This document shows positions 1 to 64,000 of a stretch of 64,000 nt of DNA, in pieces (the first letter of the stretch is position 1; each line of letters opens with the position of its first letter). Both the position numbers and the translations under genes were made by a program. The stretch is from Acidobacteriota bacterium (GTDB lineage: Bacteria; Acidobacteriota; Terriglobia; Bryobacterales; Bryobacteraceae), in assembly GCA_016870995.1 (NCBI GenBank), contig VFZU01000017.1, positions 1 to 64,000 of the forward strand. The letters are read 5' to 3'. The notes below the pieces were generated by a model. That model did not search any database and was not told the DNA's origin. It was given only the letters and a program-made list of their open reading frames with translations.

Positions 1-131
1 TAGGGCAAAAACCAAAGCTTTGCGGCTTCCGGCGGAGCTCTGCCCGGCCGCAAAAACCTTCTCGAATGCCTAAGAAACGATCAAGAAAAAACCAGAACTG
101 ACGAACAGGGGCTTTTTCAACAGGCTCCTAG
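1..131. mobile_element. Probable right end of an insertion sequence
   Basis: The stretch at about 108-131 reads ggggctttttcaacaggctc and then ctag. This strongly resembles the terminal inverted repeats of many DDE-type insertion sequences, which often start GGGG(A)CTTTTTCAACA. Directly after it, at 132, the reading frame of a histidine kinase begins in the middle of its sensor domain, with an in-frame stop (TAG, 129-131) at the junction. No transposase can be recognised in the 107 bases to the left, so the family is unknown and the other end lies outside the window. The call rests on the end motif and the truncated neighbour. Confidence 0.45.
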
Positions 132-164
132 AAACCTGGGGCTGATAGGCCGGATGGCGCGATT

Positions 165-1997
165 GTGGATTTGTTTAATGAGGCAGCAAAGCTGCGCGGG
201 GTCCAGTTGAAATGGGTAATGTGGCATGATGCGCCAGAAGAGCTGTATCGTCAAGGCAAGGCAGACTTATTGTTGATGTCGGTGGTGACACCGGAACGTG
301 CCCGGTCGTTCTACCTGACAGAGCCTTGGCTGCGCATCGAGGGGCAACTGGTTTGGCGAAAGTCGCCAGGCGAACGAGGACTGCCGAATTTTGCAGGAAA
401 GCAGATTGGCGTACCTGGATACCGGCTTTACGAGACAATCGCGAAGAAGAATTTCACCAGTTCAAGAATCGTTCGGAGAGCGTCCCGGATTGAATTGCTA
501 GAAATGGTTTGCAAGGGTGAATTGGATGCAGCAGTTGTGGATGCGCGTTCGGTGACAATGATGCTGCTGGACCGGCCGGAAGTCTGCAATGGGGTGCAGT
601 TTGGGATGAACCACATTGAAGAGACAGATGACATTCTTTCGATCATGAGCCGCAAGGATGCCCAATGGGCTGCAGATGAGTTGCGCGCAGGTATTTCGGA
701 CTTGAGTGCAAATGGCAGGATGCGAGCCATTTATGAGCAATGGGGCGTAGGATTCATGCCGGAAGTGCGCGTGATCGAAGAGGTGCAAAAGGCGAAGCGG
801 CAGAACGACATTTTGAGAAATCTCCTGATTGGCACAGCGATTTTGTTAGGCGCCATCGCGGTTCTTGCGATGCAGTTGCGCAGAGCACTTCGCGCCGCAG
901 ATAGGGCCAGTAAGGCGAAAAGCAGTTTTCTTGCCACGACGAGCCATGAGACGCGAACACCTCTCAAGGGAATTATCGGGCTGGCGGAGGCATTGAGCGA
1001 GGATTCAACGAGCGACGAACAGAAGCGAATGGCTTCGTCGATTGCGCAATGCGGCAAGAGCCTTGTGTCGCTCGTGAACGACGTACTCGACCATAGCAAG
1101 CTTGAGGCTGGGAAGCTCGACCTGGTCGCGGAACCCTTCTCGATGGCCGAGATGATGGATCCCATTGCCGCCAGCCTTGGCATTGTGGCAAGACAAAAGG
1201 GAATCGAGTTTCGCTGCGAGATTGATCCTGCACTGCCGGAATGGATGGAGGGGGACGCACACCGGCTGACGCAGGTATTGTTCAACCTTGTCGGCAACGC
1301 GATCAAGTTTGCGGCGGCAGGGCACGTGGCGGTCAAGATAGCGCCCACGGGGGATCTGGTGCGTTTTGAGGTGGCCGACACGGGAATCGGAATGAGCCTG
1401 GTGGAGCAGGCTCAACTATTCGAAGCCTTTTGGCAAGCTAAGCAAGACTCAACGCGTGTTCATGGAGGAACTGGGTTGGGGCTTTCGATCAGCCGGCGAC
1501 TTGTGGAAAAAATGGGTGGGGAAATTGGTGTAAAAAGTGCGCCGGGCGTTGGGTCGAAATTCTGGTTTGAATTGCGGCTGCCATCCTCAGTTGCCCCCAA
1601 GCTAACTACGGTTACTACTACGCGAAAAACAAGCGGCCCATTACGGATCTTGTTTGCCGATGACAATGAGGTGAACCAACGAGTGGTGGAGAGGTTGTTG
1701 TTGAAGCTTGGCCATGAGGTAGACCTCGCCGCGGATGGGAAAGAGGCGGTGGACAAGTTTGAGGTAGGGGGCTATGACCTCGTGCTGATGGATTGCCAGA
1801 TGCCGGTGGAGGATGGCTTCTCAGCGGCCCGCAGAATCCGTCAGATCGAGGCAGCGACAGGAAAGAATACGCCAATTCTCGCTTTGACGGCCCTTGCATT
1901 TCCCGAAGACCGGGAGCGGTGTCTGAAGGCGGGCATGAATGGCCATCTCTGCAAGCCAGTGAGCCTGAAGGCGCTCGAGGATGGGATCGCCGAGTGA
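165..1997 (+). CDS. Hybrid sensor histidine kinase, 5'-truncated (periplasmic solute-binding sensor, HisKA, HATPase, REC)
   Basis: Transmembrane hybrid kinase of a two-component system. Residues 1-200 are the larger part of a family-3 solute-binding sensor domain (VDLFNEAA, ADLLLMSVV, YEQWGVGF). A membrane helix lies near 220-240, followed by HisKA with phospho-His261 in SHETRTPL (T where E-[LI]-R is usual), an ATPase with N box, DTGIGMS and GGTGLGLS, and a C-terminal receiver with DD and phospho-acceptor Asp543 in LMDCQMP. The GTG at 165 is only the first possible start. The frame continues upstream to 132 (GADRPDGAI before VDLF), where it meets a stop and a putative IS end. Signal peptide and first sensor strand are therefore missing, and the product is probably non-functional or cytoplasmically misplaced. 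Only one open downstream neighbour follows, in the opposite direction. Confidence 0.85.
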   Translation: MDLFNEAAKLRGVQLKWVMWHDAPEELYRQGKADLLLMSVVTPERARSFYLTEPWLRIEGQLVWRKSPGERGLPNFAGKQIGVPGYRLYETIAKKNFTSSRIVRRASRIELLEMVCKGELDAAVVDARSVTMMLLDRPEVCNGVQFGMNHIEETDDILSIMSRKDAQWAADELRAGISDLSANGRMRAIYEQWGVGFMPEVRVIEEVQKAKRQNDILRNLLIGTAILLGAIAVLAMQLRRALRAADRASKAKSSFLATTSHETRTPLKGIIGLAEALSEDSTSDEQKRMASSIAQCGKSLVSLVNDVLDHSKLEAGKLDLVAEPFSMAEMMDPIAASLGIVARQKGIEFRCEIDPALPEWMEGDAHRLTQVLFNLVGNAIKFAAAGHVAVKIAPTGDLVRFEVADTGIGMSLVEQAQLFEAFWQAKQDSTRVHGGTGLGLSISRRLVEKMGGEIGVKSAPGVGSKFWFELRLPSSVAPKLTTVTTTRKTSGPLRILFADDNEVNQRVVERLLLKLGHEVDLAADGKEAVDKFEVGGYDLVLMDCQMPVEDGFSAARRIRQIEAATGKNTPILALTALAFPEDRERCLKAGMNGHLCKPVSLKALEDGIAE

Positions 1998-2007
1998 GTG
2001 GGAGGAG

Positions 2008-2751
2008 TTACTTCTTTCCGGCCTTGACGAGAGCCTGGATCTCCGGGGGAAGGGCGAACATAGTTTCAGGGACGGAGTCGTTGAATTTAACGCTCGTGAA
2101 GTTCATCACCATGGAGACAGCCCCCATTTCGTTGGTGAGCTTTACCGGGGTCTTGATCCCTTCAATGACTCGGTATTCGTTGACGACGGCGACGATGGGA
2201 ACTTCTCCCATCGGCGAGGGCATGATCATGCGTGTCTTGACCAGCAGCCCGGTTTCTTTGTCGTAGTATTGTTCCTCGGGCTTGCCTTCCTTGGGCGTCA
2301 TGCGGAGCTTATACACGGTGCGGCCCTCGAAGGTCTCTTCACCGACGAGCTCAGCCTTGGAGTAGCAGTTATCTTTTTCAAGAGGGCCACGACCATATTC
2401 GCTGAGGGCGCCCGCTGCACAGGTAGCGAGAAACTTTTCAACGCCGGTTTTCAGACGTGGGCCGAGAACGGTTTTGTCCCAAACGGTGAGGCCGTCGCTG
2501 CCATCTTCCTGTTTGCCGATGCCGGGCAGATCCACAACCGTGTAATACTTGCCGCCGTCCTTTCGGTACATGCGCATTTCGCCTTTGACGCCCTGGCCTT
2601 TGATCTCCATGGTGCCAAGCATCGAGACGCTCTTCACCTTGTCGTAGGCGGCCTTGCCGCCGGTAACTTCGAGATACCGTTCAAGGATTTTGTCGGCGGG
2701 GTTTTGAGCAAAAGAGACGCTAACGGCGCAGAGCCACAGAAGGGTTCGCAT
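2008..2751 (-). CDS. Secreted protein, LolA-like/outer-membrane lipoprotein-sorting fold suspected
   Basis: A 247-residue exported protein with a short signal peptide (MRTLLWLCAVSVSFAQ). Mature sequence begins with a helix (ADKILERYLEVTGGKAAYDKVKSV) and continues as alternating strands (GTMEIKGQGVKGEMRMYRK, TVYKLRMTPKEG, YYDKETGLLVKTRM), a layout typical of LolA/LolB-fold proteins that are common in Acidobacteria near peptidases. I recognise the type, not a named family. Its start overlaps the end of the upstream S41 peptidase gene by 32 bases, so the two are co-transcribed and probably translationally coupled. Confidence 0.6.
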   Translation of the reverse strand: MRTLLWLCAVSVSFAQNPADKILERYLEVTGGKAAYDKVKSVSMLGTMEIKGQGVKGEMRMYRKDGGKYYTVVDLPGIGKQEDGSDGLTVWDKTVLGPRLKTGVEKFLATCAAGALSEYGRGPLEKDNCYSKAELVGEETFEGRTVYKLRMTPKEGKPEEQYYDKETGLLVKTRMIMPSPMGEVPIVAVVNEYRVIEGIKTPVKLTNEMGAVSMVMNFTSVKFNDSVPETMFALPPEIQALVKAGKK

Positions 2752-3970
2752 ACACCCAATTTATCGCAGCCTCAATCGGAAGATCCCGTTGAGCTCTCAG
2801 GGCGGCACGAGTGTGAGCCACCTCGAGGTCAGGTTTAACTCCGACTCCTTCCAGTTCCCTGCCCGACTCTGAAACATAGTTAGCAACAGCGAATTGAAAA
2901 AGGTCTCCGTTGGGCAGAGTCTCGATAACGCTGGGAAGTGCCGCGCCAGCCGTTCGCGCTCCGAAAATACAAGCACGCTTCAGGTCTTGAAGGCCACCAG
3001 CGAGAATTTCGCTAGTGGATGCAGAGGCACTATCGACGAGAACAGCCAAAGGGCCCCCAAACCCATTGAGACGTGGGATAACTGCAAAGTCTAGATCTAC
3101 GCCGCGCTGGTACATGGTTCCGAGTTTGACGCCTGCATCTTTTACAAACCAACCCGCCATGGCGTTAGCCATGACGGCAACGCCGCCGGGGTTGCCGCGG
3201 AGGTCGATGATAAACCCTTTGCATTTTGCGCAGGTTTGAATGGCCTGTTCAAATTGTGGAAGAACACGAACGACGTCGAGGAACATGTCGAGACGGAAGT
3301 AGCCCACATCTTTGTTCTTTCCAAGAAGGGCGAATTCACGTTGCACATTGACGCCCTGCACAAAGCCGAAGCCAGAAGAACCATCGCGCTCTGGCATTTT
3401 GAGAGTGACTTTTTTCTTGAGGCCACCGGGCAGCACAAAATCGTAGCTGAGCGATTCGCCAGCGAAACCACTGATCTGGTTCTGGAGCATTTGATGAAGG
3501 CGGAGCCCCGTTTGGAGGGTTTCGGCCACTTCGATCTTAGTGAGGATGGGAGTTCCGTCCACAGCTTTTAGCTCCCAGCCCAGTGCAACCTGGGTGAATT
3601 TAGGATTCAGCCCGGTGACAACCACTCTGCCCTCCACCAGGCCGACGCGGAAGCCAGGCGAGGTGCCACCACCCTGGCGCATCGCAGAGTTGCCTTTCAT
3701 CTCAAGACCTGCAATGGCGTAGTGGCTCTTGCCAATTTTGGAAATCATTTCGCGAAGGATCGTGCGGACTTCGGATTGGTTGGCCGCGGCCTGGACACGC
3801 TGGCGGTACGGCTCACGCAAAGACTCCCAACTGCCACCGCCAGGGAGGGATTCGAGATGCTTGGGATTCCAGTGTTTGTCGGCGACGGTTTTCCAGACGG
3901 CGTCGAAGGTCTCAAGCTGTTGGGGGTGAGCCGCAAGGGAGACCAGTAGGGCGGCCAGGATACGAATCAT
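2720..3970 (-). CDS. S41-family serine peptidase (C-terminal-processing/tricorn-like)
   Basis: Exported peptidase, 416 residues, with a signal peptide (MIRILAALLVSLAAHPQQ). A PDZ-like segment (GLVEGRVVVTGLNP..ALGWELKAVDGTPI) precedes the catalytic domain. The nucleophile motif is DSASASTSEILAGGLQD, and GYFRLDMF and FIIDLRGNPGG are the usual S41 strands. In CtpA/Tsp a lysine lies 25 residues after the serine (FGKG); here that position is alanine (ARTAGAA). An upstream SHY motif could supply the His used by tricorn-type (S41B) members. The substrate is unknown. It is the first gene of a two-gene unit with the overlapping secreted protein downstream. Confidence 0.8.
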   Translation of the reverse strand: MIRILAALLVSLAAHPQQLETFDAVWKTVADKHWNPKHLESLPGGGSWESLREPYRQRVQAAANQSEVRTILREMISKIGKSHYAIAGLEMKGNSAMRQGGGTSPGFRVGLVEGRVVVTGLNPKFTQVALGWELKAVDGTPILTKIEVAETLQTGLRLHQMLQNQISGFAGESLSYDFVLPGGLKKKVTLKMPERDGSSGFGFVQGVNVQREFALLGKNKDVGYFRLDMFLDVVRVLPQFEQAIQTCAKCKGFIIDLRGNPGGVAVMANAMAGWFVKDAGVKLGTMYQRGVDLDFAVIPRLNGFGGPLAVLVDSASASTSEILAGGLQDLKRACIFGARTAGAALPSVIETLPNGDLFQFAVANYVSESGRELEGVGVKPDLEVAHTRAALRAQRDLPIEAAINWVYANPSVALRR

Positions 3971-4634
3971 TGATCTAATTATCCCTGAGGCAGGTCACGT
4001 GGTTTGAGGGCTCCACTGAGGCGGCAAAGTCGATTGAGGATCTCAAGGGACTCTCTGGCATGCAATCTTGGCGAGATTTGGTTCTCGATTTAGTGCCAAT
4101 TGAGACTGAGGTGGTGCCTGATTGCGGCAATGCGGCGTGGTCAAGGATCCTAACCCCAAAGACTGACTTACGTTAAACCACACGTTTGGAGTTTCCAAAA
4201 TGAGCGGCATTCGATACACCGGGTTGCGAGTTTTCGGGCAGATCTCAACAAGAGTGTTCTTCTATGGCGAGACCAGTCAGGATGGAGTGGTCGACGGTGT
4301 GAGTGGCTATGCGTGGGATCTCTCGTGAAGCAACGATTTGTCGAAGCATTGCTGGACTTCACGACCTGCTTCGAGCAATTCATCTAAAGTTCATCCCGGC
4401 AAATTGGGGAAAAGGTGCTGGACTTACCCGAGGCTTGAACTATCTGTCGGCTGTGCGTTACGGATATCGAATTGGAACGAGTCGACAAAAGAATGGATGG
4501 CTTCCAGATCATTCCGATTGCATGGTTCGCTCAGTCGGACATTTTCTGGCTCAAGGCCGTATCTGTTTCGGAACTCGCCGCTCAGCCTGGCTGCGAGCCA
4601 CTGAATTAGTTGATGGAGCGTTATCATTAGGTAT
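3971..4634. other. 664-base region without an intact gene; short coding-like fragments
   Basis: Several short frames have protein-like composition, but none makes a complete recognisable gene. At about 4008-4180 (+) an open frame with no upstream start encodes residues such as SIEDLKGLSGMQSW and LVPIETEVVPDCG. At 4200-4328 and 4325-4387 (+) two tiny ORFs overlap. A minus-strand frame ending at 4424 ([17 protein letters not shown]) runs towards the next gene's start. The pattern fits a decayed gene or an unannotated small operon. No terminator, RNA or repeat was recognised. Confidence 0.35.
4200..4328 (+). CDS. Possible 42-residue hypothetical protein
   Basis: ATG at 4200 is preceded by GGAG (4188-4191) at an 8-base spacing, a good ribosome-binding site. 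The product begins MSGIRYTGLRVFGQ and ends SGYAWDLS. Its stop overlaps a GTG that opens a 20-residue frame (4325-4387; VKQRFVEALLDF..). There is no recognisable family. It could be a small gene or the start of a frameshifted longer one. Confidence 0.25.
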   Translation: MSGIRYTGLRVFGQISTRVFFYGETSQDGVVDGVSGYAWDLS

Positions 4635-5858
4635 ATGAACGAGCAAATCACTCCTGAGAACCGGTTGCCGGTGACGGTGTTATCGGGCTTTCTCGGAGCC
4701 GGCAAGACGACACTTCTGAATCATGTTTTGAACAATCGGGAAGGGCTTCGCGTGGCGGTGATTGTGAACGACATGAGCGAAGTAAACATCGATGCGGCGT
4801 TGGTGGGCGGGCTCGACCGCGTGAACGAAAAGCTGGTTGAAATGTCGAATGGATGCATCTGCTGCACGCTACGGGAAGACTTGCTCGTAGAGGTAGCCAA
4901 GCTGGCGAGTGAAGGACGGTTCGACTATCTGTTGATCGAATCGAGTGGGATCAGCGAGCCGATGCCAGTAGCTGCAACATTTAGCTTCGAGGACGAGGCG
5001 GGCAAGTCCTTGAGCCAGGTGGCGAAGCTGGACACGATGGTGACGGTGGTGGACGGCGAGAAGTTTCTCGAGGACATGGAATCGTACGACGACCTGGTCG
5101 AACGGCACCTGGCATTGAACGAAGAAGATATTAGGAATGTTGCAGATCTCCTGATCGATCAGGTTGAGTTTGCCAATGTGATCGTGATTAACAAGACCGA
5201 CCGAATGGACGCGGCGGGAGTTAGCAGGCTCGAAGGCATTCTGAAAAAGATCAATCCAGCGGCAAAGCTGGTGAGAACCGTGCGGGGACAAATCGAGGGC
5301 CGGCAGATTCTAAACACAGGAATGTACCGTGATGAAGAAGCAAGCCGCATGTCCGGTTGGCTCGAAGAACTCCAGGGCAGACACACGCCAGAAAGCGAAG
5401 AATATGGCATTTCGAGCTTCGTGTTCCGGGCCCGGCGACCCTTTCATCCAAAGCGATTGTGGGACACGCTTGGCGAAACGTTTGAAGGAGTGCTCCGGGC
5501 CAAAGGCTTCTTTTGGATTGCCACGAAACACGACATCATCGGGGTATATTCGCAAGCAGGAAATTGTGTCAACACCGAGCCGCAGCGCTACTGGTTTGCA
5601 GCTGTCGATCGGAGCCAGTGGCCCGAAGATGAGGCATCACTGAAGGCGCTCGAGCAATTGTGGCAGGAGCCGTACGGTGACCGCATGCAGGAAATGGTCT
5701 TCATCGGTATCGATATGAACCGAGCAGATATCGAGGCCAGATTGAATGACTGCCTGCTGACAGATGAAGAAATGCAACTGGGACCTGAAGGATGGACTGC
5801 ATTCGAAGACCCATTTGGGGAATGGGAACGCGAAGCAGAAGAAGAAACCATCAACTAG
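4635..5858 (+). CDS. CobW/COG0523-family GTPase, ZigA-like metal chaperone
   Basis: G3E-family P-loop GTPase thought to deliver metal ions, usually Zn(II), to client enzymes in the cytoplasm. Walker A is GFLGAGKTT (18-26), the metal-binding CxCC motif is C74-C76-C77 ([11 protein letters not shown]), Walker B region [11 protein letters not shown], and the base-specificity motif is NKTD. The C-terminal CobW_C domain starts near residue 250 ([15 protein letters not shown]). The length of 407 matches the ZigA/YciC subgroup rather than the shorter YjiA type. No Zur-like operator was found in front of it. It is monocistronic and its stop codon overlaps that of the convergent SRPBCC gene. Confidence 0.9.
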
Positions 5859-6360
5859 TGGCTTTCGGCGTAGCGCTTGATGGCAGTCAGTGTCTTCATT
5901 TCCTCCGCATGGGCATCCATGAATATCGCCATGGTACGCAGGAGCGGATTGTGAAATTGCATCACTGATTTGTGATCAATGCGCGAGCCGGTTGGGGTGG
6001 CTGTGACGGTTGTGTCCCACATACCGTCGAGCCCCATCGAATGTTCTAACGACTTTGTGACGATGTGGCGCGGCGGCTCGGCCGATACCACTTCCATGGT
6101 GCCGGAGCCTTCAGACGACACCATCTTGTAGCGCAGAGGCGATTGGTTGGTGATTTCAATTCGGCCAACCTCAGGCCAGTACTTTGGGATTTCGTTGGGA
6201 TCGGCCAACAGCTTGTAAATCACCTCCGGCGGGCGGCCGATCTCAATTGATACTTCTTTGCGATCTCAGGGCTGCGCATGAGCCCAACGAGATATGCGAT
6301 AGCCACCAGACCGGCAATTGCGGCTATTGGAAAGAAAATCCATTGCGTGATGCGGTTCAT
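5855..6360 (-). pseudogene. Membrane-anchored SRPBCC-domain protein, single-base frameshift
   Basis: The SRPBCC (START-like lipid/hydrophobic ligand-binding) part is open from 6223 (GTG) to 5855, with residues such as PPEVIYKLLADPNEIP, and YWPEVGRIEI. The true start is the ATG at 6360, which overlaps the stop of the upstream gene (ATGA). It encodes MNRITQWIFFPIAAIAG, then an N-terminal membrane helix up to MRSPEIAKK. The two parts are in different frames, and restoring one base near 6250-6257 joins ..AKK to VSIEIGRPPEV. So the gene is frameshifted, or one base was lost in sequencing. Third gene of the ArsR-SRPBCC-SRPBCC operon. Confidence 0.7.
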
Positions 6361-7097
6361 AACTCCACTCCTGAGAAAATTGAATTGAGCGTTTCGGCAT
6401 GTTGGGTGGCATCACCGAAAAGCCAAGCCTGGAGCGTGAAGTACGACTTGTCGCCCATTTGTTCGATAAAGAGCCCCATCAGGCTTTGATTCCATTCGGC
6501 GATTGTGAGCAGATGATAGCCTGGCTTTTCAGGATCAAGGCGCACACCACTCAGCCCTACGGTTGAGCTGTAAGGTTGGTTTAGAGCCAATTGATCGAGG
6601 GCCGGTGCAATACCGAGAGCGGCAGCAAGCTTGGGTGTCAGCACTTCACGGGTGGCATCGATGACGCGGAACAGGCAGACGGGCTTGCAGGGTTCACCTC
6701 GATGGTGCTCAATTGCAAACTTGAGAGCACACATGAAGGTGCGCCAGCCACCATTGACGGCTTCATACTCGTCTTCGAACTTAGCCCCATCACCGAAGCC
6801 GCTCTGGAACAGCGTGACGCTCGTCGTGCCGTCTTTCGCTTCAATTTCGAACTCGATCAATTTGGGGTTTTCCGCTCCCTCAGTCCAGGCGAATCGCTTG
6901 CCCGGTTCCCATATGCGTATCGGGGCCGTGCCTTCCATACCCGGCCCCCAACTGACCATGATGCTGCCACCCTCGCCAGGGGTGACCGCAGCCGCGGGGG
7001 CGAACCATCGGACAATTCACTCAGCGGTGGTAATGTGCTGCCAGACTTCGTCCGGCGTGGCATCAATTTGCACAACGTGTTTTTGTCTACGTGACAT
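6357..7097 (-). pseudogene. AHSA1/SRPBCC-domain protein interrupted by an in-frame UGA
   Basis: Activator-of-Hsp90-like SRPBCC protein of the type encoded next to ArsR regulators. The start is the ATG at 7097, three bases after the stop of the regulator gene. Residues 1-26 (MSRRQKHVVQIDATPDEVW, then QHITTAE) are followed by TGA at 7017-7019, and then the same frame continues IVRWFAPAAAVTPGEGGS to the natural stop at 6357. Homologues as I know them have Gly, Glu or Lys here (TTAEGI..WF), so GGA to TGA is the simplest explanation. A hairpin follows the UGA, so recoding cannot be excluded. The remainder (from Met 6959) lacks the first strand and helix of the fold. Confidence 0.75.
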
Positions 7098-7100
7098 GGG

Positions 7101-7730
7101 TTAGCTTTCTACCAAGGCGGACTCGGTGTTGGGTTCAACTTCTTTGGTGATCTTGGGCCAGGCACCGACGGTGATGCGGAAGGCGCGGCCAGAGGGGGCA
7201 GATTCGTCGTGATAGCGGGCTGCCTGTGCAGCCATAAAGTTGGCGACCTCGTTCGCAAAGCTGGCTCGATCTTCCGCACTGCGAAAGCGGATCTCAGTTT
7301 CGATCGTGAGCGTGGAGAGACGCTTTTGGGCTTGTGCGGCTCGAACCGTGAGCGTGGCGATGTCGCGAATAATGCGTGAGGCGGCAGCGACCAGATAGGC
7401 GCAGGAAAATCGATCGCGGCGAAGGGCCGGATCAGGGCCAAGCTGGCCCAGGGCTTCAGGGCTGATGAGATAGTGGGCGGCCCGAGCTCGAACGATACGC
7501 TCGGAAACATTGCCCTTGCGTTTGGTTTCGACCGGTTCGACCAAGCCAACCCGTTCGAGTTCGTGAAGGTGGTAATTCACTTTCTGGCGCGGAATCTCAA
7601 GAAGCTTCCCAAGCCCTGTGGCAGTGTTGGGCTCCAACTGGAGCTGTTGCAAAATGGCTTGCCTGCGCGGATCGAGCAGGACAGCAGCCGCTTCAGGTTC
7701 GCGAACGATTTGCAAAGCAAGGGCGGACAT
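7101..7730 (-). CDS. ArsR-type winged-helix transcriptional regulator
   Basis: A 209-residue regulator with an N-terminal winged helix-turn-helix (LLDPRRQAILQQL, then ATGLGKLLEIPRQKVNYHLHEL, residues 15-60) and a wing (VEPVETKRKGN). The C-terminal half has no clear metal-site cysteines and may sense another ligand or only dimerise. It heads an operon with two SRPBCC genes, a very common pairing in Acidobacteria and Actinobacteria. A perfect 16-base palindrome 19 bases upstream of its start is the probable operator, which predicts autoregulation. Confidence 0.85.
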   Translation of the reverse strand: MSALALQIVREPEAAAVLLDPRRQAILQQLQLEPNTATGLGKLLEIPRQKVNYHLHELERVGLVEPVETKRKGNVSERIVRARAAHYLISPEALGQLGPDPALRRDRFSCAYLVAAASRIIRDIATLTVRAAQAQKRLSTLTIETEIRFRSAEDRASFANEVANFMAAQAARYHDESAPSGRAFRITVGAWPKITKEVEPNTESALVES

Positions 7731-7748
7731 GAAGTCTACTGTGCCACC

Positions 7749-7764
7749 GACAAATTAATTTGTC
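7749..7764. promoter_or_regulatory. Probable operator, perfect 16-bp palindrome
   Basis: GACAAATTAATTTGTC is a perfect inverted repeat in the divergent intergenic space between the ArsR-type regulator (start 7730) and the DUF465 gene (start 7878). Its AT-rich core and position fit a winged-helix dimer site. It would control the ArsR-SRPBCC operon and might also touch the DUF465 promoter. Confidence 0.6.
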
Positions 7765-7877
7765 ATGCGAGAAAAAAACTACCCCCTTGTAACGCAAATC
7801 GAATGGTGGTAACAATATGTGCAACGGAGAGCCGGATAGGTTCTCCGGTGGATTCCAATACAAGGAGGAACCATCCT

Positions 7878-8111
7878 ATGACGTCATTGAACGATGAAGA
7901 AATCAAGACTCATCTCATGAATCTCGACCCGGAATTCCGCCGCCTGGCGGTGCAACATTCCGATTATTCCCGGCTTCTAAATGAGTTTGAGTCAAAACAA
8001 CATTTGAGTGAAGCCGAGCTTGCTGAAGAGGCCCGCCTGAAGAGAGTGAAACTGGCTCTCAAAGATCACATGCAGGAGATGATGTCGCAATACGCGGCAC
8101 AACCCGTCTAA
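7878..8111 (+). CDS. DUF465/YdcH-family small protein
   Basis: A 77-residue, mainly helical, charged protein. The start is chosen at 7878 because AAGGAGG lies at 7862-7868, nine bases upstream. Characteristic DUF465 features are the central FRRLAVQHSDYSRLLNEFE and a second helix with LSEAELAEEARLKRVKLALK. The family forms short helical hairpins of unknown function in the cytoplasm. A -35/-10 pair (TTGTAA near 7784, AACAAT about 18 bases further) may drive it. Confidence 0.8.
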   Translation: MTSLNDEEIKTHLMNLDPEFRRLAVQHSDYSRLLNEFESKQHLSEAELAEEARLKRVKLALKDHMQEMMSQYAAQPV

Positions 8112-8127
8112 GAGTGCAGTCTTACAG

Positions 8128-8173
8128 GCCTGGCCCCAACTTCTTATTTCTTTTGTGCCTGTTGGGGCCGGGC
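8128..8173. terminator. Strong hairpin between convergent genes
   Basis: Arms 8128-8140 (GCCTGGCCCCAAC) and 8161-8173 (GTTGGGGCCGGGC) form a 13-bp stem with one G.U pair and a 20-base loop. It lies downstream of the DUF465 stop and covers the last codons of the opposing AstE-like gene. No T-run follows on either strand, so it is not a classical intrinsic terminator. It could stop or stabilise transcripts from both sides. Confidence 0.4.
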
Positions 8174-9160
8174 AATCGTTATCGCAGCTTCTCCAGAATT
8201 TGCCGGTGGTGCGGCGGACATGTAGAGAACGATTCCATCCTCGGGCGCGATCAGTTTTTCCAGTTCCCCTCCCAACAAATCCTTGACCGTACCCAGAGTG
8301 TCTCCCTTGCGGACAGCAGCACCCGTCTTGACATTGGGATACCAGATACCGGACTTCGAAAAGTTCAGTCCTGCCGTGCCTGAGAAACGCTGTGCCGGCT
8401 TGGCCGGGGCCGGGTTTCCCAGAAGCATTTTCTGACTCTTGAGAACATTCAGAACCCCACGGACGGCCAAGTCGACGTCGGAGGCATCGGACCGTCCTTG
8501 TTGGCCAATTTCAACGAGAATGGTTGGCTTACCAGTAGCAACAGCCTGACGATTGCAACTGTAGGGTCTGGTCAGCTCATCGTAGCGGTAATCCACCATG
8601 CGAGGGAGGCCAAAGGCGCGGGCCATCGCGAGTGAAGTCTCGAACTGTCTTTCGGCAAGCTTGCCGCCGTAGGTTCCTACGAAGTTGTCGAGCGTCTCAG
8701 TGCCATCGCCGCCATGTAGATCAATATGGATGCTCGACTGATCGATCAGTTGGGTCAGGGCAAATGCGATCCGTTCGCTTTGAGTTCCCGTGGCGCTACC
8801 TAGGAAAACACGGTTGAGATTTTTGCCGTCGTAAGGATTGTAAAAAATCGAACGCCGCTCGAAGGCCGGGACATGGGCAAGGCGCACCAAAACCACGCGA
8901 CCCGAAAGCTTTTTGGGATCGATTTCATTCAGGAGACGCTGTGCGGCAAGGATGGGAACAAACTCGAATCCGTGAACGCCGCAAGTAAGTAAAAGACTGG
9001 GGCCTGGCTTCACGCCTTCAAACACGGAGACAGGGATGCGCGTAGCAGGGTCGTTGAGAGCAGGGATCGCGATGTCGTAGTCGATCCTGGTACCGGGGGC
9101 AGCCTGTTGAGCTTCGAGTGGCAACAGAAACAGCGATAGAGCAAGTAGGCGTACAATCAT
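8144..9160 (-). CDS. Succinylglutamate desuccinylase/aspartoacylase-family zinc hydrolase, secreted
   Basis: M14-like zinc hydrolase of the AstE/AspA group, 338 residues, with a signal peptide (MIVRLLALSLFLLPLEAQ). Zinc ligands are visible as GVHGFE (HxxE) and IHIDLHGGDG (second His), with NPYDGKNLNRVF giving the substrate-binding Asn-Arg. The end of the protein (GIWYPNVKTGAAVRKGDTLG) forms the beta domain found in AstE homologues. Export suggests a peptide or N-acyl amino acid substrate outside the cytoplasm rather than arginine catabolism. It is a single gene with no operon partner. Confidence 0.85.
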   Translation of the reverse strand: MIVRLLALSLFLLPLEAQQAAPGTRIDYDIAIPALNDPATRIPVSVFEGVKPGPSLLLTCGVHGFEFVPILAAQRLLNEIDPKKLSGRVVLVRLAHVPAFERRSIFYNPYDGKNLNRVFLGSATGTQSERIAFALTQLIDQSSIHIDLHGGDGTETLDNFVGTYGGKLAERQFETSLAMARAFGLPRMVDYRYDELTRPYSCNRQAVATGKPTILVEIGQQGRSDASDVDLAVRGVLNVLKSQKMLLGNPAPAKPAQRFSGTAGLNFSKSGIWYPNVKTGAAVRKGDTLGTVKDLLGGELEKLIAPEDGIVLYMSAAPPANSGEAAITIARPQQAQKK

Positions 9161-9188
9161 AAGAAATCCTTACCGAGAGACTAGCACC

Positions 9189-12100
9189 ATGAAGCACCGC
9201 TGGATTCTGCTGAGTTTGCTCTCGGGTCTCGCCCTGTCGCAAGCACCCCGGCCTGAAACCCAACCCATCAAATCGAAATTGACGCCCGGCCAGTTATACC
9301 GGCTGCATGTAGAAGACTGGTCCACTGAAGGACGACTCGTGGAAATCCGCGCAGAGGGCCGCGTGATTGGCGCGAAGCGGTTAGGGCCGATGGATCCAGA
9401 TTGGACTCTGCACTGGCGGGCCAGTGGTGAAGGAATGCCTGTGGCGAATGTGCCGCTGAACATAGAGGCGGTGCAGGACCCCGAGGCGATTGAGTCAAGC
9501 GGAGATCCACGGCATCCCGTACAGATTGAGCTGGATCGGGAATACCATGCATTGGCCGATGAAAGGCCGTACTTCACGGGTCGGCCAGAAGAGGGCGTGC
9601 ACTGGTATCGAGTGAAGAACCGCTCGAGTCGCCCTGTGATGGCTTATCTAAGCGTGGCCGTGGGAGATCGCGAACTCCCAAGCGATGTCGAGACATTCCG
9701 AGTAAAGACAGATGGAGGCCATGAGGTCTACCGCGAAGGTGCGTACAGCTACACGCCCGAGGCGACGCAGACAATGCCGGGGCTCGGAAGCTTTCGCGTG
9801 AGGAAACTAGATGCTGGGGCAGAGCTGTTGGTGCGTGTCGCGGCGGGTCACCCAGCCTACACCTTGCGCTTGCGGAGTTATGGAGTAGAGCGGGGACCAG
9901 TAGAAGCCGTGAGAATGGGCATGGATTTTCTGGTCAGCCTGGGGGCAAGCTGGCATGCAAATGTGCCTCGGCGCGGGGCGATTGCCACGCGGGAGACATT
10001 GCCTCATGGAGAAATTCAGGGGTGCGTGGCCTGTCACCCCACCGTGTTTACCTTGAGGGCTTACGACTTGGCCCGGAAGCGCGGATGGGCAGACGTTAAC
10101 CCGGAGGCACGCCAGACGCTAGCCGATCAACTACGCAATCATTCGCGACCCTTACCGGGACATGCGGGTGTCAGTTGGACTCGCACGATTTTCTCAGCTA
10201 GAGCCATATCGGCGCGCGCCGCTACATGGACTCGAGACTTATTGCCCTACCTGAAACTGACCGGGACTGAGCATTGGGCAGAGGAAGCCGATGGTGCAGC
10301 ACCCAACGTAAGCCCGTTCGAGATTGCCTTAGAACGCTATGCGGCATTGGGCGAGCCTGCCGTGGGCTTGAAGATTTCCAGTGAACCGGCAACAAATGTG
10401 GTGGATCTCAATTGGAAGCTGATTGGGATGGCACGCATGGGAAAACCGGTGGAGGGTTTGGTGAAGCAGTTGTTTGCCACGCAACTTGCGGATGGATTGT
10501 TTCCTTACCGATTCGCTGGCGATGAGGAAGGTGCCGAGTTTATTACCTGGCACTCGCTGTACGCGCTGGCCGAGGCCGGGCTTGGGCTCGAAGATGCCCG
10601 TGTGAAGCGGCTCTACGATTTGTGTTTGTCACGACAGAAAGCGAGCGGAGATTGGCAAGGAGAAGCAAGCCACAAAGCCTTTGATACACCATTTCGAGAT
10701 ACGCAGTTTGCTGTGATGGCATTAAGCCGGTTGGTGAAAGCAGAAGGCACGGGTGAAAGCGAGTCCGCCTGGGATGCGATGCCGGGAAAGGCAGGCGCTG
10801 TAGTTAGAGCACGAAGCTTGCGAGCTGCCAGGGATGTTTCACGATTGAAAGAACTGCTTGGGAGCCGTTCGCCCATGGAGCGTTATGAGGGGCTGCGTGT
10901 GTTCGCGGCGCAGTTTCGCAGCTGGACGTCACAAGCCGATCTGCTGACTCGAGTACTTTCCCTTTTGAGCGATGAGCAACCTTTGTTGCGCTTTGCCGCG
11001 GCCAATGCAGCAGCAAGATGGTATGCCTGGCAAGCCGACGACGAAGGGATGGCGCGTGCGATTCTTGCAGCAGTCATTGGGAGGATCACGACAGAGCAGA
11101 ATGATACCGTTCGCGGGGGCTTGAAGCAGGCGCTCTACACAATGATCGATGAGAACGAGGGTTATCTCGCGACGTGGAATGCGCAGATCGCAGATGATAC
11201 GGCAAGAGAGAAAACTTTGGAGGGGCTCGAGGGACGGCGACGACGAGCACAAGAGGCAATTGCCCTTGGGTTGAAGAACGGAGATGTCGCTGGCAAGGTG
11301 GCACTGCTCGAGGCACTGTGGGATCATCCACAGCGACACGCCGGGCTACCGGAAGATTTGGAGCGGCGCAGCGAGGTGGTGTTGCCGAAGTTCTTCAGCG
11401 AGTATTCGCGAGGAGTGGACGGGCTGCATCAAGGCGGCTATGAACCCCATGAGAGAACGGCCGCGTTCCGGTATGGGCCGGCGAATCCGTTTTACAAAAC
11501 TCGTGTTGGCAACGACAGCGAATTACCTGATTTGGGCTCTATTAGGGAGAGCCTCGAGAAAGAGCTGCTGACTTGCTTGAACAGTGGACACGCCAGCTTG
11601 ACGCGCGCGGCGATCCGCAGCTTGAGTGTGTTTCCAGCGGGGCTCAGTGGAAAGCTGACGGTAGCGGTGGTAAAGCTTGCCGTGGGTGAGTATTCGAGCG
11701 ATGTGAAATTTGTGTTTGCCAACGACGCGCGAGGAAAGCTAACACTCGAGCAACCATATGCTTTCGAAAAAGAATTGAGCGAGGCTTTGATTGCGGCTCT
11801 TGAGCCAGGCAACCGGGATGCACTCGAGACTTTGCTGCCGGCCTTGGCGGCAGTAACACCGGGAGAGGGCCCCACGCGCAATCCATACTTGCAAGGGCGC
11901 GTGGAAAGGCTTTTACTCAAGCCCGAAGGCGTACCGCTGGATCTTGCTCTGGCTGCAGCCGCCGTATTTCCGCATATTGCCGATGGGCCGTTAATGCGGA
12001 CAACTATGCTCGAAGCGTTCGCCTCGGGAGATCGGATGCGAGAGACGGCGGCAGTCGAGATCTTTGTAAAGAGCTATATCGCCGAGCCGACGAACCCGGT

Positions 12101-12767
12101 TTTGGGCAAGCAGTTTGCTTCCAAAGCAGACAAAACCATGAAACGCCGGATGTTGGACTCACTTGACCCGGCGCGATTCAGCCTGCGGTTATCGGCATTG
12201 AACCGGTACAACCCTGGCAGGGATGTAGTGTTGCCGGAGGACGCGAATCTGTTTAGTTCGGACGTGGCGAGATTTCTAATCGGGCTCGGAGTAAAGGATG
12301 AGGATCCACAGGTAAGGCGCGCAGCCGCCGAACTGGTTTGGAATTATGACGAGTTGAGTGGGTACCGGACACAAGTGGAGCGCCTGTCTGAAGCGAAGCC
12401 TGATTATGAATACTTCAAGCAAAGGGTACAACCTGTATTGGCACGAGTGGGCGAAGACGGACGCGCCTGCGTGGTGTGCCATGCGACGCAAGGGCAGTTT
12501 GCACTCCGGATGCCAGGGAAAACAGGATTCAGCAAGGCGCAGACACGGGTGAATTATGAGGCTGCGTTGCGGAAAGTGAACCTCAAAGAGCCGAAGCGCA
12601 GCTTATTGCTGATCAAACCGACAAGGCCAAACGACAATGCGGGCGACCCTGCGCTGCATACCAGCACCCACGGCGGTGGAACACGTTGGGGCCGAGATGG
12701 GCGAGAGGCATCTGCCTCGGCAGAGTACGAAACGATTCTCGAATGGATCCGGGGCGGAAAGCTCTAG
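9189..12767 (+). CDS. Large secreted HEAT-repeat protein with two haem c-binding motifs
   Basis: 1192 residues with a signal peptide (MKHRWILLSLLSGLALSQA). Two CxxCH motifs are present: GCVACHP near residue 278 and CVVCHA near residue 1094. The central part (about 350-1060) is alpha-helical repeat, with an all-helical region resembling prenyltransferase barrels (LVKQLFATQLADGLFPYRF) followed by HEAT-like repeats (LLRFAAANAAARWYA, EDPQVRRAAAELVW). The N-terminal 250 residues look beta-rich. It is probably a periplasmic or surface electron-transfer scaffold; the redox partner is not obvious. Divergent from the AstE-like gene (28-base gap) and convergent with the NO-sensing kinase gene, whose stop codon overlaps. 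Confidence 0.7.
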   Translation: MKHRWILLSLLSGLALSQAPRPETQPIKSKLTPGQLYRLHVEDWSTEGRLVEIRAEGRVIGAKRLGPMDPDWTLHWRASGEGMPVANVPLNIEAVQDPEAIESSGDPRHPVQIELDREYHALADERPYFTGRPEEGVHWYRVKNRSSRPVMAYLSVAVGDRELPSDVETFRVKTDGGHEVYREGAYSYTPEATQTMPGLGSFRVRKLDAGAELLVRVAAGHPAYTLRLRSYGVERGPVEAVRMGMDFLVSLGASWHANVPRRGAIATRETLPHGEIQGCVACHPTVFTLRAYDLARKRGWADVNPEARQTLADQLRNHSRPLPGHAGVSWTRTIFSARAISARAATWTRDLLPYLKLTGTEHWAEEADGAAPNVSPFEIALERYAALGEPAVGLKISSEPATNVVDLNWKLIGMARMGKPVEGLVKQLFATQLADGLFPYRFAGDEEGAEFITWHSLYALAEAGLGLEDARVKRLYDLCLSRQKASGDWQGEASHKAFDTPFRDTQFAVMALSRLVKAEGTGESESAWDAMPGKAGAVVRARSLRAARDVSRLKELLGSRSPMERYEGLRVFAAQFRSWTSQADLLTRVLSLLSDEQPLLRFAAANAAARWYAWQADDEGMARAILAAVIGRITTEQNDTVRGGLKQALYTMIDENEGYLATWNAQIADDTAREKTLEGLEGRRRRAQEAIALGLKNGDVAGKVALLEALWDHPQRHAGLPEDLERRSEVVLPKFFSEYSRGVDGLHQGGYEPHERTAAFRYGPANPFYKTRVGNDSELPDLGSIRESLEKELLTCLNSGHASLTRAAIRSLSVFPAGLSGKLTVAVVKLAVGEYSSDVKFVFANDARGKLTLEQPYAFEKELSEALIAALEPGNRDALETLLPALAAVTPGEGPTRNPYLQGRVERLLLKPEGVPLDLALAAAAVFPHIADGPLMRTTMLEAFASGDRMRETAAVEIFVKSYIAEPTNPVLGKQFASKADKTMKRRMLDSLDPARFSLRLSALNRYNPGRDVVLPEDANLFSSDVARFLIGLGVKDEDPQVRRAAAELVWNYDELSGYRTQVERLSEAKPDYEYFKQRVQPVLARVGEDGRACVVCHATQGQFALRMPGKTGFSKAQTRVNYEAALRKVNLKEPKRSLLLIKPTRPNDNAGDPALHTSTHGGGTRWGRDGREASASAEYETILEWIRGGKL

Positions 12768-15607
12768 GAGCCCTCTGGCTTTCGCCGTGGCAATGAGATC
12801 GTAAAGCAGGAACCAACGCCAGGTTCGCTCTCCAGGCTGACATGGCCGCCCATCGCCTCGCATAGACTGCGGGTGATGGCAAGCCCAAGTCCGGTGCCAC
12901 CCTCACTTTTGGAAGTGGACCAGTTGACCTGAGTGAAGGCAGTAAAGAGTTTGGATTGATCTTCCTTACTGATGCCGCGACCGGTATCGCGAACGCTCCA
13001 ATGAGTCCACTCGCGCCCATTTTGTTGGTCCAATTGCAAGGAGAGTTCCACCAGACCGTCATGCCTGAACTTGCTTGCGTTGCTGAGCAAGTTGAACAGG
13101 CTTTGGCGGAAGCGGGTAGGATCGGTCCAGAATTGCCCCACAGGCTCCCAAGGCTTGACGATGATCTGGTTGTTGTTCTTTTGGGCAATCGGGGCGAGTG
13201 TGGAAACACACTCGTTAATGATGGATTCGACATCCACCCATTCCGGATGGACCTCCATCTTGCCAGCTTCGATTTTTGAGATATCGAGAATGTCATCGAT
13301 CAGGGTAAGCAAATGACGACCGGCGGTGAGGACGCGAGCAAGGTCTCGAGTGTATAAGCTGTGGCCGTTTTCGGTGGCATCCTCAATCACCATCTCGGTA
13401 TATCCGAGAATTGCGTTAAGCGGCGTTCGTAGCTCATGGCTCATGTTGGCGACAAAAGCGCTCTTGGCTCGATTGGAGGCTTCGGCGAGTTCACGTGCAT
13501 CTTCGATCTTTCGTTCGTAGACTTTCCGCGGGGTTACGTCCTGAAAGATAAGGCTGACCAGGTTTTGACCCGCGATTTGATATTCCCCCACAGACAATTC
13601 AACGGGGATCGGATTTTCATTTTTGTGAAAGGCGGTCGATTCGAATGACTGCAGAGAGCAGATCGAGTGGCTGACTCCTCCGGGGATCAAATCATCGAGC
13701 GGAAGACCAAGAAGTGAGTTCCTGGGATAGCCAAGGATTCGGCCGGCAGCAGCATTGGCGTAAACCACGGTATCGCCTTCGTCGACAGTGAGAATCCCGT
13801 AGGAGGCCGTTTCGGCGACGATACGATAGCGTTCTTCACTTTCGCGCAGGGCCTGCTGGGAGCGCCATTGTTCGGTAACATCGCGGTAGCTCCAGATGCG
13901 GCCAATGATTCGATCGGCGAGACGCTGGGGTTGCGAGAAGCGTTCAAAAACACGACCATCCTTGAAGTGAATGACTTCGGCGGAGACTTCTTCCGGATTC
14001 GCATAGAGCTGTTGGACAAGGCTGAAGAAGGCTTCCGGATCGGAGAGCTGATCGTGAACCAGCGTGCGGAGTTGCGTGATGCTCGCTTCTTTGGAGGTAC
14101 CTTGCGGAAGCTGCCAGAGATCGAGAAAGCGTTGATTGAAGCTGACAATGCTCTGATCGAGGGCGGAGAGCAGGATGCCATCGGCGGTGGCATCAAAAGT
14201 GGCCTGCAGGACGGAGAGCAGATTTGCCTGTTTGGCTTCCGCCGCAGCGCGCTCGAGGAATTGCCCCAACTGAACTCCAATCCGGGCGAGGACCTCAAGT
14301 AGTTGCGGGTTGGGTTCACGGGTCTGAAAGTCGAAGAACTCCATGACGCCAAGGACGGAGCCAGTAACCTGAATCGGGAAAGCAAAGCCACTACGCACGC
14401 CGCTGGCGGCGGCCGAGGGCAAGCGGGGGAAGTTAGTCTCCCTCGAGAGATCGAACATCCATTTGGGCTTTGCCTCAATCCAAACCGTACCCGGTAAACC
14501 CAGCCCTGGGGTGAAGGTCATCGCCTTGCTGCGCTCCATGAATGGAGACTGTTCCAGTTGAGGTACCGACCACGTTTCGCCGCAGAGAAGGTGGGAGCCG
14601 TCAGATGCAATTCGCCACAACAGGCCGGCGCAAAATCCAAGCAGTGAGCAGACTGTCGAGAGGATCTCGGAGACGATGGCGGAGCTTTCCAGGCGTTGGG
14701 CGAGCAGACGGGTGACGGCGATTTCAAGCGAGTTATATTCCGCCATGCGCCGTCGCTTTGTAATGTCCTGCTGAATGGTGATGAAGCCGGCCGGATTGCC
14801 ATTTTCATCCTGGATGGGGCTGACTTCGATTGCGGCCCAATATGAGGAACCCGACTTGGTGTAGTTGAGGATTTCGCAACTGAAGGCCCGCAGTTCCCGA
14901 CAGCATTCGGCAATGAAGGCAAGCGTCTCGAGATTTGTCTCCGGCCCGGTGAGGATGGAGCCCGCGCTGCGGCCGAGGACTTCCTGTTGGGTATATCCAG
15001 AGAAACGGATGAAGGCATCGTTGACCCATTCAATGCGATCCTCGGCATCGGTGATCAGCACGGGGACCTCCGTCTTGGAGGCCACCATGGCGAGGCGGTG
15101 GACTTCGCGCTGCTTGCTCACGAGCAGGTTGTTGGCGGCACGAAGGTCTGCCCGCTGACGGCTCAACTTGTCGTTGAGGGTCTTGAGATCGCTGACCATC
15201 GTGCGCTGCGCTTGCAGCACCTGCAGCACATCGGGACTCGAGTCGTGTAGCGGAAAATCTCGCAGACTCAGTCCAAGTTGCTGCAGAGCTTCCATATCCT
15301 CGACCCAGGGGGAACCGAGGAAATACATCAAGTGAGCGGAATCGTGGGGGAAGATCTGACCCCGGAGACGGTAGCGAGCCGAGGTGGGCTCAAAAACAAA
15401 GATGAAGTGCTGGTTGGCCTGAATGAGATCGAAATCGAGATCCAGGTGGGGACGTTCCAGCCGGAAGTACTCCAGAAAAGAAGCACCGGGTTCCAGCGTA
15501 GGCTCGAGCTTTTGCAGACCTCGACCAAGGCTCTGGATCCTTAATTCCTGATCGAAGGCAAAGTGAAAGGGGAACAACCCTTCGACAACCTGTTTGGTGA
15601 CAGGCAT
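12764..15607 (-). CDS. HNOBA-PAS-GAF-PAS-PAS sensor histidine kinase (partner of H-NOX)
   Basis: 947-residue soluble kinase. Residues 1-135 match the HNOBA (haem-NO-binding-associated) domain known from soluble guanylate cyclase and bacterial H-NOX partners (LFPFHFAFDQELRI, FEYF.RP, RGQIFPHDSAHLMYFLGSPWV, GLSLRDFPLHD). A coiled coil follows (QAQRTMVSDLKTLNDKLSRQ), then PAS (VLITDAEDRIEWVNDAFIRF), a GAF domain, two further PAS domains (one degenerate), HisKA (MSHELRTPLNAILGY) and HATPase_c (DTGRGIS, GGTGLGLAI). There is no receiver and no membrane helix. It starts six bases after the H-NOX stop, so both are translated from one message. The H-NOX probably gates its autophosphorylation. Confidence 0.9.
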   Translation of the reverse strand: MPVTKQVVEGLFPFHFAFDQELRIQSLGRGLQKLEPTLEPGASFLEYFRLERPHLDLDFDLIQANQHFIFVFEPTSARYRLRGQIFPHDSAHLMYFLGSPWVEDMEALQQLGLSLRDFPLHDSSPDVLQVLQAQRTMVSDLKTLNDKLSRQRADLRAANNLLVSKQREVHRLAMVASKTEVPVLITDAEDRIEWVNDAFIRFSGYTQQEVLGRSAGSILTGPETNLETLAFIAECCRELRAFSCEILNYTKSGSSYWAAIEVSPIQDENGNPAGFITIQQDITKRRRMAEYNSLEIAVTRLLAQRLESSAIVSEILSTVCSLLGFCAGLLWRIASDGSHLLCGETWSVPQLEQSPFMERSKAMTFTPGLGLPGTVWIEAKPKWMFDLSRETNFPRLPSAAASGVRSGFAFPIQVTGSVLGVMEFFDFQTREPNPQLLEVLARIGVQLGQFLERAAAEAKQANLLSVLQATFDATADGILLSALDQSIVSFNQRFLDLWQLPQGTSKEASITQLRTLVHDQLSDPEAFFSLVQQLYANPEEVSAEVIHFKDGRVFERFSQPQRLADRIIGRIWSYRDVTEQWRSQQALRESEERYRIVAETASYGILTVDEGDTVVYANAAAGRILGYPRNSLLGLPLDDLIPGGVSHSICSLQSFESTAFHKNENPIPVELSVGEYQIAGQNLVSLIFQDVTPRKVYERKIEDARELAEASNRAKSAFVANMSHELRTPLNAILGYTEMVIEDATENGHSLYTRDLARVLTAGRHLLTLIDDILDISKIEAGKMEVHPEWVDVESIINECVSTLAPIAQKNNNQIIVKPWEPVGQFWTDPTRFRQSLFNLLSNASKFRHDGLVELSLQLDQQNGREWTHWSVRDTGRGISKEDQSKLFTAFTQVNWSTSKSEGGTGLGLAITRSLCEAMGGHVSLESEPGVGSCFTISLPRRKPEGS

Positions 15608-15613
15608 GCGAGC

Positions 15614-16159
15614 TTAGGACCAACTGACGTGGAAGATATCGTGTTCGCCGAGCTCAGACCAGAATGACTCCTGGTTCACCGCAACGGGAGTATTGAAGTA
15701 TTGACCCAAGCCGTCGACTAGGCCAAGAACAAAGGGTGATAGGCCACGACGATCGGAGAAGTAGTGCAGCTTGAGGGACGATTCCTCAATGTCGGAACAA
15801 AGGAACCGGGGAGGGTTGAGATGCGGAAAGATCAGATTGACCCGGGTGTGGAAGTTGGGAAGGTAGATGAGGAAGTCTTTGAGGTTCGCGCCCGCCGCCT
15901 GCATCAGATGGCCGTAGCCCTTGGCGGCGGTGTTCATCACCCAATAGACACCAAACGCCCGAAGCAGGGCGGGAGCGGGAGCCTGCAGCACTTCGCTGGC
16001 TGCGCCGACCAGGCGGTAGGTTATGTCATCGGGATATCCCTCGTTACTGAGGAATAGCTCCACATCGACTCCTGCCTTTTCTTTGATGCTCTCCCAGACC
16101 GATTCGCCGTGAGCGGAGCAAACCATGTCTTCCAGAGCTTTGTTGACCATTCCGTACAT
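15614..16159 (-). CDS. H-NOX (haem nitric oxide/oxygen-binding) sensor protein
   Basis: A stand-alone 181-residue H-NOX domain. It opens MYGMVNKALEDMV as the family does. The proximal haem ligand is His104 (NFHTRV), the distorting proline region is NPPRF (116-117), and the YxSxR motif that holds the haem propionates is Y133-S135-R137. Family knowledge: such proteins from facultative bacteria bind NO tightly and inhibit or activate an adjacent kinase. Whether O2 also binds depends on a distal tyrosine that I cannot place. It is the first gene of a two-gene unit with the HNOBA kinase, and divergent from two response regulators. Confidence 0.93.
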   Translation of the reverse strand: MYGMVNKALEDMVCSAHGESVWESIKEKAGVDVELFLSNEGYPDDITYRLVGAASEVLQAPAPALLRAFGVYWVMNTAAKGYGHLMQAAGANLKDFLIYLPNFHTRVNLIFPHLNPPRFLCSDIEESSLKLHYFSDRRGLSPFVLGLVDGLGQYFNTPVAVNQESFWSELGEHDIFHVSWS

Positions 16160-16330
16160 ATGAGCAGTGACTGCCTTTCTTTGGGGCTTATCGGCGAGAG
16201 TGGCGTGTGTTCGATGTTTTTTTCAAAAAGTCGGGAAGCGAATTGACGGCGATTCCATTCAAATCCATCGCGACAAAACCGATATGAAGAACTGACAGGG
16301 TGGAATCGAAATTGAGACGTCGATAGGTCC
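16160..16330. promoter_or_regulatory. Divergent promoter region of the NO-signalling island
   Basis: 171 bases, AT-richer than the flanks, separate H-NOX (leftward) from the receiver gene (rightward). An inverted repeat CGATTCCA (16250-16257) and TGGAATCG (16301-16308) with a 43-base spacer is present. No clear sigma-70 hexamers were assigned. Confidence 0.35.
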
Positions 16331-16732
16331 ATGGCAAGGATACTGATCATCGAAGACAACGAGATGGATCGAGAGCTTCTGGTTCGCCGCTTGAGCAAGC
16401 AGGGTCATGAGTTGAGACTGGCGGCGAGCGGCGAGGCGGGAATCGAGATGGCCGAATCGGCTGGGACGGATCTGATTGTTCTCGACCTTGGGCTACCCGG
16501 GATGGATGGATGGGAAGTGGCGGCGGTTCTGCGAAGGCAGTCGGCCACACGTGCGATTCCGATCCTGGCCGTTACGGCGCACGCCCGCCAATGCGATCTC
16601 GAACGGGCCTTGCTTTGCGGCTGCGATGAGTTTGAGACCAAGCCGGTCAGTGGCGATCGGTTGACGGCAAAGGTGAATCGTTTGCTTGCGAATCGTTTGA
16701 GTCCAGTAATTGAAGGTGATGTAGAAACATGA
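16331..16732 (+). CDS. Single-domain response regulator (CheY/DivK-like)
   Basis: 133-residue receiver without an output domain. Acidic pocket IIEDNEMD, phospho-acceptor Asp in LIVLDLGLPGMDGW, conserved Thr/Ser in LAVTAHA and Lys in ETKPVSG are all in place. Its stop overlaps the start of the next gene (ATGA at 16729-16732), so the pair is co-translated. By position it is a likely phosphate acceptor for the HNOBA kinase, acting either as a relay to a protein partner or as a phosphate sink beside the EAL regulator. Confidence 0.9.
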   Translation: MARILIIEDNEMDRELLVRRLSKQGHELRLAASGEAGIEMAESAGTDLIVLDLGLPGMDGWEVAAVLRRQSATRAIPILAVTAHARQCDLERALLCGCDEFETKPVSGDRLTAKVNRLLANRLSPVIEGDVET

Positions 16733-18798
16733 TGCAGGAAACAGGCCGTCTGCTGGTGGTGGATGACGAAGAACCGAATCGGGACTTGTTGAGCCGCAGA
16801 CTGAAGAAAGTCGGCTTTGAGGTGGAGTGCGCCGCGAGCGCGCGCGAGGCGCTGGAAGTGCTCGAACGGGAGCAAATCGACTTGATCCTGCTAGACAATA
16901 TGATGCCGGAGATGAGCGGCATCGACCTATTGAAACTGTTGCGGGGAACCCAGTCGGCCTCGGATCTGCCGGTCATTATGGTGACGGCGCTGAATGATAG
17001 TGGCCGGGTGGTGGAGGCGCTTTCGAGTGGTGCGAACGATTACGTCACCAAGCCCATCGATTTTCCGGTGGCGCTGGCCCGGGTGGAATCGCAATTAATG
17101 AGGCGTCGGGCTGAAAAACTGGTCCGGCAAAACGAAGAGCGGCTGGCCCTGGCGGCGAGCGGTGCCAACGAAGGGTTGTTTGACTGGAATCTGGAATCGG
17201 GCGAGGTGTACTTCTCAGACCGATGGAAAGAACTGGCAGGCCTGCCAGGATGGCTGGGGCGAAATGGCGAAGACTGGATCAGCCAGTTGCATGCGCGGGA
17301 CGGGGCGCAGGTGAGGGCCGAGTTGCAGCGCTGGCGTGAGGTGGGCGCACCGGAACGACTGGAGTGGGAGCAACGGGTTCGGCAAAGCGACGGATCTTGC
17401 CGCTGGATTCAGGTGAAGGGTACGGTGCAGCGGAAACCAAATCAGCAAGCCACGAGGATTGTGGGCTCGATTAGTGACGTTACGCTGCTGAAGGCTCACG
17501 ACCCGCTGACGGCACTGGGCAACCGGAATCTGCTGCTGCACTGCCTCGAAGAGGCCAGACAGGGAAGCACTCTGGCACTCATCTGTCTGGACCGCTACAA
17601 ACTGGTGCAAGACAACTTTGGGCCAGCGGCGGGGGAAAAGGTGGTTGAAGAAGCGGCAATTCGCTTTGAGACGCAAGTTTCATCCTTTGAACCGGCGGCT
17701 GGCAATCGCAGCGTGATGCTGGCACGCCTTGAGTCGGATCTGTTCGCGCTGCTGCTCGGTCCGGAGGCGACGGCGGAAGAAAGCGAAGACCTCACCCGCA
17801 GGATGGTCGTGGCGCTGGAAAAACCAATGGAAGTGGAAGGCCGCAATCTATTCACCAGTGCCAGTGTCGGCATCGCCGTCGTGGAAGTACAGAACAACAA
17901 TTTCGAGCAAACGCTGATGGACGCCACTACGGCATTGGGTCAGGCCAAATTGCTCGGCCGTGGCCGAATTGTGCGCTTTGAGGCTGGGTTGCGAGGCAAA
18001 GCAATCGATCAGATGGAGCTTGAGAACGACTTGCGGATTGCGCTCGAGCGAAACCAGTTTGAGGTGTTCTATCAGCCGAAAATTGAACTGGCGAGCGGAC
18101 GCATCAGCGGATTTGAAGCGTTGCTGCGCTGGAGACACCCCAAGCGGGGCATGGTGCCGCCCGACAGATTCATCCCGATCGCGGAAGCCGCTGACCTGAT
18201 GATCCCGCTCGGCAACTGGGTGTTGACCAAAGCCTGCCAGACGATGCGTGGCTGGCTCGACGAGTTTCCCGCATTGCCGAGGCTCGGCGTCAGTGTGAAC
18301 GTTTCGCCCTATCAGGTTAAGGACGGCAATATGGTGGAACGCATCCGGCAAGTGCTTGCGGCGACCGGGCTGCCTGCCTCGGCATTGCACCTTGAGGTCA
18401 CCGAATCCGCCTTCATTGCTGACACCAAAGAGACAATTCGGATCTTTGACCAGATCAAAGCCATGGGAGTCGAGATGAATCTCGATGATTTTGGCACCGG
18501 CTATTCTTCGCTGCAGTATCTGAGCGACATGAAGTTTGACACACTCAAGATCGACAAGTCGTTTATGAAGAACCTGACGAACGACACACAGGCCGTCGAA
18601 CTGGTGAAATCCATGCTGGGCATGGCGAAGTCCCTTGAGATGGATGTCGTTGCGGAAGGTGTGGAGACAGTGGGCCAGCTCGAAAACTTAAAGATGCTGG
18701 GTTGCAAGTACGGGCAGGGCTATCTGTTCTCGAAGCCGGTTCCGGAACAGGAAGCCCACGAGATCCTCAAGCAAGAGCTCGCCAAATATCAATTCTGA
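16729..18798 (+). CDS. REC-PAS-GGDEF(degenerate)-EAL c-di-GMP phosphodiesterase
   Basis: 689 residues. The receiver has VVDDEEPNRD, phospho-Asp in ILLDNMMPEM and a KPIDFP lysine. A PAS_3 domain follows (LALAASGANEGLFDWNLE). The GGDEF domain has lost its signature (LESDLFALLL in place of GGDEF), so it should not make c-di-GMP. The EAL domain keeps the catalytic set: FEALLRWRHP, NVSPYQ, LEVTES, LDDFGTGYSS, KIDKSF, AEGVET and GYLFSKP. It is therefore a predicted phosphodiesterase switched by phosphorylation. In Shewanella, H-NOX/kinase systems feed an EAL response regulator; this arrangement suggests the same output, namely NO lowering or raising c-di-GMP. Confidence 0.9.
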   Translation: MMQETGRLLVVDDEEPNRDLLSRRLKKVGFEVECAASAREALEVLEREQIDLILLDNMMPEMSGIDLLKLLRGTQSASDLPVIMVTALNDSGRVVEALSSGANDYVTKPIDFPVALARVESQLMRRRAEKLVRQNEERLALAASGANEGLFDWNLESGEVYFSDRWKELAGLPGWLGRNGEDWISQLHARDGAQVRAELQRWREVGAPERLEWEQRVRQSDGSCRWIQVKGTVQRKPNQQATRIVGSISDVTLLKAHDPLTALGNRNLLLHCLEEARQGSTLALICLDRYKLVQDNFGPAAGEKVVEEAAIRFETQVSSFEPAAGNRSVMLARLESDLFALLLGPEATAEESEDLTRRMVVALEKPMEVEGRNLFTSASVGIAVVEVQNNNFEQTLMDATTALGQAKLLGRGRIVRFEAGLRGKAIDQMELENDLRIALERNQFEVFYQPKIELASGRISGFEALLRWRHPKRGMVPPDRFIPIAEAADLMIPLGNWVLTKACQTMRGWLDEFPALPRLGVSVNVSPYQVKDGNMVERIRQVLAATGLPASALHLEVTESAFIADTKETIRIFDQIKAMGVEMNLDDFGTGYSSLQYLSDMKFDTLKIDKSFMKNLTNDTQAVELVKSMLGMAKSLEMDVVAEGVETVGQLENLKMLGCKYGQGYLFSKPVPEQEAHEILKQELAKYQF

Positions 18799-21278
18799 CG
18801 GAGTGCGAGCAAAGGTTGCTCCCGCGAGCCACGCCAGGCGGGAAGGAACCCCGCGAGCAGCATACCGACCGTGACAGCGGCGATCGCGGCGAGAACGGAT
18901 TGTGGCTCCACCCATTCGGACAGCAGGAAGATCAGAATGGCTCCTCCAAGCAGGCAGGCGGCGAGCGTAAGCCATGCAGCGCGCATCACTCCAAGTCCGA
19001 TGATGTTGGCGCGGCTGGCGCCAACGGCAACGCGGATTCCAATCTCGCGGCGTCGTCTCAGCATCTCACTGGCCATGATTCCATAGACGCCGGCAACCAC
19101 GAGAATCAGTGACACTAAGCCGAAGGCCGCAACCACATCGCGCTGTCGCCGGGGCTGTTGCACCAGTTCATCAATGCGGCTTTCGAGTGCGGAAACTCCG
19201 CGAAAATCGATCTCCGGATTCAGCGTGGAGAACAGCTTGCGGATCGGTTGCGTGAGGGAGCTTGCAGGCTGCGAAGTTCGAATGACGAACGTGAGCAGTG
19301 GCCAGAATTGGGTGCGTTCGCTCAGAAAGATCTCGGGCCGGGGCCGGGAATCCTTCGAGGAGAAACGAACATTGCCCACAACGCCCGAGACGCGCAGCCA
19401 CTTCTTGCCGTCATTCGAGACACTCCTGCCGATCGGTTGATTGTTGAGATAGCGACGGGAGAATGCCTCATTAACAAGGATGGCGGTGTCATCGGTGGGC
19501 ATCTGCCCGGCAAGAAGCGGAATTCCCATCAGACTGAAGTAATTGCCCGAAGCCATGCGGATGCCGATCGAATCGCGCGTCTTCTCAGGCTGCCCCTGAA
19601 TGAACAAGGGGGAATCCTGCGAGCCGCCTTCGAGTGGCAACCGGTCAACGACGGCAACTCCGGTGACGCCGGGCAATGCCGAAAGTTGCTCGATGCCGCG
19701 ATCGATCGTGGAGCGGATCTCGGAAAAGTCCGTACCCCAGGATAGGTACGCTCTGGCGCTGAGAAGCCCCTGTTCCTGAATTCCAAGCGGGGAGAAACGC
19801 AGCCGTGAGAAATCCTGAACCAGTTGAAAGGAGACGGCGAGCAGCACGAGGCCAAGGGCGGCTTCCGACACGATGAGAATATTGCGAAGACGGAACTGGG
19901 CATGGCCGCGTGGATCGTGTTCGTTCGAAGTCTGCAAGGCCATGATTCCAGTGAAGATCAGCGTGGCAAGGATGCCTGTCGCGCCGAGATAGGCAAGGAC
20001 TCGTGTGTCAATCACAGCGGTCTTGATCGGGGCAAAGCTGTCGCCGTAGTTGAGTTGCAACAGGGCCAGAGCCCAGGGCGCCACCATCGCGGCCGCCATG
20101 CAGCCGAAGGCGACCAGCAGACCCGATTCCACCAGATGCAGGCGGATCAAATGCCAGCGGCCCGCTCCAAGAAAAAGCCGGATCGAATCTTCGCGATTGC
20201 GCTCGAGGGCGCGGGCGGCGAGCAGGCCGGCAAGGTTCACCAGAGTAATCAACAGCAGCAAAGCAGCGGCCGCCTGAATGTACATGGCCGGTTCGCGCGC
20301 TTCCGCAGCCCAGGCCTGCTGGGCCGGAACCAGACGGGCCACGCGCTCGCGATCGGTATCGGGAAATTCCTTGGCCAGTTGGGCGGCCACGCTGTGGAGT
20401 TCGGCATCGGCGGCTTCGAGGCTGATGGCTGGCTTCAACCGGGCGACGGCCTGAAGGTAACCCGCTTTGCGGTTCCCCTTGAGAATGGCCGCATCGATGG
20501 GTAGAACCACTTGTACGTCCTCGCCAGGGGCGATCTCATTGGCGACGATGCCGATCACAGTGTAGGATTCCGCGCCGAGCCGGATCGATTCTCCAACACG
20601 GGCAATGTCGCGGGCCCGAGCGGCAAGGATCGCAACCTTGCCGCCTTCTAGTTCCTTGCCGTCAAAGTTGCGTCCTTCGATCATCGGGACACCCAGCATG
20701 CCGATCCAGTCTCCAATCACACGCAGCGAGAGTACTCCGCGATTACCGTCGATCTCCCGCAATTGCAGGGATTCCCCAAAAGTGCTGGCGACCGTTGCGA
20801 AGGCACTCACACGGGTACGCCAATCATGCAGGCGAACCGGGTTGCTGTTGGAGGTCTTCCCATTGGTGGATTCTTCGATGAGCACAAGCCGGTCGGGTGC
20901 GCTGAAGGGAAGCGGCCGCAAAAACAAGGCATCGAGAACGCTGAAGACGGCCGTGTTTACACCCAGGCCAAAGGCGAGAAGCATCACGCTGGAGATCAGA
21001 AACAGCGGACTGCGCCGCAAACGGCGGAAGGCAACCTGGATATCGCGAAGCGTGCCCTCAAGGCCGCTGAGCAGATCGGTGTCGCTGGTCTCTTCCTGCT
21101 GTCGCAGCAGGTTGCCGTATTGCGCGCGGGCAAGACGGGCGGCTTCCTCAGGCCCATGCCCGCGGTCGATCAGTTCCTACTCGCGCATCTCGAGATGAAA
21201 CTGGGCTTCCTCCTCGGCGCGGCGGCGAACTTCTTCTCTCGAGAATAATGTGGTTTTCAGACGGCTGAAGAATCCCAT
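18789..21278 (-). pseudogene. ADOP-family MacB/FtsX-like permease, N-terminal prefix split by an amber codon
   Basis: Acidobacterial duplicated orphan permease: a MacB_PCD/FtsX unit repeated twice, without its own ATPase. The permease part is open from 21020 (TTG; RRSPLFLISSVMLLAFGLGV.TAVFSVLDALFLRPLPF) to 18789, ending in the second FtsX unit (RRRREIGIRVAVGAS, LLAGFLPAWRGSRE). The full gene starts at ATG 21278, 14 bases after the PadR stop: MGFFSRLKTTLF and HLEMRE, then TAG at 21177-21179, then ELIDRGHGPEEAARLARAQYGN in the same frame. CAG to TAG is the simplest change. The permease core may still be made by re-initiation. Confidence 0.75.
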
Positions 21279-21292
21279 TGGAGTTCCCTTCC

Positions 21293-21628
21293 CTATGCCG
21301 ATTCAAGGACGAGCGAGACGCCGAGTGTAACGCGCCGCCAACTTTCCAGTTGTTGATCGAGTTGTTCCCGGCCGGCTTTGGTGAGCTGGTAGAACCGGGC
21401 CCGGCGATTCGACTCCGTCGTGCCCCATTCGCTCTCAATCCAGCCCTCTTGCTCCATCCGGTGCAGCGCCGGATAGAGGCTGCCCTCTTCGACACGAAGC
21501 AGGTCGTCGCTCATTTGCTGGATGCGGCTCGAGATCCCGTAGCCATGCATGGCGCCGATGGCGAGGGTTTTCAGGATCAACAGAGTGAGACTGCCGGATA
21601 GCGCGTCGTTGCGGGTTTTAACGGACAT
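21293..21628 (-). CDS. PadR-family transcriptional regulator
   Basis: 111-residue winged-helix repressor of the PadR type paired with ADOP permeases throughout Acidobacteria. Typical motifs are LTLLILKTLAIGAMHGYGI, EEGSLYPALHRMEQEGWIESEW and RRARFYQLTKAGREQL. It is the first gene of a unit with the permease 14 bases downstream. Two palindromes directly before its start are the probable autoregulatory operator. Confidence 0.93.
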   Translation of the reverse strand: MSVKTRNDALSGSLTLLILKTLAIGAMHGYGISSRIQQMSDDLLRVEEGSLYPALHRMEQEGWIESEWGTTESNRRARFYQLTKAGREQLDQQLESWRRVTLGVSLVLESA

Positions 21629-21637
21629 TTTCGATAC

Positions 21638-21662
21638 CTAGACATCTAGACGTAGATATCTA
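21638..21662. promoter_or_regulatory. Probable PadR operator, tandem palindromes
   Basis: CTAGACATCTAG (21638-21649, one central mismatch) and TAGATATCTA (21653-21662, perfect) lie 10-35 bases upstream of the padR start. Both share the TAGA-N2-TCTA core, with centres 14 bases apart. The arrangement fits two adjacent sites for a PadR dimer controlling its own operon. Confidence 0.6.
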
Positions 21663-21682
21663 GGGAAATGTTCGAAATATTT

Positions 21683-22774
21683 TCAGAGGTTGCCGCGAAG
21701 GGCCTGCTCGCGCTCGATGGCCTCAAAGAGCGCCTTGAAGTTGCCTTTGCCGAAACTCCGGCTGCCTTTGCGCTGGATCACTTCATAAAACAGCGTGGGA
21801 CGGTCTTCCACGGGTTTGGTGAAGATCTGCAGCATATAGCCTTCTTCATCGCGATCGACAAGAATCCCCAGGTCGGCCAGGCGGTCGATCGATTCGTCGA
21901 TCTTGCCCACACGGGCAGCGAGTTCATCGTAATAGGATTGCGGAACACGCAGAAACTCGACGCCGCGGGCGCGCATCGTCTCAACGGTGGCGACAATGTC
22001 TGGTGTCGACATGGCGATGTGTTGCACGCCTGGGCCCCCATAAGCTTCCAGGTATTCTTCAATCTGCGATTTCCGGCGGCCCTCGGCGGGTTCGTTGATG
22101 GGGAACTTGATGCGACCATTGCCGCCAGCCATCACCTTCGACATCAGGGCCGAATACTCGGTTGAAATGTCCGCGTCGTCGAAATGCTGGTAGAGCGAGA
22201 AGCCCAGCACGTCCTGGTAGAAGCGCACCCAGACATCCATCTGGTACCATCCCACATTGCCGACAATGTGATCAATATGCGCCAATCCGGTTGGAGTTGC
22301 AATCGCGTCAGAGGCAGCAACATAGCCAGGCAGAAACCTTCCGGCGTAGCCTTTGCGTTCGACGAAGGCGTGGACCGTGTCGCCGTAGAGTGCAATCTGG
22401 GCGATGGTGACGCGGCCATCCGCATCCTCGCGATCCTCGGGAGATCCAGCGGACTGAGCTCCGCGGGACAGCGCGGTTTGCCATGCGACCTGTGCATCCG
22501 CCACGGTGAGCGCAACCGCCTTCACCCCGTCGCCGTGGCGGCGCAGTTCCTCGGCCGCCGGATGATCCGGTCGCAGTGGCGTCGTGAGCACGAAGCGGAT
22601 CTTGCGCTGCTCGAGGACATAGCTCGCCACATCGCGGCAGCCCGTCTCCGGACCCTTGTAGGCAATCAGCGAGAAGCCAAAGGCCGTGCGATAAAAGTGA
22701 GCCGCCTGCTTGGCGTTGCCCACGTAGAACTCGATGTGGTCGATTGCTTCCAACTCAAGTGGATCGTGTGTCAT
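21683..22774 (-). CDS. hppD: 4-hydroxyphenylpyruvate dioxygenase
   Basis: Converts 4-hydroxyphenylpyruvate to homogentisate in tyrosine degradation, a cytosolic Fe(II) enzyme of the vicinal-oxygen-chelate fold. Both halves are present, with N-terminal LEAIDHIEFYVGNAKQAA and a C-terminal catalytic half. Iron ligands are His in GLAHIDHIVGNV, His in GVQHIAMST and Glu in LFYEVIQRKG. QIFTKPVEDRPTLFYE and the final FGKGNFKALFEAIE helix are family signatures. Length 363 is normal. Its ATG overlaps the stop of the aminotransferase upstream, indicating a tyrosine-to-homogentisate unit. Confidence 0.95.
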   Translation of the reverse strand: MTHDPLELEAIDHIEFYVGNAKQAAHFYRTAFGFSLIAYKGPETGCRDVASYVLEQRKIRFVLTTPLRPDHPAAEELRRHGDGVKAVALTVADAQVAWQTALSRGAQSAGSPEDREDADGRVTIAQIALYGDTVHAFVERKGYAGRFLPGYVAASDAIATPTGLAHIDHIVGNVGWYQMDVWVRFYQDVLGFSLYQHFDDADISTEYSALMSKVMAGGNGRIKFPINEPAEGRRKSQIEEYLEAYGGPGVQHIAMSTPDIVATVETMRARGVEFLRVPQSYYDELAARVGKIDESIDRLADLGILVDRDEEGYMLQIFTKPVEDRPTLFYEVIQRKGSRSFGKGNFKALFEAIEREQALRGNL

Positions 22775-23877
22775 GCATTCACCAGCACCTGTTTCATCGT
22801 GTCGATGAGAAACTCATTTTCCTCGTCCGTACCAATCGTGAGGCGGACACAGTTGGGGAGGCCGAAGTTGGCCAGGTACCGTATGATAACGCCGCGCTCC
22901 ACCAAGGATTGGGTGAGGCGCTGAGCCTCCTCGGCCGAAGCAATAGGAATCATCAGAAAGTTTGCATCGCTGCTGACGGGTTGAAAACCAATCTGGAGGA
23001 GTTGATCCCGCAGACGCCGCATGACGCGGGCATTCGATTCGAGAGAACGGTGCAGAAACTCGCGATCCTCGATGGCGCCAATGCCCGCCGCATTGCCAAG
23101 CATGGAGGGTTCAAATGGCAGCTTCACCTTCATCAGGTTGGCAATCAGCTCTTCATGTGCAAAGCCATAGCCAATGCGGACACCGGCCAAACCGTAGATC
23201 TTCGAGAACGTGCGCAGGGTGATCACATTGTCATAGCGGTAGAACATCGAATCGGGATAACGGGCATTATCCTTGGCGTACTCGAAGTAGGCTTCGTCAA
23301 GGATGATCAGCACCCGCTCCGGAACGTGGCGATAAAAGGCGTCGAATTCCTGCTTGGTGAAAATGGTGCCGGTCGGATTGTTTGGATTGGCAAGATAGAT
23401 CAACTTGGTGCGCTCGTTGATAGCGGCAGCAAGGGCAGGAAGATCGATGTGATAATCCGCGCGCAGAGGGACCGTCCGGAAGGGGATGCCGCGTCCGCGG
23501 GCGAGGACTTCAAAGCCAATAAAAGTGCCTTCACTGGTCAACGCTTCGTCTTCGTCGCAGAGAAACGTGCGAACGATGTTGGCCATAATGCCTTCGCTCC
23601 CAGAGCCTGTGATGACGTTTTCGATTTTGGTACCGAAGCGATCCGCAAGATGCTTGCGGAGGTCAAGGCCCGTTGGATAGAGATGCAAATGGTCGAGCAC
23701 GGAGCGCATTTGTTCGAGCGCCAGAGGTGAGGGACCAAGGGGATTTTCATTGGAGGCCAGCTTCACAACGTGCGACAGGCCATAGGTTTGTTTGACTTCT
23801 TCTGTGCTTCGGCCAGCTACATACGGGCGCAACGAGGCTACATAGTGCGGCACTAAAGCTCGATTCGTGGAGCTCAT
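22771..23877 (-). CDS. hisC: Histidinol-phosphate/aromatic aminotransferase (HisC-like, PLP)
   Basis: Fold-type I PLP aminotransferase of the HisC group. Start chosen at 23877 (MSSTNRALVPHYVASLRPYV), since the sequence before it is not conserved-looking. Motifs: KLASNENPLGPS, LANPNNPTG, DEAYFEYA and the PLP lysine in RTFSKIYGLAGVRIGYG; the substrate arginine is in NCVRLTIGT. HisC enzymes often accept tyrosine and phenylalanine. Translational overlap with hppD (ATGA) argues that here it makes 4-hydroxyphenylpyruvate, although a role in histidine synthesis is possible. No other his genes are nearby. Confidence 0.85.
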   Translation of the reverse strand: MSSTNRALVPHYVASLRPYVAGRSTEEVKQTYGLSHVVKLASNENPLGPSPLALEQMRSVLDHLHLYPTGLDLRKHLADRFGTKIENVITGSGSEGIMANIVRTFLCDEDEALTSEGTFIGFEVLARGRGIPFRTVPLRADYHIDLPALAAAINERTKLIYLANPNNPTGTIFTKQEFDAFYRHVPERVLIILDEAYFEYAKDNARYPDSMFYRYDNVITLRTFSKIYGLAGVRIGYGFAHEELIANLMKVKLPFEPSMLGNAAGIGAIEDREFLHRSLESNARVMRRLRDQLLQIGFQPVSSDANFLMIPIASAEEAQRLTQSLVERGVIIRYLANFGLPNCVRLTIGTDEENEFLIDTMKQVLVNA

Positions 23878-23944
23878 ACCTCTATTTTGAGGCGAAATAG
23901 CGGGAGAAGATTTCGGTTCTGCGGCCACAAACTACACAGAACCC

Positions 23945-24172
23945 ATGAAACTGATGCAATTGCTGTACCTGCTGAGCTTCTTTGCCCCAATCGCGTTCCT
24001 GCTGGGCTACATTGCAGGTGCGCCTCGACCGGTAGAGCAAAAAATCCATCTGGAACGAATTGACCCAAGGGTATTGCCCGTGTCGCCGATCGATTTCTAC
24101 CGGAATGAGACCTCACTCGTTGTGACCGAAACCTCCTGGATTCAGCCGAATTCTTCGGTCATGCAGCGGTAG
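23945..24172 (+). CDS. Small membrane-anchored protein of unknown function
   Basis: 75 residues. The N-terminus is one hydrophobic helix (MQLLYLLSFFAPIAFLLGYIAG), followed by a charged tail (KIHLERIDPRVLP). No known family. It is divergent from the aminotransferase (67-base gap) and 17 bases before the phosphatase gene, so probably co-transcribed with that gene and the ClpS-like gene. Confidence 0.5.
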   Translation: MKLMQLLYLLSFFAPIAFLLGYIAGAPRPVEQKIHLERIDPRVLPVSPIDFYRNETSLVVTETSWIQPNSSVMQR

Positions 24173-24189
24173 CAAGCTACCATCGAGGG

Positions 24190-24867
24190 ATGCATGAGTT
24201 GTATCTGATCCGGCACGGCCAGGCTGGGCTGCGCACCGACTATGATCAGCTTTCAGATTTGGGCGCAAACCAGGCGGGGCGGCTACGTAAATGGTTCGAT
24301 GCGCAGGGAATCGCTTTCGACAGAGTCATCAGCGGAGGTTTGCGACGGCAACAGGCAACAGCTGCGGCTCTCAGCTCCTCCGTAGAAGTGGATGCGCAAT
24401 GGAACGAGTTTGACCTGGACGCAGTTTACGAATCCATTGCGCCTCAGATTGCTTCCTCGGACGCGGCCTTCCGCCAGGAATACGAAACACTGCAGGCGGA
24501 AACCGCTGACCCGACGCATTCCGTGCATCGTTCTTGGCGACAAACCGACTTTAAGGTCGTAGAAGCCTGGCTTGCCAACCGATATCAAGTCGAGTGCGAA
24601 ACCTGGGCGCAGTTTGAGCAAAGGATACTCCGAGCATTTGAGAGCCTGAGCGTGAATGGCCGGGTGGCTTTGGTGACTTCAGCGACACCGATTGGGATTT
24701 CTACCGCAGCCCTATTCAATGCCCCGGTGCAACAGGTATTTGAGTTAGCGGGTAGCCTCTACAACAGTTCGTTTACAATTTTCCGGCGGCGCGGCGAACG
24801 ATGGACGCTCAACGGATTCAACCATACCCCACACCTTGAAGAACAATCATTGCGGACGATGCGCTAG
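24190..24867 (+). CDS. Histidine phosphatase (phosphoglycerate mutase-like) family protein
   Basis: 225 residues. The RHG nucleophile motif is at the start (LYLIRHGQAG) and the phosphate-pocket arginine in FDRVISGGLRRQQATA. The second catalytic histidine, normally in a VSHGG-type motif, is replaced here (ALVTSATPIGIS), as in some broad-specificity subgroups with VTSGGPI. Substrate unknown. Middle gene of a short plus-strand unit with a membrane peptide before and a ClpS-like gene after. Confidence 0.8.
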   Translation: MHELYLIRHGQAGLRTDYDQLSDLGANQAGRLRKWFDAQGIAFDRVISGGLRRQQATAAALSSSVEVDAQWNEFDLDAVYESIAPQIASSDAAFRQEYETLQAETADPTHSVHRSWRQTDFKVVEAWLANRYQVECETWAQFEQRILRAFESLSVNGRVALVTSATPIGISTAALFNAPVQQVFELAGSLYNSSFTIFRRRGERWTLNGFNHTPHLEEQSLRTMR

Positions 24868-24881
24868 AATCGTGCGATTCT
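24866..24881. repeat. 16-base palindrome between phosphatase and clpS-like genes
   Basis: AGAATCGTGCGATTCT is a 7-bp inverted repeat around TG that starts in the phosphatase stop codon. No T-run follows. It may be an operator or an RNA hairpin just before the ClpS-like start at 24891. Confidence 0.3.
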
Positions 24882-24890
24882 GTTACGTGG

Positions 24891-25211
24891 ATGTCTGGAG
24901 CCGTCGTCACACCTGAGCTGGAAAAAGAAGCGCTCGATACGCGTGAACCGCTGTATCACGTCGTTTTGCTGGACGACGACGCGCATACCTACGATTACGT
25001 GATCGAGATGCTGCAGAAATTGTTTTTCTTCAGCTTCCAACAGGCACTCGATCACGCCTCCGAGGTAGACGAAAAAGGGCGCACAATCATCATGACCGTG
25101 GAATTGCCAATGGCGGAGTTCGCACGCGACCAAATCATCGCCTTTGGCCCCGATTTCCGAATGGAAAATTCAAAGGGCTCGATGAGTGCAATCATCGAGC
25201 CCGCAGTCTGA
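24891..25211 (+). CDS. ClpS-like adaptor protein
   Basis: 106 residues with the ClpS fold signature YHVVLLDDDAHTYDYVIEML and a C-terminal ELPMAEFARDQIIAFGPD helix, similar to ClpS-like proteins of Acidobacteria and Planctomycetes. ClpS hands N-degron substrates to ClpA/ClpC. The histidine equivalent to E. coli His66, in the N-end-rule pocket, seems to be Asp (EVDEKGRTI), so its ligand specificity may differ. No clpA is adjacent. Confidence 0.8.
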   Translation: MSGAVVTPELEKEALDTREPLYHVVLLDDDAHTYDYVIEMLQKLFFFSFQQALDHASEVDEKGRTIIMTVELPMAEFARDQIIAFGPDFRMENSKGSMSAIIEPAV

Positions 25212-25234
25212 AAACGAATACTGACGTTTGTGAT

Positions 25235-25630
25235 TTAGTGGGTCATCTTCAGCTTGTAGCTGCCATCGGCGAGTTTCTCGCGATACATGTCATGGCAACC
25301 CTTGCAGGTGGAACCGACTGCAGCCATCGTGCCGCTGCCATCGGCCAGCGCCTTGGCGGCGGCCAGGGTCTTTCCATTCATTTCGACGGCATCTGCCATC
25401 TTGTGGCTGGCAAAGAATTTGCCGCCAAGCGTAAACTGCTCAACGAGCACCTTTCCACCGGCCTTCAGCCCAGCTTCATCCTTGGCTTCATTCGCCTTGC
25501 GAAGCTCACCCATGGTCTTACCCACGAGCTTCATTGCCTTATCGAGATCTTCTTCGCTTTGCGGGAGAGCGGGCACAGCTACCAGCAGCCCAGCGAGAAG
25601 GAGAGAAAAGAATTTACCCAATTTAGTCAT
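25235..25630 (-). CDS. Cytochrome c'-like monohaem protein, periplasmic
   Basis: Start placed at 25630 (MTKLGKFFSLLLAGLLVAVPALPQ, a signal peptide), since the longer frame adds only residues inside moaB. The mature part is helical, with the single haem motif CKGCHDMYREKL close to the C-terminus, the position seen in cytochromes c' and related four-helix c-type cytochromes. Its role may be electron transfer or gas binding. It begins 10 bases after the moaB stop and is the last gene of the M14-moaB unit. Confidence 0.75.
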   Translation of the reverse strand: MTKLGKFFSLLLAGLLVAVPALPQSEEDLDKAMKLVGKTMGELRKANEAKDEAGLKAGGKVLVEQFTLGGKFFASHKMADAVEMNGKTLAAAKALADGSGTMAAVGSTCKGCHDMYREKLADGSYKLKMTH

Positions 25631-25640
25631 GCGTTTTATC

Positions 25641-26150
25641 TTACTTGCGTCCGACTTCCCATGCAAGGTGTTCAAGTTCAGGCCGAATTAATTTCTGCCA
25701 AGCAACTTCAACAGCATTGGTTGAGCCGGGCGTCGAAAACACAACTTTTCCCTTGTAGGTGCCGGCTGTTGCACGGCTCAGCATAGCTGCGGCCCCGACG
25801 GCGTCATAGCTGAACATCCGGAATAGCTCGCCAAATCCAGGAAGAGTTTTCTCAAGCTTTCGCGAGAGAACGTCAAATGTGGTGTCGCGCGGCGAGATCC
25901 CTGTTCCACCATTGAACAAAATCAAGCGGCAATCAGTCGCCGCGAATTCATCGAGAACAGCGGCAACTTGATCCGGTTCGTCCTTGATGATGCGGTATCC
26001 ATCCACGCGATGACCAAGTTCTGCGATTTCAGCCGAAAGGTATTTGCCGTTCAGATCGGTCTCTTCAGTGCGCGTATCGGATACAGTGACGATGCAAATG
26101 CCGATTCGCCCCAGATCCTTGGCTTTCTCTTTGTGCTCGGCAGTGCTCAT
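25641..26150 (-). CDS. moaB: Molybdenum cofactor biosynthesis protein MoaB/Mog family
   Basis: 169 residues of the molybdopterin-binding fold, which adenylylates molybdopterin in Mog-type enzymes. Motifs: [30 protein letters not shown] (the family signature) and [18 protein letters not shown]. It overlaps the stop of the upstream carboxypeptidase by four bases (ATGA). No other moa/moe genes are in the window, so the context says nothing about a molybdoenzyme partner. Confidence 0.92.
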
Positions 26151-27844
26151 GGCAGTTCAATTTCCTTTGAGATTTTGCCGGCCTTGAGGCTGTCATAGAC
26201 AAATTTCACCTTGCCGGGACGGGCTTCAATCAAGAACATCAGTGTGCGCGTGGAGACGCCGTCAATCCCACCGCTCACCATCAAACGTTCGGGCCGGTGC
26301 TGCTGCAACTCGACTCGATTCATGAATCGGTCCGTCACTGTGCCGCTGGCCAACACCTTTACGCCTTCGATCATTGCGAGGTCCTGCCGGTGGATCCGAT
26401 TTTGCGCGACGATTCCAGAAACGCTGGGAATCATGCGCTCATTGAGAATCGGAATGTGCAACCGGTAGAGGCCTTCTTTCACCTTGATCACCTCAGGAGT
26501 TTGCACGACGAGCTTGGGCAAGTGGAAGCCATGCAAGAGAACATACATGGCGTTACGGTGATACTCCTCAACGCTCAGAAATCCTTCGGGCGACCTGCCC
26601 GTGTCGTGCTTGTAACCGCCAATCTCGATTTCGCCGAACTGCGGATGATTAAACGGCTTCCAGTCGACGAACATACGACCCTGAGTGAGTTCGTCATTGA
26701 ACTTCATCACTTCGTCCTGAGAGACGTTCTTGTCGTTGTTGAAGTCTTGTTGGGGAGCGTTCAGTTCGATACCAACGCTGAAGGCCCCAACGCGGCCGTA
26801 GGTGTGATCGGCGGAGCTACCGTAGCTGTCTCCTAATACTGGAGCAACCCAGACATACTTGTAGCCGGGCAACATCAATTCGCCTTCCTTGCCGAGGAAG
26901 TCATGTACGCGGAGATCCACCTGCGGCATCGGACGCTGGCTTCTGGCACCAGGCATGCGCAGAATCAGCTTGCCGAAGTTGTGGTAACTCATCACAACAT
27001 TGACATTGAAGTGTGAGCCCATCCATTCGGCGATGTTCCGAGCTTCGGGGTATTGCAGTGGGTACTCGCTGGCCCCATTCTGGACATATCTGGGCTGAAA
27101 ACCATCCCCCCACACACGGTTGGGATCAACGTAGCCATACAAGTCTTCGTTCACTTGGCCGTCGCCGTCGTTGTCGCTTCCTTCAAAGCCAAGCATGATG
27201 TAGTTTCCAAGTTCATTGGGCCCAACCGGGATCAGCAGTCGCGGATCCTTGGGGTCAAGCTTGAAGTTGCCGCGGCCAAGCGGCACCTTCTTGCGCATCA
27301 TCGTGATTTCGCCGTCGCCGTTGAGATCGTCGTAGCCGTCCTCGTCGATGAGTCCATCGCGATCATCGTCGAGAGGTACAGGGAGCGTACGAGGGAAATT
27401 CGGATTGGACGGCTGCCTGAACCAACGCTCGCGGCTATCGATGTTCATCATCGGGATCAAATAGAGCGTGGCGCGATCCAAAAACTCAGTAACACGTGGC
27501 AGCTTGCCGTAATTCTTCAGCACGAAATTCACGATGTACATCGTGGTTTCGGTGCCCTGGATTTCGTTTGCGTGCGTCGAGCCGTCGACATAAACCGCAG
27601 GTTTACTGGAGGCCGCCCCAGTGGCGGGATTGGTGATGGTCATCAACCATGTGTCGCCTCCGGCACTGGTCTTTCCCAGACTTTCTACTTTGACCCAGCC
27701 AGGATAAGAACGCTCGTAGCCACGCATCAGCTCAAGCACTTTCGCGTTGGGATAGAGACGGTCCCAGGCCGGATCAGGCGGCGCGGGCTGCTGTGCGGCA
27801 AGCAAGCTTGCCGCCAGCAAACAAGAAATGAATTCTCGCATCAT
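26147..27844 (-). CDS. M14 zinc carboxypeptidase, secreted (paralogue 1)
   Basis: 565 residues with a signal peptide ([16 protein letters not shown]). Catalytic set: zinc HxxE in [12 protein letters not shown], substrate Asn-Arg in [10 protein letters not shown], third zinc ligand in [13 protein letters not shown], general base Glu in [12 protein letters not shown]. The catalytic domain is interrupted by acidic, calcium-binding-like loops ([40 protein letters not shown]). A C-terminal beta domain follows (from about 440). It is a close tandem copy of the next gene upstream, with start and stop codons overlapping on both sides. Confidence 0.92.
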
Positions 27845-29553
27845 GGAAGCGTGATAGTGCCGTTGATTTTGCCGGCTTTAACGCTGTCGTAGGTGAACGT
27901 CACCGTTCCCGGCCGAGCCTCCACAAGAAACATCAAAGTCTCGGTGGAATAGCCAGCGACGCCACCATTCACAACGAGACGTTCCGGGCGGTGCTCCTGC
28001 ATCTGCACCTTGTTCAGGAATGGATCCTGTACAATCCCGCTGGCGATGACTTTTCCACCGGAAATCGTCGCTATGTCCTGGCGATGAAGCTTATGCTGCG
28101 CCACGATTGAGGCCGTGGTCGGAATCATGCGCTCGTTGAGAACTGGCACGTGAATGCGATAAAGCCCATCCTTCACCTTCACAACTTCAGGCGTCTGCAT
28201 CTTGAGCATCGGCAGATGGTGACCATTCAGCAGGATGAACATCGCGTTGCGATGGCATTCTTCTACATTGAGAAAGCCTTCCGGCGAACGATTGGTGTCG
28301 TGCTTATAGCCGCCAACTTCGATGTCGCCGTACTGCGGATGCTTGTACGCCTTCCAGGGCACAAACATTCGCCCCTGAGTGAGCTCGTCGTTGAACTTCA
28401 TCTGCTCTTCCTGCGAGACGTTCTTGTCGTTGTTGAAGTCCTGCTGGGTTCCGTTGAGTTCAACGACAAAGCTAATTGCACCGTGACGACCATAGGTATG
28501 ATCCGTCGTGTCGCCGTAGCTGTCGTAGAGCAGTTGCCAACTGCTTCCGTAACGATAGCCAGGAAGAATCTTTTCCCCTTCCTTGCCCAAAAAATCGTGA
28601 ACACGAAGATCAGCCGGGCCCATTGCGCGTTGTGGCTTGGCGCCGGGCCCACGCAAAATGTAGCGACCGAAATTATGGAAGCTCAGAACAGCATTAATGT
28701 TCGTGCGGCCGCGAAACCATTGAGCGATGTTGCGCTGTTCGGGATACTGCAGCGGATATTCACTCGAGCCGGATTGCACATAGCGCGGCATCCAGCCTTC
28801 GCCCCAGGCGCGATTGGGATCGATGTAGCCATAAGTGTCTTCATTGACCTGACCGTCGCCATCGTTGTCGATGCCTTCGGTGCCGAGCATGATGTACTCG
28901 CCCAGTTCATTGGCTTGCACAGGAACCATCAGTCGTGGATCCTTCGGATCGAGCTTGAAGCGGCCCTGACCGAGCGGCACCTTCTTGCGCATCATAGTGA
29001 TTTCGCCGTCGCCATCGAGATCGTCGAAACCGTCCTCGTCTTTAAAGCCGTCGCGATCGTCATCGATCGATACGGGCAAAGTGCGAGGGAAGTTCGGTGT
29101 GGCTGGCTGCGTGAACCAACGCTCGCGGCTGTCGATGTTCATCATTGGAACGACATAGAGTGTGGCCCGGTCAAGAAATTCAGTCACCCGAGGCAACTTG
29201 CCGTAATTTTTGAGCACGAAGTTGATGGTGTACATCGTGACTTCCGTACCCTGAATTTCATTGGCATGCGTTGCGCCGTCGATGTATAAGGCAGGCTTGG
29301 TACCAGGAGCACCAGTCTTGGGATTGGTGATCGTCATCAACCAGGTGTCGCCGCCGGCGCTGGTCTTACCGAGGCTTTCGAGCTTCACCCAGTCCGGATA
29401 GGCCTTGGCGTAGCCACGCATCATCTCAAGAATCTGAGCGTTCGGATACAGGCGGTCCCAGTTGGGATCGGGAGCGGGAGACTTAGGCGTTAATGGGGCG
29501 GTTTGCGCCATCAGCGTTCCCGCCAGAATCAGTGAGAGATAAGTGCGAATCAT
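27841..29553 (-). CDS. M14 zinc carboxypeptidase, secreted (paralogue 2)
   Basis: 570 residues, the same architecture as paralogue 1: signal peptide (YLSLILAGTLMAQ), HxxE in [32 protein letters not shown], and VELNGTQQDF with the general base. The acidic loops ([40 protein letters not shown]) are conserved. It is probably a periplasmic or surface peptidase for peptides or cell-wall fragments. Start and stop overlap its neighbours by one and four bases. Confidence 0.92.
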   Translation of the reverse strand: MIRTYLSLILAGTLMAQTAPLTPKSPAPDPNWDRLYPNAQILEMMRGYAKAYPDWVKLESLGKTSAGGDTWLMTITNPKTGAPGTKPALYIDGATHANEIQGTEVTMYTINFVLKNYGKLPRVTEFLDRATLYVVPMMNIDSRERWFTQPATPNFPRTLPVSIDDDRDGFKDEDGFDDLDGDGEITMMRKKVPLGQGRFKLDPKDPRLMVPVQANELGEYIMLGTEGIDNDGDGQVNEDTYGYIDPNRAWGEGWMPRYVQSGSSEYPLQYPEQRNIAQWFRGRTNINAVLSFHNFGRYILRGPGAKPQRAMGPADLRVHDFLGKEGEKILPGYRYGSSWQLLYDSYGDTTDHTYGRHGAISFVVELNGTQQDFNNDKNVSQEEQMKFNDELTQGRMFVPWKAYKHPQYGDIEVGGYKHDTNRSPEGFLNVEECHRNAMFILLNGHHLPMLKMQTPEVVKVKDGLYRIHVPVLNERMIPTTASIVAQHKLHRQDIATISGGKVIASGIVQDPFLNKVQMQEHRPERLVVNGGVAGYSTETLMFLVEARPGTVTFTYDSVKAGKINGTITLP

Positions 29554-31658
29554 TACTGGAGAACCACCTCTCGGCGATCTTCACCCGCGTTGGGGGTAAG
29601 GATGCTAACTGTTACCTTCGCGCCAGAATCGGCGCTGATCAACCAGGTTGCTTTCACAGTGCCACCAGTACCGGTGATGCGTTCGCTGCTGACACGGTTG
29701 TTGCCCTGTACGAGCTTCGCGCCACTCGGCAAAGTCACCGTGAGCCTCGCAGGCAGGAAGCTACGCGTGCGTACCTGAAGCCGCGTCGCTGTCGGCAGAA
29801 AGCCATTGTTGGCGGCCGTAGCGCTCACTTCAAAAACGCCAGAACCAAGAGACTTGACTTGGACATCCGTGATGGCGACTTCCGCCAGCTTGCCAGCCAT
29901 AAACAGAATGGCATCGGCATGCGCATCAACAGCTTTCTTAAGCTCCGCTTCGTTGGGAGTTATAGCGAGGAAAGGATCCACACCACCAACTTCTGCCTTC
30001 GTTCCATCCGGAAGCGTCACCGGGGTCCAATTGACGAAACCATCCTTGGCGGAGGCATCCACGTAAGCGATGGTGTCTTCGTCCGGAGTGGTCGGGCCAC
30101 TTGAAGCAGCGCCTCCAGCGGCGGGGCGAGCAGCCTGTGCACCACCTTGCGATCGAATCATGCCAGCCATCTGGGCTGGCGTCATCCGTCCACTGGCAAC
30201 ACCCTGCTTGATCATCTGAGCGGTTGCCATCGCAGGAGCATTGATGCTCTTGAGAAAATCACCGAGCTTGGCGTCATCGAGAGCCCCAACTTCAGCGGCC
30301 GTCATCTTTTCGAATTTATCGAGGGTCAGAGCGTCGGCGGCGGTATTCGCAGCCGGCTTGGGGGCGGCCTTCTTGGGGATGCCCCACACATCAAGCTCAA
30401 TGGCCATGGCGCTGTATTGGTAATAAAGCCAGTTTTGCAATCCACCCGGGGCGCTTTGGCCGCCAGCGCGCTTCGTGTCAAGACCAGCCTTTTCGAGAAT
30501 CTTCTTGTATTCGTCGCCAAAGCTCTGATAGAACTTCAGGTCTTCGGCATCAGGAGCAGTGGCAGGACCACCGCCAAGGAACTGGGCCAGCGCCTCCTTG
30601 GTCAAACCTCCCTGCGCCCGAGCCAGCGGGCTGTCTTTCAGCAGCTCATAAACTTCGTCGATCGTATATTCCTTGTTAGCCTCAAGCCCTGTCGCGCTTG
30701 CCAAATTGCGGGGTAGCGTCACTTTGATGCTGCCCACGTCACCCCCACGGCCGCCGGCACCGCGTGGCATCTCAAGCAAGTTGTTCGCGGGGCCAAAGAC
30801 AACGGCCATTGCCACATTCCGATGGGTAATCAGAAAGTCCATGATGGCCTTGCTCTCGGGCTGCGCGCTCGGCCAGGGGCCAGACTCAGGGTCAGCATCG
30901 TTCCAGGCGTGCGCAAAATTGCGATCCGGCCGATATCCACCGGGGCCATCTTCGTTGAACTGTCCATCCTTGTCGTCGTCGAAACCTTCGGGCATCATCT
31001 TGAACTTGCCCTTTTCTCCCTTGAGCGGATCGGCGCGGCGCATGAGGCGGGCGTCCTTTTCGTCCACGATCCATTCCCCGGCCGGATCCTCCATCCGCAT
31101 CACGGTGATCTTGCCGTCGTTGTTCAGGTCGTTGTAGCCATCCTCGCCAATCAGTCCGTCCAAATCGCGATCCAGCTGGCCAACATTGAGGCTGCGGCGG
31201 TACTTGGGGCCTTGGAACAATCCATCGTGCGCATCCGGATTCAACATCGGAGCAACGTAGAACGTGCGCGTCTCAAGCAATTGCTTGACAGCGGCGTCAT
31301 TGCGCTTTGCGGCAAGCTTTTCGACAAAAGCCACAGCCGCTTGGGTGCCAGCATTGTGGAAGCCGACCAGGTTCGCACCGATAAAGACAGCGGGCCGCTG
31401 CTCGGGCTTTACTTTGCCCGGAGCAGCAATGGCGAGCAAGTGCAGCTTCTTGCCGCCAGCCGAGTTTCCGATCGAGACTAACTGAATCCAGCTTGAGTTC
31501 TGCCGGGCCAACTCCGCGAGGCGCTTTTCGCCGTCGGCGAAGTTCACATAGCCGGGCACACTCTGCGCACTAGCCAGTGATGCCAGTGCGAGCGCAGCGC
31601 AGGCGCAGACAAATCGATGACGCAAGGGAAAATCCCCCTCTCCGAATAAATGAAACAT
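29553..31658 (-). CDS. M14-like protein with lost zinc ligands (paralogue 3)
   Basis: First gene of the M14 operon. Start at ATG 31658 (MFHLFGEGDFPLRH) or, with a better ribosome site (GAGGGGGA), at TTG 31625; the signal peptide is VCACAALALASLASAQS. The M14 fold is recognisable (VFIGANLVGFHNAGTQ, APMLNPDAHDG, MAIELDVWG), with the same acidic loops (DRDLDGLIGEDGYNDLNNDG). The HxxE glutamate is missing (FHNAG) and the third zinc His is replaced (VFGPANNLLEM). A 150-residue insert (from about 380) rich in Ala/Gly precedes the end. Probably a non-catalytic partner of the two active paralogues. Confidence 0.8.
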   Translation of the reverse strand: MFHLFGEGDFPLRHRFVCACAALALASLASAQSVPGYVNFADGEKRLAELARQNSSWIQLVSIGNSAGGKKLHLLAIAAPGKVKPEQRPAVFIGANLVGFHNAGTQAAVAFVEKLAAKRNDAAVKQLLETRTFYVAPMLNPDAHDGLFQGPKYRRSLNVGQLDRDLDGLIGEDGYNDLNNDGKITVMRMEDPAGEWIVDEKDARLMRRADPLKGEKGKFKMMPEGFDDDKDGQFNEDGPGGYRPDRNFAHAWNDADPESGPWPSAQPESKAIMDFLITHRNVAMAVVFGPANNLLEMPRGAGGRGGDVGSIKVTLPRNLASATGLEANKEYTIDEVYELLKDSPLARAQGGLTKEALAQFLGGGPATAPDAEDLKFYQSFGDEYKKILEKAGLDTKRAGGQSAPGGLQNWLYYQYSAMAIELDVWGIPKKAAPKPAANTAADALTLDKFEKMTAAEVGALDDAKLGDFLKSINAPAMATAQMIKQGVASGRMTPAQMAGMIRSQGGAQAARPAAGGAASSGPTTPDEDTIAYVDASAKDGFVNWTPVTLPDGTKAEVGGVDPFLAITPNEAELKKAVDAHADAILFMAGKLAEVAITDVQVKSLGSGVFEVSATAANNGFLPTATRLQVRTRSFLPARLTVTLPSGAKLVQGNNRVSSERITGTGGTVKATWLISADSGAKVTVSILTPNAGEDRREVVLQ

Positions 31659-31795
31659 TTCTGAAATCAACGAGTGAAATCTCAGTATAGGAGATGCCAG
31701 CCCGGATAGCCCCGGCGCAGGCCCCTTCGTCACATCATTCGGTCGAGAGGCATAGCAAAAACGCAAATTCTCCGTATAGCAGTCAGGCGAACGAA

Positions 31796-32650
31796 ATGAA
31801 ACTGACCACCATGCTGATCTCGATGCTTTGCTTGACGATTGCGTTGCAGGCACAACTTGAGCCAGGCCATCAACGGAATATTGGAATTCCAATCTCGGGG
31901 GCCATTGTGTCTGGCGCCGACTTCCTTGAGTTGGGCATGTTGAAGGTCCAGGTCGTTGATATAGGGAGTCGCCGCATCTTGTCGGAAAGTCAGGTGGGCG
32001 TTAAAGGTTCATTTCAGTTGGCAGCTGTACCAACGGGATTCTACGAACTGCGTGTCATCGGGCAGGCAGGTGACGTGCGCCACTCGCAAGGATTTCAATC
32101 TGCCTCGATTGGCTTCCTGCAGATTGCCCTCAGTACTCGCCCCCGACAGGGCACGCAGAATTCGATTTCGGCAATTCGATTGATGCATCAAACTCCGAAG
32201 GCAGCAACTCGGGAGTTGGAATCGGCAACGAAAGCCCTCCGAAAAGGCAACCGACTGAAGGCAATCGAGCATCTTGAAAAAGCGGCGGCAATTGACGCAG
32301 AAAACTTCGAAGTCACCAGCAATCTTGGAGCGCTCTACCTGCAGGAACGGGAGCCATACAAAGCAAGTGAGTGGCTCATGAAAGCGCACCGCATCGATCC
32401 TGTCGATTCCGTGAACAATGTCAATCTATCCGCCTACTTTGCCAACGAAGGACAGTTCGACAAAGCCGAAGAGCATGCGCTGAACGGTCTGAAGCAAGAT
32501 CCGAACTCCGTTCGCGGTCGCTACATGCTGGCTGTGGCGTTAGTCCGACAGGGCAAGAATGTGGATCTTGCGAAAACGCGCCTGGCTGAAATCGAGAATC
32601 AGTTTCCGCCCGCGAGGAACCTACTGCATTCCATGATGCCGCGCGAGTGA
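31796..32650 (+). CDS. Secreted TPR-repeat protein
   Basis: Start chosen at 31796 (MKLTTMLISMLCLTIALQAQ, signal peptide). A beta-sandwich-like segment with carboxypeptidase-regulatory character (VKGSFQLAAVPTGFYELRVIG) covers residues 40-120. Three or four TPR units follow (KGNRLKAIEHLEKAAAIDAE, YKASEWLMKAHRIDP, FDKAEEHALNGLKQDPNS). Such proteins act as periplasmic assembly scaffolds. It is followed after 15 bases by the LssY/barrel gene, so the two may work together. Confidence 0.75.
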   Translation: MKLTTMLISMLCLTIALQAQLEPGHQRNIGIPISGAIVSGADFLELGMLKVQVVDIGSRRILSESQVGVKGSFQLAAVPTGFYELRVIGQAGDVRHSQGFQSASIGFLQIALSTRPRQGTQNSISAIRLMHQTPKAATRELESATKALRKGNRLKAIEHLEKAAAIDAENFEVTSNLGALYLQEREPYKASEWLMKAHRIDPVDSVNNVNLSAYFANEGQFDKAEEHALNGLKQDPNSVRGRYMLAVALVRQGKNVDLAKTRLAEIENQFPPARNLLHSMMPRE

Positions 32651-32665
32651 TATAGTCTCGGTTCG

Positions 32666-34990
32666 GTGACACGACGGGGACAAAGCTGGATTGCGACAGT
32701 CTGCTGGTCAATTCTGACGGCATCCCAAGGCTACGCCCTGGAACTCCCAGCCGGGACTAAGCTGGAAATTCGGCTGAAACACGGTCTCTATTCCACAAAT
32801 GCCATCAAGGGGCAGCGCGTTGAAGCGATTGTCGTAGCGCCCGTCGCCGTGAATGGGCACGTGGCAATTCCAATTGGCAGCGTCTTGTCAGGCACGATCA
32901 CTCATGCTACGAAGGTAGGGGTTGGAATTGTTCATGAACGTGCGAGCATCGGGCTGGCATTTGATCGACTACACTTACCGGACTCCAAAGAAGTCTTTGT
33001 GCAAGCCCGGCTGTTTGGAATCGAAAACGCTCGGGAAGCTTTGGATGTTCGTGGGCGAATTAAAGGGATCCGATCGACGAATACGCCTGGCTACAGGGCT
33101 GCCGGTGTACTGACAGGGCTGGCCGCCGTCGACCCAATCGCATTGCTATTCTCCACGGCCGCCTTCAGTTCAACACTGCGATTCAGCGACCCGGAGATTC
33201 GGTGGGCCCCTGGCGCGGAATTAATCGTGGAACTGCTGGCAGCGATCAAGGTCGATCCACAACCTCAGGCTAGACTCGATGCTGTCGCACGCGATGGCTC
33301 CGAACGAAGAGAACTCCTCACATTGGTCAGGAAACTGCCCTACCGGACTGCGAAAGTTTCCGACGGTAAGCCATCAGACATCACAAACCTCCTGCTGATT
33401 GGCAAACCCGAATCAATTGCCAGAGCATTTGCAGCAGCAGGCTGGGTGGAATCACACACCTCAAACGCCGGGACAAAATATCAATCGCTCAGAGCGTTTG
33501 CCGAAACACAACCCTATCAAGAAGCCCCGATGTCGGCACTGGATCTAGCTGGCGAACCTGCTGTACTGACACTTTCGAAAACTCTCAATACTTTTACGCG
33601 GCGTCACCACCTGAGGCTTTATGCCTGGAATGAAAGCTGGGATGGTCTTGCGATCTTTCAGGCTTCAGCCACGCATGACACTGACATCGTCATGTCCCTG
33701 AAGCAAAGGACGATCACGCATGAGATCGACAGCAACATCGACGAAGAGCGCTCCAAGGTGATTAACGATCTGGCATTCACTGGCTGCATCGATAGCTCGG
33801 AGTGGGTGGAGCGTCCGTGGATCAGCCAGTTTCTTCAAAATGGAAGCGGTCAAAAGATTGAAACCGACCGATCCATCGCGGTGTTGAAGTTCAACGAATG
33901 CAAAGCTCCATATGACGGTGGCGTGGATCGCGGCACAACACTTCCTGGCCGTGGCAGCCTCCTTGAGCGAGGGGTCCGCCACGCTGTTCTGAGGTTCCGA
34001 AATGATGTCGTCCGAGGCAACCTGATTTGGCAGAGCACTTCCTGGGCCTATCGCTTCAGTCGAATGCTGCGAAAACCAAAGGTTGCTGAGCCGGAAGTAT
34101 ATGCGCGGCAAGCAATGCTGGCCTCTTCTTTGCCTGCCAATTCAGAATCAAACGATAGAGAAGACGGAAGCAGCCTGATCGCGCCCGTAACGTCCCGGCC
34201 CTCTATCTCTCGAAGAACAGAAAGCCTCGGCGGTGCGGAGGACTGGGGAACACCAACGGTCGAGCTCGGCTTTAGCTTCGGCACTTCCTTGGTTTGCCAA
34301 TCTACGACCGGTGAGGAAGCTTGGATCTTCAGACGGCAGCAAGGAACTATGCGTTCCGCCCTGATGGCCGGCAATAGGATTGAGAAGGGTTGGGCAGTAG
34401 GCGGAACAGTCACCGTACATGCTTCTCCCTTGCTCTCGCACGAACTTGGATTTCACTATCTTCGCGGTACTTTTGAAATCGGCCTCAAGCGATTCAATAC
34501 GAATTCTCCCCAGGACATTCCTGGGCTGGTTGAACAGAAAACAGGATTGCTAACACGCCAGTTCAGCTATACAACCCTGCTTCACCTGCGGCGCACGGAG
34601 TCCCGCCTTAGGCCCTATCTTGCCGCAGGCCCAGCCTTGCAACTCGTACACCTTACGCAAGCACCATTTCGTGACAGCAGGGGAATCTTCCGGCTTGGAC
34701 TGCGTAACGTTGGCATGTTCCGTTCGGCTTACAACTTCGCAAATGCTCCACCGCTGGACGGAGGAGGAATATTTCAGGGCGCAATGCAGTTTGGTGGCGG
34801 CCTGAAGTTCCGTTACCGCAAGTGCTGGATCCTGCGGGTTGACTACCGCAACACTGTCAGCAAGCGACCGGATCTTCTCCGAAAGTCTCTGGCGACGGTC
34901 GTGGAAGATCTTACCCCCAATCCTCAGGTCCGAACCAACGCCTGGTTCGCGCAACAACGCCTTACTTTTGGTGCGTCATTTACGTTCTAG
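32666..34990 (+). CDS. LssY_C-domain protein with C-terminal outer-membrane barrel-like region
   Basis: 774 residues with a GTG start and signal peptide (WIATVCWSILTASQGYA). Residues 25-120 resemble a small beta domain seen in conjugation and pilus proteins (LPAGTKLEIRLKHGLYSTNA, GSVLSGTITHA). Residues 210-420 match the LssY C-terminal domain (VSDGKPSDITNLLLIG, FAAAGWVESH, HHLRLYAWNE, ITHEIDSNIDEERSKVINDL). The last 220 residues look like a beta-barrel ending in an aromatic residue (LTFGASFTF). LssY_C is a domain of unknown function. The fusion suggests a surface or outer-membrane location. Confidence 0.7.
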   Translation: MTRRGQSWIATVCWSILTASQGYALELPAGTKLEIRLKHGLYSTNAIKGQRVEAIVVAPVAVNGHVAIPIGSVLSGTITHATKVGVGIVHERASIGLAFDRLHLPDSKEVFVQARLFGIENAREALDVRGRIKGIRSTNTPGYRAAGVLTGLAAVDPIALLFSTAAFSSTLRFSDPEIRWAPGAELIVELLAAIKVDPQPQARLDAVARDGSERRELLTLVRKLPYRTAKVSDGKPSDITNLLLIGKPESIARAFAAAGWVESHTSNAGTKYQSLRAFAETQPYQEAPMSALDLAGEPAVLTLSKTLNTFTRRHHLRLYAWNESWDGLAIFQASATHDTDIVMSLKQRTITHEIDSNIDEERSKVINDLAFTGCIDSSEWVERPWISQFLQNGSGQKIETDRSIAVLKFNECKAPYDGGVDRGTTLPGRGSLLERGVRHAVLRFRNDVVRGNLIWQSTSWAYRFSRMLRKPKVAEPEVYARQAMLASSLPANSESNDREDGSSLIAPVTSRPSISRRTESLGGAEDWGTPTVELGFSFGTSLVCQSTTGEEAWIFRRQQGTMRSALMAGNRIEKGWAVGGTVTVHASPLLSHELGFHYLRGTFEIGLKRFNTNSPQDIPGLVEQKTGLLTRQFSYTTLLHLRRTESRLRPYLAAGPALQLVHLTQAPFRDSRGIFRLGLRNVGMFRSAYNFANAPPLDGGGIFQGAMQFGGGLKFRYRKCWILRVDYRNTVSKRPDLLRKSLATVVEDLTPNPQVRTNAWFAQQRLTFGASFTF

Positions 34991-35913
34991 AATGCGCCGC
35001 CTACATCGAAGGCCTTTGTGACCGTAACGTCGACCGTATAGCTGCCCAGATTGTTCTGCCAGTGGCCGTTATCGTTGATCGCCAGATGCAGCCGTCCCTT
35101 GCCTGGGGAATTCGCAGCAGAAGAAACTCCGATAAACTTCTTTTCCCCAGTTGCAGAAATCCTTCCCAACAAGGCTCCAAAAGGATGGCCGTCGACGAGA
35201 TTCGTTTTGTAGTTGCCCGCCGGCTTTGTCAGTCCGTTGGGGCCCGTCGCCCAATCGTCCTGCTTCCAGCTCAATCGCGTGAATCCTCTCGCCTGGATGT
35301 TCCAGCTCGATTCCTGCCCGAGATAGAGACCCGTATCCAGATACTCGATTTGCGTCGAATGACGAAGGGAGTGCACATCCAGCTTTCGTGTAATCGACTT
35401 GCGCTCGACAGCAAACAAGCGGATTTTGTCCCAGGCAATCGATTCGGCACCAACCACGATGGAGCCATCCGGCCACGATCCACGGCGCGGCGCTTCATTG
35501 GCGAGCCGGATCAGGCTGGCGGCGCGGTCCGGCTGGTCAGCGATCGAAGGCACCAGCCGATTAAACAGGTTGTACAGCGGCTTGGGCTCATGCTGATCCG
35601 TGTCCCGGATCACCTCAAGCAATGGCGTCAAAACGGGCAATCCAATATAAGTGAGATTCTCTACGGCAAGATCACGAGCCTTGCGATCCTTCGCCGCGAT
35701 CGCCGCAAGTCCGGTCGAGATTGCTGCTGACTCCGTCGCCGATGCAGGTGCGCCATTATGCAGCGAAAGGATCTGAGCCAAAGCATACGGGCCTGCCTTG
35801 GTGGCCTTGGTGGGGCCACCAATCCACTTGCCGTCGACGGTAAGCAGCAGGACGTTCTGCGCTGCGGGCAGGGCGGCGAGAGAAAGGATGGTAGCTAAAA
35901 GCAGCTTTTTCAT
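34987..35913 (-). CDS. Secreted protein with PA-IL/LecA-like carbohydrate-binding C-terminus
   Basis: 308 residues with a signal peptide (MKKLLLATILSLAALPAAQ). Residues 30-150 are helical repeats (LAVENLTYIGLPVLTPLLEVI). The C-terminal 110 residues have the pattern of the galactose-binding PA-IL lectin fold found beside sulfatases and glycoside hydrolases (GHPFGALLGRIS, KKFIGVSSAANSPGKGRLHL, AINDNGHWQNNLGSYTVDV). Last gene of the sulfatase operon; its ATG overlaps the stop of the sulfatase before it. A role in binding the sulfated glycan is inferred. Confidence 0.65.
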   Translation of the reverse strand: MKKLLLATILSLAALPAAQNVLLLTVDGKWIGGPTKATKAGPYALAQILSLHNGAPASATESAAISTGLAAIAAKDRKARDLAVENLTYIGLPVLTPLLEVIRDTDQHEPKPLYNLFNRLVPSIADQPDRAASLIRLANEAPRRGSWPDGSIVVGAESIAWDKIRLFAVERKSITRKLDVHSLRHSTQIEYLDTGLYLGQESSWNIQARGFTRLSWKQDDWATGPNGLTKPAGNYKTNLVDGHPFGALLGRISATGEKKFIGVSSAANSPGKGRLHLAINDNGHWQNNLGSYTVDVTVTKAFDVGGAF

Positions 35914-37394
35914 TGGTTCTTGATCCAGTTATCGAAGGAGTGATTTTTAGGGCCAGTGTATTGAATCGTATCGAAGAAGCTGGCGTTTCCGTTGAATCGT
36001 GGATCCCCTTCCTCTCGAAGCGTCTTCTCCATTCGATCTCTCAAACCGCGCATGATCATCGCATAGTCCAGATTGCGGGCTTCGTTCTTGATGCAATCGG
36101 GATCGGTGGCGAGAACATAAAGTTCTTCAGCGGGTCGTTTGCCGAAGTTCAACTTGTAGTAGTCATCAAAACGAGACAACAGAAACGTCTTGGTGGGGCC
36201 ATCATCCACATCCCGATAGCCCGTTTCTGGCATACCTGCAGGCCATACATCTGGCGTGTAGTTCCGGATGTACAGGAACTCTTTCGTTCGAATCGCACGC
36301 ACAGGATAGCCAGCGTCGTTCGGGCGGCCAATATCGTGTCGTTCCTTCGCGATGATCATCGCGTCGCGACTCGCATCGACGGTACCGGATTTGCCACTCT
36401 TCAAGACATCCATGAAACTCTTGCCCGTCATAGATGGCGGAGCCTTCAACCCGGCAAGCTCCAAGAAGGTAGGGGCGAAATCACGGGTGTTAATGATGTC
36501 GTCAATCACTCGGCCCGGCTGGATGTGCTTCCCGTAGCGAATGGCGAGTGGGATGTGAAAGCCTTCTTCGTAAATCTGACCCTTGACTCGCGGAAATGGC
36601 ATTCCATGATCTGACGTCACGACGACCATCGTGTCGTCGAGCTCACCCGCTTCCTCAAGCGTCTTCAAGACACGGCCCAGATGCTTGTCGTTCTGTTCCA
36701 CCTCAATGGCATAGTCGAGCAGGTCCGACTTGATGGTGTTGTTGTCGGGCCAGTACCCGGGCACCTTCACATCCGACAATCGCTTACCCGCGCGCACCCC
36801 ACTACCTTCCTCATAGACCCGATGCGGCTCCATCGAACCAAGCCAGAAGCAAAACGGAGTTCCTTGCTTTCGCTTCGTCAGGAAGTCGGCAAAGTTGGCC
36901 GCGTAATCATTATTTGCCATGCCTCTATTGGGTGGCGTATAAGTCTTGGAATTGTAAGAAGGCCCGGCCGGGTTCTGCTTCCAACCAGTGACCTTGAAGT
37001 CTCCTGGCCCCCAACCCTTGCCGGTCAAGCCGACATGGTAGCCAGCGTCGGCCAATATCGATGGATAAACAGGAAAGTCGTTGGGGAAGATGCTGTAGTG
37101 ACTTACCGCCTCTTTCGTCTGCCACGAGTTCCGGCCCGTCAAAATTGTGGCCCGTGAAGGAGAACACTTCGGGTTCGACGTGAAGGTGTTGGTAAAGACC
37201 ACGCCTTCCCTGGCCACTCGATCAAAATTCGGTGTCGACAGCCACGGCACCCCGAAATAGGATGCATGGCGGTTGGACCAGTCATCGGCGATCATGAAAA
37301 CGATGTTCGGCTTCTTGCCTTGCGGCATAGCGATCGAAGCGCCGGCCATCAAAGCGGCGGAACTGCGGAGAAACTGGCGTCGCGAAAAAGGCAT
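35910..37394 (-). CDS. Sulfatase (formylglycine-dependent), Tat-exported
   Basis: Hydrolyses sulfate esters. Start taken at 37394, where a Tat signal begins (MPFSRRQFLRSSAALMAGAS). Metal ligands are in IVFMIADDW, the modified cysteine in CSPSRATILTG (CxPxR), and SDHGMPFPRVKG supplies the second Asp-His pair. About 494 residues, normal for S1 sulfatases. Maturation needs a formylglycine-generating enzyme, not present here. It follows another sulfatase by 25 bases and overlaps the lectin-like gene. Confidence 0.92.
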   Translation of the reverse strand: MPFSRRQFLRSSAALMAGASIAMPQGKKPNIVFMIADDWSNRHASYFGVPWLSTPNFDRVAREGVVFTNTFTSNPKCSPSRATILTGRNSWQTKEAVSHYSIFPNDFPVYPSILADAGYHVGLTGKGWGPGDFKVTGWKQNPAGPSYNSKTYTPPNRGMANNDYAANFADFLTKRKQGTPFCFWLGSMEPHRVYEEGSGVRAGKRLSDVKVPGYWPDNNTIKSDLLDYAIEVEQNDKHLGRVLKTLEEAGELDDTMVVVTSDHGMPFPRVKGQIYEEGFHIPLAIRYGKHIQPGRVIDDIINTRDFAPTFLELAGLKAPPSMTGKSFMDVLKSGKSGTVDASRDAMIIAKERHDIGRPNDAGYPVRAIRTKEFLYIRNYTPDVWPAGMPETGYRDVDDGPTKTFLLSRFDDYYKLNFGKRPAEELYVLATDPDCIKNEARNLDYAMIMRGLRDRMEKTLREEGDPRFNGNASFFDTIQYTGPKNHSFDNWIKNQ

Positions 37395-37419
37395 GGACGC
37401 TATTTTATGCCGCAAGCCG

Positions 37420-38838
37420 CTAGCGTTGCGAAGAAAGATATTCGCCGACCGACCGGTAGGTGCGGTCTTTGTACAACCGGCCGCCGTCCTCAACCGGAGC
37501 GGACCAGTTGAAATTCCAACTGTCGCCAGTCGCTTTCATGTACTGAGCCATGCGTTGTTCGATCTGCGGCATGACGAAGGTTCGCGCACTTGCGTCGCCA
37601 ATCAGGTTGTTGCGTTGGTATGGATCATTCTCCAGGTCAAATAAGACCCAGGGTCTGTCGATGTAAGCGGCGAACATGTACCGGTCGGTTCTCACTCCGC
37701 GCCAGCCCGCAGTGGTGCCATCCCCAGCGTAGGGGCCAAAGATCTGAAAGAAGGCATCTTTCCGAGTCTTGGCAGTTTTTCCGGTAATGGTTTTTGACAG
37801 ATCCAAGCCCTGAAAGCCCGAAGGTGGAGTGATGCCGCAGAGGCCAAGTGTGGTTGCAGGAATATCGATGTGCGAGAAGAGATTGTCGTTAACGCGACCC
37901 TGCTTCATCACACGAGGGTAGTGAACGATACCGGGCACGCGGATCGACTCTTCGTAGGGCTTGCGCTTAAGACGAAGTCCATGGGAACCCAGCATATCGC
38001 CGTGATCTGAAAAGAAGAACGTCGCAGTATCTTCGCCCGTCGACATTTGAGAAACTGCCTTTTGCAGGCGCCCCACCTGGTCGTCCACAGCGGTGCAGGC
38101 CGCATAATAGGCGGCCAGTTGCTTACGGTCTGGACCTTTCTCAACTTCTTCGTAATTCGCCCGCAAACGAATCTTCGCAGGATCGAAGCGCTTCATGTAT
38201 TCCGCAGGTGCTCCGTATGGATCGTGAGGCGGTCCAGGAGCCACCATCAGAAAGAATGGCTTGTCCGATTTCTTTTGCTGGTCGAGAAACTCAAGCGCGA
38301 GGTCGGTCCAGCCTTCTGCTTCGAACTTCCCCATTTGAATTGGCTTGGCATCGTCCCGAAAGTAAGTCGCATTGAAATGATCGTGGCTGCACTCGTTCGC
38401 GGCCCAATACTCAAAGCCAAGCCTACGCTCGCCGGGCGGGATAAATCCAGGCATGCGTGGCCCACCGTCAAGGTGCCACTTGCCAATAAAGCCTGTCCGA
38501 TAGCCTGCACCCCGCAGCACGCGGGCAATCGAATTCGAGTTCTCGTTCAGCCGCAGGTCGTTTGCCACCATGCCGTTGGTATGGCAATACTGCCCCGTCA
38601 TTAGGATTGCGCGTGCAGGACAACAAACCGGCGTATTGGCCACGGTGTTGCGAAACTGCAAACCCTCTTTGGCCATGCGATCCAAATTCGGAGTTTGTGC
38701 ATTCTCGTCACCCATCGAACCTAACGCTTGACCACGCCACTGATCGGGCATGTACCAGATGATATTGGGCGACTTCGGCTTCGATTTCGATAGCAATAGC
38801 GCGGGCGCCGTGCCCAAAAGTGCTCTACGGGTCAGCAT
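37420..38838 (-). CDS. Sulfatase (formylglycine-dependent), Tat-like signal
   Basis: 472 residues, with a twin-arginine leader (MLTRRALLGTAPALLLSKSK). Active-site motif CCPARAILMTG (first Cys modified), metal-binding NIIWYMPDQWRG, GKWHLDGG, and FFSDHGDMLGSHGL, which is typical of choline-sulfatase/iduronate-type S1 subfamilies. Substrate specificity cannot be told from the sequence. It lies two bases after the SGNH hydrolase gene in the same operon. Confidence 0.92.
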   Translation of the reverse strand: MLTRRALLGTAPALLLSKSKPKSPNIIWYMPDQWRGQALGSMGDENAQTPNLDRMAKEGLQFRNTVANTPVCCPARAILMTGQYCHTNGMVANDLRLNENSNSIARVLRGAGYRTGFIGKWHLDGGPRMPGFIPPGERRLGFEYWAANECSHDHFNATYFRDDAKPIQMGKFEAEGWTDLALEFLDQQKKSDKPFFLMVAPGPPHDPYGAPAEYMKRFDPAKIRLRANYEEVEKGPDRKQLAAYYAACTAVDDQVGRLQKAVSQMSTGEDTATFFFSDHGDMLGSHGLRLKRKPYEESIRVPGIVHYPRVMKQGRVNDNLFSHIDIPATTLGLCGITPPSGFQGLDLSKTITGKTAKTRKDAFFQIFGPYAGDGTTAGWRGVRTDRYMFAAYIDRPWVLFDLENDPYQRNNLIGDASARTFVMPQIEQRMAQYMKATGDSWNFNWSAPVEDGGRLYKDRTYRSVGEYLSSQR

Positions 38839-38840
38839 GC

Positions 38841-40130
38841 TTAATTCTCCTTCAACGGTGGCTGGTGTGTGCGAATTTTCAATCGGGGCGACTTTCCCTT
38901 GGGGGCAACGAGGGTGAGATGGTGTTTCGTGTTGGCAAGCCCATAGAGAATTGTCTGAGTCCCAGTGGATGGCAAGACCGGGTCAATGTACCGCGGCATG
39001 GAGGCCCAACGAATCTGCCTACCTCCAGGCATTGAAATCTTATGAAGCCCGTAGGAGCGAACCACGTCATAGTCTTCCGGGTCTAGCGTCACACGCCTGC
39101 TGTTCGAAACGAACCGTTGCTTCGTGGTGCCACTGCCGTCAAAGCCCGTCAGACTGCCATAGACTTCAAAATCGAATTCGGTTCCCGGGTCATTGCGCCG
39201 GGTTACCTTCAGAACCCATTCTTCGGTTTGCAAAGGCCGCTCTGAGCCAACCCGCATCACAGTAGGCCAATCGGCGTCCCAGGTGTTGGTCGGGCGCGAA
39301 TGATAGTGAAGCGCGGGGATCGCGGACGGGCGTTGTTGGTCGATCCACACATCAACTGGGCCATCGGTCAAGCCCAGCACCTCGACCCGGTTCCCCTCAA
39401 AATCAAGCTCGATACGGCCGTTCTTCCATTTCGGCTCCACCTCTGAGTAAACGGCTCGCTTTTGCGAAGATCCCGGTACCAGAAATTGTTTGGTGATCGC
39501 AGCATACAGCTCTTCACCTCTGGCATTCAAATGCACAGAATCTCTCAATAACTCGCTTGGCTTCATGCCAGTCTGCTTTAGATGTTCATGCCAGCCACCG
39601 CGAATATCCACTAAACCCAAGCCATATTTTCTGGCCAGTTCAGGCAGCCACTCGAAGCTGTGCTTCTCTTGAAAGTCATAACTCTTTCGCCGGCTTCCAC
39701 CAGGGTCCGCTTCTCCGGGTATCCACACCACGTGGTCACTCTGCAACAGAACTTCGGCAGTAGTTTGGCTTCGAATGAATCGAATGATCTTCTCGTACAA
39801 GTCCTGTGAGCCGTAATCGTGAAACACGATGAGATCCGGTTGGAAAGGCAGAATATCGGCCTCCATCGTTCGAATCAGATACTGCGTAGAGTAGCCGCCA
39901 ATCGTCCGATTTTCGATCTTCAGTTCCGCCTTGGGATAGCGCGCACGAAGATCTGCCGCTACGATGCGCCACCAGTCTTGCTTCGAGATGGACTGCCCAT
40001 AGATCAGAATCACCGCCGACTGACCATTCTCGAGAAGCGACATCGTTCGCTCCATCCCTTGGCCGGGCGCAATGGGTTGGCCCAGGGCTTCGAAGGCCAA
40101 AGCTAGGGCAATCCAAAGATGATTCTTCAC
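38841..40130 (-). CDS. SGNH/GDSL-type hydrolase, secreted
   Basis: 429 residues with a signal peptide (MKNHLWIALALAFEALGQ). Block I is atypical (VILIYGQSISKQDWW, the Ser in GQS). The Gly/Asn blocks are in NRTIGGYST and VFHDYGSQD, and block V is RDSVHLNARGEELY with the catalytic Asp-His. After residue 215 a beta-rich domain follows. Such enzymes remove acetyl or other acyl groups from polysaccharides. Position directly before two sulfatases suggests joint removal of glycan substituents. Confidence 0.75.
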   Translation of the reverse strand: MKNHLWIALALAFEALGQPIAPGQGMERTMSLLENGQSAVILIYGQSISKQDWWRIVAADLRARYPKAELKIENRTIGGYSTQYLIRTMEADILPFQPDLIVFHDYGSQDLYEKIIRFIRSQTTAEVLLQSDHVVWIPGEADPGGSRRKSYDFQEKHSFEWLPELARKYGLGLVDIRGGWHEHLKQTGMKPSELLRDSVHLNARGEELYAAITKQFLVPGSSQKRAVYSEVEPKWKNGRIELDFEGNRVEVLGLTDGPVDVWIDQQRPSAIPALHYHSRPTNTWDADWPTVMRVGSERPLQTEEWVLKVTRRNDPGTEFDFEVYGSLTGFDGSGTTKQRFVSNSRRVTLDPEDYDVVRSYGLHKISMPGGRQIRWASMPRYIDPVLPSTGTQTILYGLANTKHHLTLVAPKGKSPRLKIRTHQPPLKEN

Positions 40131-40142
40131 ACGATCAAACTA

Positions 40143-40985
40143 TCACTGTCGCTTCAGTCCAAGACGCGATGCGATGATGGCGTCGAGCCACCGCTTGGGT
40201 AGCAACCGCGGGATCCACCAATTTGTTAGCGGCTGCGGTACAAGTGCGTGGCGGGTCGCTGGGCTGGGGTTCATCAGAATCTCAACCAGCAGATCGGCGC
40301 AGCGCTCAGGCGGGAACCCCTTCGAGGCAAGATCCTGCATGTATTGTTGCGTGCGGCGCAAGGGCTCCGCATATGGCGTATCGAGGTAAGGCTCAATCTC
40401 CGCCTTTCCCCAGATTGGAGTTCGCACTGCTCCAGGACCCACAACGATCACATCAATTCCGTACAACATCAATTCGCGGCGCATCGATTCTGACAAGCCT
40501 TCCAGCGCATGCTTGGATGCCGCGTAGGCACCGACGAATGGCGCGCCATTCTTGCCAGCCACCGAACTGATGTGGATGATCTTCCCTGGCTTTCCTGCAA
40601 GACTGCGATCCGCACCCAGCAGAGGCGCAAAAGCTTGAGCAATCGCAACCACGCTGAATACATTTACCTCAAACTGCTTTCGAATCTGATCCATCGGGAT
40701 ATGCAGCAATGGCCCAGCAACAGCAATACCCGCATTCTGAATCAACCCGTCGAGCGTCCGGCCAGATAAGACCTGGGCGACTTCATGCGCTGCTTTCTGG
40801 ATACCTTCGGCATCTGTGACGTCGAAGATCAAGGGATGAAAACCATGAGGCAACTCGGCGGTGAGTCGAGCCGCATCCGCTTCGTTTCTCACGGAGCCGA
40901 ATACATAAAATCCTGCGGAAACTGCGGCACGGGCGGCGGCCAACCCAATACCCGTAGAGACGCCGGTGATCACGACTGTCTTCAA
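40143..40985 (-). CDS. Short-chain dehydrogenase/reductase
   Basis: Classical SDR, 280 residues: NAD(P) motif TGVSTGIG (7-14), LIQNAGIAVAG, catalytic Ser in IIHISSVAGK and YAASK (Tyr/Lys). The C-terminal LLPKRWLDAIIASRLGLKR resembles membrane-associated retinol-type SDRs. Substrate unknown. Its ATG overlaps the stop of the NicO transporter gene upstream. Confidence 0.92.
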   Translation of the reverse strand: MKTVVITGVSTGIGLAAARAAVSAGFYVFGSVRNEADAARLTAELPHGFHPLIFDVTDAEGIQKAAHEVAQVLSGRTLDGLIQNAGIAVAGPLLHIPMDQIRKQFEVNVFSVVAIAQAFAPLLGADRSLAGKPGKIIHISSVAGKNGAPFVGAYAASKHALEGLSESMRRELMLYGIDVIVVGPGAVRTPIWGKAEIEPYLDTPYAEPLRRTQQYMQDLASKGFPPERCADLLVEILMNPSPATRHALVPQPLTNWWIPRLLPKRWLDAIIASRLGLKRQ

Positions 40986-41641
40986 AACATCAACCCAATT
41001 CCCAGCACGATCAATACCAGCGCGCTCATGATCGGGATCGTCACGGAGAGAGATTGAAATCGCTTGGCCTGCGGCACAGCTAGAACAGCCGCGAGTCCGA
41101 GACCAATCAGCACTGCCGCAAGGCCGACAGAAAAGCTCACCAGCAAGACGAGCCCATAGAGGCTTTGCCCACGAGACAGTGCCAAGAGCAGTAAAGATAA
41201 AGCCTCAGGGCACGGAACGATTCCACCGGAAACACCAAGCGCCTTCAGTGGCACGCCATACGAATGATCATGTGAAGTGATCACCGGCGAAGTTGCAGCG
41301 ACAGGCTGCGGACGCAATCGCTTCCACAATAGCCAGGCGCCAATGCCTGCAATCAGAACGCCACTCACTTTCGTCAGCATCGGATGCAGTGCTTGCAGAT
41401 CGATCGACTCGGCAAGGTAGTAAGCCAGCAGTCCCAACACGAACACACTCGCCGTATGGGTAAAGGTCACGATCGCGCCAAGCCTCAGGGCATCGAGCGG
41501 AGATCCACGAGTACCGGCGAGATAGGCCGCCACGATGGTCTTGCCATGACCCGGTGTTAAAGCATGCGCCGCACCCAACACCGCCGCAGACCCCAACGAG
41601 AATACGCCAGGCGCCAGCAACAACTCAGAAAGAGTACTCAT
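40982..41641 (-). CDS. NicO/RcnA-like nickel-cobalt transporter
   Basis: 219-residue inner-membrane protein with six predicted helices. Family motifs are GAAHALTPGHGKTIVAAYLAG near the N-terminus, ATFTHTAS-type IVTFTHTASVFVLG in the next helix, and VSGGIVPCPEALSLLLLAL in the middle. A short His/Asp stretch (SHDHSYG) lies in the cytoplasmic loop. Probably exports or imports Ni/Co. Overlaps both neighbours by four bases. Confidence 0.85.
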   Translation of the reverse strand: MSTLSELLLAPGVFSLGSAAVLGAAHALTPGHGKTIVAAYLAGTRGSPLDALRLGAIVTFTHTASVFVLGLLAYYLAESIDLQALHPMLTKVSGVLIAGIGAWLLWKRLRPQPVAATSPVITSHDHSYGVPLKALGVSGGIVPCPEALSLLLLALSRGQSLYGLVLLVSFSVGLAAVLIGLGLAAVLAVPQAKRFQSLSVTIPIMSALVLIVLGIGLMF

Positions 41642-42867
41642 GCCTTACGGAATGCTTCGGCAACAGCATTCATTTGCTCAATCGAGTTGTAGACATGCGG
41701 CGAAATCCGAATGCCGCGAATGGGGCCCGAGGGCGTGACGCTAAAGGCCATGCCATGGTCACTGTAGAGTTTTGCATCAAATGCGCGCAGATCAGCTACC
41801 GAAGGCAGATCGGCCTTCACCACGCCACAATAAAGTTCTTCTTTGCGATTGGTGCGCAACTGTACTTTCGGGTTCTTGGCAAGCTCGTTCATCAAGTGTG
41901 TCGTGAGCTGACGAATGCGGGCTTCCACTGAGGCCATTCCGATCATCGTCAAGAACTCGAACGTGGCGTCCAAGGCGACTAACCGCGCATCATCGCGCTG
42001 CCCATAAGCTTCGAGAAATCTCGCTCCGCCTTTACCGTCCTCGCTGTAGCCAACACTAACAATCGAGGGCCAAACTTCTTTTTGCCGGTAACTCGCCACG
42101 TAAAGGACACCCGCCTCGAGCGGGCCCATCAACCACTTGTGCGAACTGGTTGCATAAGAGTCGCATCCGATCCGCCGCAGATCCACAGGCAACATGCCTC
42201 CGCTTTGCGCGCCATCCACGTGGCACCAGATGCCTTTTTCGCGAGCCCTCCGGCAAATTTCAGCGACTGGATACAGCACGCCTGTGGAACTGGTGACATG
42301 CGTCAGAGAAACCACCTTGGTCTTGGGCGTAAAACCCGCTTCCACCTTTGCCGCCAATTGTTCGGCCGAGTCGATCAATTGCGTCATGGGCAGGATATTC
42401 AGCGAGAAACCCAGACGTTTGGCCTGATTCTTCCAGCTATCGAGATTGGAGGGATGATTGTCCTCAATCAGCATGACTTCATCACCCGCCTTGAGGTTCA
42501 GGCCATGCACGATGGTGTTGGTCGCTTCCGACGTATTTCTAGTAAATGCAATTTCGTCGGCCGTCACACCAAAGAACTGGGCCGCACGAACCCGGACACG
42601 CTCGCGCAATGGACCAAACTTGGCGCGATTTTGAAAGCTCGGATCAGCCTCGAAGTCACGTAGAAAATGTTGATGTCGATCAAGAACTGGCAAAGAAGCC
42701 GGGCAAACGTTCGCCGCATTCAGATAAACCAATCCGTCGCGTAAAGGAAACTGTTTACGCAGCATCGTCCAGAAAGCCTCGTCCCGAGCGACAGAACTTA
42801 AAGTCGATTGAGCAAATGCTGCCCACAGGGGGCTGAAGCCAAGCGGAAAAAGGGATCGGCGCAACAT
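41638..42867 (-). CDS. Class V PLP aminotransferase (isopenicillin-N epimerase/cysteine desulfurase-like)
   Basis: Start set at 42867 (MLRRSLFPLGFSPLWAAFAQ), because the longer frame runs through HU and its promoter. The leader looks like an export signal, as in several acidobacterial members. Motifs: LVYLNAANVCPAS, FTRNTSEATNTIVHGL, HVTSSTGVLYPV, CHVDGAQSGGML and the PLP lysine in SSHKWLMGPLEAG. Reaction uncertain: elimination, epimerisation or desulfuration are all known in the group. First gene of a seven-gene minus-strand operon. Confidence 0.85.
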   Translation of the reverse strand: MLRRSLFPLGFSPLWAAFAQSTLSSVARDEAFWTMLRKQFPLRDGLVYLNAANVCPASLPVLDRHQHFLRDFEADPSFQNRAKFGPLRERVRVRAAQFFGVTADEIAFTRNTSEATNTIVHGLNLKAGDEVMLIEDNHPSNLDSWKNQAKRLGFSLNILPMTQLIDSAEQLAAKVEAGFTPKTKVVSLTHVTSSTGVLYPVAEICRRAREKGIWCHVDGAQSGGMLPVDLRRIGCDSYATSSHKWLMGPLEAGVLYVASYRQKEVWPSIVSVGYSEDGKGGARFLEAYGQRDDARLVALDATFEFLTMIGMASVEARIRQLTTHLMNELAKNPKVQLRTNRKEELYCGVVKADLPSVADLRAFDAKLYSDHGMAFSVTPSGPIRGIRISPHVYNSIEQMNAVAEAFRKA

Positions 42868-42908
42868 ATTGAGCGAGTATAGCCGAGCAGCGGGCGAGAA
42901 TGGGGCTC

Positions 42909-42938
42909 TTGACTTGAACCCCCGCCAATGTCTATAGT
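42909..42938 (+). promoter_or_regulatory. Sigma-70-type promoter of the HU/envelope operon
   Basis: TTGACT at 42909-42914 and TATAGT at 42933-42938 with an 18-base spacer, 58 bases upstream of the HU start. A good match to vegetative hexamers. The region is divergent from the aminotransferase gene, whose start lies 42 bases to the left. Confidence 0.65.
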
Positions 42939-42996
42939 AAAGGTCTTGTTTTTTATAATTTAGCCACTGCCTCTCGTCTCTCAAGGAATCCAGCTC

Positions 42997-43263
42997 ATGA
43001 TCAAACTCGACATCATCAACGAAGTGGTTTCGAAAACCGGCATCACTAAGACCAAGGCAGAAATGGCCGTGGAGACCGTGTTTGAAAGCATGAAGCGGGC
43101 ACTCGGCCAGGGCGAACGCATCGAGTTGCGCGGCTTCGGCATCTTCAATGTACGCCCGCGCAAGACCGGCATTGGCCGCAACCCTCGCACTGGTGATGAA
43201 GTCGCAATCCCGCCAGGCAAGGCAGTACGCTTCAAGCCCGGCAAAGAATTGCAAACCCTCTAG
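42997..43263 (+). CDS. HU/IHF-family DNA-binding protein
   Basis: 88-residue nucleoid protein: IINEVVSKTGITKTKAEMAVE helices, then GFGIFNVRPRKTGIGRNPRTG, the DNA-contacting arm with the conserved Arg-Asn-Pro, and VRFKPGKELQ at the end. It binds and bends DNA as a dimer. It is followed nine bases later by the M50 protease gene and has its own strong promoter. Confidence 0.95.
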   Translation: MIKLDIINEVVSKTGITKTKAEMAVETVFESMKRALGQGERIELRGFGIFNVRPRKTGIGRNPRTGDEVAIPPGKAVRFKPGKELQTL

Positions 43264-43271
43264 AAACAAGA

Positions 43272-44162
43272 GTGATCATCGAAGAGCAAGCGCGGCCCCG
43301 GTATCTGCTTGCACTCTTTCTGCTTCTGTTAAGCCTATGGACCACCTGTGCGGCTGGTTCGCGCATGGTTCATAACTTCCAAAACAATTTGCCGGCCTTC
43401 CGTTTCGAACAAGACGCCATACCTCTGTTCTCAGCCTTCTTCGACTCAAGCTTGCTTTGGAGTGGGCTTGCCTTTGCTCTCCCTCTGATCCTGATACTTC
43501 TGGCTCACGAGCTGGGTCATTACTTCGCATGTCTCTACTATCAGCTCGACGCTTCCTTGCCCTACTTTCTACCAGTGCCAACCTTCATTGGCACCTTCGG
43601 CGCCTTCATTCGAATCCGGTCCATCATCTACTCGCGAACTGTGCTCTTTGATGTCGGCATCGCCGGGCCGGTAGCCGGGTTTGTCGTGCTGCTTCCCTTC
43701 CTGTTCTACGGGGTTTGGATGAGCCGTGCCTCCGAAATTGCCGCCGCGGGCGACATGGTCTTCGGCACGCCTCTGGTGGTTCGCTTTTTTGAGTCGATTT
43801 TCTTCCCTGGTATTGCTCCCGAGAAGATCTATTTACATCCAATGGCACGTGCTGCGTGGGTCGGCATCTTCGCAACCGCTTTGAACCTGCTACCGATTGG
43901 CCAGCTCGATGGCGGGCATATCATCTACTCACTCACGGGCCGCTGGGCCTCTCGCATTTCGCTGGCCGCAATCATCGCGTTGATCCCACTCGGCTACTTT
44001 TACCCACCCTGGTGGGGTTGGGCCGTGGCACTCTATTTCTTCGGCCGGCGACATCCGCGCATTCACGATGAAACGCCGCTCAATCCCCAACGCAAAGCAT
44101 TCGCTCTGATCGGCCTGGCGCTCTTCATCGTCTGCTTCATGGTGGCTCCGTTAGGCTATTAG
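43272..44162 (+). CDS. M50 site-2-protease-family membrane metalloprotease
   Basis: 296 residues with about six membrane helices. Zinc site HELGH in ILLAHELGHYFACLYY and the third ligand in LPIGQLDGGHIIYSL (LDG). There is no PDZ domain. GTG start nine bases after the HU stop. Site-2 proteases cut transmembrane anti-sigma factors or signal peptides; the target here is unknown. The downstream gene begins directly after its stop codon. Confidence 0.92.
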   Translation: MIIEEQARPRYLLALFLLLLSLWTTCAAGSRMVHNFQNNLPAFRFEQDAIPLFSAFFDSSLLWSGLAFALPLILILLAHELGHYFACLYYQLDASLPYFLPVPTFIGTFGAFIRIRSIIYSRTVLFDVGIAGPVAGFVVLLPFLFYGVWMSRASEIAAAGDMVFGTPLVVRFFESIFFPGIAPEKIYLHPMARAAWVGIFATALNLLPIGQLDGGHIIYSLTGRWASRISLAAIIALIPLGYFYPPWWGWAVALYFFGRRHPRIHDETPLNPQRKAFALIGLALFIVCFMVAPLGY

Positions 44163-44915
44163 ATGGCGATGAAAATCTCCGCGGCAATCATCACTTTCAA
44201 CGAAGAACTCAACATCGCGCGTGCGATCGAGAGCCTGCGCTGCTGCGATGAAATCGTCGTGATCGACAGCGGCTCGAACGACCGCACGATCGAACTGGCG
44301 CGCAACCACGGAGCGCGCGTAATCGAAACCCACTGGCGCGGCTACGCGGCCCAGAAGAACTTCGCCTCTGAGGCTTGCAAACACGACTGGGTCCTCAGCA
44401 TCGATGCCGACGAAGCATTGAGCGAGTCGCTGGAAGGCGAGATCTGGCAACTCAAAAAGAATGGCCCTTCCTACGACGGTTACACTATGCCCCGTCTCGC
44501 TCAGTACCTGGGTCGCTGGATCCTGCACTCTGGCTGGTATCCCGACCGTAAGGTGCGTTTATTTAACCGCACGAAGGCCAAATGGGTGGGTGATTACGTC
44601 CATGAAAGTGTCGAGGTACACGGCACAACGGGACACCTGGAAACGAACCTCCTGCACTATACGTGCTCCTCGCTGAGCGAACACCTTCGCACGATGGACC
44701 GTTACACCACACTTGCAGCGGAGCAGATCGTTTCGCAAAAAAAGAAGGTGAAGTGGCGGAACATGGCAATTGATCCGGCGTGGACCTTCTTTAAGAGCTA
44801 TGTCCTGCAGCGGGGATTTCTGGATGGCCCCGAAGGCTTGGCCATTGCTTACATGGCCGGGATTTATACATTTCTCAAGTACGCTAAAGCAAGAAACATG
44901 TCACCACAACGATGA
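44163..44915 (+). CDS. Family 2 glycosyltransferase (LPS core WaaE/LgtF-like)
   Basis: 250 residues, GT-A fold: ISAAIITFNEELNIARAIESL, VVIDSGSNDRT and the metal-binding SIDADEAL (DxD). YLGRWILHSGWYPDRKVRLF and GDYVHESVEV are typical of inner-core beta-1,4-glucosyltransferases. It acts at the cytoplasmic membrane in lipopolysaccharide or another glycolipid. Start adjoins the protease stop, and the end overlaps the next glycosyltransferase by four bases. Confidence 0.9.
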   Translation: MAMKISAAIITFNEELNIARAIESLRCCDEIVVIDSGSNDRTIELARNHGARVIETHWRGYAAQKNFASEACKHDWVLSIDADEALSESLEGEIWQLKKNGPSYDGYTMPRLAQYLGRWILHSGWYPDRKVRLFNRTKAKWVGDYVHESVEVHGTTGHLETNLLHYTCSSLSEHLRTMDRYTTLAAEQIVSQKKKVKWRNMAIDPAWTFFKSYVLQRGFLDGPEGLAIAYMAGIYTFLKYAKARNMSPQR

Positions 44916-45808
44916 AGGTATTGATTGCCGATTCAGGATGGAAAATGCGCGGCGGACAATGGCAGTCTCTCTACCTCGCCGAAGGCTTGAGAGAGCAGGG
45001 TCACTCTGTAACGATGCTGGCTCGTCATGGGTCGCTGCTATGGGACCTTTCGCATCAATCCGGCTTTCGCACCCGACAGGTCGGGTTAAGCACAATGCTC
45101 ACGCAGAGCCGTGCCAATGATGTCATCCACGTGCAGGACTCTCATTCACATACCGTGGCGGCACTCGCCAGCGTCAAACCTTTTATCGTTTCGCGGCGTG
45201 TCGCATTCCCCGTAAGCACTTCTTGGGCTTCCCGCAAAAAATACCGGCGACCTGCATGCTTTCTTGCCGTGTCCCAGGCAGCAGCCAGAGAGCTTAAGAA
45301 GGCCGGAATCGAAGATCAAAAAATTCGCGTCGTTTTCGATGGCGTGCCCGACATTGCCGCTTCCAAAAACGGCAATCACGTTGCAGGCTTGAAAAGCGAC
45401 GACCCAGGCAAGATGAACCTGCTCATGAGCCAATCCTGTGAGTTAGCTCAAGTAAATCTCGTACTCAGTGATTCGCTGCCACAAGCACTTGAGGCCGGCA
45501 TGTTGTTTTTGTACCTCAGCGAAAACGAGGGGCTCGGTAGCGCTCTGCTTCTGGCGATGGCGGCGGGCATGCCGATCGTTGCCAGCCGCGTCGGTGGCCT
45601 CCCCGAGGCTGTCGATCATGGCTTTTCTGGTTTGGTGGTCGCGAACGATCGCACCGCCGTCGCTCAAGCCATTCACGCCATTCGCGATGACAGAAACCTG
45701 GCGCTACGCTTCAGCGAAAACGCCCGGCGGCGCTATCTGCAGCACTTCACTCTCGACATAATGGTTTGCAATACGATCTCTGTTTACAAGGAATTCCTGA
45801 ATGCTTGA
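44912..45808 (+). CDS. Family 4-like glycosyltransferase, short
   Basis: 298 residues, GT-B fold. N-terminal acceptor domain: LIADSGWKMRGGQWQSLYLAEGL. Donor domain: FLAVSQAAARELKKAGI and the nucleotide-sugar motif SENEGLGSALLLAMAAGMPIVAS, then RVGGLPEAVDHG. The usual segment around KGxxxLI and VGDGP is shortened, making it some 50-70 residues smaller than relatives. It probably works with the preceding GT2 in envelope glycan assembly. Confidence 0.85.
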   Translation: MKVLIADSGWKMRGGQWQSLYLAEGLREQGHSVTMLARHGSLLWDLSHQSGFRTRQVGLSTMLTQSRANDVIHVQDSHSHTVAALASVKPFIVSRRVAFPVSTSWASRKKYRRPACFLAVSQAAARELKKAGIEDQKIRVVFDGVPDIAASKNGNHVAGLKSDDPGKMNLLMSQSCELAQVNLVLSDSLPQALEAGMLFLYLSENEGLGSALLLAMAAGMPIVASRVGGLPEAVDHGFSGLVVANDRTAVAQAIHAIRDDRNLALRFSENARRRYLQHFTLDIMVCNTISVYKEFLNA

Positions 45809-46628
45809 ACCAAACCTCGCGGCAGCCCTCGCCACATTGTTCGGTTTGCTCATCGGCAGCTTCTTGAATGTCTGCATCTACCGCTTGCCCCGCGATCTCA
45901 GCGTTGTGACCCCTAGGTCCTTTTGTCCTAATTGTGGAAACACGATCGCCTGGTACGACAATCTGCCCGTCATGAGCTACCTGATCCTCGGCGGCAAATG
46001 CCGGCATTGTGGGGCGGTCATCCCATGGCGCTACCCGTTGGTTGAACTGCTCACAGGGCTCTCGTTCTTCGCTGCGGTCTGGCGTATGGGCGAATCTCCA
46101 GAAGCCGTAAAACTTTGCGTCTTTTGCGCATTGATCGTTGGCCTTTTTTTTATGGACCTCGAAGAGCGCATCCTGGCTGATGAGTTCACCGTAGGTGGCA
46201 TGATCTTCGGATTTGTCTTGAGCATGTTCTTGCCCATGCCAAAGTTCATCGGGCATTTTATTCTTCCTCCCGAATGGCACGATTCTTACAAAAGCCTTGG
46301 TGAAAGCCTGATCGGCGGGCTTGCACCTTCCATCGCTCTTTGGGGGATCGGCGAGATTTACTACCGCTTGCGTGGCCGAGAAGGCCTCGGTTTCGGTGAC
46401 GTCAAAATGATCGGGATGATCGGCGCGTTTTACGGGTTGCAGGGTGCTTTGTTGACTTTGATTCTAGGCAGCCTCGCGGGATCTGTGTTCGGGTTAGCCT
46501 TCATCGCCTTCACGAAGAAAGACGCCCAAACCTATGAGCTGCCCTTCGGCAGTTTTCTCGGTCTCGCGGCGCTGGTGCCCCCCTTCGTCTACATCGAAGC
46601 AAGCAGTTCGCTCGTTGTACCATGGTGA
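45801..46628 (+). CDS. pilD: Prepilin peptidase/N-methyltransferase (type IV leader peptidase)
   Basis: 275 residues, polytopic inner-membrane aspartic protease (A24). N-terminal methyltransferase-type domain with zinc cysteines CPNCGNTI and CRHCGAVI and the GSFLNVCIYRLPR signature. Catalytic aspartates lie in FMDLEERILADEFT and GFGDVKMIGMIG. It cleaves and methylates type IV pilins or secretion pseudopilins; no pilin genes are in the window. Overlaps the glycosyltransferase end by eight bases. Confidence 0.95.
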   Translation: MLEPNLAAALATLFGLLIGSFLNVCIYRLPRDLSVVTPRSFCPNCGNTIAWYDNLPVMSYLILGGKCRHCGAVIPWRYPLVELLTGLSFFAAVWRMGESPEAVKLCVFCALIVGLFFMDLEERILADEFTVGGMIFGFVLSMFLPMPKFIGHFILPPEWHDSYKSLGESLIGGLAPSIALWGIGEIYYRLRGREGLGFGDVKMIGMIGAFYGLQGALLTLILGSLAGSVFGLAFIAFTKKDAQTYELPFGSFLGLAALVPPFVYIEASSSLVVPW

Positions 46629-46634
46629 GTTGAA

Positions 46635-47438
46635 ATGAAAGATCTCTTCGAGGCCCTGAAGCCAGGGTCTAAGGAATGGATTCTCGCTAAAACGTTGGAT
46701 CCTGAGCGGATACCGCGTCACATCGCCATCATCATGGATGGCAATGGGCGCTGGGCCAAGCTTCGACACATGCCCCGGATCGCGGGACACAAAGCAGGTG
46801 TCTCAAGCGTCAGAGACGTTGTGGAATCGTGTGCACGCCTCGGGATCGCTGCACTCACACTCTACGCATTTTCGACCGAAAACTGGCGGCGCCCTGGGAT
46901 GGAAGTCCAAGCACTTTGGCAGTTGCTGCGGCTCTACCTTCGCTCCGAACTTTCTACACTGCAAGAAAACAACGTTCGCCTGGCCGCCATTGGTCGAATC
47001 GATCAACTTCCCGGTTCTGTGCAGTCAGAGCTGAGCTTTGTCACCAAAGCCACAGCCGCAAACACTGGTTTGCGATTGAATCTTGCACTCAACTACAGCG
47101 GCCGCACAGAATTGGTCGATGCGGTTCGCGCCATAGTAGAGAGCGGCGTACCAGCCGATTCAATCGACGAGGAGCTGATCGACAGCCACCTCTACACCAC
47201 CGGCCTCCCAGAGCCCGATCTCTTGATCCGCACCTCAGGCGAGATGCGCGTAAGCAACTTCCTGCTTTGGCAAATCGCCTACAGCGAACTGGTCGTTTCC
47301 CCGACACTTTGGCCTGACTTCCGCTGCCGCCATCTGATCGAAGCCATTCTTGATTTTCAGAAACGCGAACGACGCTTCGGCGGCATTGGGCAGCCGGTCG
47401 AACCGGAAGGGTTGCCTGTCGGCGTTCTCACTCGATGA
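46635..47438 (+). CDS. uppS: Undecaprenyl diphosphate synthase (isoprenyl transferase)
   Basis: Cis-prenyltransferase that makes the C55 lipid carrier for peptidoglycan and O-antigen. Motifs: HIAIIMDGNGRWAK (P-loop-like with catalytic Asp), RIAGHKAGVSSVRD, LTLYAFSTENWRRP, LNLALNYSGRTELV and DLLIRTSGEMRVSNFLLWQ. Length 267 is normal. Overlaps cdsA by four bases, the usual uppS-cdsA pairing. Confidence 0.96.
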   Translation: MKDLFEALKPGSKEWILAKTLDPERIPRHIAIIMDGNGRWAKLRHMPRIAGHKAGVSSVRDVVESCARLGIAALTLYAFSTENWRRPGMEVQALWQLLRLYLRSELSTLQENNVRLAAIGRIDQLPGSVQSELSFVTKATAANTGLRLNLALNYSGRTELVDAVRAIVESGVPADSIDEELIDSHLYTTGLPEPDLLIRTSGEMRVSNFLLWQIAYSELVVSPTLWPDFRCRHLIEAILDFQKRERRFGGIGQPVEPEGLPVGVLTR

Positions 47439-48211
47439 AACGTCTGCTCACCGCGGCCTGGCTGATTCCCTTCGGAACTTACAGCATTTTCTCCGCCCCT
47501 CACGCCCTTTTCGTTTTCACGGTCGTACTCCTGGCTTTGTTCTGCTTCCGGGAATACACGCGCCTTGTCGAAAACCAGGGGCTGCTAACCTTCAGCTTCA
47601 CTGGCTACATCGCCGGCATCGCCCTGCTCATACTCCCTGGCGATGCGTGGGCCTCGGCTGCGTTGTTACCCGTGCTTGCCCTCGGTCTGAGCCTGAGATC
47701 TGACGACTTCAAAACCGGCTTTGCCAGTGCTGGGGCGTTCGCGCTCGGAATCCTTTACGTCTTCGGCGCGTGGCGTTGCGGGATTGCATTGCATGACAAG
47801 AGCCCACATTGGCTCTTCTTCGCTTGTGCCCTCAATTGGGCGGGCGATACCGGTGCCTACTATACAGGCCGCACCTTCGGCAAACACAAGCTCGCGCCCG
47901 GCATCAGCCCAGGCAAAACCATTGAAGGGGCAATTGGCGGCATCGCAGCATCTGTAATTTTTGCCGGGATTTACCTTCCACGCTTCGTATCGGGCGTCAC
48001 CATCGCTCAAGCCATGGCACTCGCTATCGTTGGCAATCTGGCCGGCCAGATTGGCGATCTTTGCGAGAGCGCGCTCAAGCGCGGCGCCGGCATGAAGGAT
48101 TCCGGCACAATGCTCGCCGGTCATGGCGGCTGGCTCGACCGCCTCGACTCCAGCCTTTTCTCTATGCCCACCATATACTGGGCACTGCTGGTTCTTTCCC
48201 GCTGCCAATAA
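47435..48211 (+). CDS. cdsA: Phosphatidate cytidylyltransferase
   Basis: Makes CDP-diacylglycerol from phosphatidate and CTP in the inner membrane. About seven membrane helices, with the family signature at the C-terminus: SPGKTIEGAIGG, GDLCESALKRGAGMKDSG and GHGGWLDRLDSS. 258 residues, normal length. In the envelope operon, after uppS. Confidence 0.95.
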   Translation: MKRLLTAAWLIPFGTYSIFSAPHALFVFTVVLLALFCFREYTRLVENQGLLTFSFTGYIAGIALLILPGDAWASAALLPVLALGLSLRSDDFKTGFASAGAFALGILYVFGAWRCGIALHDKSPHWLFFACALNWAGDTGAYYTGRTFGKHKLAPGISPGKTIEGAIGGIAASVIFAGIYLPRFVSGVTIAQAMALAIVGNLAGQIGDLCESALKRGAGMKDSGTMLAGHGGWLDRLDSSLFSMPTIYWALLVLSRCQ

Positions 48212-48214
48212 CCC

Positions 48215-49228
48215 ATGACCCTGCCCGATCCGCAACCCATACTCTTCCTGATCGAAGCGTTCCGGCGCTCTCAGGCCATGTTTGCCGCAGTCGATCTTCA
48301 GCTATTCGACCATCTGGAACACGCCCCGCTCGGCGTCGCCCAACTAGCCACGCTCACGCAGACGCATCCTGATGCGCTGGAGCGTCTGCTCAATACTTGT
48401 GTTTGTCTCGAACTGCTCGAACTTCGCGATGGCCTTTATTCCAATCCCCCCATCGCCACAACCTATCTGACACACAGCTCCCCGCACGCCCTGATCGGCT
48501 ATATCGAATACTCACAAAAAGCCCTCTGGCACCTCTGGGCCAAGCTCCCCGATGCGGTCCAACAGGGCACCCACCGCTGGGAACAAGTCTTCGGTGGACA
48601 GGGTGAACTCTTTTCTCACTACTACAAGACGGAAGCCGACAAGCGTCGCTTCGTGATGGGCATGCATGCCTTCGGGCTTATCAGTTCCCCCAAGGTCATC
48701 CAGGCCTTTGATCTCTCTGGCTTCGGCAAGCTGGTCGATCTAGGCGGTGCTACGGGCCATCTGCCTATCGCTGCCTGCCTTGCCTATCCCAACCTCCAGG
48801 CCGCTGTCTTCGACCTCCCGCAGGTTCTTCACGTCACAGATGAAATTGTCAGCGCAGCAGGACTGGCCAGCCGAATCGAATCCATCGGCGGGGACTTCTT
48901 CAAGGACGATTTGCCCCCGGCCGACTTGTACTCGCTGGGCCGCATTCTCCATGATTGGACACGCGAGAAGATCGATCTGCTCCTCAAAAAAATCTACGCC
49001 GCCTTACCGGAAGGCGGCGCAGTGCTCATCGCAGAAAAGCTCTTGGACGAATCCGGCGTTAAACCGCTCTGGCCTCTGCTTCAGTCGCTTAACATGCTCG
49101 TGGTCACCGAAGGAAAAGAACGCCGGCTGAGCGAGTATCGCGAGATCCTCACTCAAGCCGGCTTTCGCAACATCGAGGGCGTGGTGATCGAACATTCACC
49201 GCTCGATGCCATCATTGCCTTCAAGTAG
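48215..49228 (+). CDS. SAM-dependent O-methyltransferase (acetylserotonin/hydroxyindole type)
   Basis: 337 residues. N-terminal winged-helix dimerisation domain (FAAVDLQLFDHLEHAPLGVAQLA). C-terminal Rossmann methyltransferase with SAM motif LVDLGGATGHLPIA, a second acidic residue in AAVFDLPQVL, GGDFFKDDLPPADLYSLGRILHDW and the late motif ALPEGGAVLIAEKLL. Catalytic His is likely LHDW. Substrate is a small hydroxylated molecule; unknown. Three bases after cdsA, last gene of the operon. Confidence 0.88.
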   Translation: MTLPDPQPILFLIEAFRRSQAMFAAVDLQLFDHLEHAPLGVAQLATLTQTHPDALERLLNTCVCLELLELRDGLYSNPPIATTYLTHSSPHALIGYIEYSQKALWHLWAKLPDAVQQGTHRWEQVFGGQGELFSHYYKTEADKRRFVMGMHAFGLISSPKVIQAFDLSGFGKLVDLGGATGHLPIAACLAYPNLQAAVFDLPQVLHVTDEIVSAAGLASRIESIGGDFFKDDLPPADLYSLGRILHDWTREKIDLLLKKIYAALPEGGAVLIAEKLLDESGVKPLWPLLQSLNMLVVTEGKERRLSEYREILTQAGFRNIEGVVIEHSPLDAIIAFK

Positions 49229-49231
49229 TTC

Positions 49232-49552
49232 TTAGGCGTCGGGCTTGCGCCGGTGCTTCACCTTCTTGGCGCCCTTCTCAAACTTTTGCATTTGCTCAGC
49301 ATTCAAAACTTCTGACAGCTTCGTACGCGTCTTTTCCTGGATCGCCTTCCTGTCTTCCTTCGAGGCGTTGTTCTTCCGGGCAGCCTGCATGGCTTCCCGC
49401 TGTTCCTTCAGGATCGCTTCGACTTTCGGCTTCTGCTCCGCGCTCAAGTCAAGCGCATCCGCTAGGCGCCCGCCACGCTTTCCGCCTTGTGCAAAACTCA
49501 TTCCAGCGCACAGAACGGCGGCCATCATCAATCGAAGTATTGTGTTTTTCAT
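49232..49552 (-). CDS. Small secreted helical protein, Spy/CpxP-like
   Basis: Start set at 49552 (MKNTILRLMMAAVLCAGMSFAQ, signal peptide). The mature part is a charged helical segment (DLSAEQKPKVEAILKEQREAM) and VLNAEQMQKFEK, the repeating LTxxQ-type pattern of Spy/CpxP periplasmic chaperones. It has 106 residues and a basic tail (KKVKHRRKPDA). Follows the sialidase gene after 32 bases. Confidence 0.7.
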   Translation of the reverse strand: MKNTILRLMMAAVLCAGMSFAQGGKRGGRLADALDLSAEQKPKVEAILKEQREAMQAARKNNASKEDRKAIQEKTRTKLSEVLNAEQMQKFEKGAKKVKHRRKPDA

Positions 49553-49584
49553 GGGTCTCATTAGCTCCTGCTAGATGAAATCCA

Positions 49585-50664
49585 TCATTCTCGAAATAGT
49601 TTTGCCGGCAGCGTTTCGAGGCGTAAAGACTGGGTAAAGAACATATTTCCATTACGCCCTCCCTTTTCGTAGAGCACCAGCACCTCACCTGCGCGATTAA
49701 CGGCCAAATCCGAATAGGCCGAGATCCCCAGGTCGACGCGATGCACAACACGCCACGTGCGTCCGTCATCGCGGCTCATTTGCAAACTCAGGTTGCGACG
49801 CTGCGAATTGCGGCCCCTCTTCGACTTCGCTTCCGCATCCACATGATCTGGATTCGCAAACAAGATGGGCTTGCCTTGGCTTGGGTAACGAATCATGCTC
49901 GCCATGCAAACCGGCTCTTGAAGCTCCGATACAAATGTCGGCTGCGACCAACCTCTCGCACCATCAGGGCCAATCACCATCGCACGCCGTAACGCATCGC
50001 TCTCGCTGCGCAGGTTCAACATCACCCTGCCATCGCGCAACTCTACCGCAACGGTCTCACTCGGATTCACAAGATCACCCAAGATGATTTCGCCGGTCTT
50101 CCAATGCTGACCCTCGTCGTCGCTGTAAAGCGTCGAAACTACGCTGGGACGATGCGCCCTGCCTCCGGTGGATAGCCATATAGGCACTAGCAGGCGTCCG
50201 GATCGCAAGCGGATCCCGTGCCCTGGCCCGGTCGCAATCACGTTCCAGTTGTATTGCGGCTTCAGCGCCTCAAACGCAGTCGTAATTTCAACAGGCGCGG
50301 AAAACGTCTTGCCGCTATCAACACTGTGCCGCCAATAAGCCCGCGCGTAGTTGATGCAATAGAGCAAATGGACTTCCCGCTTGCCTTTCCCTGGGATCGC
50401 CACAATATTGTTAACAGTTTGCGTTCCCTCATCGGTGAGCACGACGGAAGGCGTCCAGGTCTTTCCTCCGTCAAGGCTCCTCCGCATCACCAAATCAATA
50501 TCGGCCCAATCTCCCGCACCATCCTTGCGTGCTTCGGCATAGGCCAGCACCGTCCCGTCGCCGAGCGTCAGCAGACCGGGGATCCGGTACGTCTGATACC
50601 CTCCCTGCCCCGCTTCAAACAGATCGAGACTGGCGAGCACCAGCGCAGCGCTAAACCAAACCAT
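49585..50664 (-). CDS. Exo-sialidase-like (GH33/BNR repeat) secreted hydrolase
   Basis: Start at 50664 (MVWFSAALVLASLDLFEAG), preceded by GAGGGG at a five-base spacing. Six-bladed propeller with the FRIP-type motif YRIPGLL (first arginine), Asp boxes SLDGGKTW, SVDSGKTF, SDDEGQHW and SRDDGRTW, ADIDLV for the acid/base Asp, and ETVAVELRDGR. It probably releases sialic acid or related sugars. It begins inside the ABC ATPase gene, so the two are coupled. Confidence 0.85.
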   Translation of the reverse strand: MVWFSAALVLASLDLFEAGQGGYQTYRIPGLLTLGDGTVLAYAEARKDGAGDWADIDLVMRRSLDGGKTWTPSVVLTDEGTQTVNNIVAIPGKGKREVHLLYCINYARAYWRHSVDSGKTFSAPVEITTAFEALKPQYNWNVIATGPGHGIRLRSGRLLVPIWLSTGGRAHRPSVVSTLYSDDEGQHWKTGEIILGDLVNPSETVAVELRDGRVMLNLRSESDALRRAMVIGPDGARGWSQPTFVSELQEPVCMASMIRYPSQGKPILFANPDHVDAEAKSKRGRNSQRRNLSLQMSRDDGRTWRVVHRVDLGISAYSDLAVNRAGEVLVLYEKGGRNGNMFFTQSLRLETLPAKLFRE

Positions 50665-51430
50665 ACCGCCCCTCATGCTCGACAACTTCTAGCCGGGCAC
50701 CGAACAACTCGCTCATCTTCGCTGTAGTCAGCATCTTCGCTTTCGGGCCATCATCGATAATTCGTCCATCCTTCAAGAACGCCACGCGCTCCATCTCCGG
50801 GATGATGTCGCTCAGATGATGCGTCACCAGCACAATCGTCTTGCCACCTCTCGCCTGCAGGCTCACGAGATCATTCAAGTGTTGCTGCGCTGCAAAGTCA
50901 AGGCTGGTCCCAGGCTCGTCGAGCAGTAACGCCTTGGGCGTATGCACCAAAGCTCTCGCCAACAAAATGCGGCGGGCCTCTCCGCTCGACAATTCGTCGG
51001 TCCATCGGTCGGCCAGATGCAAGGCACCCATTTCACGCAATGCTGCATCAGCTAATTCGCGCATCTCCACTGTGACCTCGTGGTAAGGCTCGATCACAAT
51101 GCTATTGAAAAAACCACCCAGCACCAATTCCCGTCCCTTGACGTCGCGCGTTGCCTTGGCCATCCAGTCGTTCGATACAATGCCCAGCCACTGCCGCAAC
51201 TCATCCAGATGCCAGCGCTCCTGCCCGTAGATGCGAACAAAGCTTTCCGGCCGCAACAATGGATACTCCTCCCGCGTAATGACCTTCAGCAATGTTGATT
51301 TGCCACAACCATTGGGCCCGAGGATTGCGATATGCTCGCCATCCTCTATATGCAAAGAGAGGCCGTTTAAGGCCGGCCTCTCTCCGCGAATTACAGTGAT
51401 GTTTTGAACTTCGAGTAAAGGTTCAGCCAC
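50651..51430 (-). CDS. ABC transporter ATP-binding protein (orphan)
   Basis: 259 residues: Walker A GPNGCGKST, a Q-loop region near residue 95, signature ELSSGEARRILLARAL (LSSGE), Walker B ALLLDEPGTSLD and switch His in LVTHHLSD. GTG start at 51430 overlaps the peroxiredoxin stop. No permease is adjacent; soluble orphan ATPases of this kind (ModF/YlmA-like) also occur. Function unknown. Confidence 0.88.
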   Translation of the reverse strand: MAEPLLEVQNITVIRGERPALNGLSLHIEDGEHIAILGPNGCGKSTLLKVITREEYPLLRPESFVRIYGQERWHLDELRQWLGIVSNDWMAKATRDVKGRELVLGGFFNSIVIEPYHEVTVEMRELADAALREMGALHLADRWTDELSSGEARRILLARALVHTPKALLLDEPGTSLDFAAQQHLNDLVSLQARGGKTIVLVTHHLSDIIPEMERVAFLKDGRIIDDGPKAKMLTTAKMSELFGARLEVVEHEGRYGLV

Positions 51431-51978
51431 TAAAGCTTTCCCTTACTCCGTGAACAAGCCGTAACCGCACCGGTTACGTCGACCGCCGTGTTGCCTTCTT
51501 CAATATGGGTGATCTTCCCATCGATATCCACCAAAAAGGTGGCTCGATTGGAGATGCCGCGATCCTTCATCAACACGCCAAAGGCCTCGGCCGTCTTGCG
51601 CGTCGCAAAATCGCTACCCAACGGAAATTCCGGCTTGATCACATTGTCAGCCCAATACTTCAGACTGGGTACGTTGTCGGTGGAGATACCGATCACCTCG
51701 AAGCCCATGTCTTTAAACTTCTGGATACCAGCCTGGTACCCGGTCATTTCCTTCGTTCAACCACCGGTGAACGCAGCGGGGAAAAATGCAACCACCACTC
51801 CGTTCTTGCCCTTATAGTCAGAAAGTTTGAATGGCTTGCCCGTAGTGGTGGGCACGCTGAAATCCGGGGCAGCGTCGCCAACTTTGAGATGCGTCTTCGG
51901 CGGGGCCGGAGCCTGCGCCTGCATCATCATCGTCGAGGAAACGGCCGCGGTCGTGAGAAAAAACGATCGACGTTCCAT
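51430..51978 (-). CDS. Peroxiredoxin with in-frame UGA at the catalytic cysteine, probable selenoprotein
   Basis: Reduces peroxides. Tat-like or lipoprotein-like leader ([20 protein letters not shown]), then the AhpC/TSA fold: [34 protein letters not shown] at 51757-51759 (codon 74), then [14 protein letters not shown] and [19 protein letters not shown] to the stop at 51430. The motif is PxxxTxxU, so the UGA replaces the peroxidatic cysteine. Both sides are intact and in frame. A hairpin at 18-36 bases after the UGA fits a bacterial SECIS. A later cysteine (VTACSR) could resolve. Full length 182 residues. Nonsense mutation or sequencing error are the alternatives. Confidence 0.75.
51723..51741 (-). 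promoter_or_regulatory. Putative bacterial SECIS element after the peroxiredoxin UGA
   Basis: On the coding strand the sequence GGGTACCAGGCTGGTATCC forms a stem of seven or eight pairs (one G.U) with loop AGGCU or GGC. The apical loop lies about 23-27 bases downstream of the UGA. Bacterial SECIS elements are hairpins with a G early in the loop, roughly 16-37 bases after UGA; E. coli fdhF uses a GGUCU loop. The stem also encodes conserved residues (TGYQAGIQ), so chance pairing must be weighed. Confidence 0.6.
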
Positions 51979-51988
51979 ACTGAGAATT

Positions 51989-52498
51989 ATGTCAGACCCG
52001 CGATTCCCCGTTGGGAAGTTTCACTTCTCGCCCTTCCGCTCAGAATCAGATCGACAGGCGGCAATCGCCGAAATTCGCGATTTACCGCGTCATCTCAAAG
52101 CCGCTCTGGAGGCGCTCGGCGAAGACAAACTCGACACTCCGTATCGCGATGGCGGCTGGACGGTGCGCCAACTCGTACACCACATCGCGGATTCGCACAT
52201 GAACGCCTTTATCCGCCTGCGCCTCGGGCTCACTGAAGATAAGCCCACCGTCAAACCCTACAACGAGCAACTCTGGGCCGAACTGCCCGATGCCACGCTC
52301 CCCATCTCATTTTCAGTGGCGATTATTGAGAACCTGCATCACCGCATGACGGTAATGCTCGAACTCACTCCTGCCGAATCGTTCTCAAGAGAATTGGTTC
52401 ATCCGGATAACGGAGTGATGTCTCTCGATCATGTGCTGCAGATGTACGCCTGGCATGGTCGCCATCACGTAGCTCACATCGTCAACGCGCCGCGCTGA
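51989..52498 (+). CDS. DinB/YfiT-family metal-dependent thiol-transferase-like protein
   Basis: Start at 51989 ([20 protein letters not shown]). 169-residue DinB four-helix bundle of the YfiT/BstA group. Three metal-binding histidines are expected in [13 protein letters not shown] and [29 protein letters not shown] is the family signature. YfiT is a hydrolase or bacillithiol transferase in Bacillus; the thiol used here is unknown. Divergent from the peroxiredoxin with only 10 bases between start codons. Its end overlaps the opposing secreted-protein gene by 25 bases. Confidence 0.9.
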
Positions 52499-55401
52499 GA
52501 AACACGGCCGCCCTGCCGAACTCTCACTTCGCCGCGGATCGGCCCATCGAATTCGATCTGATTGAGGCCAACCCCGACTGGCTTCAATCGCGCGGGTCGC
52601 TCGATCCCGTCAACTTCCACCAGCACGGGCAACGCGGGGTCGATTCCGGTTACTAACAACTCGGTGCCATTCACAATCAGTGCCGGCGCACTCCGCTCTA
52701 CAGAAACAAACACGGCAGAGCCAGGTCCGCTGCTGACTCCGGCAACTCCAGGCACTGTCGATTGCGGCACTTGAGCGACGGCATAAGCCGGATGCAGATA
52801 GAGCAATGAAGACATTCCGGCGGCAATCCGAATCGGTTGAGCCAGGTCATTACCAAACAACAGCAAGGATCCGCCCTGCGCCTCAACGCTATCCAGACGC
52901 CCGGCACTGAGTGCAAGCTGAATCTGAGGTGCATTCTCGACGCGTCCCGCTTGCGACAATTCCACCAATTGACCAGCCACATTCAAACGGATCCTGCGCT
53001 CCGGCCCACTGTTGGCGGGAACTTGGAGCCAGAACACTCCTGGCCCGAATCCCAATTGGCCAATCACCACTTCGCCCACTCCGACCGTCACCGCCGCAGT
53101 CCACGGACATAACGCGGGGCTCGCTACACGCACTGGGAATAACCCGCCCTCCGCCGTCACACTCTCCGCCGGCTCGATCCGATAGCCACATCCAGACGCC
53201 AGAGTCGCAGTGCCGCGATAGTCAATCGCGCCACCAAACACGCCATCCACCCCAATCGAATAGTCGAGCGTCATCGTGTCGAACACACCGGCCCGTGGCG
53301 CAATGCGGCCCCGCACTTGCGCTGTAGTCACTCGCAATGCCGCCACACCCTGCCCGCTGCCGATGAAACTGCAATCCGCGGCGAGCGTGCCTGCCATGGC
53401 GAAGAATTGCCCCTCAGGTGCGCCGCTACTCCGAATCTCAAACCGATCCGGTGCCGTCTTGCGAAACACTAGCGTGATGCCGCTTCCCCACCATTCCCCG
53501 CCCAAGGGCGTGAACAAGCTCGTATCCCCACCACTCACCGCAAACGTCGCGCGATAAGTGGCCGCATCAGGACAGGCAGTCGGCGTCAATCCTCCGATCA
53601 CCGCTGGTGGTTCAGCCACCTGCACTGGCAATTCGCTCATCACATTTCCGTCATGGCTGCGGAATCGAACCCAGGTCCTTCCAGCCTTCAGGCCTCGCAG
53701 CGTCAGCGGTACGTTGCGTTCGCCGCGATTGTAGGTGTACAAACGCTGCTCAACACTCGCCGCGGTCCCGTCCTGTACCTCGACAAAAGCGTGCCCTCCC
53801 ACTTCGTCTTCCGCGACCGGGATGTTCCGCTGTAACTGCCCCAGGCACTGGCTCTGGCCAACCACGGCGAGACAGGCCCGCAGCGTGGGCGCCCCCAGCC
53901 CAACTCGGATTTTAGAGATGCTATTCCAAACCGTACCGCCGTCAACACCTGTCACCACCAACGTGGCTCGACCCTCAGCAATCCCTCTCACCATCACGCC
54001 CGCTCCGCTGACAAACGCGCTTGCCACCAGTGGGTCGCTCACGCTCACGTTTACTTGCGTCATCGCGCGCGGCAAAGCGACCCACTTCCATCCGCCAAGA
54101 TTGGTGAACTCCACATCCTCCCATTCCATGCGTCTTGCGCCAGTAGGCTCGATGCGTTGAAATTGAGGCCGCGCACTGCCCACCGTCAGCTCTCCGCGAG
54201 TAGTTTCCGCAACCGCTGCCTCCAGATTTCCGTTCAATCGTTCGAGGGCGGGCACCAGGCCCCTCGCCACGTAACCTCCACGAACCGGCTGCATATAACC
54301 GATCCGAAAATCGTCGGTCGAACTCGCAACAACTCCCGTAATCCCAGATCCGCTTAAAAACTTCGCGATGAGGCCGCTCTGATTACTCTCTGCAAAAACC
54401 ACCAACTCGCCCAGCCCACGCAATCGGCTCGCAAGTTCTTCCCATGGAGTCCAGCGATCCAGCCATAAGCCATCTTGATTTCCCATTGCACTCAAAAGCA
54501 CATGCGTCCTGCGGCAGCCAGTTGCCATTGCCGCATCGCTAAAGAACCGAGTCGCTCCTCGCCCCCGTGCATAGGCTTCAAACGAAGCCACGCTCGTTTG
54601 TGCTCCCGCCTGCCCCGCCCCAGCCAGCACCAAAGCACACTGCTCCCCCGACGCTGGTTGCATCCCCACAACCGGGAGCAATCCACCGTCAAAACTCGTC
54701 GCTCTACCAGCGCTTTGCCAGACACCATCTCCCACTCGAAGCAACGGCCACCACTGTTCTCCAGCAATGCGCGCTCTCGATACTTCTACTCCGGGCACCA
54801 AATAGAATCGCGTCGGCTTGGCCCAACTCTTCGCTGGCCCATCATCTACCCAAAACAACCAACTGCCCTCTTCCGCCCGCCAAAGTCCACCCGCCTCCTT
54901 CTCCTTGCCCCAGCGCGCTGGACGCACCATGGCCCCGGCCTCGAGCCAATAGGGACCAACCAATTGCAGATTGCTACCATCAGCCGCATTGCGCAACAAC
55001 ACCCTCCGCACTTCCGCCTTAATTGCGCTGAGAGTGCCCACAGGCTGAAACGAACCCACACTAAACGCGAAGCTCGCCACTGCGCCATCGCCCACTTCCG
55101 CTACGGCATCCACGCTGAAGTATCCAGCCTGGCCAGAAGCTGTAAAGCTCGCCGAAGCTCGCCCGGCAGCATCCGTCGCCACGGTCACGCTGGGTCTTCC
55201 CCCGAAGCTCCCTTGTCCGGCCGGCGCGATAAATCGAACATTCACCTGCCCCACGCTGCCGCCAAGGCTCGCCGCCGACACCACAACGCGTAAGTCGACA
55301 GTAGAGCCCGGCCTGACAACAAATGCGCCATCTCCGTCGATCAACAACACCTGCGCCGACAGCCCAGCTGCGAACAACAACAACAAACCGGGGCCGCGCA
55401 T
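52474..55401 (-). CDS. Large mosaic secreted protein with TIGR03437-like C-terminus
   Basis: 975 residues, signal peptide MRGPGLLLLFAAGLSAQ. An Ig-like domain lies near the start (VVRPGSTVDLRVVVSAASLGG). Residues 260-400 resemble a caspase-like or clan-CD region (CALVLAGAGQAGAQTS, RRTHVLLSAMGNQDG), without clear His/Cys proof. A BACON-like segment (GYRIEPAESVTAEGGLF) follows. The last 170 residues (GGSLLLFGNDLAQP, SSLLYLHPAYAVAQVP, VNGTELLVTGIDPALP) resemble the Solibacter TIGR03437 domain. Probably a surface-exposed protein. Three bases after the second M16 gene, last in that operon. Confidence 0.65.
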   Translation of the reverse strand: MRGPGLLLLFAAGLSAQVLLIDGDGAFVVRPGSTVDLRVVVSAASLGGSVGQVNVRFIAPAGQGSFGGRPSVTVATDAAGRASASFTASGQAGYFSVDAVAEVGDGAVASFAFSVGSFQPVGTLSAIKAEVRRVLLRNAADGSNLQLVGPYWLEAGAMVRPARWGKEKEAGGLWRAEEGSWLFWVDDGPAKSWAKPTRFYLVPGVEVSRARIAGEQWWPLLRVGDGVWQSAGRATSFDGGLLPVVGMQPASGEQCALVLAGAGQAGAQTSVASFEAYARGRGATRFFSDAAMATGCRRTHVLLSAMGNQDGLWLDRWTPWEELASRLRGLGELVVFAESNQSGLIAKFLSGSGITGVVASSTDDFRIGYMQPVRGGYVARGLVPALERLNGNLEAAVAETTRGELTVGSARPQFQRIEPTGARRMEWEDVEFTNLGGWKWVALPRAMTQVNVSVSDPLVASAFVSGAGVMVRGIAEGRATLVVTGVDGGTVWNSISKIRVGLGAPTLRACLAVVGQSQCLGQLQRNIPVAEDEVGGHAFVEVQDGTAASVEQRLYTYNRGERNVPLTLRGLKAGRTWVRFRSHDGNVMSELPVQVAEPPAVIGGLTPTACPDAATYRATFAVSGGDTSLFTPLGGEWWGSGITLVFRKTAPDRFEIRSSGAPEGQFFAMAGTLAADCSFIGSGQGVAALRVTTAQVRGRIAPRAGVFDTMTLDYSIGVDGVFGGAIDYRGTATLASGCGYRIEPAESVTAEGGLFPVRVASPALCPWTAAVTVGVGEVVIGQLGFGPGVFWLQVPANSGPERRIRLNVAGQLVELSQAGRVENAPQIQLALSAGRLDSVEAQGGSLLLFGNDLAQPIRIAAGMSSLLYLHPAYAVAQVPQSTVPGVAGVSSGPGSAVFVSVERSAPALIVNGTELLVTGIDPALPVLVEVDGIERPARLKPVGVGLNQIEFDGPIRGEVRVRQGGRVSQRGALTM

Positions 55402-55404
55402 CGT

Positions 55405-56778
55405 CTAGTACCCCGGCTCGCTGTTTTTGATCACGCGAATATCCTTGGCGTACTTCTTAGCCGTTTTGCGAACTTTCGAAGCGTCGCCAATCCATACAAA
55501 CACGAGCCCGCCAGTTTGATAAAAATCCCTTGCCACTTTGTTTGCCTCCTCAATCGTGACCGCATCCATTCGTGAGATCAGATCATCCACTTCACCCCGG
55601 TTCAGTCCATACAATTCAAAGTCAACCAGCACAGCTGCCAGCTGATCGACCGTCTCCAGTTTTCGCGTCGGATACTCTCCCTTCACATAAGCCTTCGCGC
55701 TCGCCAGTTGTTCGGCGTCGATGCCTTTGGTCTGCAACTTCTCCAGTTGCTTGAGCACAAGATCTACAGCCGCCTCAGTGGACTCTGTTTTGGTGAACGT
55801 TGTAATGGCGATCATCCCGGGAAATTGGTCCATCTGCACTGTGCTCAAAGCACCATAGGTCAAGCCGCTATCTACGCGTAAAGCATCGTTCAACATCGAT
55901 GTAAATCTTCCGCCAAACAATGCGTTCACCAGCTCGAGTCGGGTGCGGTCCGCGCTGGTCCGATCAATACCCGGCTGAGCTATCGCAAAGTAGGTCTGGG
56001 TCGCCCCCGGCAAGTCCACCAGCAGCAATCTCGGCTCACCACGCTTCGGCGTCGCCGCTTTTGGCATGGCAAACGCCGTTCCTGCAGGAAGCTTCTCAAA
56101 CGCAGTCCGTATCGACGCCTCAGCCGGTTTCGCCTCCACATCACCGGCCACTACAACCATTAGACGCTTACCAACGAAGGCTTGTTTCCAATAACGATCC
56201 ACCGCCTCGCGCGTAATTTTCGGCAGGCTCACGTCGTCCCCGTTCGGTTGCCGTCCATAAGGATGCTGCTTGCCAAAATAAAAGGCGTTCAAATAATTTC
56301 GCAGTGCCATTTGCGGCTGCTCTTTAGCCACCTTCACTGCATCCACCTGTTGCGCCACAAGACGCTTCAGCTCCGCCTCGGCAAATGCGGGCTGCATCAG
56401 CACTTCTTCGAGAATCTTCATCGCTGCACCGAGATTTTTCGACAGGTACTGCATCTCAAGAGCCACTCCCGAGTTACCGGCTACGGCATTGATCGTAATC
56501 CCCATCTGATCGAGATCCTGCGCCAGTTGTTCCCGGCTGCGCAATGCCGTGCCACGCAGCAACAATGAAGTCGTTACCGCAGCTAGCCCTTCCATTCCAA
56601 CCGGATCGGCGCTCAATCCACCTTTCAAAATCACGCGAACGCTGGCAAGTGGCAAGTCCTTCTTCGGCATCACGTAAACAACAGCACCGTTCTCGAACTG
56701 CGCCCTTTGATAGGACGGCATCCGAATTTGCCCAACCAGCACACTCGCAAACAACAACCCTGGAATCCATCGCGTCAT
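55405..56778 (-). CDS. M16 peptidase homologue without zinc motif (non-catalytic subunit)
   Basis: Start at 56778 (MTRWIPGLLFASVLVG, signal peptide), just after the previous stop. M16 fold throughout (LASVRVILKGGLSADP, MEGLAAVTTSLLLRGT), but the HxxEH motif is absent (the corresponding MEGLA has no His). Conserved Arg-Tyr of the C-domain is LRVDSGLTYGA. Such subunits pair with an active M16 subunit, here the preceding damaged gene. 457 residues. Confidence 0.88.
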   Translation of the reverse strand: MTRWIPGLLFASVLVGQIRMPSYQRAQFENGAVVYVMPKKDLPLASVRVILKGGLSADPVGMEGLAAVTTSLLLRGTALRSREQLAQDLDQMGITINAVAGNSGVALEMQYLSKNLGAAMKILEEVLMQPAFAEAELKRLVAQQVDAVKVAKEQPQMALRNYLNAFYFGKQHPYGRQPNGDDVSLPKITREAVDRYWKQAFVGKRLMVVVAGDVEAKPAEASIRTAFEKLPAGTAFAMPKAATPKRGEPRLLLVDLPGATQTYFAIAQPGIDRTSADRTRLELVNALFGGRFTSMLNDALRVDSGLTYGALSTVQMDQFPGMIAITTFTKTESTEAAVDLVLKQLEKLQTKGIDAEQLASAKAYVKGEYPTRKLETVDQLAAVLVDFELYGLNRGEVDDLISRMDAVTIEEANKVARDFYQTGGLVFVWIGDASKVRKTAKKYAKDIRVIKNSEPGY

Positions 56779-56779
56779 G

Positions 56780-58096
56780 TTACTGCCCCTCTCCGTTTTG
56801 AACCGGCTTGAGCGTCGCCACCGTCCGATTCCGCGCATCAAAATACTTCGTCACAACTCGCTGCACGTCCGCCGCTGTTACTGCGGCAATTCGCTCATCA
56901 AAGCGGGATAGATTCTGATGTCCCCCGAAGTAAATTTCATACTGGCCCAGCAAATTAGCCTTGCCTGCGATTGTCTTTAACGGCTTTAGAACTGGCTCAA
57001 GATCAGATTCCGCGCCTTGTCCATTTCCGCTGCGGGCACTGCTTCTTTCTTCAGCTTCTCCAGTTCGTCGTACAAAGCGGCTTCTGCTTTTTCAGACGCA
57101 ACTCCGCTTCGCGGCTGCACAACAAACAGAAACAACCCCGGGTCGATTTGCATTGGGTTCTGGGCCATCACCTGTACTGCCAGTTGATCCCCATCCACCA
57201 GCCGCTTCGTCAATCGCGCACTGCGCCCACTCGTCAACAGCGCATTCAATACCGTCAACGCTGGGTAGTCTGGATCCATCGAGTTCCCCACGTGGTACCC
57301 CGCCATCAGCATTGGCAGCTGCGCATTCTTTTCGACCACGACGCGCCGCTCTCCCTTCTGCTCCGGTTCTTTGGTGCGCACAGCGGGCGGCGGGGCCTGC
57401 GCCGGAATCGGCTCAAGATACTTCTTGGCCAAACGCATCACTTCTTCAAAGCTCGTCGCCCCCACTACCACTAGCGTGCAGTGATTCGGCGCATATCCCA
57501 TCTTGAAGTGAGCCCGCAGATCCTCCATCGTCCAACCCTCGATGTCGCTAGGCCAACCGATCACACTCCATTGATACGGGTGCGCCGTATAGGCCGCCGA
57601 GATCAACTGCTCATGCAACGTCCCCATGTTGTTGTTGTCGACGCTGAGCCGCCGCTCGCTATAGACAACCCCACGCTCGCTTTCCACCAACTTTGGATCT
57701 AGCGCCAGATCCCGAATCCGATCTGCCTCGAGATCAAACGTCACCTCCATCGCCGTATTCGGAATGAAGTTCGTGTACAACCGTCAGATCTTCACTCGTA
57801 TACGCGTTGTTCCGCCCCCCATTCTTCTCCATCACGATGTTGAACATCTTGGGCCCGTACTTCTTGGCCCCGTTGAACATCATGTGCTCGAAGAAGTGCG
57901 CCAGGCCCGTCTTGCCCGGCACCTCATTACGACTCCCAATCTTGTAGAACAGATGCATCGCGACATTCGGAATATCGCGGTCCTCTTCTACAATCACCTT
58001 CATCTCATTCGACAGCTGCCCCGTTTTTACTGGCAATGGCTCGATCCCCATTGCCAGCGGCGCACTCAACAAAAGACTCACAATCAGGTACTTCAC
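56780..58096 (-). pseudogene. M16 zinc peptidase (catalytic subunit), two single-base frameshifts
   Basis: The HxxEH site is intact (GLAHFFEHMMFNGAK) with the downstream Glu in ESERGVVYSE. The start is probably GTG 58096 (VKYLIVSLLLSAPLAMG) or an upstream TTG at 58117. At about 57780 the frame is shifted by one extra base (..EDLTV then YTNFIPNTAMEV), and at about 56987 one base is missing (..ILSQF then KPLKTIAGKANLLGQYE). The frame then runs to TAA at 56780-56782, next to the start of the second M16 gene. Without both corrections no full M16 protein is made. Confidence 0.8.
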
Positions 58097-58119
58097 GTCC
58101 TCATTGTAGAGCCACAAAC

Positions 58120-58908
58120 CTACTTCGCATTCGGCGGCTCAATCGCAATCCCACCGAACTGTTCAAAGAACCACAATCTCCCAATCGGATTGTGATCCCC
58201 CGTCTCGTAGTAAATCTCATAGAGCATCGATCGGTTCGACCCCGACTCGCGAACCGCAAGATATCCACGATTCATCGTCGGCGAGATATCAAACCCCGCA
58301 ACCCGGCTTAGATCAAGATTCACGAGCGGTCTCACATTTGCCAACACACCATCGTTCGGCGGCTCTTGCGTCACAATCGCCCGCTTGGCGAGATCCAGGT
58401 TGTAGAGCAACGTCGAGGTCGATCCCGCGAAGCTATTGGTGTAGGCGCTCGCGATCACTTGCGGCCGCACGCCATCCGCATAGTTCAAAGGTGCGTCCGT
58501 CGCCACCACCACACCTGTATCGGGATGCAGCCGTAAGTTTTGCCCAGTGTTGGATGTCAAACGAATTCGGTCTACTGTCGGATTGAAATCAAACCCAAAC
58601 TCAGTCCCATCGAGTGCCGGCGTAAACGCCATTCCATTTCCCACCACCCGCGCCATCGCCGTCTCGCGGTCCAGCTTGTAGATGCGCGAAGAAGAACCCA
58701 GCGCATAAAGTTCTCCCGTTGCAGGCCTGAAGTCAATCGCAAGCACCTGCTCGCCCGGCTGCAAGCCACGAATCAACTGCAAGCTCGTCAAAAACTGCGG
58801 CCTGTCTGTATCGAAGCTCATGAGCAATGCCCGCGAATCCACACCCCAGGCCTTCTCCGCCCTCGCTGCGCTCAAAGCAACCAAAATCAAACCAAGTAGT
58901 AGTCTCAT
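58120..58908 (-). CDS. DUF4394-domain secreted protein
   Basis: 262 residues with a signal peptide (MRLLLGLILVALSAARA). Propeller-type repeats: LLMSFDTDRPQFLTSL, AIDFRPATGELYALGSSSRI, FGFDFNPTVDRIRLTSNTGQ and the PDTGVVVATDAPLNY run are DUF4394 signatures. Function unknown, extracellular. The stop sits just before the M16 start, so it heads the M16 operon. Confidence 0.88.
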   Translation of the reverse strand: MRLLLGLILVALSAARAEKAWGVDSRALLMSFDTDRPQFLTSLQLIRGLQPGEQVLAIDFRPATGELYALGSSSRIYKLDRETAMARVVGNGMAFTPALDGTEFGFDFNPTVDRIRLTSNTGQNLRLHPDTGVVVATDAPLNYADGVRPQVIASAYTNSFAGSTSTLLYNLDLAKRAIVTQEPPNDGVLANVRPLVNLDLSRVAGFDISPTMNRGYLAVRESGSNRSMLYEIYYETGDHNPIGRLWFFEQFGGIAIEPPNAK

Positions 58909-58950
58909 GCCTCAATCTACGAGGCTCAAACAACAACAGATGGTCCGCGA

Positions 58951-60291
58951 TCAAACTTTTTGGGGCAACAGTTTTTCCAACTCCGCAACCACCGCCGGAG
59001 CCTCCGCCGCCCAGTTCTTCTTTTCCCCAGGATCCTTCGCCAACTGGCTGAGCCATATCTTTTCCTTCGGCGCACCCAATGGATCCTTTGGGTATCGGGG
59101 CGGATTCTCAATCAACTTCCAATCCCCCTTCCTCACCGCTCTGCTGTCCGTATACAACCAGTGGATCGCATCATGAGCGCTCCCCCCGTCGCGCAAAATC
59201 ATCCCACTCTGATCTTTTCCGTCGACACTCTCCGGCGTCTTCAACCCCGCCATCGATAGAAACGTCGGCAGCACATCCATCGCCATCCCCATTCCATCCA
59301 CAACTTTTCCTGCCCGAATCCTCCCCGGCCAACTCATCGTCGCCGGCATCCGGATGCCACCCTCAAACAACCCTTGCTTCCATCCACGAAACGGCGCATT
59401 GCTCCCGCCCCGGTATGGCCTTCCCAAATGATCCGCGCGCGATTCCTGCGTCGCCCCGTTGTCGCTCTGGAAATAAACTACCGTGTTCTCCGCCAGCCCC
59501 CGCTGCTTCAGCACACGCATCACCTGCCCCACCTGATCATCTACCGCCGCGACCATCGCCAGATGCAGCCTGCGATCCCGATCCATCGACTTCGAGAATC
59601 GCTCCAGATACTTCTCCGGCGCAATCATCGGATAGTGCGGTGCGCCAAACCATAAGTTCATGTAGAACGGCTTTCCCTTCGTCTGCCGCTTCAAAAACGC
59701 GCAGGACTCTTCTCCAAGCAACTCCGTTTGATAGCGCGTATCCGCCCAGATCTCCTGCTCATTCCGCCACAGGTCATGAACGATCTCGCTTTGCCCCCGG
59801 CCCAACGTGTAATAACGATGCGAGTAGTAGTCTGTCCAGCCCGAGTAGAACCCCACGAATTCATCGAACCCGGCAGCCATGGGCCGAGATTGAGCGGCAC
59901 TCCCCATATGCCATTTTCCAAAATGCGCCGTCCGATACCCGGCCTGCTTGAGCTCTGTAGCGAGTGTCTTCTCGCCGGCCTTCAACCCCGGTGTGTTGAA
60001 CTGCGCTGTCGACGTCAAGACATCCAGAATCCCGTGCCGCTCAGGATATTGCCCTGTAAAAACGCTCGCCCGCGATGGCGAACACACAGGCGAATTCGAA
60101 TACCAGTTTGTGAAGCGAGCCCCGCTCGCCGCCAACCGATCCAGGTTCGGCGTCTTCACTTCCGGGTGCCCGTAACAACCCACATCCCCGATGCCTTGAT
60201 CATCCGTATAGATCACGATCAGGTTGGGCCGCTCCGCCGCACCAGCCAGCGGCGCAGCCGCGGCACAACTCAAAAACTCACGTCGCTTCAT
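58951..60291 (-). CDS. Sulfatase (arylsulfatase A-like), Tat-exported
   Basis: 446 residues, twin-arginine leader (MKRREFLSCAAAAPLAGAAE). Metal site LIVIYTDDQGIGDVG, modified cysteine in CSPSRASVFTGQY, GKWHMGS, and SDNGATQE for the last metal ligands. It lies 42 bases before the DUF4394 gene, so it may belong to the same transcript. It is the third sulfatase in the window. Confidence 0.93.
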   Translation of the reverse strand: MKRREFLSCAAAAPLAGAAERPNLIVIYTDDQGIGDVGCYGHPEVKTPNLDRLAASGARFTNWYSNSPVCSPSRASVFTGQYPERHGILDVLTSTAQFNTPGLKAGEKTLATELKQAGYRTAHFGKWHMGSAAQSRPMAAGFDEFVGFYSGWTDYYSHRYYTLGRGQSEIVHDLWRNEQEIWADTRYQTELLGEESCAFLKRQTKGKPFYMNLWFGAPHYPMIAPEKYLERFSKSMDRDRRLHLAMVAAVDDQVGQVMRVLKQRGLAENTVVYFQSDNGATQESRADHLGRPYRGGSNAPFRGWKQGLFEGGIRMPATMSWPGRIRAGKVVDGMGMAMDVLPTFLSMAGLKTPESVDGKDQSGMILRDGGSAHDAIHWLYTDSRAVRKGDWKLIENPPRYPKDPLGAPKEKIWLSQLAKDPGEKKNWAAEAPAVVAELEKLLPQKV

Positions 60292-60400
60292 CCTTCAAAT
60301 GATATTACCGACGAAGCCTTCAAACGCAAAACCACCACCAGTAGCCACAAGCAAGAGTCCCGCTTGAGGCCGCCGGTGGCGGCAATGTTTCAGACTTCTC
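60292..60400. other. Intergenic, nrdJ to sulfatase
   Basis: 109 bases between the nrdJ stop and the sulfatase start. It contains the sequence acttctcttaggagc at the nrdJ end; no terminator hairpin with a T-run was recognised. Promoter of the sulfatase gene may lie here. Confidence 0.3.
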
Positions 60401-63226
60401 TTAGGAGCAGCCGCTGGTCGACCCGCAGTTCTCGCACTTGTAGCAGGAACCATTCCGGGTCATCATCCCGCCGCACTCTGCGCAGGCCGGCGCATCAGCC
60501 ACCGCCGGTGCAAACAGGTCCTGTTGAGGATCCTTTTCCGTCGGCGCCAACTTGGTCGTTTCGCCTGCTTCACCCAGCGCATATTCTGCACCGAGGAATT
60601 TGGCTCCCAACCAGCGGAAGATATAGTCCATGATCGACTTCGCGTAGGGAATTTGAGGGTTCCCCGTCCAGCCCGACGGCTCGAACCGAACATGGCTGAA
60701 CTTGTCGACATAGAACTTCAGCGGCACACCGTACTGCAAGCCATAGCTGATCGCCGTCGCGAAGTTGTCCATCAGGCCCGAGATCGTCGAACCTTCCTTC
60801 GCCATGGTGATGAAAATTTCACCCGGTGTCCCGTCTTCAAACAGACCCACCGTAATGTAGCCTTCATGCCCAGCGATCGAGAACTTATGCGTCTTCGCTT
60901 CGCGTTCTTCCGGCAGTTTGCGGCGCTTCGGCGAGTGCACGATCTTCTCGACAATCTTCACTTCCTGCTTCTCAGCCAGGCTCGCAGAGGACTTCTTCTC
61001 GCCCTTGGCAGAACCGCTCGAAAGCGGTTGAGCTTTCTTCGAGTTGTCCCGATAGATCGCTACTGCCTTGATGCCCAGCTTCCAGCTCTGCAGGTAAGCA
61101 TCGGCGATGTCTTCCACCGTCGATTCTTCCGGCATGTTCACCGTCTTCGAGATCGCTCCCGAAATAAACGGCTGCGTTGCCGCCATCATCTTCACGTGAC
61201 CCATGTGATGGATAAACCGCTTCCCATTCATCGGCCGGAAGCTGCAATCGAATACTGCCAGGTGCTCTTCCTTAAAGCCGGGCGCGCCTTCGATCGTCCC
61301 CGTCGAGTCAATGTGAGAAACGATCTTCTCCACCTGCTCAGCCGAGTAACCCAACTTGATCAGCGCCTGCGGCACCGTCTGGTTCACGATCTTGATCACA
61401 CCGCCGCCCACCAGCTTCTTGTACTTCACGAGGCTGAGGTCTGGCTCGATACCGGTCGTGTCGCAATCCATCATGAAGCCGATCGTGCCCGTCGGCGCAA
61501 TCACTGTGGTCTGCGCATTGCGATAGCCGCTGCCGCGTCCCACCTGATAGGCATCATTCCAGCATTCCCACGCCGCGCTCAACAGATCCGACTGCACATT
61601 GGCCGCGTTGATCTTCGACACGCTGTCGCGATGCATACGAATCACATCGAGAAACGGCTCTTCGTTCATCTCATAGCCCGGGCAAGGACCAACCGCTTCA
61701 GCCACACGAGCTGAGGTCAGGTAAGCCTGCCCGCACATTACAGCGGTAACAGCGGCGGCCACATCGCGTCCACCTTCGCTGTCATACGGCAAGCTTATTG
61801 CCATCAGCAGCGTGCCGAGGTTCGCGTAACCAAGGCCCAGCGGGCGATAGTCATGCGAGTTCTGCCCAATGCACTCCGTGGGATAGCTGGCGTTGTCTAC
61901 GATGATTTCCTGCGCCATAATGCAGGTATCCACCGCGTGACGGAATGCCTCCACCTGGAACTTCCCATCCGGACCCAGGAACTTCATCAGATTCAACGAA
62001 GCCAGGTTGCAAGCTGAATCGTCGAGGAACATGTATTCGCTGCAAGGATTCGAAGCATTGATGCGATTCGTGTTCTTCGAGGTATGCCAACGGTTGATCG
62101 TCGTATCGAACTGCATGCCGGGATCGCCGCACTGCCAGGTCGCTTCTGCGATCTGACGAAGCAGGTCCTTGGCCATATAGCGCTTCAGAGGCGCGCCATT
62201 GATGCGGCTCTTGGTCCAATACTCACCATTGCGCTCGCTCGCCTCCATGAACTCATCATCGGCACGCACCGAGTTATTTGCGTTCTGGAAGAAGATGCTC
62301 GTATACGCTTCGCCATCGATTGACGAATCGTAGCCCGCGGCGATCAGCGTGTGGGCCTTCTTCTCTTCCTTCGCCTTGCACCAGATAAAGTCTTCGACGT
62401 CGGGGTGATCCGAATTGAGAATCACCATCTTGGCGGCACGACGCGTCTTGCCGCCGCTCTTAATCACACCCGCAAAAGCGTCAAAGCCGCGCATAAAGCT
62501 CAAAGGCCCAGAGGCACGTCCGCCGCCGCTCAGGATCGCATTCTCTTCACGCAGGCTGGACAGGTTCGACCCCGTGCCAGAACCCCACTTGAACAACATG
62601 CCTTCCGTCTTGGCCAGATCGAGAATCGATTCCAGCGAATCGCCAGCCGAGTTGATGAAGCAGGCCGAACATTGCGGACGGTGTTCACCAACGTTCAGCT
62701 TCCGAATCTGTTGTGTATTTTCATCCCACACCCAGCCATATCCGCGCTGTTCCTTCACGCCCACGTTGAACCACACAGGCGAGTTGAAGCATGCCTTCTG
62801 GTTCAACATCAGGTGCGCCAATTCGCTGCGGAAGTTTTCGCCATCTTCGGCAGTTTTGAAATAGCCGTCTTTGATACCCCAATCCGCAATCGTGTCCACG
62901 ACACGATGAACCAGTTGCCTCACGCTGGTCTCGCGCTCCGGCGATCCCATCTTCCCGTGAAAGTACTTGCTCGCAACGATGTTGGTTGCTGTCTGCGACC
63001 AATCCGCAGGCACCTCAACATCACGCTGTTCAAACACTACGGCACCCGACGAGTTACCAATCGTCGCAGTCCGTTTCTCCCATACAATCTCATCGTACGG
63101 GGTCTTCCCAGTCTCCATTTTTGCGGTGAAATACCTTGGGAAGCTCACTCCCTTGCGATCGCTACGCAGGAGTGACTTCTTGGCCTGGGGGATTTTTGCA
63201 CCGAGTGCAACAGCAAGCTGGCCCAT
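60401..63226 (-). CDS. nrdJ: Adenosylcobalamin-dependent (class II) ribonucleotide reductase
   Basis: Makes deoxyribonucleotides for DNA synthesis with B12 instead of oxygen or glycyl radicals. 941 residues. Conserved segments: QKACFNSPVWFNVGV, CSACFINSAGDSLESI (active-site pair Cys), WGSGTGSNLSSLRE, NPCSEYMFLDDSACNLASLNLMKF (radical-site region), TGTIGFMMDCDTTGIEPD. The C-terminus carries a zinc-ribbon CAECGG..CYKCENCG and redox Cys tail (GCS). Ribosome site AAAGAGG eight bases before ATG 63226. NrdR-like boxes upstream. Confidence 0.96.
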   Translation of the reverse strand: MGQLAVALGAKIPQAKKSLLRSDRKGVSFPRYFTAKMETGKTPYDEIVWEKRTATIGNSSGAVVFEQRDVEVPADWSQTATNIVASKYFHGKMGSPERETSVRQLVHRVVDTIADWGIKDGYFKTAEDGENFRSELAHLMLNQKACFNSPVWFNVGVKEQRGYGWVWDENTQQIRKLNVGEHRPQCSACFINSAGDSLESILDLAKTEGMLFKWGSGTGSNLSSLREENAILSGGGRASGPLSFMRGFDAFAGVIKSGGKTRRAAKMVILNSDHPDVEDFIWCKAKEEKKAHTLIAAGYDSSIDGEAYTSIFFQNANNSVRADDEFMEASERNGEYWTKSRINGAPLKRYMAKDLLRQIAEATWQCGDPGMQFDTTINRWHTSKNTNRINASNPCSEYMFLDDSACNLASLNLMKFLGPDGKFQVEAFRHAVDTCIMAQEIIVDNASYPTECIGQNSHDYRPLGLGYANLGTLLMAISLPYDSEGGRDVAAAVTAVMCGQAYLTSARVAEAVGPCPGYEMNEEPFLDVIRMHRDSVSKINAANVQSDLLSAAWECWNDAYQVGRGSGYRNAQTTVIAPTGTIGFMMDCDTTGIEPDLSLVKYKKLVGGGVIKIVNQTVPQALIKLGYSAEQVEKIVSHIDSTGTIEGAPGFKEEHLAVFDCSFRPMNGKRFIHHMGHVKMMAATQPFISGAISKTVNMPEESTVEDIADAYLQSWKLGIKAVAIYRDNSKKAQPLSSGSAKGEKKSSASLAEKQEVKIVEKIVHSPKRRKLPEEREAKTHKFSIAGHEGYITVGLFEDGTPGEIFITMAKEGSTISGLMDNFATAISYGLQYGVPLKFYVDKFSHVRFEPSGWTGNPQIPYAKSIMDYIFRWLGAKFLGAEYALGEAGETTKLAPTEKDPQQDLFAPAVADAPACAECGGMMTRNGSCYKCENCGSTSGCS

Positions 63227-63331
63227 GAACGAAACCTCTTTTTATTAATACTTAAAAAACTTAGGCAACAAGACGGGGACGGTTGGGCAGCCGGGGGAGG
63301 CTAGCGTTGTCTTGATGCGTAAGCAATAATG

Positions 63332-63347
63332 ACACAAGATATTGTGT
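63332..63347. promoter_or_regulatory. NrdR box 1 upstream of nrdJ
   Basis: ACACAAGATATTGTGT matches the NrdR consensus (ACACWATATATWGTGT) at 15 of 16 positions and is a near-perfect palindrome. About 105 bases before the nrdJ start, overlapping a possible minus-strand promoter spacer. NrdR represses RNR genes when dNTP/ATP levels are high. Confidence 0.75.
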
Positions 63348-63361
63348 TACAGCAAGAAAAA

Positions 63362-63377
63362 TATCTATATACAGTGC
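63362..63377. promoter_or_regulatory. NrdR box 2 (weaker)
   Basis: TATCTATATACAGTGC matches the NrdR consensus at 11 of 16 positions. Centre-to-centre distance to box 1 is 30 bp, close to three helical turns, as usual for paired NrdR sites. Confidence 0.5.
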
Positions 63378-63548
63378 AACGACTTGCAGAAGTACCACAA
63401 ACTTTCCACATCGCCCCTCGCTTTATCCACAATTTTTCCACCTTCTAAACCTCAGGAAAGATGGGCCTTAGCCTCTTCCTTGCTCCTTTTGCTTGTCAAC
63501 AGCCCTAATATGTGTGCGAATCTGGATTTTTTAACGAATCAACAACCA
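63378..63548. other. Divergent intergenic region nrdJ/nitroreductase with DnaA-like box
   Basis: 171 bases before the nitroreductase start. A perfect DnaA-box match TTATCCACA lies at 63423-63431, and a weaker CTTTCCACA about 20 bases to the left. No promoter for the nitroreductase was assigned. There is no cobalamin-riboswitch signature (B12 box) in the nrdJ leader. Confidence 0.4.
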
Positions 63549-64000
63549 TGCCCGAATTCATTCCGCTCCACTTTGATCGCCTCGATCCCGCGACTCAGAG
63601 CACTCGCTCCCTCGAATTCCGCCAAATCATGGCCCAACGCCGCACCATCCGCGACTTCAGCCCCGAGCCGGTTCCCTTCGAACTCATCGAAAACGCCATC
63701 GCGACGGCCGCCTCCGCCCCGAGCGGTGCAAACCAGCAACCTTGGCGTTTTGTTGTAGTTAGCGACGCAGAAATCAAGCATCAAATCCGCCTTGCCGCCG
63801 AAGCCGAAGAGCGCGAGAACTACGAAAGTCGCTTCCCCCAGGAATGGCTCGACGCCCTGGCCCCCTTCGGAACCAACTGGGAAAAACCCTTCCTCGACAT
63901 CTGTCCATATCTTATCGTCGTATTCCGCATCGATTATGGCCTCGACGGTGACCGCAAAATCAAACACTATTACGTTCAAGAGAGCGTCGGCATCGCCTGC
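63549..64000 (+). CDS. Nitroreductase-family FMN enzyme (iodotyrosine deiodinase-like), 3' end outside window
   Basis: ATG at 63549. The first 150 residues show the nitroreductase fold: EFRQIMAQRRTIRDFSPEP (FMN-phosphate arginine), AIATAASAPSGANQQPWRFVV, then NWEKPFLDICPYLIVVFR and IKHYYVQESVGIA, which are typical of iodotyrosine deiodinase relatives that reductively dehalogenate or reduce nitro compounds. The reading frame runs off the right end. Divergent from nrdJ. Confidence 0.88.

Follow-up and report, generated by a model that had tools for sequence, protein, structure and literature searches.

It is almost certain, judging from its sequence, that the window (the whole stretch of 64,000 nucleotides analysed here) contains an intact selenoprotein gene specifying a selenocysteine (Sec)-containing thioredoxin-fold peroxiredoxin, in which an in-frame UGA is read as Sec74. 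This reading is strongly supported because the Sec machinery is present in the genome, the UGA is conserved in relatives, including close ones, and a SECIS-like hairpin with covariation follows the codon. The original prediction of a selenoprotein is supported on these same three grounds.

Gene layout and protein

The minus-strand frame from 51978 to 51430 contains exactly one internal stop, the TGA at 51759-51757 (residue 74), and the encoded protein ends in ACSRSKGKL*. The original prediction had placed this single in-frame UGA on the catalytic Cys of a PxxxTxxC motif, which is indeed where it lies; its coordinates for the gene (51430-51978) also hold, and the strand, which it omitted, is the minus one. 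Frame 1 of the plus strand over the same positions gives, as judged by eye, unrelated-looking sequence. With TGA read as a residue, Pfam matches to AhpC-TSA (1.1e-33) and Redoxin (5.9e-26) span the stop, which confirms that the protein is intact on both sides of it. As had also been foreseen, an ordinary ORF list splits the gene, into pieces of 73 and 105 amino acids. The AhpC-TSA/Redoxin domain that marks Sec-peroxiredoxins (PF00578, TxxU) is present in the protein, as are the PxxxTxxU motif and the catalytic Arg, and the in-frame UGA sits at a conserved redox Cys site, the position looked for in bacterial selenoproteins. Arg145 is what we take to be the catalytic Arg, and residue 74 presumably occupies the site of the peroxidatic Cys of AhpE.

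Table 1. Features of the peroxiredoxin gene and its surroundings (window positions)
Feature	Position	Strand	Remarks
Sec-peroxiredoxin gene (almost certain), 182 residues	51430..51978	-	ATG 51978-51976, terminal TAG 51432-51430
In-frame UGA, residue 74, most likely Sec	51757..51759	-	peroxidatic residue of PAAFTGGU
SECIS-like hairpin GGGUACCA-GGC-UGGUAUCC	51723..51741	-	8 bp stem, loop GGC; nt 19-37 from U of UGA
Arg145 codon	51544..51546	-	aligns with Arg of AhpE GIANRGTF; R in 62/62 rows
Cys175 codon, candidate resolving Cys	51454..51456	-	sole cysteine of the protein; C in 62/62 rows
Putative export-signal-like N-terminal stretch	51913..51978	-	RR pair, Tat-like
ABC-type ATPase	50651..51430	-	neighbour; GTG start overlaps peroxiredoxin stop by one base (TAGTG)
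DinB_2 family gene	51989..52498	+	neighbour, divergent; also in same-genus loci L031-L037

The TAGTG overlap recurs in loci L031-L037, which include a sibling with Cys at the site, and is absent in L028, L029 and L038. ABC and DinB neighbours accompany the gene in L023-L027 and L031-L037; within the available flanks, no other locus of the range L023-L060 showed them. The ABC ATPase is followed downstream by a gene for a BNR-repeat (sialidase-like) protein (window 49585-50685, minus strand), whose frame, with a TTG start, overlaps the end of the ATPase gene.

Selenocysteine machinery

The genome of origin (5.72 Mb in 215 contigs, a draft assembly, 99% complete) was searched for the Sec machinery, a check proposed with the original prediction, and selA, selB, selC and selD, the set looked for in support of a bacterial selenoprotein, were all found. 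The scores were 467.9 bits for selA (cut-off 267.9), 358.1 bits for selB (cut-off 242.25), 369.4 bits for selD, which has a TGA inside (cut-off 125), and 73.1 bits for tRNA-Sec with the Rfam tRNA-Sec model (cut-off 47). ARAGORN likewise reported a tRNA-SeC with anticodon tca in this genome, and no tRNA within the window itself. The Rfam model also scores tRNA-Ser, as in L016-L018 (43.6-46 bits; tRNA-Ser by ARAGORN), and matches to it in the genomes of relatives that scored no more than about 51 bits were not counted as tRNA-Sec. The selenophosphate synthetase encoded by selD (L011, minus strand 2439-1417) is likely a selenoprotein itself, with a GUAS motif (AAGUASK).

The codon at residue 74 in relatives

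Cys homologues were aligned, as had been suggested. Codon by codon, the 63 orthologue rows (L028-L090, with L031 the window's own gene) have TGA at residue 74 in 54 cases and Cys in nine (TGC in eight, TGT in one), the window's own gene being counted among the former; the other orthologues are 37-93% identical to the window protein, and those with TGA have a reading frame that is open on both sides of it. With TGA shared by 54 of 63 rows, the UGA site is more than chance. Left out of this count were L023-L027, which were treated as duplicates of L032-L036, their proteins being in agreement, the distant paralogues L091-L094 (TGA) and L097-L100 (Cys), and L095 and L096, which the alignment left without a row. 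Among newly fetched acidobacterial loci residue 74 is TGA in all 29, and these loci together with the 54 rows speak against a one-base mutation.

Close relatives without the UGA had been named as evidence that would count against a selenoprotein. Five of the seven same-genus genomes searched have the UGA form, at 88-93% identity; the named relatives in this identity range are genomes assembled from metagenomes, under the labels Bryobacter, Bryobacteraceae or Acidobacteria. Of the other two, G006 has Cys and in G001 no orthologue was found. Over the 61 genomes searched (own included), a tally by hand gives 48 in which a match stronger than 1e-20 bears TGA, one of them (G058) having a more distant paralogue only; six with the Cys form alone (G006, G021, G023, G033, G034 and G053); and seven without any match of that strength (G001, G009, G017, G022, G027, G031 and G036). 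Both forms occur in G020 and G044. Phylum-wide, 44 of 297 genomes (own included) contain matches with an E-value of at most 1e-25. These matches number 48, of which 45 have TGA (one also TAG) and three lack any stop; the 29 newly fetched loci come from this set.

Other peroxiredoxins with a UGA were met in the same searches. L095 (G018:C245, plus strand) encodes a second peroxiredoxin, AhpC-like, in which the UGA falls in FYPGDFTFVU and a Cys follows in WCPGKP; it likely represents another Sec-peroxiredoxin subfamily within the same bacterial family. G058 carries three divergent peroxiredoxins whose peroxidatic codon is TGA (L091, L092 and L094), and G059 has one (L093). The last of these, with KADTPGU, resembles PrxQ/BCP. 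By eye, the sequences after the UGA in L091-L094 do not share the hairpin register of the window family.

A SECIS-like hairpin

A hairpin of the kind looked for after the UGA of a bacterial selenoprotein gene is present in the window, with 23 nucleotides from UGA to loop (Table 1). According to the passages on the bSECIS model in the 2026 review PMC13188914, the loop has 3-9 nucleotides, with a G within its first two positions, the upper stem 4-16 bp and the UGA-to-loop distance 16-37 nucleotides; the window hairpin fits these loop, stem, G and spacing limits, to which the comparison was confined. Taken alone it is moderately unusual (z -2.82, with 1 of 200 shuffles as good). An Rfam scan of the window returned nothing at the gathering threshold, a null that is not counted against a SECIS.

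Further evidence comes from the alignment, whose hairpin counts derive from related, non-independent sequences and are not probabilities. In the 48 unique Sec rows, pairing holds in 321 of 384 cells (84%), compared with 26-42% when the 3' side is slid by one to three bases, and none of 2000 column shuffles reached this level. Over the nine Cys rows the figure is 30 of 72 cells (42%), with 25-39% when slid. Two-sided changes were seen at pair 24/32 (C-G to U-A, in 13 of the 48 unique Sec rows), at pair 23/33 (A-U to U-A, in two) and at pair 26/30 (A-U to G-C, in one), and point to selection. A fixed hairpin test, which required all four closing pairs to form and a G to lie within the loop's first two positions, was passed by 52 of 54 Sec rows and one of nine Cys rows, and by 25 of the 29 Sec rows outside the set on which it was defined; six Sec rows in all failed it (2/54 and 4/29). 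The outer stem has no single fixed register: pair 19/37 is G-G in 27 of the 48 unique Sec rows, and many Sec-row folds bulge a base there instead. In some Sec rows (e.g. L028, L029, L048 and L051) the lowest-energy fold of 66 nucleotides misses the hairpin.

Alternative readings of the UGA

The UGA might be decoded mainly in another way, by near-cognate readthrough or as Cys via the Sec pathway; alternatively, a 73-residue product ending at the UGA might be the functional one, as a regulated switch. Under selenium shortage, Sec codons are known in general to undergo either readthrough or termination. Moreover, the ABC ATPase gene starts inside the peroxiredoxin stop, and termination at the UGA could perhaps lower its translation. 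This overlap does not need the UGA, however, because the Cys sibling keeps it; a product cut at residue 73 would be without the catalytic residue and the greater part of the domain, conservation is good beyond the UGA, and the hairpin accompanies TGA and not Cys. We regard this family of explanations as very unlikely.

A pseudogene, or a sequencing or assembly error, would need a single base change from a Cys codon to a stop, and the source is a draft assembly of many contigs. The same event would, however, have to account for TGA in 53 other orthologue rows with an open frame on either side and in every one of the more distant loci, as well as for two-sided changes in the hairpin that point to selection, and it is extremely improbable. 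An altered code, in which the genome would read UGA generally as sense, has a negligible chance: we found no point in its favour, 18 of the 33 stop-to-stop frames of at least 300 codons in the window (mechanical frames, not all genes) end at TGA, selA, selB and tRNA-Sec are present, and the UGA falls on a catalytic residue followed by a SECIS-like hairpin. A pseudogene, a sequencing error and an altered code were all rejected on these grounds.

Exchange of Sec and Cys

Among the 61 genomes, selA scored over the cut-off in 54, which by hand tally comprise 45 of the 48 TGA genomes, three of the six Cys-only genomes and six of the seven without an orthologue. The difference between TGA and Cys-only genomes gives a Fisher p of 0.014, kinship being ignored. 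The TGA genomes lacking selA over the cut-off are G005, G024 and G013, the last with two selA pieces, both below it; their assemblies consist of 330 to 1080 contigs. Since half of the Cys-only genomes have selA, Cys does not require its loss.

The cleanest case of a Cys codon without detected machinery, which on sequence grounds is a natural control, is the same-genus sibling G006 (98% complete, four contigs). It has TGC at the site (L037), no selA over the cut-off and no match to the tRNA-Sec model stronger than 4.2e-7, and genes for the ABC ATPase (86% identity) and DinB (74%) flank its orthologue as they do in the window. In a quick protein tree the Cys forms are scattered among the Sec forms. 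The least number of Sec/Cys changes among the L028-L090 rows is seven, a figure that is only rough, with the direction of each change not proven, because few of the 67 inner branches are strongly supported (16) and 29 are open. L047 (G034:C18:141757-142263), from a genome that has selA, combines TGC with a complete hairpin (8/8 pairs). The simplest reading is that it probably switched recently from Sec to Cys, and that the hairpin is the trace of this event.

Conserved residues and proposed mechanism

Arg145 and Cys175 are conserved in all 62 distinct proteins (53 Sec, nine Cys), Thr or Ser occupies residue 71 in 62/62, Pro67 is found in 50/62, and the region after the UGA is well conserved. 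No Cys beyond Cys175 and the active site occurs in 54 of the 62. The conservation of Cys175 and the scarcity of other Cys suggest a Sec/Cys pair, in which Cys175 would resolve the oxidised Sec.

The N-terminus makes export of the peroxiredoxin out of the cytoplasm likely. With start codons picked by a simple rule (L047 has no ATG in range), 31 of 62 rows have an RR pair among their first 10 residues, and the best 12-residue hydrophobicity within the first 35 residues is 1.6 or higher in 54 of 62; that of the window protein itself, 1.28, is below this line. A structure prediction from a 7-row alignment was poor (mean pLDDT 57).

We propose that the hairpin just 3' of the UGA recruits SelB and Sec-tRNA-Sec, so that Sec would be inserted at residue 74 instead of termination, and that the N-terminal signal probably takes the protein out of the cytoplasm. 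Sec74, positioned by Thr71 and Arg145, would then attack peroxide and form a selenenic acid, which Cys175 probably resolves as a selenenylsulfide; a thiol reductant would recycle the latter, these last two steps being suggested by residue conservation and the chemistry of the family. In several lineages, some without detectable Sec machinery, the codon is Cys instead and the hairpin has mostly decayed.

Known and new

Sec-peroxiredoxins of the TxxU kind are an established family of bacterial selenoproteins, as the relevant passages of PMC13188914, PMC1794560, PMC1088965 and PMC5029168 indicate. For Acidobacteria, four selenoproteins in three families have been counted (PMC1794560), with no names in the relevant passages, and three known selenoproteins are listed for the acidobacterium Occallatibacter riparius in the pertinent part of PMC12013277, whose main text does not contain the full word peroxiredoxin. 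The string Acidobacteri is absent from the main text of PMC13188914. A search of the accessible literature on selenoproteins or selenocysteine in Acidobacteria, Solibacter and soil bacteria revealed no acidobacterial Sec-peroxiredoxin in titles and abstract openings.

As far as this literature goes, an acidobacterial subfamily that is probably exported, has a single conserved C-terminal Cys and appears to have switched repeatedly between Sec and Cys would be new. The fuller picture, namely an exported (periplasmic) subfamily distinct from PrxU, with a catalytic pair of Sec and C-terminal Cys, many Sec/Cys swaps (at least seven) and one Cys member retaining an intact SECIS-like trace, is offered tentatively, at somewhat under an even chance. 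If true, it would provide a natural series for asking why an antioxidant enzyme keeps or loses Sec. The family also offers a clean comparison of Sec with Cys: orthologues are close and share their gene order, one sibling lineage is without detected machinery, and one Cys form retains the hairpin. Gene callers that end at the UGA leave two useless pieces, and an antioxidant enzyme spread over much of a major soil phylum can easily escape notice.

Comparison with known systems

PrxU, the name that had been mentioned for Sec-containing peroxiredoxins of bacteria, was reportedly described from Eubacterium acidaminophilum by Sohling in 2001. The window protein belongs to the broader TxxU kind of Sec-peroxiredoxin; in the NCBI sense (model NF040737) the name PrxU does not apply to it, and membership was rejected, as the gene scores 72.8 bits, below the curated cut-off of 270. 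The export-signal-like N-terminus and the single C-terminal Cys also set the protein apart from the Sec-peroxiredoxins already described. With the Sec-peroxiredoxins (PF00578, TxxU) as presented in the relevant part of PMC13188914 it shares the Prx domain and Sec at the peroxidatic place of PxxxTxxU; its host phylum, Acidobacteriota, is one for which no description of such a Prx was found in the literature. The same source, in the passages concerned, treats two selenoprotein types of a related fold group with other redox motifs, the Prx-like thiol:disulfide oxidoreductases (UxxC) and Prx-SUH (CxxU, NF045827), and against the latter model the window gene scores 41.2 bits (cut-off 298). The nearest solved structure by sequence (1.5e-17) is mycobacterial AhpE (Rv2238c; PDB 5id2, 1xvw). 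The match extends from residue 27, after the signal-like stretch, to residue 159, before Cys175, and the two proteins share the FFPxAFTGxC and NRxTF motifs, residue 74 aligning with the Cys in FFPLAFTGIC (5id2); AhpE thus has Cys where the window protein almost certainly has Sec.
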